Below are positions 1-50,416 of a stretch of DNA of 50,416 nucleotides, one piece after another (positions within the stretch are counted from its first letter, which is position 1; every line of letters starts with the position of its first letter). This DNA is from Campylobacterales bacterium (GTDB lineage: Bacteria > Campylobacterota > Campylobacteria > Campylobacterales > Sulfurimonadaceae). A program made the translations under genes and the position numbers. Location: contig JAPLGP010000030.1 in NCBI GenBank assembly GCA_026390075.1, positions 1 through 50,416 on the forward strand, read 5' to 3'. The notes under the pieces were generated by a model. That model did not search any database and was not told where the DNA came from. It saw only the letters and a program-made list of their open reading frames with translations.

Positions 1-108
1 ATTGCAGTAGCTCATAAATTGCTTAGAATTGCATTTGGAGTTTTAAAGCATAATAAACCATTTACTCCAAACTATATCTACGAAAGAAAAATGGTAGAGA
101 TTTGTTAA
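1..108 (+). CDS. IS110-type transposase, C-terminal end (cut by window edge)
   Basis: The open frame enters from the left edge and gives 35 residues ending at TAA 106-108. The residues AVAHKLLRIAFGVLKHNKPF match the C-terminal tail of IS110/IS116/IS902 transposases (DEDD-type recombinases). Only the tail is visible, so completeness cannot be judged. IS110 elements usually lack long terminal repeats, so no element boundary can be drawn from this side. Family assignment rests on the tail only. Confidence 0.65.
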   Translation: MAVAHKLLRIAFGVLKHNKPFTPNYIYERKMVEIC

Positions 109-174
109 AAAGACTTGACTTTAAGCACAGAACATTGCGAGCGAAGCGTGGCAATCTAGTTTTTAGAGGTGCCT
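109..174. repeat. Fragment related to the palindromic repeat family
   Basis: Between the transposase end and the next gene, bases 133-157 read CATTGCGAGCGAAGCG followed by TGGCAATCT. This resembles the inner part of the palindromic repeats at 23945, 25937, 34557 and 42334, but the terminal arms seen there are missing. It may be a decayed copy or part of the insertion-sequence end. Confidence 0.4.
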
Positions 175-1353
175 TTAAACTATCACATGTCCCACAAACT
201 TACTCATGTTATCCATAATCTCTGAGCCTTTTCTAAAGCTCATTCCACATGCCTCATAGGCGAAGAAAACACCCGCTTGATATTTTGCTTCAGTTAAATC
301 TTTAGGAAATTCTACATACTCCTGATACACTTTTTTGTGGTTACCATAGGGTCCGTCAATTTGTTCTAAAACTGTGCCATTCGCATCGATTATCTTTGTG
401 TTTGCTCCCTCTCTTCCAAAAACTGTCTTTTCTACATGCTTGATACCTCTGAGTGGCTCAAATGAAGTTTTTAACAGGTAAGGAGAATCAGGAAAAAGGT
501 CACATAAAATTTTCATCATTCCTTTTGATTGAAAGAGCAGAGTGTATGCTGGGTTGAGGATAATTGCCTCTTGATTTTGCATAATAGTTGTAAGTGTTGT
601 TGCTAGTTCTGGCTCATCGGTTGCTATATCTTCCCAAGGATAGAGTTTAAACCAGTATTCGTACTTATTGTCATGTGCGTCATAGATGCCATTTTCATCA
701 AAACGAGCGTTTTGCAAATACTCGAAACCTGTGTTAAATCCTGCATCGGTTGCCATCTGTTGCAATAATTTTGTTGTGGCTTCTTCTTCAGCATTTCCTT
801 TCATAGAAGAAAATAAAATTTTCCATCCTTCATAGCGTTCATTAAAAAGTTCAGTATCTTCAAAGAGAGTGATGAGTCTTTTGAAATTTTCCTTAATTGC
901 ATCATAAACATTGTTGAACTGTTTTTCTTCATCCATATGATTATGCTTTAACAAACCCCATTGAAGAAGGGCAGTCTCCATAAGAGATGTTGGCGTGTCT
1001 GCGTTAAACTCTATAAGTTTTATGGGTTTTGAATCCACTCCACCAGCTAAATCAAAACGACCATAAAGATGCCAATGCACATCATTTTCCCAACTTTTTT
1101 TAATTGCATCAATAAGATTAAAAGGAATGCCAAGTTCAAAAAAGAGATTATTTTCTATGACATATCCCGCTGCTTCAGCATACATATCATAGAGTTCATT
1201 CACAGCTTCATAATATGCTTCGGCTTCGCTAGATGTGATTTGAACTAACTCATCACTTACATACTTACTTCCATCGCTGTCTGTGTGCCATGAAAAGCCG
1301 AGCTCTTCAAGTGTGTTAGAATCAAGAGGGTTTATTTTTTGTAATTTTATCAT
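175..1353 (-). CDS. YgiC-like glutathionylspermidine synthase-family ATP-grasp ligase
   Basis: A 392-residue protein of the GSP_synth C-terminal-domain family, like E. coli YgiC. It has the ATP-grasp domain but no amidase domain. The family joins a carboxylate to an amine using ATP; the substrate of stand-alone YgiC-type proteins is not established. Visible family motifs are IEFNADTPTSLMET (about 175), EPLRGIKHVEK (about 315) and YQEYVEFP near the C-terminus. The start is ATG 1351-1353 (MIKLQKINPL). A longer in-frame start exists, but its extra residues only translate the 3' end of the lipoprotein gene in another frame. It follows the lipoprotein stop by one base, so the two are surely cotranscribed, echoing ygiB-ygiC in E. 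coli. One copy of the 12-mer repeat lies at 245-253. Confidence 0.88.
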   Translation of the reverse strand: MIKLQKINPLDSNTLEELGFSWHTDSDGSKYVSDELVQITSSEAEAYYEAVNELYDMYAEAAGYVIENNLFFELGIPFNLIDAIKKSWENDVHWHLYGRFDLAGGVDSKPIKLIEFNADTPTSLMETALLQWGLLKHNHMDEEKQFNNVYDAIKENFKRLITLFEDTELFNERYEGWKILFSSMKGNAEEEATTKLLQQMATDAGFNTGFEYLQNARFDENGIYDAHDNKYEYWFKLYPWEDIATDEPELATTLTTIMQNQEAIILNPAYTLLFQSKGMMKILCDLFPDSPYLLKTSFEPLRGIKHVEKTVFGREGANTKIIDANGTVLEQIDGPYGNHKKVYQEYVEFPKDLTEAKYQAGVFFAYEACGMSFRKGSEIMDNMSKFVGHVIV

Positions 1354-1354
1354 T

Positions 1355-1975
1355 TTAGCTTCCTGAACTTGTAGAGCTAGAAGTGGAACTTCCGCCTGTT
1401 GAGCCACTTGTTGCACTTCCACTTGTTGAGCCACCAAAATAACTTTTTTTGTCAGAAGAGCCTGAAGAACTTGGTGGTGCAGAAGGAGTGCCTCCTGATG
1501 GGGCTGAGCGATTATAGGCACTTGGGTTTGATGCAGCAGCATTTTGAGAAAAGTTTTTATTGCCCATGAGTGAATTTGCAATCATATTTCCCATAATTGC
1601 TCCACCCGCTGCTGCGAGTATAGTCCCAGCAAGTCCCATGCCTTCGCTGTGATTACCAGAGACAGTTTCAGAAGTTCCATTTTGAACTTTTTTATACTCT
1701 TCTCCTGCTAAGGCTTTCATTTCATCTTGATTTAAAATTTTTTCAGTAACTTTTCCATCCGCATCTTTTTCACGAATTATTGCACGGCTAGGTCCTTCTG
1801 TTGGCATATCTTCAACAATTACATATTTGCCATTTCCTTGTTGTTCTATAACTAAAAAGTGATTTTGCTGCTTTTTTTCTTCTTGTTTTGATTCGCAACC
1901 ACTTAACAGACTCATCATCATTAGACCAGCACTCCCAAGTGCTACGCCACTCGCTATTGAAGATATATGTTTCAT
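1355..1975 (-). CDS. UPF0323-family lipoprotein
   Basis: A 206-residue protein with a lipoprotein signal: a short basic N-terminus, a hydrophobic stretch, and the lipobox LLSGC with the acylated Cys at residue 27. It is thus probably anchored in a membrane facing the periplasm. The middle carries a glycine-rich stretch (AGTILAAAGGAIMGNMIANS, about 115-134) of the glycine-zipper type. The last 50 residues are a low-complexity Ser/Gly/Thr tail. The length and layout fit the UPF0323 lipoproteins of Campylobacter and Helicobacter, whose function is unknown. Its ATG overlaps the stop of the upstream Sua5-like gene (ATGA), and the YgiC-like gene starts one base after its stop, so a shared cell-envelope role is likely. 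Confidence 0.85.
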   Translation of the reverse strand: MKHISSIASGVALGSAGLMMMSLLSGCESKQEEKKQQNHFLVIEQQGNGKYVIVEDMPTEGPSRAIIREKDADGKVTEKILNQDEMKALAGEEYKKVQNGTSETVSGNHSEGMGLAGTILAAAGGAIMGNMIANSLMGNKNFSQNAAASNPSAYNRSAPSGGTPSAPPSSSGSSDKKSYFGGSTSGSATSGSTGGSSTSSSTSSGS

Positions 1976-2406
1976 CGTATTTTTTTCCTTTTTACATTGT
2001 TCATTTTAATAAGGCTTGAAGAGACGCTCTCTTGTAAGCCATTTTTATCTTCTATAATTATATCCGCTTTATTTTCACAAAATTCTCTATCAAACTCTTT
2101 GTTAGATTCGTTGGCTGAAGTCGAGAAGTGCCATGTGGAATTTTGTAGTATAGTAGAACTGAGTAAATTTTTAGCAACGCGAAAAGCTCTGTTTTTTACT
2201 ATAAAAGTTGTTTTTTTGGAGCGACGAATTCTATTTTTTTGGCTGAGAGGAACTCTATTTCCACATGCCAAGAAAGTTTCAAAATTTGAATAAACTTTGA
2301 TAAAGGGCTTTGATTTTTTTCGAGACTTTATCTCATAAAGTCTCGTTGCATCTTGAGAGAGAAAACCGACAGTTGTGTCAGTTTGTGTGAGGATTACTGG
2401 GCGCAT
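1972..2406 (-). CDS. Short Sua5/YciO/YrdC-family protein
   Basis: A 144-residue protein whose first 40 residues hold the YrdC signature: TQTDTTVGFLSQDATRL, then IKSRKKSKPFIKVY. These correspond to the ATP/threonine-binding region of the threonylcarbamoyl-AMP synthases. Full YrdC domains are about 180-200 residues, so the C-terminal part is shortened and the remainder is poorly conserved. It may be a derived paralogue rather than the enzyme that makes tRNA t6A. It starts one base after the carB stop and overlaps the lipoprotein start. The Leu-Ala-Cys-Gly at about residues 46-49 is encoded by a copy of the 12-mer repeat (2261-2269). Confidence 0.7.
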   Translation of the reverse strand: MRPVILTQTDTTVGFLSQDATRLYEIKSRKKSKPFIKVYSNFETFLACGNRVPLSQKNRIRRSKKTTFIVKNRAFRVAKNLLSSTILQNSTWHFSTSANESNKEFDREFCENKADIIIEDKNGLQESVSSSLIKMNNVKRKKIR

Positions 2407-2407
2407 C

Positions 2408-5400
2408 TCAAGCTAAAAAATCTTGAAGTGCTTGCACATCCGACCAAGATTCATCCACCATTTCGTCAAGGGCTAAAAGTACCGCTCTTGCCGCACTCAG
2501 AGTTGTAAAGTATGGTATATTTTTTCTCAGAACCTCTTGACGGATAACAACAGCATCTTTTTTAGAAGTGTTGTTATCTGAAGTATTTATCGCCATGTGG
2601 ATTTCATCATTTTTCATGCTATCTTCTATATTTGGACGACCTTCTGAAATTTTTAAAACTCTTTCACAAGGAATTCCAGCTGCTTCTATAACAGATTGAG
2701 TCCCTTTTGTCGCTACAAGTTTGAAACCATGTTTATGAAGACCTCTTGCAATTTCTGGTGCGTGAACTTTTTCCATATCTATGAAAGATAAAAAACATGT
2801 TCCGCTCGTTGGAATTTTATTTCCAGCAGAGATTTGTGCTTTTGCAAAACTGATACCAAAATTTGAGCTAATGCCCATAACTTCACCCGTTGATTTCATC
2901 TCTGGGCTGAGTGTTAAATCCGCACCATAGAGTTTATGAAATGGAAAAACAGCTTCTTTTACTGAAACATGATCTTTAAGCTGTGGTTTTAAAAGTCCAT
3001 TTTCTTCTGTTACAATTTTATAATGGTCGTAATATTCTAAGGCACTTCTAAGCGTTTCTCCAACCATAACACGCGTTGCAACTTTTGCTAATGGCATTCC
3101 AGTTGCTTTACTCACAAAAGGAACAGTTCTACTTGCACGAGGATTTACTTCTATAAGATAAATCTCATTTTGGAAAATAGCATATTGAACATTCATAAGA
3201 CCGATTACGCCAAGCCCAAGAGCAATAGTTTTGGTCTGTTGTTCCACATTTGCAATCATCTCTTTTGAGAGCGTTACAGGAGGAAGTGAACATGCGCTAT
3301 CGCCTGAGTGAATTCCAGCTTCTTCGATGTGCTGCATAACTGAACCGATATAAACATCTAAACCATCACAAATAGCATCCACATCAAGCTCTATCGCTTG
3401 GTCTAAAAATTTGTCGATGAGAACGGGAGCATCGTTACTTACTGAAATCGCTAAATCCATATATTGCTTAAGCTCATTTTCTGAGTAAACGATACGCATA
3501 CCGCGACCGCCTAGAACAAAAGAAGGGCGAACAAGTACTGGATAACCCAATTTTTCAGCTATGACATAAGACTCTTCTTTCGTTCTTGCAAGACCATTTT
3601 CTGGTTGTTTGAGTCCATTCTTAATAACAAAATCAGAAAATTTTTCTCTATCTTCCGCTAAGTCAATAACAGCAGAAGAAGTACCAGAAATATTTGCGCC
3701 GATTTCTGTGAGGGCATTTGCAAGTTTGAGTGGAGTTTGTCCACCAAAGTGAACGATGATTCCATCTGGTTTTTCATTTTCAATAACTGCTCTTACATGC
3801 TCAAAATCTATTGGTTCAAAGTAGAGAACATCTGAAGTGTCGTAGTCTGTTGAGACAGTTTCAGGATTACAGTTGTACATAATCGTCTCAATATCCATCT
3901 CTTTGAGTGCAAAAGCAGCATGAACACAGCAGTAGTCAAACTCGATACCTTGCCCGATTCTGTTTGGCCCACCGCCAAGAATAAGAACTTTTTTCTTGTC
4001 ACTTACTCTGTTTTTTACATTTGGCAGTTTTGTAATGTTTGTAGTTGAATAAAGGTAAGGCGTGAGCGCTTCAAACTCTGCGGAACATGTGTCCACTTCA
4101 TTGTATTCAAAGTTTACACCTAAAGTTTTTCTCGCTTCATAGACTTCGTTTTCACTTACTTTTTTGTCTGAGTTTTTAGCGATGAGTTGTGCAATGCGTT
4201 TATCTGAAAAACCATCCACTTTTAAGCTTCTCATAAACTCTGCATCGGATAAAACTTTATCTGTAATTGTTCCCTCAGATTTGATTAACTCTTCTAGCTG
4301 GTATAAAAACCAAGGGTCAATCTGGCATGTGGAAAACATTTCCTCAACACTCATGCCACGGCGGAAACCCTCAGCTACATAAAGAATACGGTCTGCATTA
4401 GGACGGCGGATTTCATGTTGCACAAACTCTATATCTGCGTCTATCTCATCAAAACCGCATAACCCAGTTTCAAGTGAGCAGAGAGCTTTTTGAATAGACT
4501 CTTTAAAAGTTCGTCCAATCGCCATAACTTCACCAACTGATTTCATACTTGTGCTGAGTGTATTTTCTGCTTCTGGAAATTTTTCAAATGTAAATCGTGG
4601 AATTTTTGTTACAACATAATCTATCACTGGCTCAAAAGAGGCAGGAGTTCCTGTTATGTCATTTGTGATTTCATCAAGAGTAAATCCAACAGCTAAAAGT
4701 GTTGCAACTTTGGCAATAGGATAGCCAGTTGCTTTAGATGCAAGTGCAGAAGAGCGGCTTACACGAGGGTTCATCTCGATTACAATCATTCTTCCAGTTT
4801 TAGGGTCGATTGAAAACTGAACATTACTTCCGCCCGTGTCAACGCCTATCTCTCTTAAAATATCAAAAGAGGCATTACGCATTCTTTGGTACTCTTTGTC
4901 TGTGAGAGTGAGAGCAGGGGCAACTGTAATACTATCGCCAGTATGAACCCCCATCGGGTCGAAGTTTTCTATGGCACATACGATGATACAATTGTCCGCT
5001 TTGTCGCGGATAACTTCCATTTCATACTCTTTCCAGCCAAGAAGTGACTCTTCTATGAGAATTTCAGAAACAGGAGATTCATCTAAACCACGAGCGGCAA
5101 GTTTTTTAAACTCATCCATGTTGTAAGCAACGCCACTTCCACCGCCAGCAAGGGTAAAGGAAGCTCGTATGATGATAGGAAAACCTATTTCATTTGCGGC
5201 TTCTAGTGCGTCATCCATATTGTAAGCATATTTTGAGAATGGTAAATCCATTCCGATTTTTATCATAGCCTCTTTGAAGGCTAAGCGGTCTTCGCCTTTA
5301 TGAATAGCTTCAGGAGTTGCACCTAAAAATTCTATTCCTTCAAGCATCCCTTTGTTGTACATACTTGTAGCAACATTAAGTGCTGTTTGTCCACCCATAG

Positions 5401-5665
5401 TAGGTAAAATTGCATCTACATTTTCTTTTTTGATGATTTTAGCAATAACATCTTCTTTGATTGGTTCTATGTAAGTTCTATCAGCAAATTCTGGGTCTGT
5501 CATAATGGTTGCGGGATTTGAGTTAATAAGAACTACGCGATAGCCTAACTCTTTTAATGTTTTAACAGCTTGTGTTCCTGAGTAGTCAAACTCACATGCT
5601 TGACCAATGATAATTGGACCAGAGCCAATAAGTAAAATCGTCTTGATGTCGGTGCGTTTTGGCAT
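2408..5665 (-). CDS. carB: Carbamoyl-phosphate synthase large subunit
   Basis: A 1085-residue protein, close to the usual 1070-1080. It makes carbamoyl phosphate from bicarbonate, ammonia (from CarA) and two ATP, feeding pyrimidine and arginine synthesis. Two tandem ATP-grasp halves are visible. The first starts at [20 protein letters not shown] (about residue 13), with [14 protein letters not shown]. The second starts at [20 protein letters not shown] (about 565), with [14 protein letters not shown]. The C-terminal MGS-like allosteric domain follows from about 945. The start ATG has a good AAAAGG ribosome site. The small subunit carA is not in the window. It heads the operon with the Sua5-like, lipoprotein and YgiC-like genes. 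One 12-mer copy is at 4324-4332 (coding Ser-Thr-Cys-Gln). Confidence 0.97.
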
Positions 5666-5751
5666 AGTTTACCTTTTAAATATATATACAAAAAAATTTG
5701 TTTATTATAGGTAAAAGGCACTTAAAATTTGATGAGTTTTTGCTCTTTTTT

Positions 5752-6489
5752 TTAATATTTAAAGGTGTATATAAGAGAAATTAATCCTGAAAATATATAG
5801 TCATCTTTGACTATTGGGCTATTTATAGCTTCATCTGCGAGTTTATCAGCTTTGATATTTCCAAATGCTGATAGATTTTCCGTGAGTGGATATTTTATGT
5901 AGGTTTGAACTCCATACTGCATACTATTTTGTGGGCTATAGTATGCTCTTTGTGGGGTAGCTTCACTTTGTGTGACACCATAATAGTAATCCATGAAATA
6001 AGATGATTGGTATGCAAGTATAAGACTAGGATAAAAAGTAAAATTATTAAGCTTAAATTGGTATCCAAGCTCTGTTTTTACAACCCAAGTGTTGTGTCTG
6101 CTAAGTACATCTGTTAACGCCGTTATGTCGAGTGTGAATTTATCTATGTTTGCACTAAAGGCTAAACCACCCTCTATAGAGCTTTCTTTATCACTCATTC
6201 CAGTTAGATAATTAGACTTAGAAGCTTTATATTGATTGACTCGTGGCTGGGCTGTAAAAGAAAATCCCCATGCAGAGTTGTCTTGTTTATCCCCTAAAAA
6301 ATAGACTCCAGCTCTTGTCCATCGAACATAAACAACGGAATTGTCGAAGAAAATAACAGGGGAAGGTGTTATTATAGGAGTGTCTAAACCTTTGTATGGT
6401 TGACTTTGCATATATGGACCAGCACCAATAGTTACTTCTCCTGCCATTAATGTAGAAATGAATACTACCACTAAAATTATATATCTCAT
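5752..6489 (-). CDS. MipA/OmpV-family outer-membrane protein
   Basis: A 245-residue protein with a cleavable signal peptide (residues 1-16, ending LMA-GE) and an alternating beta-strand pattern ending in the aromatic YTFKY expected of an outer-membrane barrel. The GAGPYMQSQPYKG start of the mature part and the overall length fit the MipA/OmpV family. In E. coli MipA scaffolds the peptidoglycan enzymes MltA and PBP1b. The gene overlaps the end of mreC by four bases and has its own GGAGAG ribosome site, so it is probably the last gene of the clpX-mreBC transcript. That placement agrees with a role in wall building, but this is inference from position. Confidence 0.75.
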   Translation of the reverse strand: MRYIILVVVFISTLMAGEVTIGAGPYMQSQPYKGLDTPIITPSPVIFFDNSVVYVRWTRAGVYFLGDKQDNSAWGFSFTAQPRVNQYKASKSNYLTGMSDKESSIEGGLAFSANIDKFTLDITALTDVLSRHNTWVVKTELGYQFKLNNFTFYPSLILAYQSSYFMDYYYGVTQSEATPQRAYYSPQNSMQYGVQTYIKYPLTENLSAFGNIKADKLADEAINSPIVKDDYIFSGLISLIYTFKY

Positions 6490-7253
6490 CTTACTCTCCT
6501 TATCATATGAAAATAACCAGGGTCATTTGACCCGTAGTATGGCTCTATAACTGCATTTTGATATCCTTGCGCTTTTGTTACAGATATCACTTTGCCCACT
6601 TTTAAACCTTTGAAAAAGATGTTATCTAATCCTGAGGTAACAACTTCATCGTTTACATTTACGCTAAACCATGCAGGGATAAACATAACAACTAAAAATT
6701 CGGAGTTATTGCCATGTGCAATTCCTGGAGCTTGTTGCGGACCTACATAAACCGCATAAGAACTTTTTACATCTCTATTTAAAAGAGCTAAAGGTTTTGT
6801 ATTTTTTGGTACGACGATACCAGCAACAAGCTCGTTGTGTGTTAATCCATATACTTTGGAAGGGTCATAGTTTTTTATTTCAAGCCAAACTCTATTTAAG
6901 TCTCCAAACTCTTCATAAGAGATTGTTCTCACAAGCTCAACTTCAGGATTTGTTTTTAGGCTAGAGTTATTTTCTTTTAATAGGTCATTTATTTCAGATG
7001 CTAATTGTTGCATTACAAGATGATTATCTTTATATTTTTGGAGATTTTCTTTTAAAAGTGTTATTTCGCTAGCTTGAAATGTGTGCTGTTCAAATTTGTT
7101 TTCTATAAATTCTATTGCGTTGTGATAGCTAGATTTTATAGAATTTAATGATGAAACTAAGGGTGCTTGAATAGCATTACTAAAATAAAGTGCACCCAAA
7201 AAGAGTGCAACAAATATTAAAAAAAAGCTAAAAAGCCCTTTACTCATTTTCAA
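6486..7253 (-). CDS. mreC: Rod shape-determining protein MreC
   Basis: A 255-residue inner-membrane protein that links the MreB filament to the periplasmic cell-wall elongation machinery. It has one N-terminal membrane segment (about 8-28), a coiled coil (about 50-95) and the beta-rich MreC domain, with the typical GLTHNELVAGIVVP and VVTSGLDNIFFKGLKVGKV stretches. Its length is slightly short but normal for Campylobacterota. It overlaps mreB by 14 bases and mipA by 4, so translation is probably coupled. No mreD follows, as is usual in this phylum. Confidence 0.93.
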   Translation of the reverse strand: MKMSKGLFSFFLIFVALFLGALYFSNAIQAPLVSSLNSIKSSYHNAIEFIENKFEQHTFQASEITLLKENLQKYKDNHLVMQQLASEINDLLKENNSSLKTNPEVELVRTISYEEFGDLNRVWLEIKNYDPSKVYGLTHNELVAGIVVPKNTKPLALLNRDVKSSYAVYVGPQQAPGIAHGNNSEFLVVMFIPAWFSVNVNDEVVTSGLDNIFFKGLKVGKVISVTKAQGYQNAVIEPYYGSNDPGYFHMIRRVR

Positions 7254-8277
7254 ATAGTTCTTGTAGTAAATCTATCTCTTCTAATGCACGACCAGTTCCA
7301 CGAGCCACGGCTAAAAGTGGTTCGTCTGCAACATATACTGGAATTCTTACTATATCGGAAAGATATTTATCGAGTTGACGAATAAGCGCACCGCCACCTG
7401 TTAAAATAATGCCATGATTCACAATATCACCCGCTAAGTCAGGTGGCATTTTTTCTAGTACATCACGAAGTGCTTCAGCTATCTCTTTTAACGGTTCTTG
7501 CATAGCTTCTCTGGCATCTTCACTTGTTAATTCAACTGAACTCAGTAAGCCTTCAACTTGGTCTCTTCCATTTACTATCATAGTAAGTTCTTCATCAAGA
7601 GTAACAGCCGTACCAATATTTATCTTAATCTCTTCAGCTACGCGCTCACCGATAAGTAAGTTATATTTTTTTCGTACATAGTTGATGATACCTAAATCTA
7701 TTTTATCTCCAGCAGTACGGATTGATTTTGAAAGAACAAGACCTCCTAGAGAAACAACACCTATCTCAGTTGTACCGCCACCGATGTCAACAACCAAATT
7801 TCCTTGAGGCTCACGGATGTCAATACCTGCACCAATTGCTGCAGCCATAGGCTCTTCTATTAGAAAAACTTCTCTAGCTCCCGCACTTAGAGCGGACTCA
7901 CGAACAGCTTTTCTCTCAACCTGAGTTAACCCATATGGCACACAGATAATAATCCTAGGACTTATAAGTGAACTTCTACCATGCGCTTTTTCAATGAACT
8001 TCCTAATCATTTTTTCAGTCATATCAAAATCAGCGATAACCCCATCTCTCATAGGACGAATCGCTTTGATATTTCCAGGAGTTTTTCCAACCATATCTTT
8101 GGCTTCATGCCCAACAGCCAGAACTCTTTGTTGCCCATATTTTTCAGTTTTTACTGCTACAACAGAAGGTTCATTAATGATAATCCCTCTTCCTTTTGCT
8201 ATAACGATTGTATTTGCTGTTCCTAAATCTATTGATAAATCGTTTGAAAAAAGCCCTATTAATTTATTGAATATCAT
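7240..8277 (-). CDS. mreB: Rod shape-determining protein MreB (actin-like)
   Basis: A 345-residue bacterial actin that forms membrane-bound filaments directing lateral wall synthesis. The actin-fold nucleotide motifs are all present: DLGTANTIV (about 17), DIGGGTTEIGVVSLGG (about 165) and the adenosine motif LTGGGALIRQLD (about 295). The N-terminus MIFNKLIGLFSNDLSIDLG is a usual membrane-binding start. It lies 13 bases after clpX, with an AGG about ten bases before the ATG. Confidence 0.97.
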   Translation of the reverse strand: MIFNKLIGLFSNDLSIDLGTANTIVIAKGRGIIINEPSVVAVKTEKYGQQRVLAVGHEAKDMVGKTPGNIKAIRPMRDGVIADFDMTEKMIRKFIEKAHGRSSLISPRIIICVPYGLTQVERKAVRESALSAGAREVFLIEEPMAAAIGAGIDIREPQGNLVVDIGGGTTEIGVVSLGGLVLSKSIRTAGDKIDLGIINYVRKKYNLLIGERVAEEIKINIGTAVTLDEELTMIVNGRDQVEGLLSSVELTSEDAREAMQEPLKEIAEALRDVLEKMPPDLAGDIVNHGIILTGGGALIRQLDKYLSDIVRIPVYVADEPLLAVARGTGRALEEIDLLQELFENE

Positions 8278-8290
8278 CTATTTATCTACC

Positions 8291-9535
8291 TTATGCTATT
8301 TTTTTTGCTGATTTTTTAATATACATTGGACTTTCACCATTCTCAATTACTTCTTTGGTAATTAAAACTTCATATCCACTATATTCTGGAAGCTCATACA
8401 TTATGTCAATCATATTTTCTTCTAAAATTGCGCGAAGACCCCGTGCTCCAGTTTTTCTAGTAATCGCTTTTTTAGCGATTGCTTTAAGTGCTTCTTCTTC
8501 AAAATTTAACTCAACATCATCAATAGAAAAAAGTTTTTGATACTGTTTGATTAAAGAGTTTTTAGGTTCTATAAGAATACGAACCATATCTTCTTCTGTA
8601 ATTTCATTGAGTGAAGCAATAATAGGTAATCTTCCAACAAGTTCAGGAATAAGCCCATAACCAACTAAATCATCAGGTTCAACCATATCGTATGTAACTT
8701 TTCTTTCATCATTTGTTTTTTTGTCGTGACCAAATCCAAGTACATTCTTCCCTTGTTTTTTCTTAACTATCTCATCAAGTCCATCAAACGCACCCCCACA
8801 AATAAAGAGTATTCCCGTTGTATCGATAGAGATAAAATCTTGATTAGGATGTTTTCTGCCACCTTTTGGTGGAATGTTTACAGAGGCTCCTTCGATTATT
8901 TTCAAGAGTGCTTGTTGTACACCTTCGCCTGAAACATCACGAGTAATAGAACGGTTTTCACTCATTCGTGCAATTTTGTCAACTTCATCTATAAAAACGA
9001 TGCCTTGCTGTGCTCTTTTTACATCTCCATCGGCTGCTTGAAGTAGTTTTGTCAAAATATTTTCAACATCTTCTCCAACATATCCAGCCTCAGTAAGACT
9101 TGTCGCATCCGCGATAGCAATAGGAACATTTAAAACCCTAGCAATAGTCTGAGCCATAAGTGTTTTTCCGCTTCCAGTAGGACCTATGAGTAAAACATTT
9201 GATTTTGCTATTTCTGTATCATCATCCACCGTATTTGTAGTTTTAAAAATTCTTTTGTAATGGTTATAAACAGCTACGCTTAAAAGTTTTCTAGCTCTTT
9301 CTTGACCTATAATATAACCACTTAAAAATTTATTTAACTCTTTTGGAGTCATAAGTTCATTTACAGCATTAATGAGTTGTTCATCTTTTGAGTCATGATT
9401 GCCATGCTCATCACCAAACATAATTTTGTATGCTGAAGTCACACAATTTTTACAGATGTAAACACCATTTCCAGCAATAAGCGGGTTTATTTCGCTCTCT
9501 TTTGCATCACAAAAGCTACAATGTCTATGTGTCAT
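8291..9535 (-). CDS. clpX: ATP-dependent Clp protease ATP-binding subunit ClpX
   Basis: A 414-residue AAA+ unfoldase that feeds tagged proteins to ClpP. In order: a four-cysteine zinc-binding domain (CSFC at residue 7 and CKNC at about 28), Walker A GPTGSGKT (about 117), Walker [11 protein letters not shown] (about 175), and the ClpX C-terminal domain with the [11 protein letters not shown]-type sensor-2 region ([14 protein letters not shown]). Its ATG overlaps the lpxA stop by four bases. The pairing lpxA-clpX-mreB is typical of Campylobacterota. clpP is not nearby. Confidence 0.97.
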
Positions 9536-10317
9536 ATATTTTTCCTCTCATACGGAATTCCGCGTTTTGTTTTTAGTACAAAGTTACAAAGGTTGTGCAC
9601 TAAATGGCTTTGTGTATTTTCTAGCAGTTCATTTGCTATGTCTTTAAGTGGTTTACCTGATTCAAAAAGTTCTCTGTAGGCAATTTTCAGTTCATCTATT
9701 TCATCTCTTTTGAGGTTTCTTCTAAGACCAGTTAAGTTGAGACCTCTTAAATAAGCACGATTTCCCTCAGCTAAACAAAAAGGAGGAACATCTTGAGCAA
9801 GTGCAGATGCTCCTGCAATCATCGCATAATCACCAATGTGTACAAATTGATGAATAGGAGTCATCCCGCCAATCACAGCATAATCTCCCATTTCCACATG
9901 CCCAGCGAGTGTCGCAGCATTGGCCAAAATACAGTGATTTCCTATAAGTACATCATGCCCAATATGAACATATCCCATAAAAAGGTTATGAGAACCGATG
10001 ATAGTTTTGCCACCGCCACCTTTTGTTCCAGGGTTAAAAAGTGTAAATTCTCTGATGATGTTGTTGTCGCCAATAACGAGTTCAACATCTTCTCCAGCGA
10101 ACTTTAAATCTTGTGGAACAGACCCAATAACGGCATGTGAAAATATATGATTATTTTTACCGATAGTTGTTTTTCCGTAGATTGCTGTATTTTGTTCAAT
10201 CTTTGTTCCATCTCCAATTGTTGTTTGGGATGAAACGAGACAATACGCTCCAATTGCAACATCTTTTCCGATTATAGCACCATCTTCAATGATAGCGAGT
10301 GGAGAAATTTTACTCAA
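9532..10317 (-). CDS. lpxA: UDP-N-acetylglucosamine O-acyltransferase LpxA
   Basis: A 261-residue enzyme for the first step of lipid A synthesis: transfer of a 3-hydroxyacyl chain from ACP to UDP-GlcNAc. The N-terminal two thirds are left-handed beta-helix hexapeptide repeats. The stretch [20 protein letters not shown] carries the catalytic histidine region, and [13 protein letters not shown] the substrate loop. The C-terminal helical domain ([17 protein letters not shown]) is complete. It lies ten bases after fabZ. A 12-mer copy at 9894-9902 encodes Gly-His-Val-Glu. Confidence 0.96.
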
Positions 10318-10328
10318 TATTTTTCCTT

Positions 10329-10778
10329 TTACTTATCAACTATCATAGCTTTTAACTCAGCTTGAGAAACCAAATTATCATCTACAAAAGCTTTTCCATC
10401 GAGTACCCAGATAGAACCTTTTCTTTTTATAACACTTATGCGGTATTCTAATCTATCGCCTGGTTTTACTGGAGCACGAAATTTTGCGTTATCGATACTC
10501 ATAAAATAAACAACTTTTTTAGCTGCTTCTTCTTCAGTCATATCATCCATGCTTTTAAATGCTAAAATCCCACCAGCTTGAGCCATTCCCTCTAAAATCA
10601 TAACGCCTGGATAGATTGGATGACCTGGAAAGTGACCTTGAAATACATTATCGCCGATAGTTACATTTTTGAAGCCAACTAAAGTTTCATTTTTAACGAT
10701 ATTTGTAACACGATCCAAAAGTAAAAAAGGATAACGATGAGGTATGATTTTTTGAATTTCGACGACATCCATAGTCAT
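10329..10778 (-). CDS. fabZ: 3-hydroxyacyl-[ACP] dehydratase FabZ
   Basis: A 149-residue hot-dog-fold dehydratase of the fatty acid elongation cycle. The catalytic motif [20 protein letters not shown] places His53 and Glu63 as the active-site pair, and [14 protein letters not shown] is the family's N-terminal signature. It shares the 3-hydroxyacyl-ACP pool with LpxA, encoded ten bases downstream, so the pair sits at the branch point between phospholipid and lipid A synthesis. Start codons at residues 1 and 3 are both plausible. Confidence 0.96.
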
Positions 10779-10826
10779 GATTAAAAGCCTTATATATTAA
10801 TTTTGGCTATTTTACCCGAATAATTA

Positions 10827-11933
10827 TTATACTATTATTAGTTTTTCTTTGACATCTTCATAAGTTTTTGCATGAAGCTCAATACTTAGCTTGTTTTGGG
10901 GTATATTTTCAACAATGATTAGAGGTGTTAAATCATAACTTCCACATGCCAAGGAGTTTCTAAATTTTAGCTCTTCATCAAAATTTGGAGGATTAAAAAT
11001 AAGCTCTTTGATATCTTTATAATGAAATCCACATGCCAAGTTAAAGTTTTGAAGTGTTACAAATTTTATCTCTTGACGAGAGAAATAGTGTATATTTTTA
11101 TCTTCAAATTCTATAGTTCCCTGTGCCTTATTTGTTGGCAAAGTGGAGTAGGAAAGTGCATAAGCTTCAATGCTGTTATTTTTATTATCTGTTATTTTAA
11201 AACTCAATTGGCGGTAATTTAAAAACTTCTCTTTTATGATTTTGTACGCAATGTTTTTCTCTTCTAATTCTATGCGTTTTTTGTACATTTCTAGTCTCTC
11301 TTCTATGGAAGCAGGGAGAATTACTCCCGAGATTGGCGAAAACATCTCATCCATCAAACGATTTTGTTGCTCTCGTTGCATAGTAAGTCCATAAATACAC
11401 CCACAATAATCTTGTCGGTAGAGTTTTTCCTCTTTTGTAACACGGCTTTGGTCTTGCGTCCCACCACCGCTTCTATAATCAACTGCGATAAATTTTACGC
11501 CATGTTTTTGTTCGAAAATTGCACCGCTTTTTTGGAGTTGTTCTTGAGATTTAAGTGGGCTGACAAGAAGCGTCGTTGTCATTGTTTTTTCGCCAATTTC
11601 AAGAGCTTTATAGGCACTCACTTCAAAGCGTTTATCAAAACAGACTTCACATCTCGCACCTTTTTCTGGTTCGTTTTCCAAACCTTTGACGGCCTGCATC
11701 CAAGCTTCAAAATCATACTCGCCTTCGAGTAACTTTATGCCTAGTTTTTTACAAGAGCGTTGTACATCAAGGTAGCGGAGTTGATATTCTGAGTAGGGAT
11801 GAATGTTGGGGTCATAAAAAAAACCAATGAGTTTATCTTGTGGGAAGTCGGCTTGGAGTTTTTGCAAAAAAAAGTGTGAATCAACACTGCAACAGATGTG
11901 GACTAAGATGTTTTTTCCTTGAAGTTTCCACAT
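10827..11933 (-). CDS. queH: Epoxyqueuosine reductase QueH, with long C-terminal extension
   Basis: The QueH (former DUF208) part, about residues 1-200, holds the family cysteine pairs: HICCSVDSH, GARCEVCFDKRF and DYCGCIYGL. QueH uses a 4Fe-4S cluster and an adjacent iron site to reduce epoxyqueuosine in tRNA to queuosine, the last step of queuosine synthesis. A second region of about 170 residues is not recognised. The boundaries given use the ATG at 11931-11933 (MWKLQGKN), which is part of a 12-mer repeat hairpin and has no ribosome site. The codon ATC at 11907-11909 would give the more usual start LVHICC, six bases after an AAGGA. 12-mer copies lie at 10942 and 11029, both coding Leu-Ala-Cys-Gly. 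Confidence 0.85.
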   Translation of the reverse strand: MWKLQGKNILVHICCSVDSHFFLQKLQADFPQDKLIGFFYDPNIHPYSEYQLRYLDVQRSCKKLGIKLLEGEYDFEAWMQAVKGLENEPEKGARCEVCFDKRFEVSAYKALEIGEKTMTTTLLVSPLKSQEQLQKSGAIFEQKHGVKFIAVDYRSGGGTQDQSRVTKEEKLYRQDYCGCIYGLTMQREQQNRLMDEMFSPISGVILPASIEERLEMYKKRIELEEKNIAYKIIKEKFLNYRQLSFKITDNKNNSIEAYALSYSTLPTNKAQGTIEFEDKNIHYFSRQEIKFVTLQNFNLACGFHYKDIKELIFNPPNFDEELKFRNSLACGSYDLTPLIIVENIPQNKLSIELHAKTYEDVKEKLIIV

Positions 11934-11960
11934 GCCAAGAAATAGTCTTGGCATGTGGAA
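11926..11960 (-). terminator. Inverted pair of the 12-mer between the cyclophilin gene and queH
   Basis: Two copies of TTCCACATGCCAAG face each other (11926-11939 and 11947-11960) with a 7-base loop, a perfect 14-bp stem. It lies directly after the cyclophilin stop and covers the in-frame ATG codons of queH. A hairpin here could end or weaken the cyclophilin transcript, but no clear T-run follows. Confidence 0.6.
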
Positions 11961-11970
11961 TGCGAGTAAA

Positions 11971-12474
11971 TTATTTCTCTTCTAAAATCTCAATAGTTGT
12001 GATTTCGTCTTGACCTTTAATGCTGTCTAAAGTTTTAAAGCTCTCAGCATCATCTTCATCAATTGCTCCAAAAACAGTGTGAACACCATCTAAATGTGGA
12101 GTATTTACAAAACAGATGAAAAATTGGCTTCCACCTGTGTTTGGTCCAGCGTGTGCCATAGAGAGGCTTCCGCGTCTGTGACGAGAAGTGTTAAGTGCAG
12201 TTTCACAAGGAATTGAGTAACCCGGTCCTCCACTTCCTCTTCCATCTGGACAACCACCCTGAGCCATAAATCCTGGGATTACACGGTGAAAATTAAGACC
12301 ATTGTAAAAACCTGTGTTTGCTAAGTGCGCAAAGTTCGCAACCGTATTTGGCGTTTCTTCATTAAAAAGTTTAATGTACATAACACCTTTTGGAGTCGTT
12401 ACCTTCGCCCATTGTAATTTATCTAACTCTTCTTTACTTAAATCGTAAGTTTTTAACTCTTTTTTACCGAACAT
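11971..12474 (-). CDS. Cyclophilin-type peptidyl-prolyl cis-trans isomerase
   Basis: A 167-residue single-domain cyclophilin that catalyses proline isomerisation during protein folding. The signature FHRVIPGFMAQGGCPDGRGSG (about 62-82) contains the catalytic Arg and the Phe/Gln substrate contacts. GSQFFICFVNTPHLDGVHTVFG follows. There is no signal peptide, so it is cytoplasmic (PpiB-like). It lies upstream of queH on the same strand, separated by the repeat hairpin. Confidence 0.93.
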   Translation of the reverse strand: MFGKKELKTYDLSKEELDKLQWAKVTTPKGVMYIKLFNEETPNTVANFAHLANTGFYNGLNFHRVIPGFMAQGGCPDGRGSGGPGYSIPCETALNTSRHRRGSLSMAHAGPNTGGSQFFICFVNTPHLDGVHTVFGAIDEDDAESFKTLDSIKGQDEITTIEILEEK

Positions 12475-12542
12475 ACTCTAGCCTTTATGGATAATTTGCG
12501 AAATTATAGTTAAGTTTTCTAAATAGAGTAAAATAAAAAAGA

Positions 12543-12548
12543 TATAAT
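12543..12548 (+). promoter_or_regulatory. Probable -10 box of the histidine kinase operon
   Basis: TATAAT about 40 bases before the kinase start, in an A/T-rich stretch without a clear -35, as is usual for housekeeping promoters in Campylobacterota. The position between two divergent transcription units supports it. Confidence 0.5.
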
Positions 12549-12586
12549 ATTTTTTATTTCTATATTTTTAAAGGTTTTTGTGCGAT

Positions 12587-13831
12587 ATGATGCAACTTAT
12601 AAATAAAATACATGATTTTTTTGTGCTAAAAATAAGTTCTGTTACTATTAAACAGGCAAATATGTTTACAACTCTCTTTATATTTGTTTTTACAATTATA
12701 TTTGCGTATCTTCTTATCAAGGAGAACTATTCTGATTATGAAAGAGCTTTAAATGAAGAGCAACTTACAAAAAGTTCTATTATAGATGTAGAACAGCAAC
12801 ATGAAGTAAAACAAAAAAAATTAAAAACACTTCTTATAAAAAATACTATAGCCATTGCAACTTTGGCATTTATTCTTTTTACTATTATGCTCGGGTTTCA
12901 TAAAATTCTTAATATGCTTCTTCAAAGAGATATGCAGGCTTTTTTAGATTTTTTTAAAGAGAGCGCACATAATGAACAGGTGTTAGATCCACATGCCATC
13001 TTTTTTAAAGAGTTTAAGGTTATGGTTGGTTATGCAAATAATATGGTTGATACCATAAGTGAGCAAAAACGAACACTCAAAGAGCTCAATTTAGGTCTTG
13101 AAGATAAGGTAAAAAAGAAAACAGCTGCCCTAGAAATTACAAATAAAAATCTTTTAAAAGAGAAGCAATTCTCTGAAGAGATTTTAAAATCTCAAAAAGA
13201 ATTTTTACGATATACGGTGCATGAAACGAACACACCGCTGAGTGTTATGCTTACAAGTATAGAGTTATTTGTTATGAAAAATGGTAAAGATAGACAGCTC
13301 TCAAAAATAGAAGCTGCAGCAAAAAATATATTTAGTATTTATGATGATTTGAGTTATTTGGTCAAAAAAGATCAGGTAGAGTACCCCAAAATAGCAATAG
13401 ATATAGGAGCTTTTTTAAACTCCAGACTTGATTTTTTTGATGAGGTAGCGGAGCTTTCTAGAATTAGATTTGACTATGTTCCACATGCCAAAAATTTGTA
13501 TGTTTATATGAATGAAACAAAGTTACAACGAGTTGTTGATAATACGATTACAAATGCCATAAAATACACATTGGCAAACGAAATGGTGTATGTAGCTTTA
13601 AAGCAAGAGGGCACTTTTTTAGATATGTCAGTAGGAAGTAAATCAAAAGTCATTAAAGATACAGAGAAAATTTTTGATGCCTATTATAGAGAAGAAGAGA
13701 GCCTTGAAGGTTTTGGAATTGGTTTGAGACTTGTCCGAACTATTTGTGATGAAGAAGGAATCTCAATACAACTCAATTCCAGTGATGAACAGACTACTTT
13801 TACATATAGATTTAAAATAATGGGTGAGTGA
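12587..13831 (+). CDS. Sensor histidine kinase
   Basis: A 414-residue membrane kinase. Two membrane segments (about 27-45 and 87-107) enclose a short periplasmic loop of about 40 residues. A coiled coil (about 155-200) and the HisKA helix YTVHETNTPLSVMLTSIEL with the phosphorylated His (about 212) follow. The ATPase domain keeps the N box (NTITNAIKYT) and a glycine-rich GFGIGLRLVRTI. The usual DxGxG G1 box appears as SVGSK, so nucleotide binding may be altered. A TTG at 12578 is only 3 bases from AAAGG, so ATG 12587 is preferred. The stop overlaps the response regulator's ATG. 12-mer copies at 12989 and 13481 both encode Pro-His-Ala. Confidence 0.88.
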   Translation: MMQLINKIHDFFVLKISSVTIKQANMFTTLFIFVFTIIFAYLLIKENYSDYERALNEEQLTKSSIIDVEQQHEVKQKKLKTLLIKNTIAIATLAFILFTIMLGFHKILNMLLQRDMQAFLDFFKESAHNEQVLDPHAIFFKEFKVMVGYANNMVDTISEQKRTLKELNLGLEDKVKKKTAALEITNKNLLKEKQFSEEILKSQKEFLRYTVHETNTPLSVMLTSIELFVMKNGKDRQLSKIEAAAKNIFSIYDDLSYLVKKDQVEYPKIAIDIGAFLNSRLDFFDEVAELSRIRFDYVPHAKNLYVYMNETKLQRVVDNTITNAIKYTLANEMVYVALKQEGTFLDMSVGSKSKVIKDTEKIFDAYYREEESLEGFGIGLRLVRTICDEEGISIQLNSSDEQTTFTYRFKIMGE

Positions 13832-14490
13832 TGAAAATTTTACTTTTAGAAGATGAAGTCATGCTAAATGAGTCGATACAAGAGTATCTTGAAGCGCAAG
13901 GTCATAAAGTGGATGTTTTTTTTGATGGTTTGAGTGCATTTGACTCCATAAAACAGAGTGCATATGATTTACTTATTATGGATATCAATGTACCTAAAAT
14001 GGATGGTCTGAGCGTTTTAGAAACAATCCATGCGCTTAAAATTCATGTGCCAACTATATATATTAGTGCTTTGGTGGACATTGAAGATATCTCTCGGGCT
14101 TATAATCTTGGCTGTTATGATTACCTCAAAAAGCCATTTCATCTTAAAGAGTTATCGCTTCGCCTTGACAGGATTGTACTCTCAAATGAAGTTCCACGCG
14201 TTCATCTCAGGCTCTCTAAAAATTACAGTTATGACCAAGAACATAGCACTTTGTTGTTTAAAGGCAACTCCCAAACGCTGACAAAAAGACAATCACAAAT
14301 CATAGATTTACTCTCAAGAAACAGAAGCAGAGTAGTCGATTTTGAGCAATTCAGGATTTATGTTTGGGATGAACAAAACATAGACAATGCAACAATCCGC
14401 GCTGAGATAAATAGACTAAAAAAGTTTTTACAAGAAGATGTCATACACAATATCCGAGGTATGGGGTATATGATAGAGAAACCTTCGTGA
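13831..14490 (+). CDS. OmpR-family response regulator
   Basis: A 219-residue regulator: receiver domain (1-115) with acidic Asp8/Glu9 (LLLEDEV), phosphoacceptor Asp51 (LLIMDINVPKMDG) and Lys in LKKPFH; then a winged-helix DNA-binding domain (about 130-219) ending RGMGYMIEKPS, the typical OmpR/PhoB C-terminus. ATG 13831 overlaps the kinase stop (TGATG), so it is the partner of that kinase. A GTG one codon earlier is also possible. The target genes are not apparent. Confidence 0.93.
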   Translation: MKILLLEDEVMLNESIQEYLEAQGHKVDVFFDGLSAFDSIKQSAYDLLIMDINVPKMDGLSVLETIHALKIHVPTIYISALVDIEDISRAYNLGCYDYLKKPFHLKELSLRLDRIVLSNEVPRVHLRLSKNYSYDQEHSTLLFKGNSQTLTKRQSQIIDLLSRNRSRVVDFEQFRIYVWDEQNIDNATIRAEINRLKKFLQEDVIHNIRGMGYMIEKPS

Positions 14491-14537
14491 GGGTTTGAAA
14501 TTGCTTCAATTGTGATAAAAAAGATTAAGGATTTAAT

Positions 14538-15470
14538 ATGATTATCAGTGCTAGTAGAAGGACAGATATACCAGCTTTTTATTCAGAGTGGTTTATAAAT
14601 AGAATACGAGAAGGTTATGTTTTAAATAAAAATCCTTTTAATGCAAATCAAATCAAGAGAATTCCATTAACACCTTATCAAGTTGATGCTATTATATTTT
14701 GGACTAGAAATCCAAAACCACTTATGAAATATCTTGATGAACTTAATGAAAAAGGGTTTAACTATTATTTTCAATATACCATTACAGGTTATCCGAGAGA
14801 AATTGAAAAACACACTCCGCATCCTTTGAAAGCAATTGAAACTTTTATTGAACTCAGTGATAAAATTGGTAAGGAAAAAGTGATTTGGAGATATGACCCA
14901 ATTATATTTACACAATATACAGATTTTGACGAACATGTTAGACTATTTGATAAAATCTCAAAATCTTTAGAAAATAAAACAGATAAAGTTGTTATTAGTT
15001 TTGCTGACCCTTATAAAAAAATCACTAAAAAACTTGAAGCTTTAGAATTTCAAGATATATTAGAAACTAAAAGTAAATTATATGAGTTGGCTAAAATCAT
15101 GTCAGATATAGCAACTTCAAGAAATATGATAGTTGAAAGTTGTTCAGAAGAGATAGATTTAGATTATTACAATATCAAACATGGAAAATGTATAGATGAT
15201 AATTTGATTGAAAATTTATTTAATATAAATCTCAATATTCATAAAGATAAAAATCAGAGAAAAGAGTGTGGATGTGTGCAAAGTGTAGATATTGGAATTT
15301 ACAACACTTGTTCTCATGGTTGTACTTATTGTTATGCAACTTATAGTGATAATGTTGTGGAAAAAAATAAATTGTTACATAATCCAAATAGTCCTATGTT
15401 GATTGGTAATTTAGAAGATTTAAATGACGAAGTATTAAAAGGATTGAATATAGAGCATACACTTTTTTAA
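14538..15470 (+). CDS. DUF1848 family protein (C-terminal radical-SAM-like cysteine motif)
   Basis: A 310-residue DUF1848 protein. The start IISASRRTDIPAFYSEWF and the stretch IIFWTRNPKPL are the family's hallmarks. Near the C-terminus lie ECGCVQSVDIG and then NTCSHGCTYCYA, a cluster of five to six cysteines resembling the CxxxCxxC of radical SAM enzymes but at the wrong end of the protein. The function is unknown; an iron-sulfur cluster is inferred. The gene is more A/T-rich than its neighbours, stands alone, and is followed by decayed sequence, which suggests acquisition. An AAGGA site precedes the ATG. Confidence 0.8.
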   Translation: MIISASRRTDIPAFYSEWFINRIREGYVLNKNPFNANQIKRIPLTPYQVDAIIFWTRNPKPLMKYLDELNEKGFNYYFQYTITGYPREIEKHTPHPLKAIETFIELSDKIGKEKVIWRYDPIIFTQYTDFDEHVRLFDKISKSLENKTDKVVISFADPYKKITKKLEALEFQDILETKSKLYELAKIMSDIATSRNMIVESCSEEIDLDYYNIKHGKCIDDNLIENLFNINLNIHKDKNQRKECGCVQSVDIGIYNTCSHGCTYCYATYSDNVVEKNKLLHNPNSPMLIGNLEDLNDEVLKGLNIEHTLF

Positions 15471-15522
15471 CAAAGAGAAGTCAAGTGTAGCTTTATAGAA
15501 TAAGTCAGAGGAAATAAAGTCT

Positions 15523-15531
15523 GGCATGTGG
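15523..15531 (-). repeat. Single intergenic 12-mer copy
   Basis: CTGGCATGTGGAAAT, one exact core copy on the minus strand, without a facing partner, between the DUF1848 gene and the dinD remnant. Confidence 0.7.
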
Positions 15532-15559
15532 AAATTAAAACCTAACTCGAAATTTTTAA

Positions 15560-15864
15560 GATTTTGCAAGTAAAACAGATGAAAATATTGAGTTTTGGTT
15601 GGCAAGAGATTTACAGCATTTTACTCAAAGCAAAAGATTTCGTAACGGAAATAATTATTTACAATGCAAGAGAAAACAATATGAAGAGTGAAAATCAAAT
15701 CTCAAATGAACATATAATCAAATAACAAAACAGTACGAGACCCTCTCATCTCTCGTGGTATCACTTCTGAAAATATCAAGATCGAAGAAGATATAAAAAA
15801 AGTGGAAAGAAAGCTCTCTAGTGAGAAGAAAAAAACTTTGGATAGTAAAGATAGTTTGAAGTAA
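15560..15864 (+). pseudogene. dinD: Decayed dinD (DNA-damage-inducible protein D) remnant
   Basis: Two fragments can be read in different frames. Bases 15566 onward give DENIEFWLARDLQHFT, the N-terminal part of DinD-type proteins. Bases about 15725-15864 give NNKTVRDPLISRGIT, then EEDIKKVERKLSSEKKKTL and a stop, matching the DinD C-terminus. About 200 central residues are missing, and a frameshift separates the parts. There is no start codon or promoter. The remainder of 15471-16154 holds 12-mer copies and the inverted repeat before the porin gene. Confidence 0.7.
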
Positions 15865-15875
15865 AATAGTTTATG

Positions 15876-15920
15876 TTTGGCATGTGGAATTTTGCTTAAA
15901 AGTTATTTCTACATGCCAAA
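15876..15920. repeat. Imperfect inverted pair of the 12-mer
   Basis: An exact copy (core 15879-15887, minus) faces a one-mismatch copy (TTTCTACATGCCAAA, 15906-15920) across a 16-base loop. In RNA the mismatch can form a G-U pair, so the hairpin persists. It follows the dinD remnant. Confidence 0.6.
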
Positions 15921-15982
15921 GAAAGTATTATTGGAAAGTTCAAATAAATAAACCAGAATAGTTTAGGCATAAAATAAATACC

Positions 15983-16039
15983 GTAACATAAATACACTTT
16001 TTGCATAAAATGAAGACAAAAATGTATATTTTATGTTAC
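15983..16039. promoter_or_regulatory. Long inverted repeat upstream of the acetate locus
   Basis: GTAACATAAATACACTTTTTG (15983-16003) is matched in reverse by 16017-16039, which ends TTTTATGTTAC, with a 13-base centre and a few mismatches. It lies about 115 bases before the porin ATG and could be an operator for a dimeric or tetrameric regulator. GCATAAAAT also occurs twice as a direct repeat (15967 and 16003). Confidence 0.45.
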
Positions 16040-16154
16040 TAATTTGCACAATTAATCAAAATCATAATGTTTCTTTTATAAAAAACTACTTTGCTATGTT
16101 CATGCTATTTTTATCTTTTACTATGAGAGTCTAAATTTTATACGGGGAGTGAAA

Positions 16155-17501
16155 ATGAAAAAGAATATAGCGATAAGTGTAATAACAGTAGGGTTACTAA
16201 GTTCTGTAAGTGTTTTTGGGGCTGAGGATTTAAGTACGATGTTTTCTGAGGGCAAGACGAGTGGTCAATTGAGAGAGTTTAGTATCTCAAGAACTATGGA
16301 TTATAGTGATGTTTCAAAGAAAGATTATACGCGTAGTGCAAATGCGATTGGTGGTTATTTAAAATATGAAACTGCTGCGTATAGCGGTTTAAGTTTTGGA
16401 ACGGCGTTATATACAACAAATGGTTTTAGTTTAGGTGAAAATAAGGCTACCAATGTAGAAGTTGATCCAACTCTTCTTGGTAAAAACAATGATGGTTACT
16501 CTATTTTAGGCGAAGCGTATGTGCAATATAAATTAGCAAATACAACTTTTAAAGGCGGTCGTCAAAAGCTTGATACGCCACTTGCAGGTTCAGATGATGC
16601 AAGAATGTTACCAAACCTTTTTGAAGCATATCTTTTAATCAACACAGATATTAAAGACACAACACTCATCGCTGGGCAAGTTACGAAATTCGCACAAGGA
16701 ACTTTTGGTCGTACTTATGCAAGTGGTATATTATCTGCAACGGCTGGTTACTCAGCAGTAGATGCAAAAAACCAAGTTGGCGATTTTGTAAACATGGGTA
16801 ACTATGCAATCGGTAAAACTACTGATGGTGTTTCAGTCGCTTCTGCAACTTATACAGGTATTAAAAACTTAAAAGTTCAAGCTTGGGATTATTATGCACA
16901 TGATATTTTAAATGCTTTTTACGCAGATGCTGATTTTTCATGGACATGTTTACTCAATGAAAATGTAAAACCTTTTGTAGCTGCTCAGATTATCAAAGAA
17001 AATGATGTTGGTGATAAACTTGTTGGTAATGTAAAAGGAATGTATTGGGGAGCTAAGTTGGGTGCAAAAGTTGAAAACTTTATTGCATATGCAGCGTATT
17101 CTCAAACAAGTGAAAACTCTTCGACAAGTGCCGCGACAGAAAATGCAATCATCACTCCATGGGGTGGAATGCCAGCTTATACACAAGGCATGGTTACAAG
17201 ACACCAATTCTTAGCAGGAACAAAAGCTAGCAAAGTTTCTGCATCTTATAACTGGAAAACTTTTGGACCAGATTTGAGTACAGAACTTTACTACGCAAAT
17301 TTTGATATGGCTTCTTTTAATGGTTATACTTATGGAAATGCGCGTGAGAGCGGTTTTGATGTTATTTATAAACCAGCTTCAGTTAAAAATCTAGCTCTTC
17401 GTCTTCGCGCTAATTATGCTGATGATTTTAATGTTGCAAAAACTACTTTAGCAACGACAAGTTGGGATGAGTACAGAGTTATAGTAAACTATAATTTCTA
17501 A
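16155..17501 (+). CDS. OprD-family outer-membrane porin
   Basis: A 448-residue protein with a signal peptide (1-23, ending VFG-AED) and the long alternating strand pattern of an outer-membrane barrel, ending in YNF. The sequence type (AEDLSTMFSEGKTSGQLREF at the mature start) is the Campylobacterota branch of OprD-type porins. The start chosen is ATG 16155, about 5 bases after GGGGAG. A GTG two codons earlier overlaps that ribosome site. It begins a unidirectional run ending in acs, so it may be the outer-membrane entry for acetate or other short carboxylates (inference from context). Confidence 0.82.
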   Translation: MKKNIAISVITVGLLSSVSVFGAEDLSTMFSEGKTSGQLREFSISRTMDYSDVSKKDYTRSANAIGGYLKYETAAYSGLSFGTALYTTNGFSLGENKATNVEVDPTLLGKNNDGYSILGEAYVQYKLANTTFKGGRQKLDTPLAGSDDARMLPNLFEAYLLINTDIKDTTLIAGQVTKFAQGTFGRTYASGILSATAGYSAVDAKNQVGDFVNMGNYAIGKTTDGVSVASATYTGIKNLKVQAWDYYAHDILNAFYADADFSWTCLLNENVKPFVAAQIIKENDVGDKLVGNVKGMYWGAKLGAKVENFIAYAAYSQTSENSSTSAATENAIITPWGGMPAYTQGMVTRHQFLAGTKASKVSASYNWKTFGPDLSTELYYANFDMASFNGYTYGNARESGFDVIYKPASVKNLALRLRANYADDFNVAKTTLATTSWDEYRVIVNYNF

Positions 17502-17518
17502 GAAATAAGGAAATAATT

Positions 17519-17833
17519 ATGAACAAAGAACTTGTACAAAAAATAAAAAATGATCCAAATTATCAAGAATTAGTTTCTAAAAGAAGCGGTTTTGCGATTA
17601 AACTCTCAGTAGCAATGCTGGCAGTTTATTTTGCTTTCATTTTAGCGATAGCTTTTAGTCCAGCTACTTTAGGTACACCTCTTTCAGCTAACTCTGTAAC
17701 AACTATTGGTATTCCAATTGGTATAGCAGTCATTATTTTTGCTTTTATTTTAACTGGTATTTATACTAAAAGAGCAAACAGTGAATTTGATGATTTAAAC
17801 AACAAAATCAAAAACTCGATTAAGGAACACTAA
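17519..17833 (+). CDS. DUF485 membrane protein (YjcH-like), partner of the acetate symporter
   Basis: A 104-residue protein with two membrane helices (about 27-50 and 63-84) and the DUF485 start NDPNYQELVSKRSGFA. DUF485 proteins are almost always encoded directly before ActP-type symporters, as here where the stop abuts the next start, and probably form a small accessory subunit. A good AAGGA ribosome site precedes the ATG. Confidence 0.9.
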   Translation: MNKELVQKIKNDPNYQELVSKRSGFAIKLSVAMLAVYFAFILAIAFSPATLGTPLSANSVTTIGIPIGIAVIIFAFILTGIYTKRANSEFDDLNNKIKNSIKEH

Positions 17834-19498
17834 GTGAATAGAACGATTCTTTTTTTAATCCTTGGCTCGATGGCAGTTTTTGCCTCTGGAGCAATCGAGG
17901 GTGAAGTACAAAAACAAGCACTCAATATGTCTGCGATAGTTATGTTTTTAATCTTTGTGAGTGCTACTTTGGGTATTACTTATTGGGCTGCTAAACGCAC
18001 TAAAAGTGCAAAAGATTTTTATACAGCTGGTGGTGGTATAACTGGTTTTCAAAACGGTATGGCGATTGCGGGTGATTACATGTCAGCTGCATCGTTTTTA
18101 GGAATATCTGGTCTTGTTTATATGAAAGGCTACGATGGACTTATCTACTCAATTGGTTTTTTAGTTGGTTGGCCGATTATTTTGTTTATGATTGCAGAGC
18201 CTTTGAGAAATTTAGGGAAATACACTTTTTCAGATGTTGCATCTTATAGACTTCGTCAAACTCCTGTGCGAACATTAGCGGCATCTGGCTCTATAGCTAC
18301 GGTTGTTTTATATCTTATAGCACAAATGGTTGGTGCTGGAAAGCTTATTGAACTTCTGTTTGGGCTTGATTATGAAATAGCCGTTATTCTTGTTGGTGTT
18401 CTTATGATTTTATATGTAACTTTTGGCGGTATGCTTGCAACGACTTGGGTTCAAATTATTAAAGCATTTTTACTTCTCTCAGGTGCAACATTTATGGCAG
18501 TTGCAGTTATGGCACATTATGACTTTAGTTTTGGTGCGTTATTTACACATGCCACAGAACTTAAAGGTATAGCGATTATGAGTCCAGGTGGATTGGTTTC
18601 CGACCCTGTTTCTGCAATATCACTTGGAATTGCACTTATGTTTGGTACAGCAGGACTTCCTCATATTTTGATGCGATTTTTTACTGTTAGCGATGCAAAA
18701 GAGGCAAGAAAATCAGTTTTCTATGCAACTGGTTTTATCGGGTATTTTTACATTTTAACTTTCATCATCGGTTTTGGTGCGATTGTTATGGTCTTTAAAA
18801 ATCCAGCGTATTTAGATGTTGTTAAACATGCAGTGGACGGAACTTACCCTATTTTAGGCGGAAGTAACATGGCGGCAATTCACCTTTCACATGCTGTTGG
18901 TGGAGACTTTTTCTTAGGCTTTATTTCAGCAGTTGCTTTTGCTACTATTTTAGCAGTTGTTTCAGGTCTTACACTTGCAGGTGCATCGGCGATTAGCCAT
19001 GACCTTTATGCTTCTGTGTTTAAAAGAGGAAATGTTGATTCTATGAAAGAGATGAGAGTTTCAAAAATAGCGACTGTTATTCTTGGAATTGTTGCAATCA
19101 TTATGGGAATTATGTTTGAAAAACAAAACATTGCTTTTGTTGTGGGTCTTGCTTTTGCAATTGCTGCATCTGCAAACTTTCCTATTTTATTTCTTTCCAT
19201 GTATTGGAGTAAACTTACAACGCGTGGTGCAGTAGCTGGTGGTTCTATCGGACTTTTGACAGCGATTGTTTTAGTGATTATCAGTCCAACTGTTTGGGTG
19301 AAAATTTTAGGATATAAAACTGCAATTTTCCCTTATGAACATCCAGCACTCTTTTCTGTAGTTGCAGCTTTTGTTGCTATTTGGTTCTTTTCAATCACTG
19401 ATAAGTCTCAAAGTGCAAAAGAGGAACAAGAAGCTTTTGAAGCTCAGTTTATCAGAAGTCAAACTGGAATAGGTGCAGAAGGCGCATCACAACATTAA
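17834..19498 (+). CDS. actP: Cation/acetate symporter, ActP-like (SSS family)
   Basis: A 554-residue sodium:solute symporter that takes up acetate and related monocarboxylates with a cation. It shows about 13-14 hydrophobic helices, an N-terminal signal-like helix, and the ActP signatures [20 protein letters not shown] and [15 protein letters not shown]. The start is GTG 17834, directly after the DUF485 stop. Its place between the porin/DUF485 genes and acs makes acetate the likely substrate. Confidence 0.9.
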
Positions 19499-19502
19499 CA
19501 TC

Positions 19503-19533
19503 TTGGCATGTGGAACTTATTTCCACATGCCAA
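19503..19533. terminator. Perfect inverted pair of the 12-mer after actP
   Basis: TTGGCATGTGGAA and TTCCACATGCCAA form a 13-bp perfect stem with loop CTTAT, five bases after the symporter stop and 16 before the next start. It could lower transcription into the downstream genes. No T-run follows directly. Confidence 0.6.
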
Positions 19534-19548
19534 CATACGGAGTAAATC

Positions 19549-21363
19549 TTGAGTATCTTAGACCAAAGAAAACTTATCGAGTCTATTCACCCTTTTGAAC
19601 TATTGAGCACGACAATGCTAGATAATCTTATGGGAAAAATTGACATAGCGTACTATCCTAAAGAAACTCTTCTCATCTCAAAAAATCTTCCATCTATTGC
19701 ATTTTATATCATCATAAAAGGTTCAGTTGCTGAATTTATTGAAGATGAACTTCACAATGTTTACAGTGCTGGAGACAGTTTTGATGCGGATGCGCTTATT
19801 TATGATAAAACGGAAGCTAAGTTTATAGTGGATGAAGATTTGATTTGTTACGAGATAAAAAAAGAAGATTTTCTTGATTTGATGCAAAACAAACAAGTGC
19901 AAAGTTATTTTTTACAAGACTTCGTAACGCGTCATCAGCACTTAAAAGATTATGATGCACAGAGTGATTTAACTCCCTTTTTAATGTCAAAAGTTTCAGA
20001 CATTTATTTGCACAATGCTTGTATTGTCAGTTTAGATGAGACTATTTATAATGCACTTGTAAAAATGAGAGATTTGAAGGCAGGTTGTATTTTAGTTCAA
20101 AATGGTGCTACTTTTTTGATTGTAACAGATAGCGATTTAAGAGAAAAAGTTTTGTTGGGAACATTTATTGTTCATGACCCAATATCAAAAATTGCCTCCA
20201 ATGAAGCTATTTGCATTAGCAAATTTGATTTTTTATTTAATGCGCTTTTACTGATGATTAACAGCTCCATTAAAAGAGTTGTTGTTATGGACAAAGGCGA
20301 AGTTAAAGGTATTCTTGAACAACTTGATTTACTAAGCTATTTCGCAAATCACTCCTATTTGGTTGCTGTTCAAATTGACAAAGCGCAAAATTTGGATGAT
20401 TTAAAAAATTTACAACAAGATTTAAAAAATCTTCTAATTATCTTACATTCTAAAGGTGTAAAAGTACGATACATCACAAAACTTGTTGCAACACTCAATA
20501 TGAAGATATATAAAAAAGTTTTTGATATGTGCGTAGAAACAAGTTTGCAGGATAAATGTTGTTTGATAGTTATGGGTTCTGAGGGCAGAGAAGAACAAAG
20601 TGTTAAAACGGATCAAGACAATGCACTCATAATAAAAGATGGTGTTGATATCGCACTTTTCACTGAGCCTATGATGAAGTTCAATAGTTATCTTTTAGAA
20701 CTTGGTTTTCCAAAATGTAGCGGAAATGTAATGGTGAGTAATCCTTTTTGGCGAACGGATGTATCTGGTTATAAGATACTCATTGACACATGGGTGAGTA
20801 GTTTAAGCGAAGAAAATTTACAATATTTAAGTATCTTTTTAGACTCAAAATGTGTTGCTGGAGATAAAGAGTTACTAGGTGAATTGACAGAGTATCTACA
20901 CTCAAACTTTCATTCAAGAGACGATGTTTTAGCGCATATTGCCAAAGCGGTTTTAAATTTTGAAACACCGTTGTCTCTCTTTTCAAGTTTTGTTTTGGAA
21001 AAAAGTCATAACAATAAACTTGATTTGAAAAAAGGGGGCATTTTTGCTCTTGTGCATGGTGTGCGAGTGTTAGCTTTGCAATATGAGATAAAAGAGACAA
21101 ATACTATTTCAAGAATAAAAAAGTTAAACAACAAAGGTGTTTTCGATAAAAATTTTGCCACAGAGCTCATAGAGAGTTTTGATACTCTTTCTGCTATTCG
21201 TTTAAAAGCGATGCTTGAAGCAAAAGATTTAGAAGAGAGTAATTATATAAATCCTAAAAAATTACAAAAAATTCAGATGGATTTACTCAAAGATAGTTTC
21301 AAAATCATAAACAAATTTAAAAAATTTATGGTTTTTCATTTTCATCTCAATATGGTTGCGTAA
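19549..21363 (+). CDS. DUF294 nucleotidyltransferase with cyclic-nucleotide and CBS domains
   Basis: A 604-residue protein. In order: a cNMP-binding-like domain (about 10-125), two CBS motifs (about 145-275), a DUF294 nucleotidyltransferase domain (about 290-430) with MGSEGREEQSVKTDQDNALI carrying the GS and D-x-D type metal ligands, and a DUF294 C-terminal substrate-binding domain. It starts at TTG 19549, six bases after GGAG. Its frequent place between actP and acs in proteobacteria suggests it regulates acetate uptake or activation in response to nucleotide levels; the reaction is not known. Its stop overlaps the exonuclease ATG. Confidence 0.88.
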   Translation: MSILDQRKLIESIHPFELLSTTMLDNLMGKIDIAYYPKETLLISKNLPSIAFYIIIKGSVAEFIEDELHNVYSAGDSFDADALIYDKTEAKFIVDEDLICYEIKKEDFLDLMQNKQVQSYFLQDFVTRHQHLKDYDAQSDLTPFLMSKVSDIYLHNACIVSLDETIYNALVKMRDLKAGCILVQNGATFLIVTDSDLREKVLLGTFIVHDPISKIASNEAICISKFDFLFNALLLMINSSIKRVVVMDKGEVKGILEQLDLLSYFANHSYLVAVQIDKAQNLDDLKNLQQDLKNLLIILHSKGVKVRYITKLVATLNMKIYKKVFDMCVETSLQDKCCLIVMGSEGREEQSVKTDQDNALIIKDGVDIALFTEPMMKFNSYLLELGFPKCSGNVMVSNPFWRTDVSGYKILIDTWVSSLSEENLQYLSIFLDSKCVAGDKELLGELTEYLHSNFHSRDDVLAHIAKAVLNFETPLSLFSSFVLEKSHNNKLDLKKGGIFALVHGVRVLALQYEIKETNTISRIKKLNNKGVFDKNFATELIESFDTLSAIRLKAMLEAKDLEESNYINPKKLQKIQMDLLKDSFKIINKFKKFMVFHFHLNMVA

Positions 21364-21995
21364 TGTTTTTTTCTTTTTTTGAAAACTGGCAAAAAAAGAG
21401 AAATTTTGCAAGATTAAAAGATGCACAATTTTCTTATTTGTTTGATGAAGATGTCAGCGGTGAGTATGTTGTGTTTGATACGGAGACCACAGGATTAAAT
21501 CCTAAAGTAGATGAAATCTTGTCCATAGGAGCAGTGAAAATAAAAGATAATAAAATTTTAACTTCGCAAACATTTGAGGTGTATCTTAAAAATTCTAAAG
21601 AGATTAGTTCCAAAAGTATTCAGATACATAGAATTCGTCCAATAGACTTAAAAGATGCCAAAGAGCCTCAAGTCGCACTAAAAGAGTTCTTGGAATTCAT
21701 AGGTTCTCGCCCTTTAATTGGGTATTACTTAGAATTTGATGTAAACATGATAAACAAATACATTCAGCCTTTACTTGGGATTACACTTCCAAATAAAATG
21801 ATAGAGGTTTCAGAAATATATTTTGAAAAAACAATAACTTTGATACCTCAAGGAAATATTGATTTACGCTTTGATACAATCCTAAAAAATTGTGTTGTTC
21901 CAAATATGGGTGTGCATAACGCTGTAAATGATGCGATTATGACAGCTATGATTTATTTAAAACTTACTCAAGGAGAAATTAAATGTCACAAATAG
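21363..21995 (+). CDS. DEDDh 3'-5' exonuclease (DnaQ-like)
   Basis: A 210-residue exonuclease-fold protein with all DEDDh motifs: [10 protein letters not shown] (Asp-x-Glu, about 33), [10 protein letters not shown] (Asp, about 125) and [11 protein letters not shown] (His and Asp, about 185). It resembles the polymerase III epsilon subunit, but in this context (a DUF294 gene before and acs after, both overlapping) it is the stand-alone type that travels with acetate genes. The substrate is unknown; the link to acetate metabolism is an unexplained conserved association. Confidence 0.87.
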
Positions 21996-23944
21996 AGAAT
22001 AAAAAACAAGTTTTTAAGCCAAACAGAGAGTTTGCTAAAGACGCAAGAATAAAAAATATGTGTGAGTATCAAGCTCTACAAGACGCAGCTAATGAAGATT
22101 ATGAAGGTTTTTGGGGTGGGTATGCAAAAGAGAAACTTGAGTGGATGGAACCGTTTACAGATGTTATGGATAACAAAAACTTTCCATTTGTAAACTGGTT
22201 TGTTGGTGGAAAACTCAATGTTTCAGTTCAGTGTATTGACCGTCATCTAAGCAGTCGCAAAAATAAAGCAGCTATCATTTTTGAAGGTGACCGTGGCGAT
22301 AAAAAAATCATTACATATCTTGAACTTTACTATAATGTAAATCAGTTTGCAAACCTTTTAAAAAATGAGTTTGGTGTAAAAAAAGGCGACCGTGTAATTA
22401 TTTATATGCCGATGATTCCAGAAGCAGCCTATGCAATGTTGGCATGTGCAAGAATCGGTGCAATTCACTCTATCGTTTTTGGTGGATTTTCTGCTGAGGC
22501 ACTTAAAGATAGAATCGAAGATGCAGATGCAAAAGTTGTAATCACAGCCGATGGAGCTTTTAGAAAAGATAAACCTTACATGCTTAAACCAGTTGTGGAT
22601 GAAGCACTTAGCGGTAACACACCTGTAGAGAAAGTTTTAGTTGTTGAGAGAAATGGCGAAGATATTACTTGGGTGGCTGGACGAGATTATTCGTACAATG
22701 AGTTAATTAAACATCAAAATACGAAGTGCGAACCAGAAGTTATGGAGAGTGAAGACCCACTTTTTTTACTTTACACTTCAGGAAGTACAGGTAAACCAAA
22801 AGGTGTACAACACAACTCTGCAGGATATATTCTTTGGGCGCAAATGACTATGGAATGGGTTTTTGATGTAAAAGAAAACGATACTTACTGGTGTACTGCC
22901 GATGTTGGCTGGATTACGGGTCATACTTACATTGTTTATGGACCACTTGCGATGGGTGCTACAACTGTAATGTTTGAGGGAGTTCCTACTTATCCAGATG
23001 CTGGACGACCTTGGAAAATGGTGGAAGAGTATAAAATCAACCAGTTTTACACTGCGCCGACAGCGATACGAGTTTTACATAAAATGGGCGAAAATGAACC
23101 AGCTAAGTACGACTTGTCATCTCTTAAAGTCCTTGGAACAGTTGGTGAGCCAATCGACCCACCAGCATGGAAATGGTACTATGAAGCTGTAGGTTCAAGC
23201 AAATGCGCTATTGTGGATACTTACTGGCAAACTGAAACAGGTGGACATATTGTATCGCCACTTCCAGGGGCTACACCTATCAAGCCGGCATGTGCAACAT
23301 TTCCACTCCCAGGAATTATGGCTGAGATTTTAGATGAACATGGAAACAGAGCTGAAGTTGGTGAAAAAGGTTTTATGTGTGTAACGCGTCCATGGCCTTC
23401 GATGATTCGAGGTGTTTGGGGAGATAAAGATAGATTTGTAAAATCATACTTTGGTGATGTTAAAAAAGATGGCTTACCAGTTTATTTCACTGGCGATGGT
23501 GCTATGTATGATGAAGATGGATACATTACAATCACGGGTAGAACAGATGATGTTATCAATGTTTCAGGTCATAGAATGGGAACAGCTGAAGTCGAAGCGG
23601 CTATCAAAAAACATCCAAATGTTGCAGAAGTTGCAGTTGTTGGAAAACCGCATGAGATAAAAGGCGAGGGTATTTTTGCTTACATCGTTTTAAAGTCTGA
23701 CAAAGGCGTAGCTGACGAAGTTGAAGAAGTGAAGGCGATAAATAAAGTGATTTTAAAAGAGATAGGCGCTATCGCTTTATGTGATGATATGCTTTTTACT
23801 CCAGGACTTCCAAAAACTCGTTCAGGTAAAATCATGCGAAGAATCCTCCGCTCAATCGCAAAAGGCGAAGAGATAACGCAAGATATTTCAACGCTTGAAG
23901 ACCCAAGCATCGTCCAAATCATTGCAAATATGCTAAAAAAATAA
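21983..23944 (+). CDS. acs: Acetyl-CoA synthetase
   Basis: A 653-residue AMP-forming ligase making acetyl-CoA from acetate, ATP and CoA. Visible: the N-terminal Acs domain ([16 protein letters not shown]), the P-loop-like [12 protein letters not shown] (about 263-274), YWQTETGG (about 414) and the C-terminal [15 protein letters not shown] whose Lys is the usual acetylation switch. Length is standard. It overlaps the exonuclease gene by 13 bases, with AAGGAG before the ATG inside that gene. Two stop codons end it. Confidence 0.97.
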
Positions 23945-24050
23945 TAAACTTCTTGCAAAACTCTCTTTTTAGATTGCTTCACTTCGTTCGCAATGACCGT
24001 CATTGCAAGGAAGAATGACGAAGCAATCTGAGTTTTGCAAGAACTCTAAT
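23945..24050. repeat. Palindromic repeat, copy 1
   Basis: About 106 bp directly after acs. The arms are AACTTCTTGCAAAACTC and its reverse GAGTTTTGCAAGAACTC. Inner arms are AGATTGCTTC and GAAGCAATCT, around a centre containing CAATGACCGTCATTG. The whole unit can fold into one long hairpin. It is a member of the family also at 25937, 34557 and 42334. It could be a REP- or MITE-type element. Confidence 0.8.
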
Positions 24051-24059
24051 ACTCTTTTC

Positions 24060-24089
24060 TTGGCATGTGGATTTATTTCCACATGCCAA
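24060..24089. terminator. Inverted pair of the 12-mer after acs
   Basis: TTGGCATGTGGA (24060-24071) faces TCCACATGCCAA (24078-24089), a 12-bp stem with a 6-base A/T loop, placed just after palindromic repeat copy 1. It is the likely end of the acetate transcript. Confidence 0.6.
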
Positions 24090-24202
24090 CACTTCTCGCA
24101 AATTAAAATACTATGTTAAATCTAATGTGAAAATGATAAACTTACACGATTAAAAAACTCTACTCCCAAACAAAAATTTAGAACAATTAAAAGGATTTTT
24201 AT

Positions 24203-24664
24203 ATGCTTGATGAAATAATAATTAAATTAAGAAATTCCTATACTGACGAGGACTATCTAAGTGTAATTGAAAATCTGTATGAAGATATTTATGATGAAGT
24301 AACAGAAGATAATATGTATGCGATAATTTTTGAAGAGGAGTGCTCTTTTGAAGTAAAAGAGCTAATTACACAGTATCTCAACCACGATAATTTTCGAGAA
24401 ATCGAGAAAGATACAAAAGGGAAAATTAACAAGAAAATTACAGACGCTTTAGAACTTTTGCAAAAGTATAAAACACCTGAATATCAATGTTTAGTAGATA
24501 ATGGGTTTTGTAATCCACTGAGTGAGCGTCCATCTTATGAGGGATACATAAACGAACACTGGCATATTGAGTATAAACAACAGTTTGTAGATAAGGCACA
24601 AAAGCTTGGTATTGAAGAACAGGTAGTTTATAAGATGATATTGGGCTTAGAGAATATTATCTAA
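24203..24664 (+). CDS. Hypothetical protein, 153 residues
   Basis: Not recognised. An acidic, alpha-helical, soluble protein (LDEIIIKLRNSYTDEDYLS at the start) with no signal or membrane segment. A clear AAAAGGA ribosome site precedes the ATG by eight bases, which supports expression. It stands alone between the acs terminator region and cspA. The 180 bases after it contain no gene, only the hairpin at 24814-24834. Confidence 0.65.
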   Translation: MLDEIIIKLRNSYTDEDYLSVIENLYEDIYDEVTEDNMYAIIFEEECSFEVKELITQYLNHDNFREIEKDTKGKINKKITDALELLQKYKTPEYQCLVDNGFCNPLSERPSYEGYINEHWHIEYKQQFVDKAQKLGIEEQVVYKMILGLENII

Positions 24665-24813
24665 ATGTGAATGCTAAACCAATTTATAGCGTTATGCAGC
24701 CACAACGGGAGTGTGTCAAATAAACTGCTAAAGTCTACTAGTTAATTTTAGGTGGAAATTGCACTTGATTTTAGAATTGGCGAATTGAAAGTTTGAGGTT
24801 GAAAGAGTGGAGA

Positions 24814-24834
24814 TTACAGGCACAAAGCCTGTAA
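24814..24834 (-). terminator. Hairpin downstream of cspA
   Basis: TTACAGGC (24814-24821) and GCCTGTAA (24827-24834) form a perfect 8-bp stem with a 5-base loop, 13 bases past the cspA stop. There is no strong T-run, so termination strength is uncertain. Confidence 0.5.
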
Positions 24835-24846
24835 AATGTAGAAAGA

Positions 24847-25065
24847 CTAAAGTGGAGTTACGTTCTCAGCTTGAGGGCCTTTTTGACCTTCACCAAGTTC
24901 GAAAGTTACTTTTTGCCCTTCAGCTAAAGAAACACGACCATGTCCTGAGTTGTTAACTTGACGAAAGTGTACGAATACATCTTTTCCGCCATTATCTTGT
25001 TGAATAAATCCAAAACCTTTTTCTTCGTTGAACCATTTAACAGTTCCGTCTAGTAATTGTGCCAT
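24847..25065 (-). CDS. Cold-shock protein, CspA family
   Basis: A 72-residue single-strand nucleic-acid-binding protein with the two RNA-binding motifs KGFGFIQ (RNP1) and VFVHF (RNP2) and the usual start [13 protein letters not shown]. It acts as an RNA chaperone, at low temperature or constitutively. A strong GAGG site lies before the ATG. The upstream 140 bases on the minus strand hold no gene and probably form a long 5' leader, as is common for cold-shock mRNAs; a possible -10 (TACAAT) lies near 25202. Confidence 0.93.
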
Positions 25066-25315
25066 TGTAGTACCTCGTGTGTCTAAAAAATACGCTTCAT
25101 TTAAGAAGTGGAGTCAAAAATTGGAGAGTCTTTAGGGTCACAATTGAGCAGTTATACAAAATTACACACTAAAGATGAACTCGAGCCTCATCTTTTCATC
25201 GCTGATATTGTATCCTAAAAATTCTTTAAACATCCAATAATTTTTAAATTTAATAAATACATGCTAGTGTCGATATTTGTTATATGATTTAAATTTATGC
25301 GAAAAGGATAGTGCT
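25066..25315 (-). promoter_or_regulatory. Divergent intergenic region with probable long cspA leader
   Basis: 250 bases without a gene between cspA and a divergent gene. On the minus strand a possible -10, TACAAT, lies near 25202, which would give a leader of about 130 bases containing a small CTTCTTAAATGAAG hairpin. The leader role is inferred from the cold-shock family, not from a recognised motif. Confidence 0.35.
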
Positions 25316-25858
25316 ATGCAAGTATCATCAAATATGGGTGCGGTTAGTCCTGCGCTTAATGTATCAAATGTTAAAACTGTGTTTACTGAAAAGTTGACAA
25401 AAGAAGAGGCGGGTGATTTAAAGAAACAGATAATGGATAATGCGAATGCTTTTACATTTAATTCTACGACTGTTCAAATAGGTGCGGCAAATAAAAAAGA
25501 TGATTTTGCTCAAAATTATCAAGATTTTCAAAGTTTTTTAAGTGATATTGGTTACAAGGGTAAGCCAATAGCTGATCTCTCAAAAGATGAAGCAGCTGGG
25601 CTTGTAAGTGAAGATGGTATTTTTGGTATCAAACAAACTTCTGAGCGAATTGCTAATTTTGTTATTAGTGGTGCAGGTGGCGATGAAGGGCGAATGCGTG
25701 CTGGTCGTGAGGGAATGATTAAAGGCTTTAAAGATGCTGAGAAAGAGTGGGGTGGTAAGCTTCCAGATATTTCTCAACAAACAATGAAAAAAGCTATCGA
25801 AATGGTTGATAAAGCTATGAGTGATTTAGGTTTTTCGATTTTAGATAAAGAGGCTTAA
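25316..25858 (+). CDS. Hypothetical protein of the type often labelled hydrogenase-4 component G
   Basis: A 180-residue soluble protein. The C-terminal half, with GDEGRMRAGREGMIKGFKDA and MVDKAMSDLGFSIL, resembles a conserved Campylobacterota family that databases often name hydrogenase-4 component G. No hydrogenase genes lie nearby and no cofactor motif is visible, so the label should not be read as function. The start chosen is ATG 25316, eight bases after AAGGA; a longer frame upstream lacks a ribosome site. An inverted 12-mer pair follows 12 bases after the stop. Confidence 0.7.
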   Translation: MQVSSNMGAVSPALNVSNVKTVFTEKLTKEEAGDLKKQIMDNANAFTFNSTTVQIGAANKKDDFAQNYQDFQSFLSDIGYKGKPIADLSKDEAAGLVSEDGIFGIKQTSERIANFVISGAGGDEGRMRAGREGMIKGFKDAEKEWGGKLPDISQQTMKKAIEMVDKAMSDLGFSILDKEA

Positions 25859-25870
25859 TCTGCGAAGCAT

Positions 25871-25897
25871 TTCCACATGCCGTTGTGGCATGTGGAA
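25871..25897. terminator. Inverted pair of the 12-mer, outward facing
   Basis: TTCCACATGCC and GGCATGTGGAA form an 11-bp stem with loop GTTGT, 12 bases after the hypothetical gene's stop. Converging genes meet here, so it may serve as a two-way terminator. Confidence 0.6.
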
Positions 25898-25936
25898 TGC
25901 TCTAGTCTTTTAAATTCAAGTCTTGCTTGGTTTTAT

Positions 25937-26065
25937 TAGACTTCTTGCATAACCCATTTTTAGATTGCTTCACTTCGTTCGCAATGACGGTCATGTGCCA
26001 AGGAAAAATGACGGTCATGTGCCAAGGAAGAATGACGAAGCAATCTTGGGTTTGCAAGAAGTCTA
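25937..26065. repeat. Palindromic repeat, copy 2
   Basis: About 129 bp with arms TAGACTTCTTGCATAACCC and GGGTTTGCAAGAAGTCTA. The centre holds a 24-bp unit, AATGACGGTCATGTGCCAAG followed by GAA, twice in tandem. The last three bases are the stop codon of the diguanylate cyclase gene that reads towards it. Confidence 0.8.
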
Positions 26066-27883
26066 TTCTCTAATAACTTTGTTTCTACCACTTTCTTTGG
26101 CAAGATAAAGTAAGGCATCTACGCGTTTAACAAGTTCTTCTGCAGTTTCATCTTTGTGTAACATTGCTACGCCGAAGGAACAGGTCATTTTTTCTACAGT
26201 TGTAAAATTTTCAAGTTCAATTATATTTCTAAGAGACTCAGCAATATGATAGGCTTCATCTGCTGAAGTATTTGGAAGAAGAATAACAAACTCTTCTCCT
26301 CCCCAACGAGCGATAATATCACTTTTACGAATTTTATTTTGAGCTATATTAGCGATTTGTTTTAGCACACTATCGCCTATAAGATGTCCATATACATCGT
26401 TTACTTTTTTAAAAAAGTCAATGTCTAAGAAGATAATACTCAGAGGTTTTTGTTCTCTTTGTGCCATCTTAAAAGTGTGTTCATATACCATCGTGAAATG
26501 AAGTCTATTGGCTACACCTGTAAGTTGGTCGATTGTGGAGATAGATTGCATGGATGAAATGTCACTAAAAACGACAACGAATCGATTTCTATTATCAAGC
26601 TCTATATGAGAAAGTTTGACATGAAAAATTGTTGTTATCTTATTTATGGTGATTTTAGCTTTATGCATAAGTTGTGGAGTATGGATGATATGTTCTGTCC
26701 ATCTTTTGTCATTTTGCATTGGCATGATATATTCATTTGTATCACCTTCTTCAAAATAATCACATACACATTTATGGTCTCGCATAAATCCTTCAATAGT
26801 TTTATAACCAAAGTAGTCTAAAAACTTTTGGTTTGCACCGAGGAGGTGTTCTCCATCAGTCACGAGAACAGGAAAAGATATTGTATTGAGAATGCTTTGA
26901 CTAAACATCTCTTCAAATTTTATTTTTTTAGCAATGGCATCATAGATTCGACTTGTGATAAGCCAAAGAAATAGAATGAGTATGAAGGTAATAAGAAAAG
27001 AATAAAAAATCATATCAAACAGATGCGCCTTCAAATCAAGAACCGATTGTGCAAACATAATCGCTCCAATTGTTTGATTTTCATAGTTTAAGATAGGAAG
27101 TGAAGATATTGAAAAAGTAATGTTATTAAATTTTAGAATTCCTTTTTCAAGAGTAGAATGTTCACTTTTATAAGCTTTTAAAAGAGGAAGTTGTTCTGCG
27201 TTCGCATCTACTGCTATAAAGTCGCCAAAAGCAAGGGAGTGGTTTAGCGGAGCAAATATTCCTAATTTCTCTTGCTTGATAAAGAAAAATGCTTCATATC
27301 CAAGGTAACGACTAATTTTCTTAGAAATATAGGGAGATAAAACACCAAACTCTATAGTTCCAACATAAACATCCCTCTCAAAAATAGGAATAAGTATCCG
27401 AAGTGCAAGTCCCTGTCGTCCCTCTTCAAAGCCATGTATTTCTTTGTGATTTTTATGAATATTTGCAACCATGGAACGCTTTGCAGCAATAGCATCCCCA
27501 TACACATCGGGTTGATGCATTCGTAGGAGCGATGTTCCATCTGGCATGTGGAATTGCATGACTACTAAAGATGGGTTTTCTTCGCGTAATGTTTCCCATC
27601 GTGGGAGACTGAGGGCATAAAGCTTGTCATGGTCTCGTGCCTTAAAACTATCTAAAATACCGTATGATTTAATGTTAGACATTGCTCTGGCTGTATAAAA
27701 ATGAACTACATCTTCAATTGCATCATCATAAATAAATTGAACATTTTTAGAGGCTTTTGTCGCTTCTTTTTTATATTGTTTATTATCTTGAAAAATATTA
27801 TAGGCGACAACAACTGCTGTAACGCTAAAGATAATTGCACTCAGAGCGAGAAGTATTTTTATTTTCATAAAGTTATTTTTCAT
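26063..27883 (-). CDS. Membrane diguanylate cyclase with Cache-type sensor, PAS and GGDEF
   Basis: A 606-residue c-di-GMP synthase. A membrane segment (about 8-28) is followed by a periplasmic double-Cache-like sensor (about 30-250) with MPDGTSLLRMHQP, a second membrane segment (about 285), a PAS-like domain (about 325-430) and a GGDEF domain with ARWGGEEF. RKSD five residues before GGEEF is the inhibitory-site RxxD. The start chosen is ATG 27883 (MKNNFMKIK), 11 bases inside the upstream gene. Its stop lies in palindromic repeat copy 2. A 12-mer copy at 27543 encodes Phe-His-Met-Pro in the sensor. Confidence 0.9.
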   Translation of the reverse strand: MKNNFMKIKILLALSAIIFSVTAVVVAYNIFQDNKQYKKEATKASKNVQFIYDDAIEDVVHFYTARAMSNIKSYGILDSFKARDHDKLYALSLPRWETLREENPSLVVMQFHMPDGTSLLRMHQPDVYGDAIAAKRSMVANIHKNHKEIHGFEEGRQGLALRILIPIFERDVYVGTIEFGVLSPYISKKISRYLGYEAFFFIKQEKLGIFAPLNHSLAFGDFIAVDANAEQLPLLKAYKSEHSTLEKGILKFNNITFSISSLPILNYENQTIGAIMFAQSVLDLKAHLFDMIFYSFLITFILILFLWLITSRIYDAIAKKIKFEEMFSQSILNTISFPVLVTDGEHLLGANQKFLDYFGYKTIEGFMRDHKCVCDYFEEGDTNEYIMPMQNDKRWTEHIIHTPQLMHKAKITINKITTIFHVKLSHIELDNRNRFVVVFSDISSMQSISTIDQLTGVANRLHFTMVYEHTFKMAQREQKPLSIIFLDIDFFKKVNDVYGHLIGDSVLKQIANIAQNKIRKSDIIARWGGEEFVILLPNTSADEAYHIAESLRNIIELENFTTVEKMTCSFGVAMLHKDETAEELVKRVDALLYLAKESGRNKVIRE

Positions 27884-30638
27884 TTTTTGTGCCTTGCACT
27901 GAATCATTTTGCTTTTTTAAGTAGAGATTAAAATCTTCTATTGGCAAAGGACGAGAGAACAGATATCCTTGATAGTTTTTACATCCAGATTGTCTGAGGG
28001 CATCTTGTTGTTCAACTGTTTCAACGCCCTCAGCAATAACATTAAGCCCTAAACTATCAGCCAAAGCAATGGTTGATTTGCAAATAATAGCATCGTTTAC
28101 ATCATTAAGAATATCTCTTACAAAACTTTGATCTATTTTTAATTGTGCAAGAGGAAGGCGTTTTAAGTAGGATAAAGAAGAGTATCCAGTTCCAAAATCA
28201 TCCAAAGAGAAAGTTACTCCAACAGCTTTAAGGAGGGTCATCTTCTCAATTACATCTTCTATATTATTGATTAAAAGAGACTCTGTGAGTTCTAGTTTAA
28301 GGCGATGAGGATTTGCCCCTGTTTTTTCTAAAATCAAGAGAGTGCTGGAAACAAAATCATCTTGTGCAAACTGTCTCGCACTTACATTTACTGCTATTTC
28401 AAAAGTTTCAGTTTGAGGTATTTTTGACCATAGAACGAGTTGATGACATGCGGTTGTTAAAATCCATTTTCCCAGCCCTAAAATAACACCAGATTCTTCT
28501 GCGATAGGGATAAACTCAGCAGGTGAAACCATACCATTCAGAGGATGATTCCAACGAACAAGGGCTTCTACGCCAGTAATATATCCATCTTTTTCTACTT
28601 GCGCTTGATAGTAAAGTACAAACTGATTCTCTTGAACTCCTTGTTTTAAATCATCTTCAAGTTGTGTACGCTCTTTAAGTGTTGTGTGCATTTTTAAATC
28701 AAAGAAACATAATCGATTGCGTCCTTGTTTTTTAGCACTGTACATGGCAATGTCAGCTTCTTGCATGAGAGTATCTATTGTAGAGTTGGCATTAAAAAGC
28801 GTGATTCCGATACTCGCACTACTTTTATGAGTCTCTTCGCCTAAAAAATAGACTCGAGAAAGTTCTGAGAGAATTTTTTGAGCGATTATTTCACTTGCCT
28901 TTGTTGCATCGTCTTCATTTGCTCCTATTTCAGAGAGAATAACGCTAAACTCATCTCCACTAAATCTTGCGACTGTATTACCTTTTGATAAACATTGCGT
29001 GATGCGATTTGCTGCTTGTTGGAGTAGCATATCCCCTTTTTCATGCCCCATTGTGTCATTGAGTATTTTAAAATTATCCAAATCGATGAAAAAGAGTGTG
29101 CCATAATTTTGACTTAAAACACTTTTTGCAATAGCTTGTTGTAATTTTTCTAAGAAAGAAGTTTTGTTTGGTAAACTTGTGAGTTGGTCGTAAAGTGCTA
29201 AGGTGTTGATTGTTATTTGTGAGCGTTTTTGTTCTGTGATATCTCTATCACTTCCACAATATCCAAGCAATTTATTTTCATTATCAAGAATAGGAAAAGC
29301 ATTTGTAGCAAGCCAAATAGTTTTATTTTCGCGTGTAAGTACTTGATTTTCTAAATCTTTAAAACTTTCATGTGCATCAAAAAACTTAAAAGCTGTTTTT
29401 TTAAAAGAGATTTTTCCATCTTCTGGATGCAAATCATAAAAATGTTTTTTTTCTATGAGCTCCTCTGGAAGATAACCTAAAATAGTTTGTGATGCTTCAC
29501 TTACATAAGTATAGAGTCCATTTGTATCGACCTCCCACACCATCACACTGCTTTGAATAGTGAGTTGATTGAATCGTTTATTATTTTTTTCTATGTTTTC
29601 TTCTTGTAAAAGAACTGTTTTTTTTGTTTTATGCAAGAGCCAAAAAATAAAGCTAAGAATAATTACAGCCAAAGCAGTTCCCATGAGGGTATAAAAAATA
29701 AGAAAAGAGATAAATTCATTTTTACTTGCACTGATATCATTGATAATAATCAAATCACCTATTTCTTTTCCTGAAACATCATTCATTGGAGAGATAGAAA
29801 GATTGAGAGTTCTGTTGGAGTGAGAAGCTATTTCGAGTGCTTGCTTATATGTGTCATGATGAAGATGATGCTCTTTTATAATTTGATCTATATTTTTAGG
29901 TAACGCACCATACGAGGAAAAAATAAGTACATCTTGAGAAAATTTATCCCACTCAGTCTCTCTGCCGAGTAAGTGCATGCCCTCTTCAAATGATGGGCGT
30001 GTCAGATATTGTTTGTTTATAATAACTGCTAAATCTACCTTGGAATTTGTAAGAATAGATTTAAAAATATCTTCTATTTCTTTACTGAGCTCAACATAAC
30101 CAAGGAGTGTTTTGCCCTCATATACAGGTGAAATCACTCGAAGTGTAAACATTCCCATAGCACCAAGTTCAACACCCCAAGATATATCTTTTTTCCATTC
30201 AGCGTCAAGGGCGGTAAAACGGTTTACTGTATCTCCATATTTTGAGGGAGCATGAACACGCAACAAACAGGTGCGATTCGCGTCCAAAAAGTAAAAGTGT
30301 GTGAGTTGCGCTTTTTGTTTCATCTTTTGAAAAACATCTTTCCAATCATTTAAAAGAGTTTCTGAATCATGAGCTTGTAAAGCTTTTTTAACGCGCTTAT
30401 CCGCAATGATTGGCTGAAGAGCCATAATAATTCCCATCGCTTGTTCGTTATACATTCTTTGTATAGTGTTATTTATCTCAGTCGCCTGATTTTGTAAAAT
30501 TTCTTTTGAATTTTTTTGCTGCTGAAATAGCAAGAGTGAAACTGCACCCACAATCAAGAAAACAACCAAGAACGACAGGCTTATTCCAAGGAGAGTAAAT
30601 TGCTGAGAAGTCTCTTTTTTAAGTGTGAAATGCTTGAT
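27873..30638 (-). CDS. GGDEF-EAL protein with Cache-type sensor and PAS; apparent ATC start
   Basis: A protein of about 921 residues. N-terminal membrane segment (about 13-35), a periplasmic Cache-like sensor (to about 290) with LRVHAPSKYGD, a second membrane segment, a PAS domain (about 355-470), a GGDEF domain with a degenerate FSGDEF and no RxxD site, and an EAL domain with EALVRWNHP, DDFGTGYSSL and KIDQSFVRD. The EAL residues look intact, so it is probably a c-di-GMP phosphodiesterase. The first standard start (TTG 30569) would cut into the membrane segment. ATC 30636-30638 lies seven bases from AAGG and gives the full helix (KHFTLKKETSQQF). It overlaps the next cyclase by 11 bases. Confidence 0.85.
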   Translation of the reverse strand: MKHFTLKKETSQQFTLLGISLSFLVVFLIVGAVSLLLFQQQKNSKEILQNQATEINNTIQRMYNEQAMGIIMALQPIIADKRVKKALQAHDSETLLNDWKDVFQKMKQKAQLTHFYFLDANRTCLLRVHAPSKYGDTVNRFTALDAEWKKDISWGVELGAMGMFTLRVISPVYEGKTLLGYVELSKEIEDIFKSILTNSKVDLAVIINKQYLTRPSFEEGMHLLGRETEWDKFSQDVLIFSSYGALPKNIDQIIKEHHLHHDTYKQALEIASHSNRTLNLSISPMNDVSGKEIGDLIIINDISASKNEFISFLIFYTLMGTALAVIILSFIFWLLHKTKKTVLLQEENIEKNNKRFNQLTIQSSVMVWEVDTNGLYTYVSEASQTILGYLPEELIEKKHFYDLHPEDGKISFKKTAFKFFDAHESFKDLENQVLTRENKTIWLATNAFPILDNENKLLGYCGSDRDITEQKRSQITINTLALYDQLTSLPNKTSFLEKLQQAIAKSVLSQNYGTLFFIDLDNFKILNDTMGHEKGDMLLQQAANRITQCLSKGNTVARFSGDEFSVILSEIGANEDDATKASEIIAQKILSELSRVYFLGEETHKSSASIGITLFNANSTIDTLMQEADIAMYSAKKQGRNRLCFFDLKMHTTLKERTQLEDDLKQGVQENQFVLYYQAQVEKDGYITGVEALVRWNHPLNGMVSPAEFIPIAEESGVILGLGKWILTTACHQLVLWSKIPQTETFEIAVNVSARQFAQDDFVSSTLLILEKTGANPHRLKLELTESLLINNIEDVIEKMTLLKAVGVTFSLDDFGTGYSSLSYLKRLPLAQLKIDQSFVRDILNDVNDAIICKSTIALADSLGLNVIAEGVETVEQQDALRQSGCKNYQGYLFSRPLPIEDFNLYLKKQNDSVQGTKNEK

Positions 30639-30711
30639 GGTGTACCCTTGCTAAATTATCTTGTATTTATTTTAGCAAAGAGTATATTTAAGCGACATTA
30701 AATTGTGGAAG

Positions 30712-31110
30712 TTAGTGCTTTTTTCTAAAAAGGTGGTAGTTCTCCGCTTCTAACATTTCTTCAACATATTTTTTGACACATTTACTACATTCTGACCAAA
30801 TTCCAGAAGGAAGTCGTACTTCGAGTTTTTTCTTTTCTCTTAATTTTATGATTTTTTTAGGAGATAAAACTTTTTTAACAGGAGTAAAATCCACTTCAGT
30901 TAAATCAATGTCATTTTTATAAAAAATCGTCTGCTTTTTAAAATTTCCCCAACCAGGAATCCCATCTTCTGTGTAAGGAACTTCATATCCATTTTTAAAA
31001 GAGACCATCATTTTATAGTGACTATCTTCAAATACTTGAGATACAACCCCCGCACCAAATACCAAACCAAATAGTTTATCGTCCACTTTTACTTTGTCAA
31101 AATATGCCAT
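30712..31110 (-). CDS. Hypothetical protein, 132 residues
   Basis: Not recognised. A small basic soluble protein; the N-terminal half is rich in beta-strand residues (VDDKLFGLVFGAGVVSQVFE, reminiscent of small SH3-like barrels). The C-terminal half carries WSECSKCVKKYVEEML with a CxxC pair. A good AAGGA site lies before the ATG. It sits between two c-di-GMP genes on the same strand but with gaps of 50-70 bases on each side. Confidence 0.65.
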   Translation of the reverse strand: MAYFDKVKVDDKLFGLVFGAGVVSQVFEDSHYKMMVSFKNGYEVPYTEDGIPGWGNFKKQTIFYKNDIDLTEVDFTPVKKVLSPKKIIKLREKKKLEVRLPSGIWSECSKCVKKYVEEMLEAENYHLFRKKH

Positions 31111-31162
31111 ATGAATCCTTTTCTGTTAATTTTAGGATTATACCAAAGATAGATTACAATAT

Positions 31163-33286
31163 TTATACATCACAAGAAACAACTCTGTTTCTTCCACTGT
31201 TTTTAGCTTCATAAAGCCCGTTATCTGCTCTTTTTACTACCTCTTTTGCACTTTCATCTTCAGCTTTAAACTGTGAAACACCAAAACTACATGTTATTTT
31301 TTCAACTTTTGCAAAAGAATAACTCTCCACTGCAACTCTTAATTTTTCAGCAAGAAGTACGGCATGTGGAACTTCTGTCTGCGGTAAAATTATGAGAAAT
31401 TCTTCTCCACCCCAACGACCCAAAATATCTGTACTTCTTACATCTTGTTTGAGAATATTTGCAAGGTTTACCAAAACATCGTCCCCTACATCATGCCCAT
31501 AAGTATCATTTACAGATTTAAAATGGTCGATATCCAAAAGAATAACTGAAAAATATGTTTGATATCTTTTGGCTCTTTGTATCTCTTTTTTAAAGATATT
31601 ATCGAGGTGCAACCTGTTAAATAATCTTGTAAGTTGGTCTGTGATAGAAAGCTCTTCAACATGCTTTTTATCTGTTATATCTTGGCGAATAGAACTGTAT
31701 CCATCTATGTTACCTTTTGCATCAAATGTAGGTGCGATAATAATATCAACCCAATAGATAGAACCATCTTTTGCCCTGTTTTTGATTTCACCGTGCCAAC
31801 TTCTTCCATCTTTTATCGTTTCCCATAACTCTTTATAAATGGCATGATTTTGGTCTGGATGTCTTACAATATTATGCTTTTTTCCTAAAAGTTCAGCTTT
31901 TGAATAGCCTGATATTTTACAAAAAGCTTCACTCGCTTCTGTGATAACACCATTTAAATTGGTTGCGGAAGTTATGACATATTTATCGATAATATCAAGA
32001 TGTTTTTTCATTTTTTCATTTGTTTCTTGAAGACTATTTTTACTGTTTTCTAGCTCTTGCGTACGCATTTCAACTTTTTCCTCAAGCTCAGTTGCATAGT
32101 TTTTAATGATTTCTTGTGAGTCATAAAGAGATTGCGACATGATGTTAAAACTTTTTGAAAGCGTTCCTATCTCATTGCCTAATTGTATCTCTTGAGTCTC
32201 TTGAAATGGCTTCACTTCGCCTTTAGAGATATTTCTTACTCTTACTATGAGAGCTTCTATGGGGTCTATAATATGTTTAGTGACTAAAATAATTGCAAGA
32301 CTTATAAAAAACACAACGATAAAAAGTATAAAGAGATTGACTAACATTCTATTATAAACGGGTTGCATAATTTCATCATAATTGATTTTTACAACCATTC
32401 CCCATCGAAGAGAAGGAATATGTTTCCATGCAGCAAATACTTTCACGCCTTGATAATCTGTTGCTATAGATGTTCCATAATTTCCAAGAACGGCATCTTT
32501 TACAGGTGTGTTTTTTTCGCTTGAATCGTTTGATTGTAAAATCATATTGTCTTTAAAGGAGTCAGGAAAATGTCTCAGAGGCATGGCTGAAACAACATGA
32601 AAATCTTTGTCAAGATACCCCGCAACAATCTCTCCACTCTGCCCTAAATCATCATAGTCAAGAATCTTTTCAAAGAGATTTTTTTCTGAGATTTGGATGG
32701 CAATAATGCCGAGTATTTTGTTACCATCAAAAAGAGGAGTAGATATAAAAGAGGCATTTGCTTTGGATGGTTCATAGTATTCAAATGTTGACATTTGTGT
32801 ATTTAAAGTTGACTTACTATTTTGAAATGCCCAAGAAAGGGCAGAGCTGTTGAGAGGTCCAGTCAATAAATTTTGGTATAAATCTGATTCTTTTTTAAGA
32901 GTGTAGAGTACATCACCATTTGTGCTAATGAGAAACACATCATAAAATTTATATTTTTTATAGAGGCTTTCAAAATAAGAATTTATATCGTATACATTGT
33001 TACTTTTATTTTGTGCAAACTCCATTTCATAGGACTTAAACAACTCTTTCGTTTTTGGTAACATAGCCATAACATCTAGCTGATTATGTAACATATCAAC
33101 ATAGGTTTGTGTAATGTCTGCTTTTTTATCGAGAATTTCTGTTAAATGTTTTTCTGTATTGGCTTCAACATCTGATTTTAAATTGATAAAATAAAAAAGA
33201 GATAAAAAGAGAAGCGGTAAAATGGATACTATAAAAAACCATAATAAAATTTCATTTTTTATGTGTAAAGAGTACCATTTACTCAT
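31163..33286 (-). CDS. Membrane diguanylate cyclase with dCache, HAMP, PAS and GGDEF
   Basis: A 707-residue cyclase. Membrane segment (about 12-32), large periplasmic dCache sensor (about 35-310), second membrane segment (about 313-335), HAMP (about 337-390), coiled coil, PAS (about 425-535, SATNLNGVITEASEAFCKIS) and GGDEF with GRWGGEEF. RSTD at the RxxD inhibitory position is present. The ATG overlaps the stop of the upstream UrtA-like gene by four bases, so the two are made together. A 12-mer copy is at 31361. Confidence 0.92.
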   Translation of the reverse strand: MSKWYSLHIKNEILLWFFIVSILPLLFLSLFYFINLKSDVEANTEKHLTEILDKKADITQTYVDMLHNQLDVMAMLPKTKELFKSYEMEFAQNKSNNVYDINSYFESLYKKYKFYDVFLISTNGDVLYTLKKESDLYQNLLTGPLNSSALSWAFQNSKSTLNTQMSTFEYYEPSKANASFISTPLFDGNKILGIIAIQISEKNLFEKILDYDDLGQSGEIVAGYLDKDFHVVSAMPLRHFPDSFKDNMILQSNDSSEKNTPVKDAVLGNYGTSIATDYQGVKVFAAWKHIPSLRWGMVVKINYDEIMQPVYNRMLVNLFILFIVVFFISLAIILVTKHIIDPIEALIVRVRNISKGEVKPFQETQEIQLGNEIGTLSKSFNIMSQSLYDSQEIIKNYATELEEKVEMRTQELENSKNSLQETNEKMKKHLDIIDKYVITSATNLNGVITEASEAFCKISGYSKAELLGKKHNIVRHPDQNHAIYKELWETIKDGRSWHGEIKNRAKDGSIYWVDIIIAPTFDAKGNIDGYSSIRQDITDKKHVEELSITDQLTRLFNRLHLDNIFKKEIQRAKRYQTYFSVILLDIDHFKSVNDTYGHDVGDDVLVNLANILKQDVRSTDILGRWGGEEFLIILPQTEVPHAVLLAEKLRVAVESYSFAKVEKITCSFGVSQFKAEDESAKEVVKRADNGLYEAKNSGRNRVVSCDV

Positions 33287-34536
33287 TTTAATTCCTTACT
33301 TGCTTCATATTTGTTACCCCATTTTTTATATAGCTCATATTGATATCGCAACATTGCATCCGAATCTATATACAATGGAAAAGGTTTTGGTTCTTGCTGG
33401 ATTTTAGAATCCCAAACGATTTGAGCCTCTCCCCTCGCATCTATTTTTGCTATGAGCACTTGTTTCCAAGTATGATGATTTGTTTCTTCTACAGATAAAA
33501 TTTCTCCCGCTCCACCAATGCTTTGTTTGCCTATATTTTTCTTTAGAGTGCTTGTTTTGTAGCAATTATATTTTGTCGCACTATTTGCAAAGAGTTGCAC
33601 ACCCATAAAAGCAGTGTACATAGGTTCAGTTATGGTTGTTTGTTTTGCAAATGCAGTGTTAAAAAGTTTTTTGAGTTCTTTGTTTTGTGGTGTATCTAAA
33701 GAGTTGAAATAACTCCATGTGATGTAATTTCCCTCCATAGAGCCAATTTCTTGGGCTATTTTTTGCATTTCGGTTTCAGTAATGGAAAAAGAAAAAACAG
33801 GTGTCTCGTTTAGCAATATTCCAGCCTTTTTAAGTGCTTTGAAAAAACCTATATTGCTATCGCCATTGAGAGTATTGAGTATAAAGGATGGTTTTGTTAT
33901 TTTTATCTTTTCTATAACATCGCTAAAATCACGCGCACCTAAAATTTTATACTCCTCGCCAACTATAGACACGCTCATATAGCCAGAAATAGACTCGATA
34001 AATTTGTTTGTCATTTTTGGATAAATGTACTCAGAGCCGACCAAAAAAGCCCTGTTTCCGAAATTTTTAACCGCATAATCGATTGTAGGAACGACCTGTT
34101 GATTTGGAATAAGTCCTAAATAAACGATATTTTTTGAACTCTCAAAACCTTCATATTGGATAGGGTAAAATAAAAGTGCATCATTTTTTTCTAAAATTGG
34201 TTTCATAGCTTTTCTTGAAGAGGAAGTCCATCCGCCAAATATGGTTGTGATATTTTGCTTTATGAGTTGGTTTAGAGCATCTTTAAAACCTTCATCGCTC
34301 GATTTTCCATCGACGACAACGGCTTCAAGTTTTTTCCCTAAGATTCCACCCGCTTTATTTATCTCATCAATGCTCAGAAGCGTAGCATCTAAAACACTCT
34401 TTTCACTCATCGCCATAGTTCCAGATAAAGAGTGGATGATACCAACCTTAATAGGCTCTTTTTTAAATTCTAAAAATGTATACACAGCCAATAAAATAAA
34501 GAAAACAATAGAAAAAATTAGAGTGTAAAACTTCAT
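33283..34536 (-). CDS. UrtA-like periplasmic binding protein, probable signalling receptor
   Basis: A 417-residue type-1 periplasmic binding protein of the urea/amide group (UrtA/AmiC-like): VGIIHSLSGTMAMSEKSVLD, FGGWTSSSRKAMKPI, LFYPIQYEGFESSKNI and YLGLIPNQQ are family motifs. The N-terminal hydrophobic stretch (about 4-22) may be an uncleaved anchor. No ABC permease or ATPase genes lie nearby; instead it overlaps a dCache diguanylate cyclase (ATGA). It is thus more likely a ligand sensor feeding c-di-GMP signalling than a transporter subunit. Confidence 0.87.
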   Translation of the reverse strand: MKFYTLIFSIVFFILLAVYTFLEFKKEPIKVGIIHSLSGTMAMSEKSVLDATLLSIDEINKAGGILGKKLEAVVVDGKSSDEGFKDALNQLIKQNITTIFGGWTSSSRKAMKPILEKNDALLFYPIQYEGFESSKNIVYLGLIPNQQVVPTIDYAVKNFGNRAFLVGSEYIYPKMTNKFIESISGYMSVSIVGEEYKILGARDFSDVIEKIKITKPSFILNTLNGDSNIGFFKALKKAGILLNETPVFSFSITETEMQKIAQEIGSMEGNYITWSYFNSLDTPQNKELKKLFNTAFAKQTTITEPMYTAFMGVQLFANSATKYNCYKTSTLKKNIGKQSIGGAGEILSVEETNHHTWKQVLIAKIDARGEAQIVWDSKIQQEPKPFPLYIDSDAMLRYQYELYKKWGNKYEASKELK

Positions 34537-34556
34537 ATTATCGTGCCTTCATTTAA

Positions 34557-34748
34557 TAGAGTTCTTGCAAAACTCAGATTGCTTCGTCATTCTTCCTCGC
34601 AATGACAGTCATTTTTTTTCGCAATGACAGTCATTCTTTCTCGGAATGACTGTCATTTTTTCTCGGAATGACAGTCATTTTTTCTCGGAATGACAGTCAT
34701 TGCGAACGAAGTGAAGCAATCTAAAAAGAGAGTTTTGCAAGAAGTCTA
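34557..34748. repeat. Palindromic repeat, copy 3, with 22-bp tandem expansion
   Basis: 192 bp. The arms are TAGAGTTCTTGCAAAACTC and GAGTTTTGCAAGAAGTCTA; inner arms are AGATTGCTTC and GAAGCAATCT. The centre contains AATGACAGTCATT five times, starting at 34601, 34623, 34645, 34667 and 34689, an exact 22-bp period. The third copy has one changed base. It fills the gap between the UrtA-like gene and the CopD-like gene. Confidence 0.85.
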
Positions 34749-34820
34749 ATGAGTAAATTATGTTTTTTAGTCTCCTCTAAATGATACACTCTTTTTTATG
34801 ATAAAGCGATTGAATTGTAT

Positions 34821-35237
34821 TTACAGATGCATAAGTTGTGAAAGTAAAATAATAATCACAACTAAAGAAAAGGGAAAGATATGGCTTGTAAAAACAAAAG
34901 GATTGATGCCAAATAGTTTTTGGTTAATCCCTCTCACGCCAAGCCATGCACCTAAAAATGCTTTGATGCTGAGCATGATTTGAAAACTGCTCATTCCATC
35001 TTCACTGATTTTACCAAAAACCTGCGTAATCATATAAAGTCCACTCGCAACCGCAACCATCAAAGCGTAGGGAACAACCGCCCTAACATGCACCATAATA
35101 GCTTCTCTTGCCACTTTGTACTGTTCATCGCTAAGTGTACGGTTCATTTTAGACAAAAACAAAACATCAACAAATAAAAAACCGCCGTAAATAAAAACTG
35201 AGAAAATATGAATAGTATGAATAAGTGTGTAAATGAT
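34821..35237 (-). CDS. CopD-like four-helix membrane protein; apparent ATC start
   Basis: A 138-residue integral membrane protein with four helices (about 4-24, 50-70, 82-100 and 112-132) of the CopD/DUF2269-like type. The first helix (IYTLIHTIHIFSVFIYGGFL) is only included when translation begins at ATC 35235-35237, six bases after AAAGGA. The first conventional start (TTG 35162) would delete it. No ATG, GTG or TTG occurs between the upstream in-frame stop and 35162. Function is unknown; relatives may bind heme or copper. A 12-mer copy lies upstream at 35265. Confidence 0.7.
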   Translation of the reverse strand: MIYTLIHTIHIFSVFIYGGFLFVDVLFLSKMNRTLSDEQYKVAREAIMVHVRAVVPYALMVAVASGLYMITQVFGKISEDGMSSFQIMLSIKAFLGAWLGVRGINQKLFGINPFVFTSHIFPFSLVVIIILLSQLMHL

Positions 35238-35264
35238 GGGAAATCCTTTGAAAATTTATTTTAT

Positions 35265-35273
35265 GGCATGTGG
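35265..35273 (-). repeat. Single intergenic 12-mer copy
   Basis: TATGGCATGTGGAATGC; a one-mismatch copy in the same orientation (CGGCATATGGAAA) lies at 35296-35308. They do not form a hairpin with each other. Confidence 0.65.
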
Positions 35274-35396
35274 AATGCTAACATAATAAATCTCACGGCA
35301 TATGGAAATCTCGAAATTTACCAAATAACATTGTTTATGACTTTTTTTTAAGTGATGCTTAAATAAAATGTCCTTATCTAATAAAAGATGGTTTAA

Positions 35397-35720
35397 ATGA
35401 AGAAAATTTTAATGAATTTAGTAGTTGTTATGGCTTTTAGTACCTTAGCGATGGCAGATGTCGATGCTACAGTAAATGAAAGAGCCAAAGAGTTTATAGC
35501 TTCAAACTTAGTCATTCTTGCAAAAGAGGCTGCTGTGGGTCATGGTGAATCCATTGAGACTTTGGCGGAGCTTTTATCCATTCGGGATGTAGATAAATTC
35601 TCTGCATATTTACAAACAAACCATAAAGATATTAAAAATATTGGCACAATTCTTACTGCAAGTATGGTTGAAGAGTTTAATAATATCTCCACCATAGACA
35701 TGCAACTAAGCATAAACTAG
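35397..35720 (+). CDS. DUF3015-like secreted protein
   Basis: A 107-residue protein with a signal peptide (1-20, ending AMA-DV). The mature part (EFIASNLVILAKEAAVGHGE, SIETLAELLSI, KFSAYLQTNH) matches the C-terminal half of DUF3015 proteins; the usual N-terminal half is missing. DUF3015 and DUF4105 genes are often neighbours, and the DUF4105 gene follows here after 54 bases. Function is unknown. Confidence 0.75.
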   Translation: MKKILMNLVVVMAFSTLAMADVDATVNERAKEFIASNLVILAKEAAVGHGESIETLAELLSIRDVDKFSAYLQTNHKDIKNIGTILTASMVEEFNNISTIDMQLSIN

Positions 35721-35774
35721 ATGGATTGTCTCGTTTGTTTGAACTCTTTTTTATCTTATATTTAGGAAATTCCC

Positions 35775-37601
35775 ATCTTAGTTAAACTTCTTTTTATCAC
35801 AATCTTTAGCATTACTTTTCTCCATGCTTCACTTTCAGAGTACAAAAGTAGAGCCGATGCGCTCAAATTATCGGAGGAGCGATATTGGCATTTGCTTCTT
35901 CATATGGTTGGAGGGGAGAGTGAGATTGATGATGCTCAGTTTTTCCTTGCACAAGGTGGCAAAACAGATGCAAAACACGAACTTGATGCAACGCTCACAG
36001 CCCTCTTAAATGAAAAAAGTTTTGATGACAACTCTACTGCATGTAAATTTCCAGCAAGAAAAGCATGGCTTAAAGAGAAGCTTCAGATAGATGATTTTGT
36101 TGAGGTAACTTGTAAAAAATATGATGAAACTCTGCAAAAACTCAATCCAAAATCTGTGACACTTGTTTATCCATCCGCGCATATAAACTCTATAACTTCT
36201 ATGTTTGGACACACATTTTTACGCATAAATTCTGGCTATAATTCAAGGCTTCTTTCTTACGCCATCAACTATGCAGCTGAAATAGAATCCAAAAAAACAA
36301 ATCTTTTTATGTCTGCTACAAAAGGTCTTAGTGGCGGATTTCCGGGGAGTTATTCGCTTTTGCCCTATTATGAAAAATTAAAAGAGTATCGAGATACGGA
36401 ACAACGCGATGTGTGGGAATATGACCTCAATTTGAATGAAGAGGAAGTTTTAGTGATGCTGATGCATTATTGGGAACTTCAAAATACAAAATCTGATTAC
36501 TACTTTTTTACTGAAAATTGCTCTTACAACATGCTTTGGTTATTAGAAGTTGCAAGACCATCGATACACCTACGAGAGCATTTCAGTTACGATGTCATTC
36601 CACTTGAGACTGTTCATGTGGCTCAAGAAGAAAACATCATTGAAAAAATAAACTATAGGGCTTCAAGAAGATCTATACTCCTCAAATACGAAGAGTTACT
36701 TGATGATGCTTATATCCACATGCCAAGAGATATCGTTGATTCAAAGATTGAGCTAAATAAAATAGTAGAAGATGAAACGATGGATGAGCAACAAAAAAGA
36801 TATATTTTAGAGGCATCTATCGAATTTTTGGAGTACTCATTTGCACAAAAGAGCATAAGTGAGCAGATGTATCAAACACTTTTTGAGACTCTGACACGAG
36901 AAAGAGCGACTCTTGGAAGTGGAGAAAAATTAAACATTGAGACACCTTTAGACCCGATGCAAAGCCATAGAGCGATAAGAGTATCCGCAGGTGCGGGAAT
37001 GAGAGATAATGAACGGATTGGGTTTTTAGGTATTCGTCCTGCATATCATGATTTGGAAGATAGCAGTTACGGTTTTTTACGAGGCACACAAATAGACTTT
37101 TTAAATCTTCAACTTGCATACACAGACCATAATGTAAGCGTGGAAGAAGCGACACTCCTCTCCATTGCATCTCTTTCGCAAAGGTCAGAATTTTTTGACA
37201 GCTTTTCATGGAGAACCAAAGTCGGCTGGGACAGAGACTACATGAGCGACAAAGCAAACTTCATCTCTACAGTCGGCGGTGGATATAGCTGGGGAAATAA
37301 ATTTGCATCTGTTTATCTCATGGCAGACCCGCTTTTGTATTCAGAAAACAAAGTTGTTACCGCGACTGGCAACAGTGTGGGGCTGATTTTTGACAAATAC
37401 TCTTATATGAACACAAATGTAGAGCTAACAAAAAGATGGTACGACACAGGCGAAGAACAATGGCTGGCAAAAGTGTCACAAAGTTTTAGAGTATCACAAA
37501 ATGTACAGCTAAAATTGAAGTACGATTATGGTGAGAAAAACCATCTGCAGACGATAGAGAAAAGAGAAACTTTCAAAGCATTGCTGAACTACTACCTTTG
37601 A
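35775..37601 (+). CDS. DUF4105 domain outer-envelope protein; apparent ATC start
   Basis: About 608 residues. A signal peptide (LVKLLFITIFSITFLHA) is followed by the DUF4105 domain (about 110-290) with SAHINSITSMFGHTFLRI and FFTENCSYNMLWLLE, whose His and Cys resemble a papain-like or NlpC-type active site, and a C-terminal region of beta-strands that looks like an outer-membrane barrel. No ATG, GTG or TTG occurs before codon 40. ATC 35775-35777 lies seven bases after AGGA and directly begins the signal peptide; an in-frame stop sits four codons upstream. A 12-mer copy at 36716 encodes Ile-His-Met-Pro. Confidence 0.8.
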   Translation: MLVKLLFITIFSITFLHASLSEYKSRADALKLSEERYWHLLLHMVGGESEIDDAQFFLAQGGKTDAKHELDATLTALLNEKSFDDNSTACKFPARKAWLKEKLQIDDFVEVTCKKYDETLQKLNPKSVTLVYPSAHINSITSMFGHTFLRINSGYNSRLLSYAINYAAEIESKKTNLFMSATKGLSGGFPGSYSLLPYYEKLKEYRDTEQRDVWEYDLNLNEEEVLVMLMHYWELQNTKSDYYFFTENCSYNMLWLLEVARPSIHLREHFSYDVIPLETVHVAQEENIIEKINYRASRRSILLKYEELLDDAYIHMPRDIVDSKIELNKIVEDETMDEQQKRYILEASIEFLEYSFAQKSISEQMYQTLFETLTRERATLGSGEKLNIETPLDPMQSHRAIRVSAGAGMRDNERIGFLGIRPAYHDLEDSSYGFLRGTQIDFLNLQLAYTDHNVSVEEATLLSIASLSQRSEFFDSFSWRTKVGWDRDYMSDKANFISTVGGGYSWGNKFASVYLMADPLLYSENKVVTATGNSVGLIFDKYSYMNTNVELTKRWYDTGEEQWLAKVSQSFRVSQNVQLKLKYDYGEKNHLQTIEKRETFKALLNYYL

Positions 37602-37638
37602 GAGTTAAAGCAAAATTATGCAATAGAAATTTCTAATC

Positions 37639-37688
37639 TTGACAAAAAACAATCTTTTTATATATAATATATTTTAGTTTATATATAA
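37639..37688 (+). promoter_or_regulatory. Promoter and probable operator of the toxin-antitoxin pair
   Basis: TTGACA (37639-37644), an 18-base spacer and TATAAT (37663-37668) form a near-consensus promoter. The palindrome TTATATATAA occurs twice, at 37658-37667 over the -10 box and at 37679-37688, exactly 21 bp apart (two helix turns), as expected for cooperative autorepression by an antitoxin. Confidence 0.65.
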
Positions 37689-37698
37689 GGGGTTTAAA

Positions 37699-37953
37699 AT
37701 GCTAAGCATTGGGATAGGCGAACTACAAAAAAATATTTCTATATTTCAAAATCTTACAGAGATATTGGAGATAGTTGATAAAAGAACGAAACAACCACTC
37801 GCTTTTGTCTATCCGATTCAAAAGCAGGTAATGACCACTTCACTAGCAGGTAAATACAAAAATAGAGTCCCATTATCAACACTTAGTATAGAGCAAATAA
37901 AAGAGGAATCTTTTGCAAAAGCGATGGAGGAGAAATATGGTTCATCTTCTTGA
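37699..37953 (+). CDS. Antitoxin, Phd/YefM-like
   Basis: An 84-residue protein. Its first half (IGIGELQKNISIFQNLTEIL, then RTKQPLAFVYP) has the Phd/YefM layout: a short DNA-binding strand-helix unit followed by a strand ending in a Val/Tyr-Pro. The C-terminal half is expected to wrap the toxin. An AAGGGG site precedes the ATG. It overlaps the PIN toxin gene by 17 bases. Confidence 0.75.
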   Translation: MLSIGIGELQKNISIFQNLTEILEIVDKRTKQPLAFVYPIQKQVMTTSLAGKYKNRVPLSTLSIEQIKEESFAKAMEEKYGSSS

Positions 37954-38314
37954 TACAAATATTATCATTCGATTTTTGATAGGCGACCATGAGGATTTTT
38001 TACTCCAAAGTACTGAAATATTTAAAAATATAGAAACATCAAAAATACAAGTTGAAATTGGAGAGGGTGTTTTGATGGAAGCTTATTTTGTCTTAACAAA
38101 ATTTTATAAAATATCAAAAACTGAGGTGATAAATGACCTCAAAACCATTTTGGCATTTGATGGGGTAATCAATCACAATAAAGCAATCCTTTTTGAAACT
38201 TTTTCAATTTTAGAAAATAAAAATATTGATTTTGTTGATGCCTTGATATGTGCAAAAAGTAAACTTCAAGGATACGGAAAATTAAGTTTTGATAATGATT
38301 TAAAACGATGTTAA
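37937..38314 (+). CDS. PIN-domain toxin (VapC-like ribonuclease)
   Basis: A 125-residue PIN-domain protein. The acidic residues that bind the metal are present: Asp in LLDTNIIIRF (about 6), Glu in VLMEAYFVL (about 48), Asp in NIDFVDALI (about 100) and Asp in LSFDNDLK (about 119). VapC-type toxins cut tRNA or rRNA when freed from the antitoxin. The start chosen is ATG 37937 after GGAGGAG; a longer frame only repeats antitoxin sequence. No mobile element borders the pair. Confidence 0.87.
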   Translation: MVHLLDTNIIIRFLIGDHEDFLLQSTEIFKNIETSKIQVEIGEGVLMEAYFVLTKFYKISKTEVINDLKTILAFDGVINHNKAILFETFSILENKNIDFVDALICAKSKLQGYGKLSFDNDLKRC

Positions 38315-38420
38315 ATTTTTTCACAAAAGTGCTGCATAAGTAATATATACCAACAGTAGTTCAAATCTAGCTATATTATAGTAAAATTTCAAACTTATTT
38401 TAGAGCTATTTGGAGATTGG

Positions 38421-39152
38421 ATGAAGCAAGAAAAGATAGATAAAGTTCCTGCATGGCTAGATTTTACTCAAAGTGCTACGGGGCTGATCTTAGCTCTTTT
38501 TATTATGGGGCATATTCTTTTTGAAGCTTCTATTTTAGTCTCAAATGAGTTGATGTATAAAGTGACGCTTATGTTTGAGGGGTATTACTTTTTTGGTGAG
38601 ACTTACCCTGGGATAGTTTCATTTTTAGCGGCTGCTATTTTTATTCTTTTTATTGTTCATGCGGCTCTGGCTCTTAGAAAATTCCCTTCAAGTTATCAAC
38701 AGTACAAAATTATACGAGAACATACTACGAGGATGCAACATGAAGATAGCTCTTTGTGGATGATTCAGGTTATTACAGGCTTTATGATGTTTTTTATAGG
38801 CTCAGTGCATCTTTATATTATGATGAGCCAACCCTCAAATATCGGTCCGTATGCCAGTTCACACAGAGTTGTAGCGGAATTTATGGGACCACTTTATTTT
38901 ATGCTTCTTCTTGCTGTGATTTCACATGCTTTTATCGGGCTGTACCGTTTAGCCTTGAAATGGGGCTTTATGGAGGGGAAACATCCAGAAATTTCCCGTG
39001 CGAAATTTAAACTTCTTATGAAGGCGATGATAGCAGTTTATATCATCGTCGGTCTCTCCTCGCTTGGCAAATACACCTACATAGGGCTTACACACGACTT
39101 TAGCGATGGTGTAAAATATAAATCTCAAACTATCCACATGGAGAACCACTAA
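38421..39152 (+). CDS. frdC: Fumarate reductase cytochrome b subunit
   Basis: A 243-residue di-heme membrane anchor of the Wolinella-type quinol:fumarate reductase. It has five helices. The four heme-binding histidines are visible as His31 (IMGHILF), His80 (FIVHAAL), His130 (GSVHLYI) and His169 ([11 protein letters not shown]). In W. succinogenes a Glu two residues before the last His serves the transmembrane proton path; here that residue is Ile167. A GGAG site precedes the ATG. The stop overlaps the frdA ATG by one base. Confidence 0.93.
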
Positions 39153-41140
39153 TGAAAATAATTTACACAGATGTTCTCATCATTGGTGGCGGACTTGCGG
39201 GGCTTCGCGTTGCAACGGGAGTAAAAGAGCGAGGACATGATGCGATTATTCTCACACTTGTTCCGCCAAAACGCTCACACTCTGCAGCGGCTCAAGGCGG
39301 TATGCAGGCAAGTTTGGCAAACTCAAAAATGGGTGAGGGCGACAACGAAGATGTTCACTTTGGCGATACCATAAGAGGAAGTGACTGGGGAGCAGATCAA
39401 GAAGTTGCACGGATGTTTGTTCATTGCGCACCAAAAGCCATCAGAGAACTTGCCGCTTGGGGTGTTCCATGGAGCAGAGTTCAAAAAGGCGATAGAACCG
39501 CGATTATCAATGCACAAAAAGTGACGATTACCGAAAAAGAGGAAGCACACGGACTCATAACTGCAAGAGATTTCGGCGGTACAAAAAAGTGGAGAACTTG
39601 CTACACCTCGGACGGAACAGGTCATAGTATGCTTTATGCGATGGACAACAAAGCACATGAAAAAGAGGTAGAAATCCACGAACGCATGGAAGCTATTTCT
39701 CTCATTACAGATAATGGTCGTTGTTATGGAACGGTTGCAAGAAACCTTATGACTGGAGAATTAGTTGCGTATGTGAGTAAAACAACAACCGTGGCAACAG
39801 GCGGATATGGCAGGATTTATAGCGTTTCAACTAATGCGATTATTTGTCAGGGAATAGGTCAAGCTTTAGCACTTGAAACGGGCATAGCAACTTTAGGAAA
39901 TATGGAAGCTATTCAGTTTCATCCGACTGCAATTGTTCCAGTTGGGATTTTAACAACTGAGGGGTGTCGCGGTGATGGCGGACTGCTTTTGGACAAAGAT
40001 GGGTATAGATTTATGCCTGACTATGAGCCTGACAAAAAAGAGTTGGCGAGTCGTGATGTTGTAAGTCGTAGAATGACGGAACACATTCGAAAAGGTAAAG
40101 GCGTAAAAAGCCGTTATGGAGACCATTTATGGCTTGACATTACCAATCTTGGACGCGAACATATTGAAAAAAATCTTCGTGAAGTTAAAGAGATTTGCGA
40201 AAACTTTTTGGGCATAGACCCTGCTGTGAGTTGGATTCCAGTGCGCCCAACACAACACTATTCTATGGGTGGCATTCGCACAAAATACACAGGAGAATCG
40301 CAAACGCTTAAAGGGCTTTACTCGTGCGGGGAAGCGGCTTGTTGGGATTTGCACGGATTTAACCGTCTTGGCGGAAATTCTGTAAGTGAAACGGTTGTAG
40401 CGGGAATGTTGGTGGCAGAATATATTTCAAATTTTTGTGACTCGCCTGAGAGTTCGATGCAAATTCACTCTTCAAAAATTGAGTCAGCTTTAAAATGTGA
40501 AAAAAACAAACTTGAAGCACTTCTCACAAAAGAAAATGGGGAAGACACTTATGTGCTTCGCCGTCGTATGGAAGAGATTATGATGGATAAAGTAGGCATC
40601 TTTAGAAATGAGAAAGATTTGCAAGAGGCTGTGGATGAGTTAGAAGAGTTACTTAAACGCTCAAAAAACATAGAAGTTTTTCGCTCAAAAAGTCGTGCAG
40701 CAAATCCTGCCCTAGTCAATGCGTACAGAACGCAAAAAATGTTAAAAGTAGCTCTCACGGTTGCTTATGGAGCACTTTTACGACAAGAGAGTCGTGGCGC
40801 ACACTCAAGAGAGGATTTTCCAGCTCGTGATGATGAAAACTGGTTAAAGCGAACCATCACTTCATGGCCTGATGCAAATCAAACGATGCCGAGTGTGAGT
40901 TATGAAGAGATTCCAGTTGCAACGATGGAACTCCCTCCAGGATTTCGTGGGTACGGACAAGATTTGACAAAACATCACCATGAAACAAAAATGAGACTCT
41001 CAACTGTGGAAGCTGTGCAAAAAAGACTTGAAGAAGAAGGTGCATCTCGCTTTGAAATTCAAAATGCTTTGATGCCGTATCTTGATAAATTGCCAAAAAA
41101 ATATCGTCAAATAAATGAGAGATTAGGAGAAAATATATGA
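39152..41140 (+). CDS. frdA: Fumarate reductase flavoprotein subunit
   Basis: A 662-residue subunit with covalent FAD that reduces fumarate to succinate (or runs in reverse). Visible: the dinucleotide-binding [12 protein letters not shown] (about 12), [12 protein letters not shown] with the FAD-linked His (about 43), [20 protein letters not shown] (about 253) and the active-site Arg/His region [13 protein letters not shown] (about 366). The length matches the W. succinogenes subunit. In autotrophic Campylobacterota this enzyme also serves the reductive TCA cycle. Confidence 0.97.
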
Positions 41141-41880
41141 GTGAAGAAAAAAGCCCACGAACCCTAAAAATAGATGTTCTTCGCTACGACCCAAATGACA
41201 AAAATGATTTTCCTCATATAGAAAGATTTGAAGTTTTAGAAGCAGATGGAATGACACTTTACATCGTTTTAAACGAGATACGAGAGCATCTTGACAACTC
41301 ACTTATGTTTGACTTTGTGTGTCGTGCAGGGATTTGTGGAAGCTGTTCTATGCTTGTAAATGGTCGTCCGACTTTGGCATGTAGTACACTTACTTCCAAG
41401 CTAGATGCGCATATTACTCTTGCTCCTCTTCCTCTTTTTAAACTTATAAAAGATTTGTCTATTTACACGGGCGAATGGATGCGTTACCTCAATGAGCACC
41501 TTGAAACATGGATTCATGCCAAAGAGGAAGTTCTAAATTTTGATAAACTCGAAGAGCGAATGGACCCAGCTTTAGCAGATGAGATTTATGAACTTGACCG
41601 CTGTGTTGAGTGTGGATGTTGTGTGGCTGGATGTGGAACGATTCAGATGAAACCGAGTTTTGTGGGCGCGGTTGGTCTCAACAAAGTAGCTCGTTACCAC
41701 CTTGACCCAAGAGACAAAAGAAGTGATGAAGAGTATTATGAACTCATCGGCGATGAAAATGGTGTTTTTGGGTGTATGACACTTTTAGGATGTGAGGATG
41801 TTTGTCCAAAAGATTTACCTCTTCAGAGTAAAATTGCGTATCTTCGTCGTATGATGATGAAAACAGCACTAAAAAATTAA
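41137..41880 (+). CDS. frdB: Fumarate reductase iron-sulfur subunit
   Basis: A 247-residue subunit carrying three clusters: 2Fe-2S from [15 protein letters not shown] (about 62-76), then [12 protein letters not shown] (4Fe-4S/3Fe-4S, about 157) and [10 protein letters not shown] (about 215). It passes electrons from the FrdC hemes to FrdA. It overlaps frdA by four bases (ATGA). No further subunit follows. Confidence 0.97.
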
Positions 41881-41902
41881 ATAAAATTAAGGAAAAAACA
41901 CT

Positions 41903-42277
41903 ATGAAATTCGTACAAACAAACAAAGCACCTTCGGCAATTGGACCCTATTCACAAGCAGTTGTGGCAAATGGCATGGTTTACACTTCAGGACAAATCGC
42001 ACTGACACCAGAGGGTGTGATGCTTGAAAATGATGTGCGCATTCAAACGACACAGGTTTTAAAAAATCTAAGTGCTGTTTTGGAAGAGGCGGGAAGTTCA
42101 CTAGCAAGTGTGATAAAAACAACTATATTTCTAGCAGATATGGATGACTTCGCAGCAGTCAGTGAGCTTTATGCAGAAGCTTTTGGCGCACATAAACCAG
42201 CTCGTTCAACAGTAGCGGTAAAAACTTTACCAAAAAATGCTCTGGTTGAAATAGATGCGATTGCACTTGTAAAATAA
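41903..42277 (+). CDS. ridA: RidA-family reactive intermediate deaminase
   Basis: A 124-residue RidA/YjgF protein that hydrolyses the enamine/imine products of PLP enzymes to keto acids. GPYSQAVVANGMVYTSGQI, the catalytic Arg in KPARSTVAVKTLPKNALVEI and the final DAIA stretch are the family signature. It lies 22 bases after frdB with its own AAGGA site, so it may be cotranscribed with the reductase. Confidence 0.93.
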   Translation: MKFVQTNKAPSAIGPYSQAVVANGMVYTSGQIALTPEGVMLENDVRIQTTQVLKNLSAVLEEAGSSLASVIKTTIFLADMDDFAAVSELYAEAFGAHKPARSTVAVKTLPKNALVEIDAIALVK

Positions 42278-42293
42278 AAATTACTTTTTTTAC

Positions 42294-42316
42294 GGCATGT
42301 GGAAGTTCCACATGCC
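42294..42316. terminator. Inverted pair of the 12-mer after ridA
   Basis: GGCATGTGGAA (42294-42304) and TTCCACATGCC (42306-42316) are separated by a single base, giving a near-perfect palindrome, 16 bases after the ridA stop. It is the likely terminator of frdCAB-ridA. Confidence 0.6.
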
Positions 42317-42333
42317 AACACAATTAGTTTTAT

Positions 42334-42437
42334 TAGACTTCTTGCATAACCCTCTTTTTAGATTGCTTCACTTCGTTCGCAATGACAGTCATTGCGAGGA
42401 GGAACGACGAAGCAATCTTGGGTTTGCAAGAAGTCTA
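42334..42437. repeat. Palindromic repeat, copy 4
   Basis: 104 bp, the cleanest copy. Arms TAGACTTCTTGCATAACCC and GGGTTTGCAAGAAGTCTA, inner arms AGATTGCTTC and GAAGCAATCT, centre GCAATGACAGTCATTGC. It lies between the converging ridA and gamma-carbonic-anhydrase-like genes, 17 bases after the 12-mer pair. Confidence 0.85.
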
Positions 42438-42446
42438 TTGTAAAAA

Positions 42447-42974
42447 CTACTCTTGATAATCTTTCTTAAACTCCACATATCTTGAAGCAGAAGCATATAA
42501 CTCTTTAATCTCGGCATCATAAAGTTCTCTTACAACTTTTGCGGGGCTTCCCATGATGAGTGAGCGAGGTGGAAAGATTTTTCCTTTTGTAACTAACGCT
42601 CCAGCTCCGACAATAGACTCTTTGCCTATAACCGCACCATCGAGTATGGTTGCACTCATGCCGATTAAACAAGCATCTTCTATCGTACAGCCGTGAAGCA
42701 TTACACGATGTCCGATTGTCACATCATCGCCGATAATAGTCGGGTTTCCATCGCTCTTATCTTCTCTTTTGTAGTGAGTGACATGAATCATGCTCAAATC
42801 TTGAATGTTGACACGATTTCCTATTTTGATGTAATGCACATCGCCCCGTACAACGCATCCAAACCAGATAGAACAATCACTTCCACATGCCACATCTCCG
42901 ATTACATCCGCTGAGGGAGCTATCCAACTGTTCGCACCGATTGTGGGTACAATATTTTTAAATGTATGTATCAT
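42447..42974 (-). CDS. Gamma-carbonic-anhydrase-like hexapeptide protein
   Basis: A 175-residue left-handed beta-helix protein of the YrdA/PaaY type. The three candidate zinc histidines are in MIHVTHYK (about 80-85) and TIGHRVMLHGC (about 107-114). Relatives include true gamma-carbonic anhydrases and proteins without activity, so catalysis is not certain. It lies three bases after ppk1. A 12-mer copy at 42883 encodes Cys-Gly-Ser in Asp-Val-Ala-Cys-Gly-Ser. Confidence 0.87.
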   Translation of the reverse strand: MIHTFKNIVPTIGANSWIAPSADVIGDVACGSDCSIWFGCVVRGDVHYIKIGNRVNIQDLSMIHVTHYKREDKSDGNPTIIGDDVTIGHRVMLHGCTIEDACLIGMSATILDGAVIGKESIVGAGALVTKGKIFPPRSLIMGSPAKVVRELYDAEIKELYASASRYVEFKKDYQE

Positions 42975-42977
42975 CTT

Positions 42978-45074
42978 TTACTCCTCTATAAAAAGTTTAC
43001 TCGCAAGAAGGGCTACTTCGGTTGGGCTCTCTTTTTTTGTAGCCTTAGAGATACGGTTTACAAAATCTTCTAAAAACTTATGATTATTGAGAGCTTTTGT
43101 ATCTTCTCTTTGTATTTTACTATACGAACCATCGCTTTGTAACTCATGGGAGAGTGTATTGTCTGCACATTGAAGTTTCAATATTTGCAGAATTTTTTCT
43201 TTAGATACTTCATCTTTTATAGCAGTTAAAAGTTCAACTCTTCTTATTAAATTTCTTGGCATCCAATCTGCTGAGGAGATATAAATCTGTGTTTCATCAT
43301 TTTTAAAGTAAAAAGCTCTTGAGTGTTCGAGGTATTTTCCTATGATGGAGATAACTCTGATGTTTTCGCTTACCTCTTTTACATTTGGTTTTAAACAACA
43401 AACTCCACGAACGATGAGGTCTATTTTTACACCTGCTTGACTCGCTTTGTAGAGCGCGCGGATAACATCTTCATCGACTAGAGAATTTACTTTTGCGATA
43501 ATCCTGCCCTCTTCGCCCATTTGCGTCTCTTTTTGAATCAGAGAAAGTATCTTTGGTTTTATTTGCGTTGGTGCCATGTAAAGTTCATTGAGCGTTCCTT
43601 TTTTGCTAAAACCAGTTAAAAAGTGAAAAAATCTCGTCAAATCGTTTGTGATTTCATCCTTGCTTGTCATGTAGCTTAGGTCTGTATAAACTTTCGATGT
43701 TGCAGGGTTGTAGTTTCCTGTTGCTAGATGTGCATACTGTTTTAACTTTCCATTTGTCTTTCGAGTAACTAAAGCTGCTTTGGCATGAACTTTAAACCCT
43801 GTGATTCCATAGATGACATGCGCACCAGATTTTTCAAGTGCTTTTGCCCAAATGAGGTTATTTTCCTCATCAAATCTTGCTTTGAGTTCCACCATAACCG
43901 TTACTTGTTTTCCAGATTCACTTGCACTTATAAGCGCTTGGACTATCGGCGAATTTGTACCTGAGCGGTAAAGTGTCATTTTTATAGAGACAACATCAGG
44001 GTCTTTTGAAGCATTTTGAATAAAATTGACAACAGGCTCAAAACTCTCATACGGATGGACAAGTAAAATGTCCTGTTTTTCTAATGTAGTAAAAATGTTT
44101 TCACCACTATCGAGTGGAGGCAAAGTTCTTGGCATAAATGGAGGAGGTAAAAGGTGTGCAAAGTTTTTATTCCCAACTATTTGCCAGAGACTTGAGAGGT
44201 TTATAAATGTGCGAAATTTATAGATATCATCTTTGTAAACATTCGTGTGATGGTTAAAAAAGTTAATAATCTCTTCATCTCCACGGCTTCCAATCTCGAG
44301 ACGAACCATCGCCCCTTTGCGACGAAGTTTTAGCCCCTCTTCAAGAATTTCCATAAAGTCATCCGCTTCTTCTTCCTCAATCTCAAGGTCAGCATTTCTT
44401 GTAACTCTAAAAGAAGCATATTTTATGAGTGTATATCCTGGAAACAAATCTTCAATATGTTCTGCAACAAGACCCTCAACGAGAACATAAGTACCATGCT
44501 CAAGTTCAATAAATCGAGTCACAACCCTCGGAATTCGAATGATTCCGAATCGCTCAATAGACACATCATCATTGTCGCTAAGTTTTACAATAAGACCAAA
44601 ACTTAGGTTGTTTAAATGTGGAAAAGGGTGCGTTGCGTCAATTGCTATGGGAGTAATAATAGGGTAAATATTTTCTTTAAAAAACTTGTTAAGTTGTTCT
44701 TTATCATGAGCATTTACTTCCGTATAGGATTTTACACTTATGCCCTCAAGCTCAAGTTTTTTGAGGATATCATTCATGCACTCTTCGACTACAAGTTGCT
44801 CTTCATGGAGATAGTGTCTAATCTCTCTTAGTTGTTGGAGTGGTGTGAGTTTATCCGCACCTGAGACAATGATTCCAGCGGAAAAAAGCTTTTTAAGCCC
44901 CGCTACACGAATCATATAAAACTCATCTAAGTTTGTTCCATAAATAGCTAAAAATTTAAGTCTCTCAAAGAGTGGAAGCGATTCATCCTGCGCTTGATTT
45001 AAAACTCTGGTGTTAAAATGAAGCCATGAAATTTGACGGTTGTTATAAAGATTTGGATTTTTAAGGTTAATCAT
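42978..45074 (-). CDS. ppk1: Polyphosphate kinase 1
   Basis: A 698-residue enzyme that polymerises the gamma-phosphate of ATP into polyphosphate, reversibly. The N-terminal domain (NRQISWLHFNTRVLNQAQDE), the autophosphorylated His in FKVHAKAALVTRK (about 432) and the second conserved His in EHSRAFYFKND (about 588) are all present. Length is standard. In this phylum polyphosphate affects stress survival and motility. Confidence 0.97.
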   Translation of the reverse strand: MINLKNPNLYNNRQISWLHFNTRVLNQAQDESLPLFERLKFLAIYGTNLDEFYMIRVAGLKKLFSAGIIVSGADKLTPLQQLREIRHYLHEEQLVVEECMNDILKKLELEGISVKSYTEVNAHDKEQLNKFFKENIYPIITPIAIDATHPFPHLNNLSFGLIVKLSDNDDVSIERFGIIRIPRVVTRFIELEHGTYVLVEGLVAEHIEDLFPGYTLIKYASFRVTRNADLEIEEEEADDFMEILEEGLKLRRKGAMVRLEIGSRGDEEIINFFNHHTNVYKDDIYKFRTFINLSSLWQIVGNKNFAHLLPPPFMPRTLPPLDSGENIFTTLEKQDILLVHPYESFEPVVNFIQNASKDPDVVSIKMTLYRSGTNSPIVQALISASESGKQVTVMVELKARFDEENNLIWAKALEKSGAHVIYGITGFKVHAKAALVTRKTNGKLKQYAHLATGNYNPATSKVYTDLSYMTSKDEITNDLTRFFHFLTGFSKKGTLNELYMAPTQIKPKILSLIQKETQMGEEGRIIAKVNSLVDEDVIRALYKASQAGVKIDLIVRGVCCLKPNVKEVSENIRVISIIGKYLEHSRAFYFKNDETQIYISSADWMPRNLIRRVELLTAIKDEVSKEKILQILKLQCADNTLSHELQSDGSYSKIQREDTKALNNHKFLEDFVNRISKATKKESPTEVALLASKLFIEE

Positions 45075-45133
45075 AAAAAAAAGTCACTCCTTGGATATTT
45101 TTATGATTATATCAAAAAGAGATGACGCAAAGA

Positions 45134-46402
45134 TTACTGAATGATTCCAGTACCTTTATAGTTTGCAGCAGAGTAAATTGTAACACTATTTTTTCGAGCA
45201 TAATAACGCATCAAAAGTTTTTGAATTGTTGGTTCTATTGAGGGTGCAAACCACGCATTATTGCTTGAAACAAGCATAAAATCTATATCACCTTCATAGA
45301 GTTCTTGGCATGTGGCTTCATAACAAATTGCATTTCTAAACTTTACCCCTTTAATGATAAAATCAGTCGGCTCTTTTGCCCCAGTAAAATCAGATTGCCC
45401 GTCAAAGAAAAAATCACTGATAACTTTTTGAGCAAATTTTGGCAGAGGAACATACTCTCCAAATGGGACTAAAACCATTTTTTTTGCGATGGAGTATTTC
45501 CCATCTTCAAAAAAGTAAGTAACATTAAAATTTTCCTCATTTTCTCTTAAAAGCGCACCAGCAACGATAGATATTTGTAAAGAAAGTTCTTGAAGTTTTG
45601 CTGTGAGCTGAGGATGATAATTCATGTAAAGAGGAAAACACGCTTCAGGCAAAAGAACCAAATCGTAGCCTTCATCTATGGCTTGTTGTATCTGCGCTAA
45701 ATTCTCTTTGATGAGGATATTTTTTGATTGTTGGAGCCATTTTTGGTCTTGTGTGACATTTGTAGGAATGAGTTTTATTTTCAGCGGTGCTTCTTTTTGC
45801 AGAGGTGTGCTAAAGTTGAGTGCTAAAAGTAAAAGAGCTAAAGGCGCGTAAGTGTAGCGTGGTTTCATGTAAGAGGGCAAACTCAGTGCCAACAATACTA
45901 AGATGAGCTGGTACTTTAAAACACCAATATAACTATCCACAAAAAGAAGTTCAATTTGTAGCCAATTCCAATCAAAAGGCTCAAAAAAACTAAGTCCAAA
46001 GAGTAAAATCGCACGGATGTAAACTTTGTTTGTAAGTGCCAAAATACCAAAAAAAAGCATATAAATGATAGCAAAACCAAGTGTCACAAAAGGTTCTAAA
46101 AAACCAACTCCATTGTACTTGAAGCTATATCCAATCCAGTAAAACCAAAAAAGCCCGATGAAAAACCCAGCGATTAAAACAGCTTTTTTTGGCATATATA
46201 AAAAGAGTGCCAAAGCCAAAACACCAAAGAGAGTATTTAAGATTTTTATCGTAAATCCATAGTGCTCTAAATAGATAAAGGCACTAAAAAGTAGAGCTGT
46301 GAGAATTCCATAGATGCTGTTACGAAGGAGTGGATGCCCTTGTGGTAGCAAGTTATAGTACAAATGAAAGTGTTTTTTAATATTTGTGAGTTTTGTAATC
46401 AT
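45134..46402 (-). CDS. lnt: Apolipoprotein N-acyltransferase
   Basis: A 422-residue inner-membrane enzyme that adds the third acyl chain to lipoproteins. About six helices (30-205) precede a nitrilase domain with the catalytic triad visible: Glu in LLPEACFPLY (about 253), Lys in KKMVLVPFGEYVP (about 307) and Cys in NAICYEATCQELY (about 360). It is shorter than the 500-residue E. coli enzyme, as is normal here. No clear ribosome site lies before the ATG, so the start is less certain. A 12-mer copy at 45307 overlaps the region just after the catalytic Cys. Confidence 0.92.
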   Translation of the reverse strand: MITKLTNIKKHFHLYYNLLPQGHPLLRNSIYGILTALLFSAFIYLEHYGFTIKILNTLFGVLALALFLYMPKKAVLIAGFFIGLFWFYWIGYSFKYNGVGFLEPFVTLGFAIIYMLFFGILALTNKVYIRAILLFGLSFFEPFDWNWLQIELLFVDSYIGVLKYQLILVLLALSLPSYMKPRYTYAPLALLLLALNFSTPLQKEAPLKIKLIPTNVTQDQKWLQQSKNILIKENLAQIQQAIDEGYDLVLLPEACFPLYMNYHPQLTAKLQELSLQISIVAGALLRENEENFNVTYFFEDGKYSIAKKMVLVPFGEYVPLPKFAQKVISDFFFDGQSDFTGAKEPTDFIIKGVKFRNAICYEATCQELYEGDIDFMLVSSNNAWFAPSIEPTIQKLLMRYYARKNSVTIYSAANYKGTGIIQ

Positions 46403-46489
46403 GGCGAAATTATAGTCTATTTTTGACTTTAAAAAAGGAAATTACAAAACTTATTTAGTTAGAATTGCAATTCTTTAAAGGAGCTAAAA

Positions 46490-46909
46490 ATGATTAAAAT
46501 TATTATAAGTATAGGATTATTGTTAAGTGTAAATTTATTTGCTGATTCATTTACTGAGGGTTTGGCTGAATATAACAAGGGCAATAAAAAAGAAGCGACA
46601 GAACTCTACACTAAAGCTTGTGATGGTGGAAATATGCATGCTTGTATAAAACTTGGACTTCTGTATGCTAGTGGTGATGGGCTAAACCAAGACACAAGAA
46701 AAGCAAAAAAGTTATTTGTTGAAGCTTGTAAAGCTAGATATTCGAAAGGTTGTTTTAATTTAGGAGTTCTCTATAAGCAAGGTGTTGATGGTGTAAAACA
46801 AGATACAAGAAAAGCACAAATGGCGTTTAGTAGGGCTTGTTATATAGGAGATCAAAGAGGTTGTGAGCAGTTCAATTTATTGGATACAAATATGTCTAAT
46901 GCTTTATAG
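46490..46909 (+). CDS. Secreted Sel1-repeat protein (Hcp-like)
   Basis: A 139-residue protein with a signal peptide (1-18, ending LFA-DS) and three Sel1-like repeats, each with a cysteine pair: ACDGGNMHAC, ACKARYSKGC and ACYIGDQRGC. The paired cysteines one repeat apart are the Helicobacter cysteine-rich protein (Hcp) pattern, where they form disulfides within each repeat. It is periplasmic or secreted; the partner is unknown. An AAAGGAG site precedes the ATG. Confidence 0.87.
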   Translation: MIKIIISIGLLLSVNLFADSFTEGLAEYNKGNKKEATELYTKACDGGNMHACIKLGLLYASGDGLNQDTRKAKKLFVEACKARYSKGCFNLGVLYKQGVDGVKQDTRKAQMAFSRACYIGDQRGCEQFNLLDTNMSNAL

Positions 46910-47037
46910 TTTTCACTTTGTTTTACATTTTAGTTCTTAATACTATCCTGAAGAGAGTTATATTCTTTATCTAAAAATGAATATATTTGTTTAATACATC
47001 TAAAATTTCTTTGGCATTACTTCTGTGAAAATTTCAC

Positions 47038-47046
47038 GGCATGTGG
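47038..47046 (-). repeat. Single intergenic 12-mer copy
   Basis: CACGGCATGTGGAAATAA between the converging Sel1 and FTR-type genes. The 205-base gap holds no gene. Confidence 0.65.
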
Positions 47047-47114
47047 AAATAATGCGATTGTTGGATGGATTGAGAAAGTGCCTTGAAAAAGATGCAGCGA
47101 GAAGAAAAAAATGC

Positions 47115-47774
47115 TTAATTCCCACAACTCGAATGAGAACCTTTTGTGGAGCAACCATCAAAGTTGAGTGTCACTTCAAAATATTCATCTTTAGCTTCTT
47201 TTTCAAATCCGTATCCACGATACAAAGCGATTTTTTCCAAGTTTAGAGCTTCTTGTTCCGTGGCAACAATTATCTTAAGAGTTTTATCCGCATAATTGTT
47301 TAGAGTTGCTTTGAGTTGGTGCATTGCATCTGGAATAGGAAGATTGCGACGGCTATCCATCGGCATTCCTCTTGTATCGAGTACACTATCTTTTATATTG
47401 AGTGGTACTTGATACTCTCCCATGAGCCGTTTTGAAGACGCTTTCCAACCAGCTTTATCGAGGTCGGCACTTCCAAAAAGTGCGCAGTGGCAAGTGCCAT
47501 ATTCTTTGATTTCATCTTCGATAAACTCACATGGGCAAAGCATTTTTTTGTTCAGTTCTGCATCGCTTGATGGCTCAAAACATGGGCAGTAGCGTTTACC
47601 AAAAGTCGCTTCAAGTTCACTCAGCCATATCTCCAAATTTGTTGACATCATCCAACTTGGATTGAGTGCATAATTTTTCTGCTTAGCAAATTTTCTAATC
47701 CAAATATCTTGTTTTTTTACCTGAGCTCGATATTTCCAAAAATCTTTAAAAAAACCTATCATCATTTTGAGCAT
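47115..47774 (-). CDS. Ferredoxin-thioredoxin-reductase-type iron-sulfur protein with TusA-like tail
   Basis: A 219-residue protein. Residues about 60-100 hold RYCPCF, MLCPCEF and TCHCALF, the CPC/CPC/CHC cysteine pattern of the catalytic chain of ferredoxin-thioredoxin reductase, which binds a 4Fe-4S cluster beside a redox disulfide. From about 132 the sequence LDTRGMPMD...LPIPDAMHQLKATL, then KIIVATEQEALNLEKIALYRGYGFEKEA, resembles a TusA/YedF fold, but the catalytic Cys of TusA is absent. A GGAAAG site precedes the ATG. The role is probably reductive thiol or sulfur chemistry; the substrate is unknown. Confidence 0.8.
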   Translation of the reverse strand: MLKMMIGFFKDFWKYRAQVKKQDIWIRKFAKQKNYALNPSWMMSTNLEIWLSELEATFGKRYCPCFEPSSDAELNKKMLCPCEFIEDEIKEYGTCHCALFGSADLDKAGWKASSKRLMGEYQVPLNIKDSVLDTRGMPMDSRRNLPIPDAMHQLKATLNNYADKTLKIIVATEQEALNLEKIALYRGYGFEKEAKDEYFEVTLNFDGCSTKGSHSSCGN

Positions 47775-47932
47775 TAGTGCTTTCCTTTATGTCTTATGTA
47801 GAGTCAGATACTGCTTGAAAAATGGAAGTATAGTGGTAAAACTATAAAATGTATATATTTGGCATGTCTGAAGAAACATTTTTACTCTACAAAAAGCAGT
47901 TCTCTTGTTTTGGAAACTAAAGGGTATTTTGT

Positions 47933-47938
47933 TATAAT
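47933..47938 (+). promoter_or_regulatory. -10 box of the HD-GYP gene, very close to its start
   Basis: TATAAT six bases before the first ATG (47945). Transcription would start at about that ATG, so either the mRNA is leaderless or translation starts at the next ATG, 47960. Confidence 0.55.
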
Positions 47939-47944
47939 AAATAC

Positions 47945-48928
47945 ATGAAAATAGTAAGAATGACAAATTTAAATATAAAAAAATCATACACATTGTTTGA
48001 TATTGCTTCATTAGAAATGGGGGATGTAGTTCCTTTAGATATTTATATAAAACAGTCTTTGAGTTATATTATCATCATAGAAGCTGGAACTATGCTTAGC
48101 GAAAAGTTGTATCAATTACTACAAAAGCAAGAGGCTGTATATACATTAGATGAATTGCATATGGTAGATGGGATAGAAGAAGAAAGTGAAGAAGAAAAAC
48201 ATAGTATTGATTGCAGTGTATTATTAACTACTATTAAGCATGAAAAAAATGACTTTAAAAAAATCCTAAAATTACTTTATGAAGCAAATAATTATATTTT
48301 TGACAATTTTTTACATGATAAAAATAATAAAATTGATTTGATTTGTGTTGAATCTATCATTCACTCCATTATCTTTTTACTTCAAAAAGATGAGCATTAT
48401 TTAAAAGAAGTCATGCCTATATTGCAAAATGATTATAAGGTAGCCGTACATTCATTTAATGTTTTACTTTATGCCATTCATATTGGGTGTCGTCTTAATT
48501 TCAGCGATATAAAACTTTTAGAATTAGGTAAGGCTGCGTTATTGCATGATGTTGGTAAAAAGAAAATTTGTGATGTTGTTGATAAAAGTGGTGAACTAAG
48601 TTTAGAAGAGATAGAGCTAACAAAGGAACATTCAAAGTATAGTGTGGATATTCTCAAAGAAAATAATATAAGAGATATTGTTATTGTTAAAGCAGTGATG
48701 CAACACCATGAAAGATATGATGGAAGCGGTTATCCTGATAATTTACTTCAAGATGAAATCACTGACTTTGCATCTATCTTGGCTGTTTGTGATGTTTTTG
48801 ATGCACTCACAGTTTATAAACCAAATAGAAAGCGTCACACAACATTTGAAGCATTGACTATCATGCTTAAAGATTCGTCTATGAGGAATAAATTTAATAA
48901 AGCATATATCAAACTGCTCTTAGTTTAA
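47945..48928 (+). CDS. HD-GYP domain protein, probable c-di-GMP phosphodiesterase
   Basis: A 327-residue soluble protein. The C-terminal half has the HD motif ALLHDVGKKKI (about 200) and the HHERYDGSGYP motif (about 257), matching the HD-GYP hydrolase of c-di-GMP. The N-terminal 130 residues are not recognised but resemble the DUF3391-like region often found before HD-GYP. No membrane segment is seen. It would oppose the cyclases at 26-33 kb. The start may be ATG 47945 or 47960. Confidence 0.88.
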   Translation: MKIVRMTNLNIKKSYTLFDIASLEMGDVVPLDIYIKQSLSYIIIIEAGTMLSEKLYQLLQKQEAVYTLDELHMVDGIEEESEEEKHSIDCSVLLTTIKHEKNDFKKILKLLYEANNYIFDNFLHDKNNKIDLICVESIIHSIIFLLQKDEHYLKEVMPILQNDYKVAVHSFNVLLYAIHIGCRLNFSDIKLLELGKAALLHDVGKKKICDVVDKSGELSLEEIELTKEHSKYSVDILKENNIRDIVIVKAVMQHHERYDGSGYPDNLLQDEITDFASILAVCDVFDALTVYKPNRKRHTTFEALTIMLKDSSMRNKFNKAYIKLLLV

Positions 48929-48962
48929 CTTCAAATTCAGTCGCTTGTAAATCTATTTCTTG

Positions 48963-48968
48963 TATAAT
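48963..48968 (+). promoter_or_regulatory. Extended -10 promoter of yajC-secD
   Basis: TGTATAAT (TATAAT at 48963-48968 with the TG extension) 35 bases before the yajC ATG, consistent with a short leader containing AAAAAGGA. Confidence 0.55.
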
Positions 48969-49002
48969 CGCCGCAATTTTAGTATAAAAAGGAACATTCA
49001 GT

Positions 49003-49269
49003 ATGGAAATTATAAGTCAACTTTTACCATTCGTATTTTTAATCGCAATTATGTATTTTGTGATTATTCGCCCACAACAAAAAGAGGCTAAAGCAAGAAA
49101 AGAGATGATTGAAACTCTTAAAAAAGGCGATAAAGTTGTCACAAACGGTGGTTTTATAGTAGTTGTTTATAAAGTTGAAGAACATTATTTGAGTGTAAAA
49201 ATGAATGATGATGTAATCGCAAAAATTACAAAAGATTCTATCGCAAGAAAATATGAGAATGAAGCTTAA
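49003..49269 (+). CDS. yajC: Preprotein translocase accessory subunit YajC
   Basis: An 88-residue single-helix protein (helix about 5-22) with the family motif FVIIRPQQKEAKARKEM followed by LKKGDKVVTNGGFI. It associates with SecDF at the Sec translocon. It overlaps the start of secD by 11 bases, so the two are coupled. Confidence 0.96.
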   Translation: MEIISQLLPFVFLIAIMYFVIIRPQQKEAKARKEMIETLKKGDKVVTNGGFIVVVYKVEEHYLSVKMNDDVIAKITKDSIARKYENEA

Positions 49270-50416
49270 TTACCGCATAGTTATCCTTGCAATCGCAACA
49301 ATATTTGGAGTGTTTTTTTCTGCTCCCTCTTTATTACAGATGCAAGAAGGTAAAAAAGTTACATTAGGATTGGATTTACAAGGTGGTTTGCACATGCTTC
49401 TTGGTGTAAAAACTGAAGAAGCTGCGGCATCACGCATTAAGTCTTTAGCTGCAAGTATTAAAAATTATAGTGAAAAAAAAGATATTTTAATCAATAACTT
49501 GGATTTTGATGAGTCTGGTGTTTCATTTACGCTTTTAGATGCGGATGATGTGAAGCATATTAAAGAATTTTTGAGTAAAGTTGAGGGTGTAAAAATATCC
49601 CAAAATGGTGAAAAATTTTCTCTTAACTTAACGGAAGAAGAAAAGGTTAAAACGCAAAATAAAGCGATAGATCAAGCGATTGAAACGATTAGAAACAGAC
49701 TTGACCAATTTGGTTTGTCAGAGCCTACGGTAGCTCGTCAAGGCAATGAAGCGATACTTGTTGAGTTAGCGGGTATCAAAACTGCAGAAGAAGAGCAAAG
49801 AGCAAGAGAATTGATTTCTCGTGCGGCAAAACTCGAACTTATGGCGGTGGATGAAGATAGAGCAGCGCGTGTTAATAGCATGAGCGATGCAGATGCACAA
49901 TCGTATGGCGATGTAATTTTAGAAGATGCAAATAATCCTGCACAAAAACATTTAGTTCATGCTATACCTATTCTCGATGGCAGTATGCTTACAGATGCTT
50001 CTATGGGCTTTGATAAAAATAACCGTCCTCTTATTAACTTTTCACTCAATGCTGAGGGTGCTGAAATCTTTGGAGATTTTACAGGCAGAAGTGTTGGAAA
50101 ACGACTCGCTGTTGTTCTTGATGGTAAAGTCTATTCAGCTCCAAATATTAATGAGCGTATCGGTGGCGGTAGCGGTCAGATATCTGGCAGTTATACAGTT
50201 GTAGAAGCAAAAGATTTGGCAATCGCACTTCGTTCAGGTTCACTTTCTGTGCCGATTTATGTGATGGAAAAGCGTTCTGTTGGTCCTAGTTTGGGAGCAG
50301 ACAGTATTCGTGCTTCACTTTTAGCACTTGTGAGTGGGTTTCTTCTTGTCATCCTTTTTATGATATTTTATTATGGATTAGCAGGTGTAATTGCAACTTT
50401 TGCAGTTGTGGTAAAT
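49259..50416 (+). CDS. secD: Protein translocase subunit SecD (cut by window edge)
   Basis: 386 codons are visible, open to the right edge. First helix about 5-25 (YRIVILAIATIFGVFFSAPS), then the family motifs LGLDLQGGLHMLLGV, IRNRLDQFGLSEPTV and the P1 region with GKVYSAPNINERIGGG, and the start of the membrane bundle (ASLLALVSGFLLVILFMIFYYG). SecD uses the proton gradient to finish protein export. The start may also be ATG 49253. secF is expected beyond the window. Confidence 0.95.
   Translation, partial: MKLNYRIVILAIATIFGVFFSAPSLLQMQEGKKVTLGLDLQGGLHMLLGVKTEEAAASRIKSLAASIKNYSEKKDILINNLDFDESGVSFTLLDADDVKHIKEFLSKVEGVKISQNGEKFSLNLTEEEKVKTQNKAIDQAIETIRNRLDQFGLSEPTVARQGNEAILVELAGIKTAEEEQRARELISRAAKLELMAVDEDRAARVNSMSDADAQSYGDVILEDANNPAQKHLVHAIPILDGSMLTDASMGFDKNNRPLINFSLNAEGAEIFGDFTGRSVGKRLAVVLDGKVYSAPNINERIGGGSGQISGSYTVVEAKDLAIALRSGSLSVPIYVMEKRSVGPSLGADSIRASLLALVSGFLLVILFMIFYYGLAGVIATFAVVVN

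Follow-up and report, generated by a model that had tools for sequence, protein, structure and literature searches.

We found that the Lnb-like (DUF4105) gene in the analyzed window, a stretch of 50,416 nucleotides of DNA from a Campylobacterales bacterium, most probably starts at an AUC codon and that this start is weak, a reading to which we assign a probability of roughly 85% on the strength of comparative sequence data. To our knowledge, very few bacterial genes start with AUU, AUC or AUA (AUH). Judged by its conservation among relatives, the odd start is real and maintained by selection. Its probable effect is to limit how much of the protein is made, and we lean towards the view that low yield is the purpose for which the weak start was selected. 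Beyond what the original prediction had noticed, the start codon is conserved, the gene stands second in a DUF3015-Lnb pair and another gene of the window behaves alike.

The original prediction built on features that were borne out by the sequence: an in-frame TAG at 35763 followed by an open frame, an AGGA exactly seven bases ahead of ATC, and no in-frame ATG, GTG or TTG until codon 40. After the TAG the codons read GAA ATT CCC and then ATC 35775, and from 35766 no stop interrupts the frame until the one that ends at 37601. The gap holds one other AUH codon, ATT 35769, which lies 1 nt from the AGGA and is not conserved. In the relatives the signal peptide ILVKLLFITIFSITFLHA keeps the Lys/Arg of its n-region, its hydrophobic core and the small residue before Ser. 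Conservation of codon and signal peptide together supports the claim that ATC takes the place of a start codon and that a genuine signal peptide follows it.

Table 1. Features of the DUF3015-Lnb-like locus and of the second AUH-start gene (window coordinates).
Feature	Position	Strand	Remarks
Small membrane protein gene, weakly DUF2269-like	34821-35237	-	conserved AUH start; ATC 35237-35235; AGGA 35247-35244
DUF3015 gene, first of the pair	35397-35720	+	Pfam PF11220; ATG start; 107 aa
Intergenic spacer	35721-35762	+	strong hairpin here in most relatives; decayed in the window and the clade closest to it
In-frame TAG closing the upstream frame	35763-35765	+	seen in the sequence
Shine-Dalgarno core AGGA	35764-35767	+	7 bases ahead of ATC; AGG-end spacing 7-8 nt in 50/51 genes
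Lnb-like (DUF4105) gene	35775-37601	+	608 aa, stop codon included; assigned by Pfam domains
Putative ATC initiation codon	35775-35777	+	aligned codon ATT/ATC/ATA in 50/51 genes; ATC/ATT/ATA/TTG in other genera
Predicted signal peptide, 18 residues	35775-35828	+	features kept in relatives
TTG, codon 40, earliest canonical in-frame start	35892-35894	+	judged a non-start; not conserved as a start codon
His146 codon, FGHT motif	36210-36212	+	candidate catalytic His; invariant in alignment A1
Cys249 codon, NCSYN motif	36519-36521	+	candidate catalytic Cys; invariant in alignment A1

Of 100 genomes searched from the same genus, probably Sulfurimonas, 60 contained relatives, and two more relatives came from further records. 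The window gene and its relatives gave 51 aligned genes (53-77% identity), in which the start codon was placed by Shine-Dalgarno spacing; a few rows come from identical or almost identical species and one (L034) from a sister genus, so that the 51 genes do not represent independent events. Comparing the codon in relatives, a check suggested by the original prediction, yielded ATT in 34 genes, ATC in 14, ATA in two and GTG in one. AGG (or GGGG) ended 7 or 8 nt ahead of this codon in 50 of the 51 genes. The first column of the signal peptide is Ile in 50/51, and all its other columns vary. Departures from the pattern are few: L048 and L052 carry an ATG directly ahead of their ATT, but at a poor spacing of 4 nt, and L020 uses a GTG one codon further on. 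ATA accounts for only 2/50 of the AUH codons at the start position compared with 44% of the Ile codons in the gene body, a difference for which the binomial probability (2e-10, ancestry ignored) is only indicative because the relatives are not independent. On a gene tree in which many branches are weak, the third base of the start codon switched between T and C on at least 12 occasions, whereas changes of codon class numbered only six. Since fourfold sites contain 11.5% G, the missing ATG alone would be modest evidence, and the main argument is carried by the difference from ordinary genes. In the same DNA, the adjacent upstream DUF3015 gene begins with ATG in 30 of 30 cases. The gene thus combines what marks a functional non-canonical start: a conserved AUH codon, normal Shine-Dalgarno spacing and no usable canonical start nearby.

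The pattern extends beyond the genus. Other genera of the family show ATC (g4, g53), ATT (g49, g51), ATA (g2) or TTG (g5, g6 and one or two more), and one (g50) probably has GTG as read by eye. Across 101 genes with a placeable Shine-Dalgarno start, under a placing rule that favors spacings near 7 and leaves out genes without a clear Shine-Dalgarno sequence, we counted 47 ATT, 25 ATC, 22 TTG, six ATA, one GTG and no ATG. Outside the family, related families of the order apparently use ATG in several cases (e.g. L095, L102, L106) and TTG in others.

How might such a start work? A well-placed Shine-Dalgarno sequence would allow initiator tRNA to begin translation at a near-cognate AUH codon, and the signal peptide would send the Lnb-like protein to the periplasm or outer membrane. 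Selection would hold the codon weak, allowing it to move among AUU, AUC, AUA, UUG and GUG and to avoid AUG. We infer inefficient initiation and selection for low yield from this codon set: the yield of the second gene would remain low compared with that of the AUG-started DUF3015 gene ahead of it, and a high ratio of DUF3015 protein to enzyme would be set by the weak start in second position. Judging from this comparison, selection seems able to maintain a weak start codon throughout a whole family, and the relatives provide a ready test set for the limits on initiation at AUH codons.

Several known systems resemble this arrangement. The gene for IF3, infC (AUU in E. coli, AUA in S. aureus), likewise has a conserved AUH start with a good Shine-Dalgarno sequence and is controlled at the level of initiation. 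In contrast to the window gene, which is predicted to encode an exported enzyme, infC is autoregulated by its product; in the genus studied here, its start is apparently TTG as read by eye. As far as it is described in PMC13009471 and PMC9410913, E. coli pcnB (Binns and Masters 2002) has an AUU start that gives a low yield of a gene unrelated to initiation factors; compared with pcnB as portrayed there, the window gene is second in a pair and its family uses AUU, AUC, AUA or UUG throughout. In S. aureus, reporters of cvfC1 (AUU) and ccpN (AUA) reached about 10% of the AUG level (PMC13009471). Like the Lnb-like gene, both have a conserved non-canonical start and a strong Shine-Dalgarno sequence, but they are unrelated genes of another phylum studied with reporters, whereas the window gene is known from sequence alone and its codon, AUC, is not among theirs. 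A literature search on native AUC starts in bacteria returned nothing clearly relevant.

These systems raise the question whether the AUH start is also regulated, by IF3 level or growth state as for infC or ccpN, with the Lnb-like gene and the second AUH-start gene forming a growth-responsive set. This would add to a weak start rather than oppose it, and we consider it unlikely. In its favor, the AUU of infC is controlled by IF3, in rich medium the AUA of ccpN climbs to 30% of the AUG level (PMC13009471) and the trait is common to two unrelated genes of the window. On the other hand, the AUU of cvfC1 is unaffected by medium (PMC13009471), and several genera carry UUG, a common start codon, in the Lnb-like gene. 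A loss of infC from the own genome as the cause of the AUH start was considered and dropped, as relatives with infC keep the same codon. In that genome (G000, rated 99.99% complete) neither infC nor thrS was found; the two absences are probably one assembly gap.

The second gene, on the opposite strand at 34821-35237, came up when we looked through the window for further frames lacking a canonical start. Its match to DUF2269 (E 0.0028) is below the cut-off. In 29 relatives the start reads ATC in 11, ATT in 10, ATA in three, ATG in four and CTA in one, so that 24/29 have AUH; an AGGA stands ahead, and nearly all AUH cases have an AGG at 7-nt spacing. Three of the four ATG relatives have no strong Shine-Dalgarno sequence at 7 nt. 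Other genera likewise show AUH, though some have ATG. We then surveyed two 800-kb stretches, one 400-kb stretch and the window, covering 1025 ortholog pairs, for a Shine-Dalgarno sequence plus codon, with other codons as sham. Only the Lnb-like gene and the 34821-35237 gene emerged as clear AUH-start genes, along with one doubtful AT pair. Because the filter misses genes with a chance canonical codon upstream, two should be read as a minimum for the DNA covered. Matches to non-AT codons were, by eye, mostly rRNA-like or other non-coding DNA. This survey replaced one based on BLAST extension, in which nearly all of the 131 candidates were alignments running into 5' untranslated DNA. Searching for orthologs that share a Shine-Dalgarno sequence and an AUH codon ahead of any canonical start offers a method to find more such genes. 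The trait conserved across the family may be start-codon weakness itself, with at least two unrelated genes forming an AUH set whose translation could be sensed through initiation-factor activity, a broader idea that we regard as rather doubtful.

The Lnb-like gene is regularly accompanied by its DUF3015 partner. Immediately ahead of it, on the same strand, a DUF3015 homolog is present at 50 of the 51 loci of the genus set and at almost every locus from other genera. Folding of the intergenic spacer was strong in most relatives (z < -2 in 44/51, mean z -4.0; control inside DUF3015 -0.3), and the hairpin sequence turns over among relatives (L004-L054) while the structure stays. The window spacer has a folding z of -0.29. 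The hairpin may or may not act as an intrinsic terminator, as the T-run is often missing. The locus is a module of DUF3015, hairpin, Shine-Dalgarno sequence, AUH codon and Lnb-like gene in which the hairpin has decayed in the window's clade. While the hairpin may add a second layer of control in most relatives, this layer is not general, and its loss from the window and the closest clade indicates that it is dispensable for the AUH start. The DUF3015 protein of the window has 107 aa compared with about 148 aa in most relatives and aligns only with the later portion of the Pfam model.

This gene order bears on whether the frame is reached from upstream, by a frameshift, stop read-through or coupling to DUF3015, so that the AUH codon would not be the initiator. 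DUF3015 is close upstream in nearly all relatives, and in the window an ATG at 35721 is in frame ahead of the TAG at 35763. However, the distance to the upstream in-frame stop varies among the 51 genes, no upstream start in any frame, in-frame or out-of-frame, is shared by them, and entry from upstream would not conserve AUY together with Shine-Dalgarno spacing. We thus consider upstream entry very unlikely and retain initiation at the AUH codon, which coupling to DUF3015 translation could still help.

Even less probable is a start at TTG 35892 or later without a signal peptide, the upstream similarity being accidental or an old coding remnant, an option that the original prediction had left. 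This TTG is the earliest canonical codon; gene callers restricted to ATG, GTG and TTG would pick it or a later codon and would annotate a protein without signal peptide, species after species. Yet the signal peptide is conserved, the Shine-Dalgarno spacing fits the AUH codon and most relatives have no start codon at codon position 40. The first canonical codon has a median position of 44; eight of the 51 genes have no ATG, GTG or TTG before codon 100, several of them for more than 100 codons, and a later start therefore cannot be the general answer. An error of sequencing or assembly, likewise left as an option, or a point mutation that recently altered an ATG start in this strain can be dismissed: ATC is one base away from ATG, but ATT or ATC is kept in dozens of independently assembled species, including several single-contig genomes.

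The AUH-started gene encodes an Lnb-like protein with putative enzyme activity. It carries DUF7843 (residues 31-102), Lnb_N (116-282) and DUF7840 (393-591), and Lnb_N (PF13387, DUF4105) scored 182.6 bits against a curated cut-off of 22.2. DUF4105 was identified as the lipoprotein N-acyltransferase of Bacteroides (PMC12994826). With Bacteroides Lnb (PMC12994826, PMC11694511) the window protein shares the Lnb_N domain, and its invariant His and Cys may correspond, by motif only, to the catalytic pair of a permuted NlpC/P60 core, but it differs in the additional DUF7843 and DUF7840. As it falls far short of the NF051878 Lnb equivalog cut-off (19.7 vs 550 bits) and the genome also has Lnt, we call it only Lnb-like. 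Nor is it a stand-in for a missing Lnt, which scored over cut-off in the own genome (C10:45131-46171) and in 54 of the 60 genomes of the genus. Structure prediction with the window protein, L033 and L034 was too poor for use (mean pLDDT 34.5), and no solved structure matching the protein profile was found. The own genome also holds a distant DUF4105 paralog (L002, G000:C35:7536-11033) of about 30% identity, which apparently starts with GTG. Within the window, a small gene and the PIN-domain gene behind it (37699-38314) resemble a toxin-antitoxin pair, the PIN domain being assigned by Pfam and the antitoxin by position only.

Follow-up and report, generated by a model that had tools for sequence, protein, structure and literature searches.

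The window (the whole stretch of 50,416 nucleotides that was analyzed) bears on its minus strand a gene for a 219-residue protein (47115..47774; ATG at 47774, TAA at 47115), for which 14 homologous loci and dN/dS estimates are available, and whose product is predicted to combine a ferredoxin–thioredoxin reductase (FTR)-type catalytic domain with a TusA/SirA-fold domain devoid of the sulfur-carrier Cys. The N-terminal helices (residues 1–24; 47703..47774), delineated from the predicted model and invariant alignment columns, are followed by the FTR-type domain (residues 25–109; 47448..47702), supported by Pfam, PDB alignments and fold matches. A linker helix (107–121 in the model) and turn (residues 110–130; 47385..47447), with 7 of its 21 positions invariant, then leads into the TusA/SirA-fold domain (residues 131–205; 47160..47384), which was defined by the model, fold matches and profile tests, and the protein closes with a tail (residues 206–219; 47118..47159) ending in SSCGN, identified from alignment columns. 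At the extreme N-terminus, residues 4–8 (47747–47765) form an invariant MMI-F stretch (M4, M5, I6 and F8) in a predicted amphipathic-looking helix, possibly for contact with the membrane or with another domain. The gene stands alone, with a Sel1-repeat gene 205 bases past its stop codon and a divergently oriented HD-domain gene upstream. When ORFs were compared around the 14 loci and the window, and then across 20 homologue stretches and the window (L006 and L088 being one contig, and L087 entering without a call for the gene itself), no neighbor was found to be conserved, common neighbors being confined to close relatives; the most frequent neighbor family, a 326-residue protein, occurs in 4 of the 21 stretches. 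Likewise, no operon partner or client gene was found in these neighborhoods.

The FTR-type domain is recovered by the Pfam FeThRed_B model (PF02943) with an E-value of 7.3e-16 and a score of 58.6 bits, well over the cut-off of 22, and displays the pattern CPC-x14-CPC-x12-CHC (Cys63/65, Cys80/82 and Cys95/97). All six Cys are invariant in our alignment of 21 sequences, comprising the window protein and 20 loci, one of which (L010) ends at its contig end; the interrupted homologue L007 and the repeat copies L015, L017, L037, L039, L040, L041 and L046 were left out. They also align with the Cys of the ferredoxin:disulfide reductase (FDR) of Methanosarcina acetivorans (4tpu), the glutaredoxin/FDR fusion of Desulfotalea psychrophila (7pwe) and the FTR catalytic chain 7bzk, bearing out the original prediction, which had recognized the FTR catalytic-chain pattern in the CPC/CPC/CHC motifs. 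In phmmer searches against the PDB, 7pwe (E 1.3e-9) and 4tpu (1.9e-8) come ahead of the chloroplast FTR (0.019). The predicted model behaves similarly: it superposes best on 7pwe (Z 12.3, rmsd 2.9, 108 aligned) and 4tpu (Z 11.5, rmsd 2.6, 102 aligned), followed by the plant and cyanobacterial FTR catalytic chains 1dj7, 2pu9 and 7bzk (Z 8.4 to 9.2; 9.0 for 1dj7). The latter share the six-Cys catalytic fold but have a shorter spacing and lack a C-terminal TusA-fold domain, whereas 4tpu and 7pwe resemble the window protein in having a longer stretch ahead of the last C-x-C and in being multidomain, with a rubredoxin and a glutaredoxin, respectively, where our protein has the TusA fold. Judged by the model, the FTR-type domain is thus nearest in structure to the FDRs. 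The Methanosarcina FDR is reported to reduce an atypical thioredoxin (PMC6262447).

The model for the FtrB double selenoproteins (NF041072) scores the window protein at 44.9 bits, under its 160-bit cut-off, and the positions concerned are Cys here. In the plant-type FTRs, whose variable subunit is a separate protein, the redox disulfide links the second Cys of the first CPC to its counterpart in the last C-x-C; the corresponding pair in our protein would presumably be Cys65 and Cys97. By analogy with the family, this half would bind a [4Fe-4S] cluster, accept electrons from a ferredoxin and perform disulfide chemistry. The reductase half of the function proposed below is well supported.

For the C-terminal half of the window protein there is no Pfam match, the TusA model PF01206 being absent at E-values up to 10 with either the protein or the domain as the query. 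When the C-terminal domains alone of 13 family members are considered, PF01206 is matched weakly by 8 (best E 8.7e-4) and the YedF model TIGR03527 by 12 (best E 0.0014); in the window protein the YedF match begins at residue 143 and attains 16.2 bits, below the equivalog cut-off of 110 bits. With a profile made from 20 TusA-type domains of Campylobacterota found by PF01206 (YedF-type, TusA-type and others), the scores of the 13 members all lie between 4.2 and 15.7 bits, against 4.1 bits for the best of 1,300 shuffled copies and 0.5 for the best reversed copy, with the window domain itself at a modest 5.7 bits. The DUF2249 model (PF10006) matches none of the 13 at E-values up to 10. The hhalign comparison is asymmetric, giving 74% with the A2 profile as the query and 7% in reverse, which counts against relying on hhalign alone. 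Nevertheless, the TusA likeness of this half exceeds chance, and the resemblance to TusA/YedF noted in the original prediction holds as weak but non-random profile matches at the family level, together with the fold seen in the model.

An AlphaFold2 model of the whole protein, computed from a 14-row alignment, has a mean pLDDT of 86.8 and a pTM of 0.82, with the C-terminal domain mostly above 90. Residues 131–204 adopt in it a beta-alpha-beta-alpha-beta-beta arrangement with the topology of TusA, SirA and YedF. The best fold match is the SirA-like protein 3hz7 (Z 9.3, rmsd 1.9, with 70 of 74 residues aligned), E. coli TusA (3lvj) reaches Z 7.9 with an rmsd of 2.4, and the Alba, Smr and NUDT folds trail at 6.4 or less. 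With the domain modeled alone, the pLDDT falls to 64; 3hz7 still leads with Z 8.9, and E. coli TusA (7.3) is level with Smr (7.2). Across both comparisons, the folds of the same topology, namely Alba, Smr, the NUDT6/7 N-terminal domain and IF3-C, score between 5 and 7.2. Hence, comparison of the predicted structure with TusA, on which the original prediction had staked its assignment, upholds that assignment, and a TusA/SirA fold for residues 131–205 is well supported by the modeling. This fold also comes close, at Z 5.5 to 7.2, to Alba and Smr, which bind nucleic acids; that closeness, along with a lone gene without partner enzymes, would suit a non-enzymatic Fe–S redox sensor, in which the state of the FTR cluster controls whether the TusA-fold domain binds a protein or an RNA. 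We consider such a sensor distinctly improbable, because the TusA/SirA matches at 9.3 and 7.9 lead over at most 6.4 for Alba or Smr in the whole-protein model, and Cys65 and Cys97, which are redox-active in FTR and unneeded for cluster binding, are nonetheless invariant in all 21 sequences.

The sulfur-carrier Cys itself is missing throughout the alignment (21/21), and no Cys occurs anywhere in residues 131–158 of any of these sequences. In the hhalign register, which is the better one, Ile147-Pro148-Asp149 lies opposite the Cys-Pro-x of the TusA CPxP motif, such that the Cys position is occupied by Ile in 18 and Val in 3 of the 21, and is followed by an invariant Pro148 corresponding to the first Pro of the old motif. 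We read the change as Cys to Ile/Val because the four residues that fall on conserved TusA positions in this register, namely Pro148, Lys155, Leu158 and Asn178, are all invariant in the family. Beyond the first Pro, the domain keeps the LD-RG signature of TusA, the Lys of its TK-AL segment and the Asn of helix 2. It differs from TusA in the lost Cys, in having Ala or Met for the second Pro, in its fusion to an FTR domain and in an enlarged loop between beta-1 and alpha-1 (residues 137–146; with Ile147, 47334..47366), placed by the hhalign register and the alignment columns. The Gly of RG is separated from the Cys position by 10 residues, about 8 more than the 2 found in TusA, and the enlarged loop holds the invariant Asp140, Arg143 and Leu145. 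Thus, while the loss of the Cys was correctly predicted, its proposed replacement by Met-Asp was not: that placement arises from counting forward from the Gly of RG, and Met139-Asp140 sits within the enlarged loop ahead of Ile147-Pro148.

Both halves of the protein are under purifying selection: six of the closest pairs have a usable dS below 1, and in these dN/dS ranges from 0 to 0.09 for residues 1–109 and from 0.07 to 0.13 for residues 110–205, two further pairs being saturated. Within the TusA-like domain, conservation is highest in the former active-site loop and helix (residues 131–158), where 12 of 28 positions are invariant as against 6 of 47 in residues 159–205 (Fisher p 0.005, unweighted for relatedness). 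The absence of the catalytic Cys and the two in-frame stop codons of the L007 homologue might suggest that the domain is a decaying, functionless remnant; given the low dN/dS of residues 110–205 in the six pairs and the 12 invariant positions of the former active site, this hardly seems credible. Rather, the combination of purifying selection and a conserved former active-site segment indicates that the domain is retained for a purpose and is no relic, and that it is most likely not a sulfur carrier either. The interrupted homologue (L007:6001-6657), in which both stops are TAA and positions otherwise invariant are changed, appears from its sequence to be a pseudogene or an assembly error in one MAG.

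One could also imagine that the lost TusA Cys is replaced by the C-terminal tail, whose Cys would act as a swinging arm that exchanges sulfur or electrons with the FTR site. Indeed, 10 of 20 sequences (L010 not counted), belonging to two branches, terminate in S-C-G-(N/S/T/Q) and so possess Cys217. The tail is, however, predicted to be disordered (pLDDT below 50), and since the other 10 full-length homologues have neither an SSCG-type tail nor a Cys there, it cannot be a need of the family; we therefore view a swinging arm as very improbable.

The fact that the TusA-like domain is modeled better within the whole protein (mostly above 90) than alone (64) suggests that the two predicted halves pack together. 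This better joint model and the conserved former active-site face fit both the docking of a client and packing on the reductase. Accordingly, one alternative holds that the domain is an intramolecular structural or donor-docking element, which either covers the FTR face in place of the plant-type variable subunit or binds ferredoxin, with the client binding elsewhere. Consistent with it are the confident prediction of the domain in the whole protein only, the enlarged loop with invariant Asp140 and Arg143 that is missing from TusA, the lack of a partner gene and the conserved former active-site segment, which would also fit a contact with the FTR domain. Against this, the stand-alone and rhodanese-fused FTRs of the phylum (see below) manage without a TusA-fold domain, and to our knowledge the variable subunit in FTR structures is not of the TusA fold. 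We rate such an intramolecular or donor-docking role as somewhat unlikely.

The fusion of the FTR-type and TusA-like domains is rare. A pattern scan of genome contigs, which finds close relatives only and is the sole sampling of phyla beyond Campylobacterota and the class of the MAG discussed below, turned up a relative at 14 loci among 37 candidate stretches. Thirteen of these are in records that include Campylobacterales, Helicobacteraceae, Sulfurimonas and Sulfurovum. The full-length protein is present in 3 of 60 genomes of the same genus and 1 of 39 others, and the C-terminal domain in 9 of the 397 Campylobacterota genomes sampled, in all 9 of which it is fused to FTR. The only copy outside Campylobacterota (L014:1587-2210), 57% identical to the window protein, comes from a MAG of Marinilabiliaceae (Bacteroidota), in whose class the fusion is found in 1 of 295 genomes, i.e., the starting one, the class being otherwise without FTR. 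Because the other ORFs of this contig, judged by eye, resemble a DNA polymerase III alpha-type protein, a polymerase of the DinB type and a repressor of the LexA type, acquisition by lateral transfer appears likelier than a mis-binned Campylobacterota contig. Among viral contigs we found no relative, and among plasmids a single matching record, which covers the FTR part only.

FTR as such is more widespread, being detected in 164 of the 397 Campylobacterota genomes. Among 49 FTR-motif ORFs from 46 top-ranked loci out of these 164 genomes, 43 are fused to a rhodanese domain and 6 (111–122 residues) to nothing recognizable, and none matches the TusA or A2 profile at an E-value of 1e-3. FTR–rhodanese is thus the usual form of FTR in the phylum. 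The genome bearing our protein has such a fusion too (L016:1468-2205; G000:C42), which is about 30% identical to the window protein over the FTR part only. It similarly places an FTR and then a sulfur-transfer-type domain on one chain; it differs in that the rhodanese retains its loop Cys (CHVGSR). By the reading of the ORFs, this gene has an argininosuccinate-synthase-like gene on one side and an rplI/hslV-like pair on the other. A third FTR match in this genome (G000:C5) was dismissed as noise, since it runs opposite to a Mur-ligase-like ORF and is riddled with stops.

We also looked for TusA-type proteins around the fusion. Neither PF01206 nor PF10006 has a match in the fusion's own genome, so that the obvious partners from a TusA network are not visible in it, and TusA is above the cut-off in only 3 of 60 genomes of the genus. 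An FTR–TusA fusion keeping the Cys was found at none of the 32 TusA-profile places examined in the genomes of relatives (20 loci and 12 further stretches, some of the 42 places listed having been left out). Hence, the partners and Cys-keeping versions for which the original prediction had advised a search did not turn up in the neighborhoods, TusA places or FTR-motif ORFs examined and, with no neighbor, partner or Cys-bearing fusion at hand, the substrate is taken from the family alone, which leaves the redox step on persulfides that the prediction envisaged hypothetical.

Bringing these threads together, we tentatively propose, at a little short of even chances, that the protein is an FTR/FDR-type enzyme that uses ferredoxin to reduce disulfides or persulfides, with a non-carrying TusA-fold domain serving as a docking or adaptor module. 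A low-potential ferredoxin would deliver single electrons to a [4Fe-4S] cluster held by Cys63, Cys80, Cys82 and Cys95, beside which the Cys65–Cys97 pair would attack a disulfide or persulfide of a client protein. Packed against the reductase domain, the TusA-like domain might bind this client through the surface around its former active site, for which the invariant Asp140, Arg143, Pro148, Asp149, His152, Gln153 and Lys155 are candidates; both the docking role and the client are purely what we infer. Docking is weighted somewhat above intramolecular packing because fusions of FTR to sulfur-transfer domains are a regular feature of this phylum. A narrower version, in which the client brought to the FTR site by the TusA-fold domain is a persulfidated sulfur-trafficking protein, making the fusion a ferredoxin:persulfide reductase in a lineage mostly without TusA, is in our estimation unlikely.

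FTR-type domains reach far beyond photosynthesis and their clients are mostly unknown; a docking role, if true, would mark as their client class the proteins that bind TusA or bear persulfides, and would, in chemolithotrophic Campylobacterota, connect sulfur trafficking with the redox state of ferredoxin. The parts of the protein are known, and their combination is conserved but uncommon, with a sulfur-carrier fold kept under selection after the loss of its defining residue. Loss of the Cys in the TusA fold has a precedent: six loci from the genus and order (L078-L083) have TusA-like proteins or frames of 79–92 residues with Ala-Pro or His-Pro for Cys-Pro, and the two of these six that were scanned match TusA about as well as DUF2249, both below the cut-off. 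Like DUF2249 (PF10006), the Cys-less Sulfurimonas proteins L078-L081 are TusA-type with Ala-Pro for Cys-Pro; they differ from the window domain, which has no DUF2249 match, in being single small proteins. For the fusion to FTR, our literature search gave no such precedent: among open-licence papers, we found none on an FTR–TusA fusion, and no full-text match for FTR in Sulfurimonas or for DUF2249 linked to TusA. Finally, four stand-alone FTR matches in the phylum (G310:C2, G411:C46, G291:C18 and G448:C78) display one internal TGA, which could be either an ordinary stop codon at the end of the match or a selenocysteine codon, as in the FtrB double selenoproteins.
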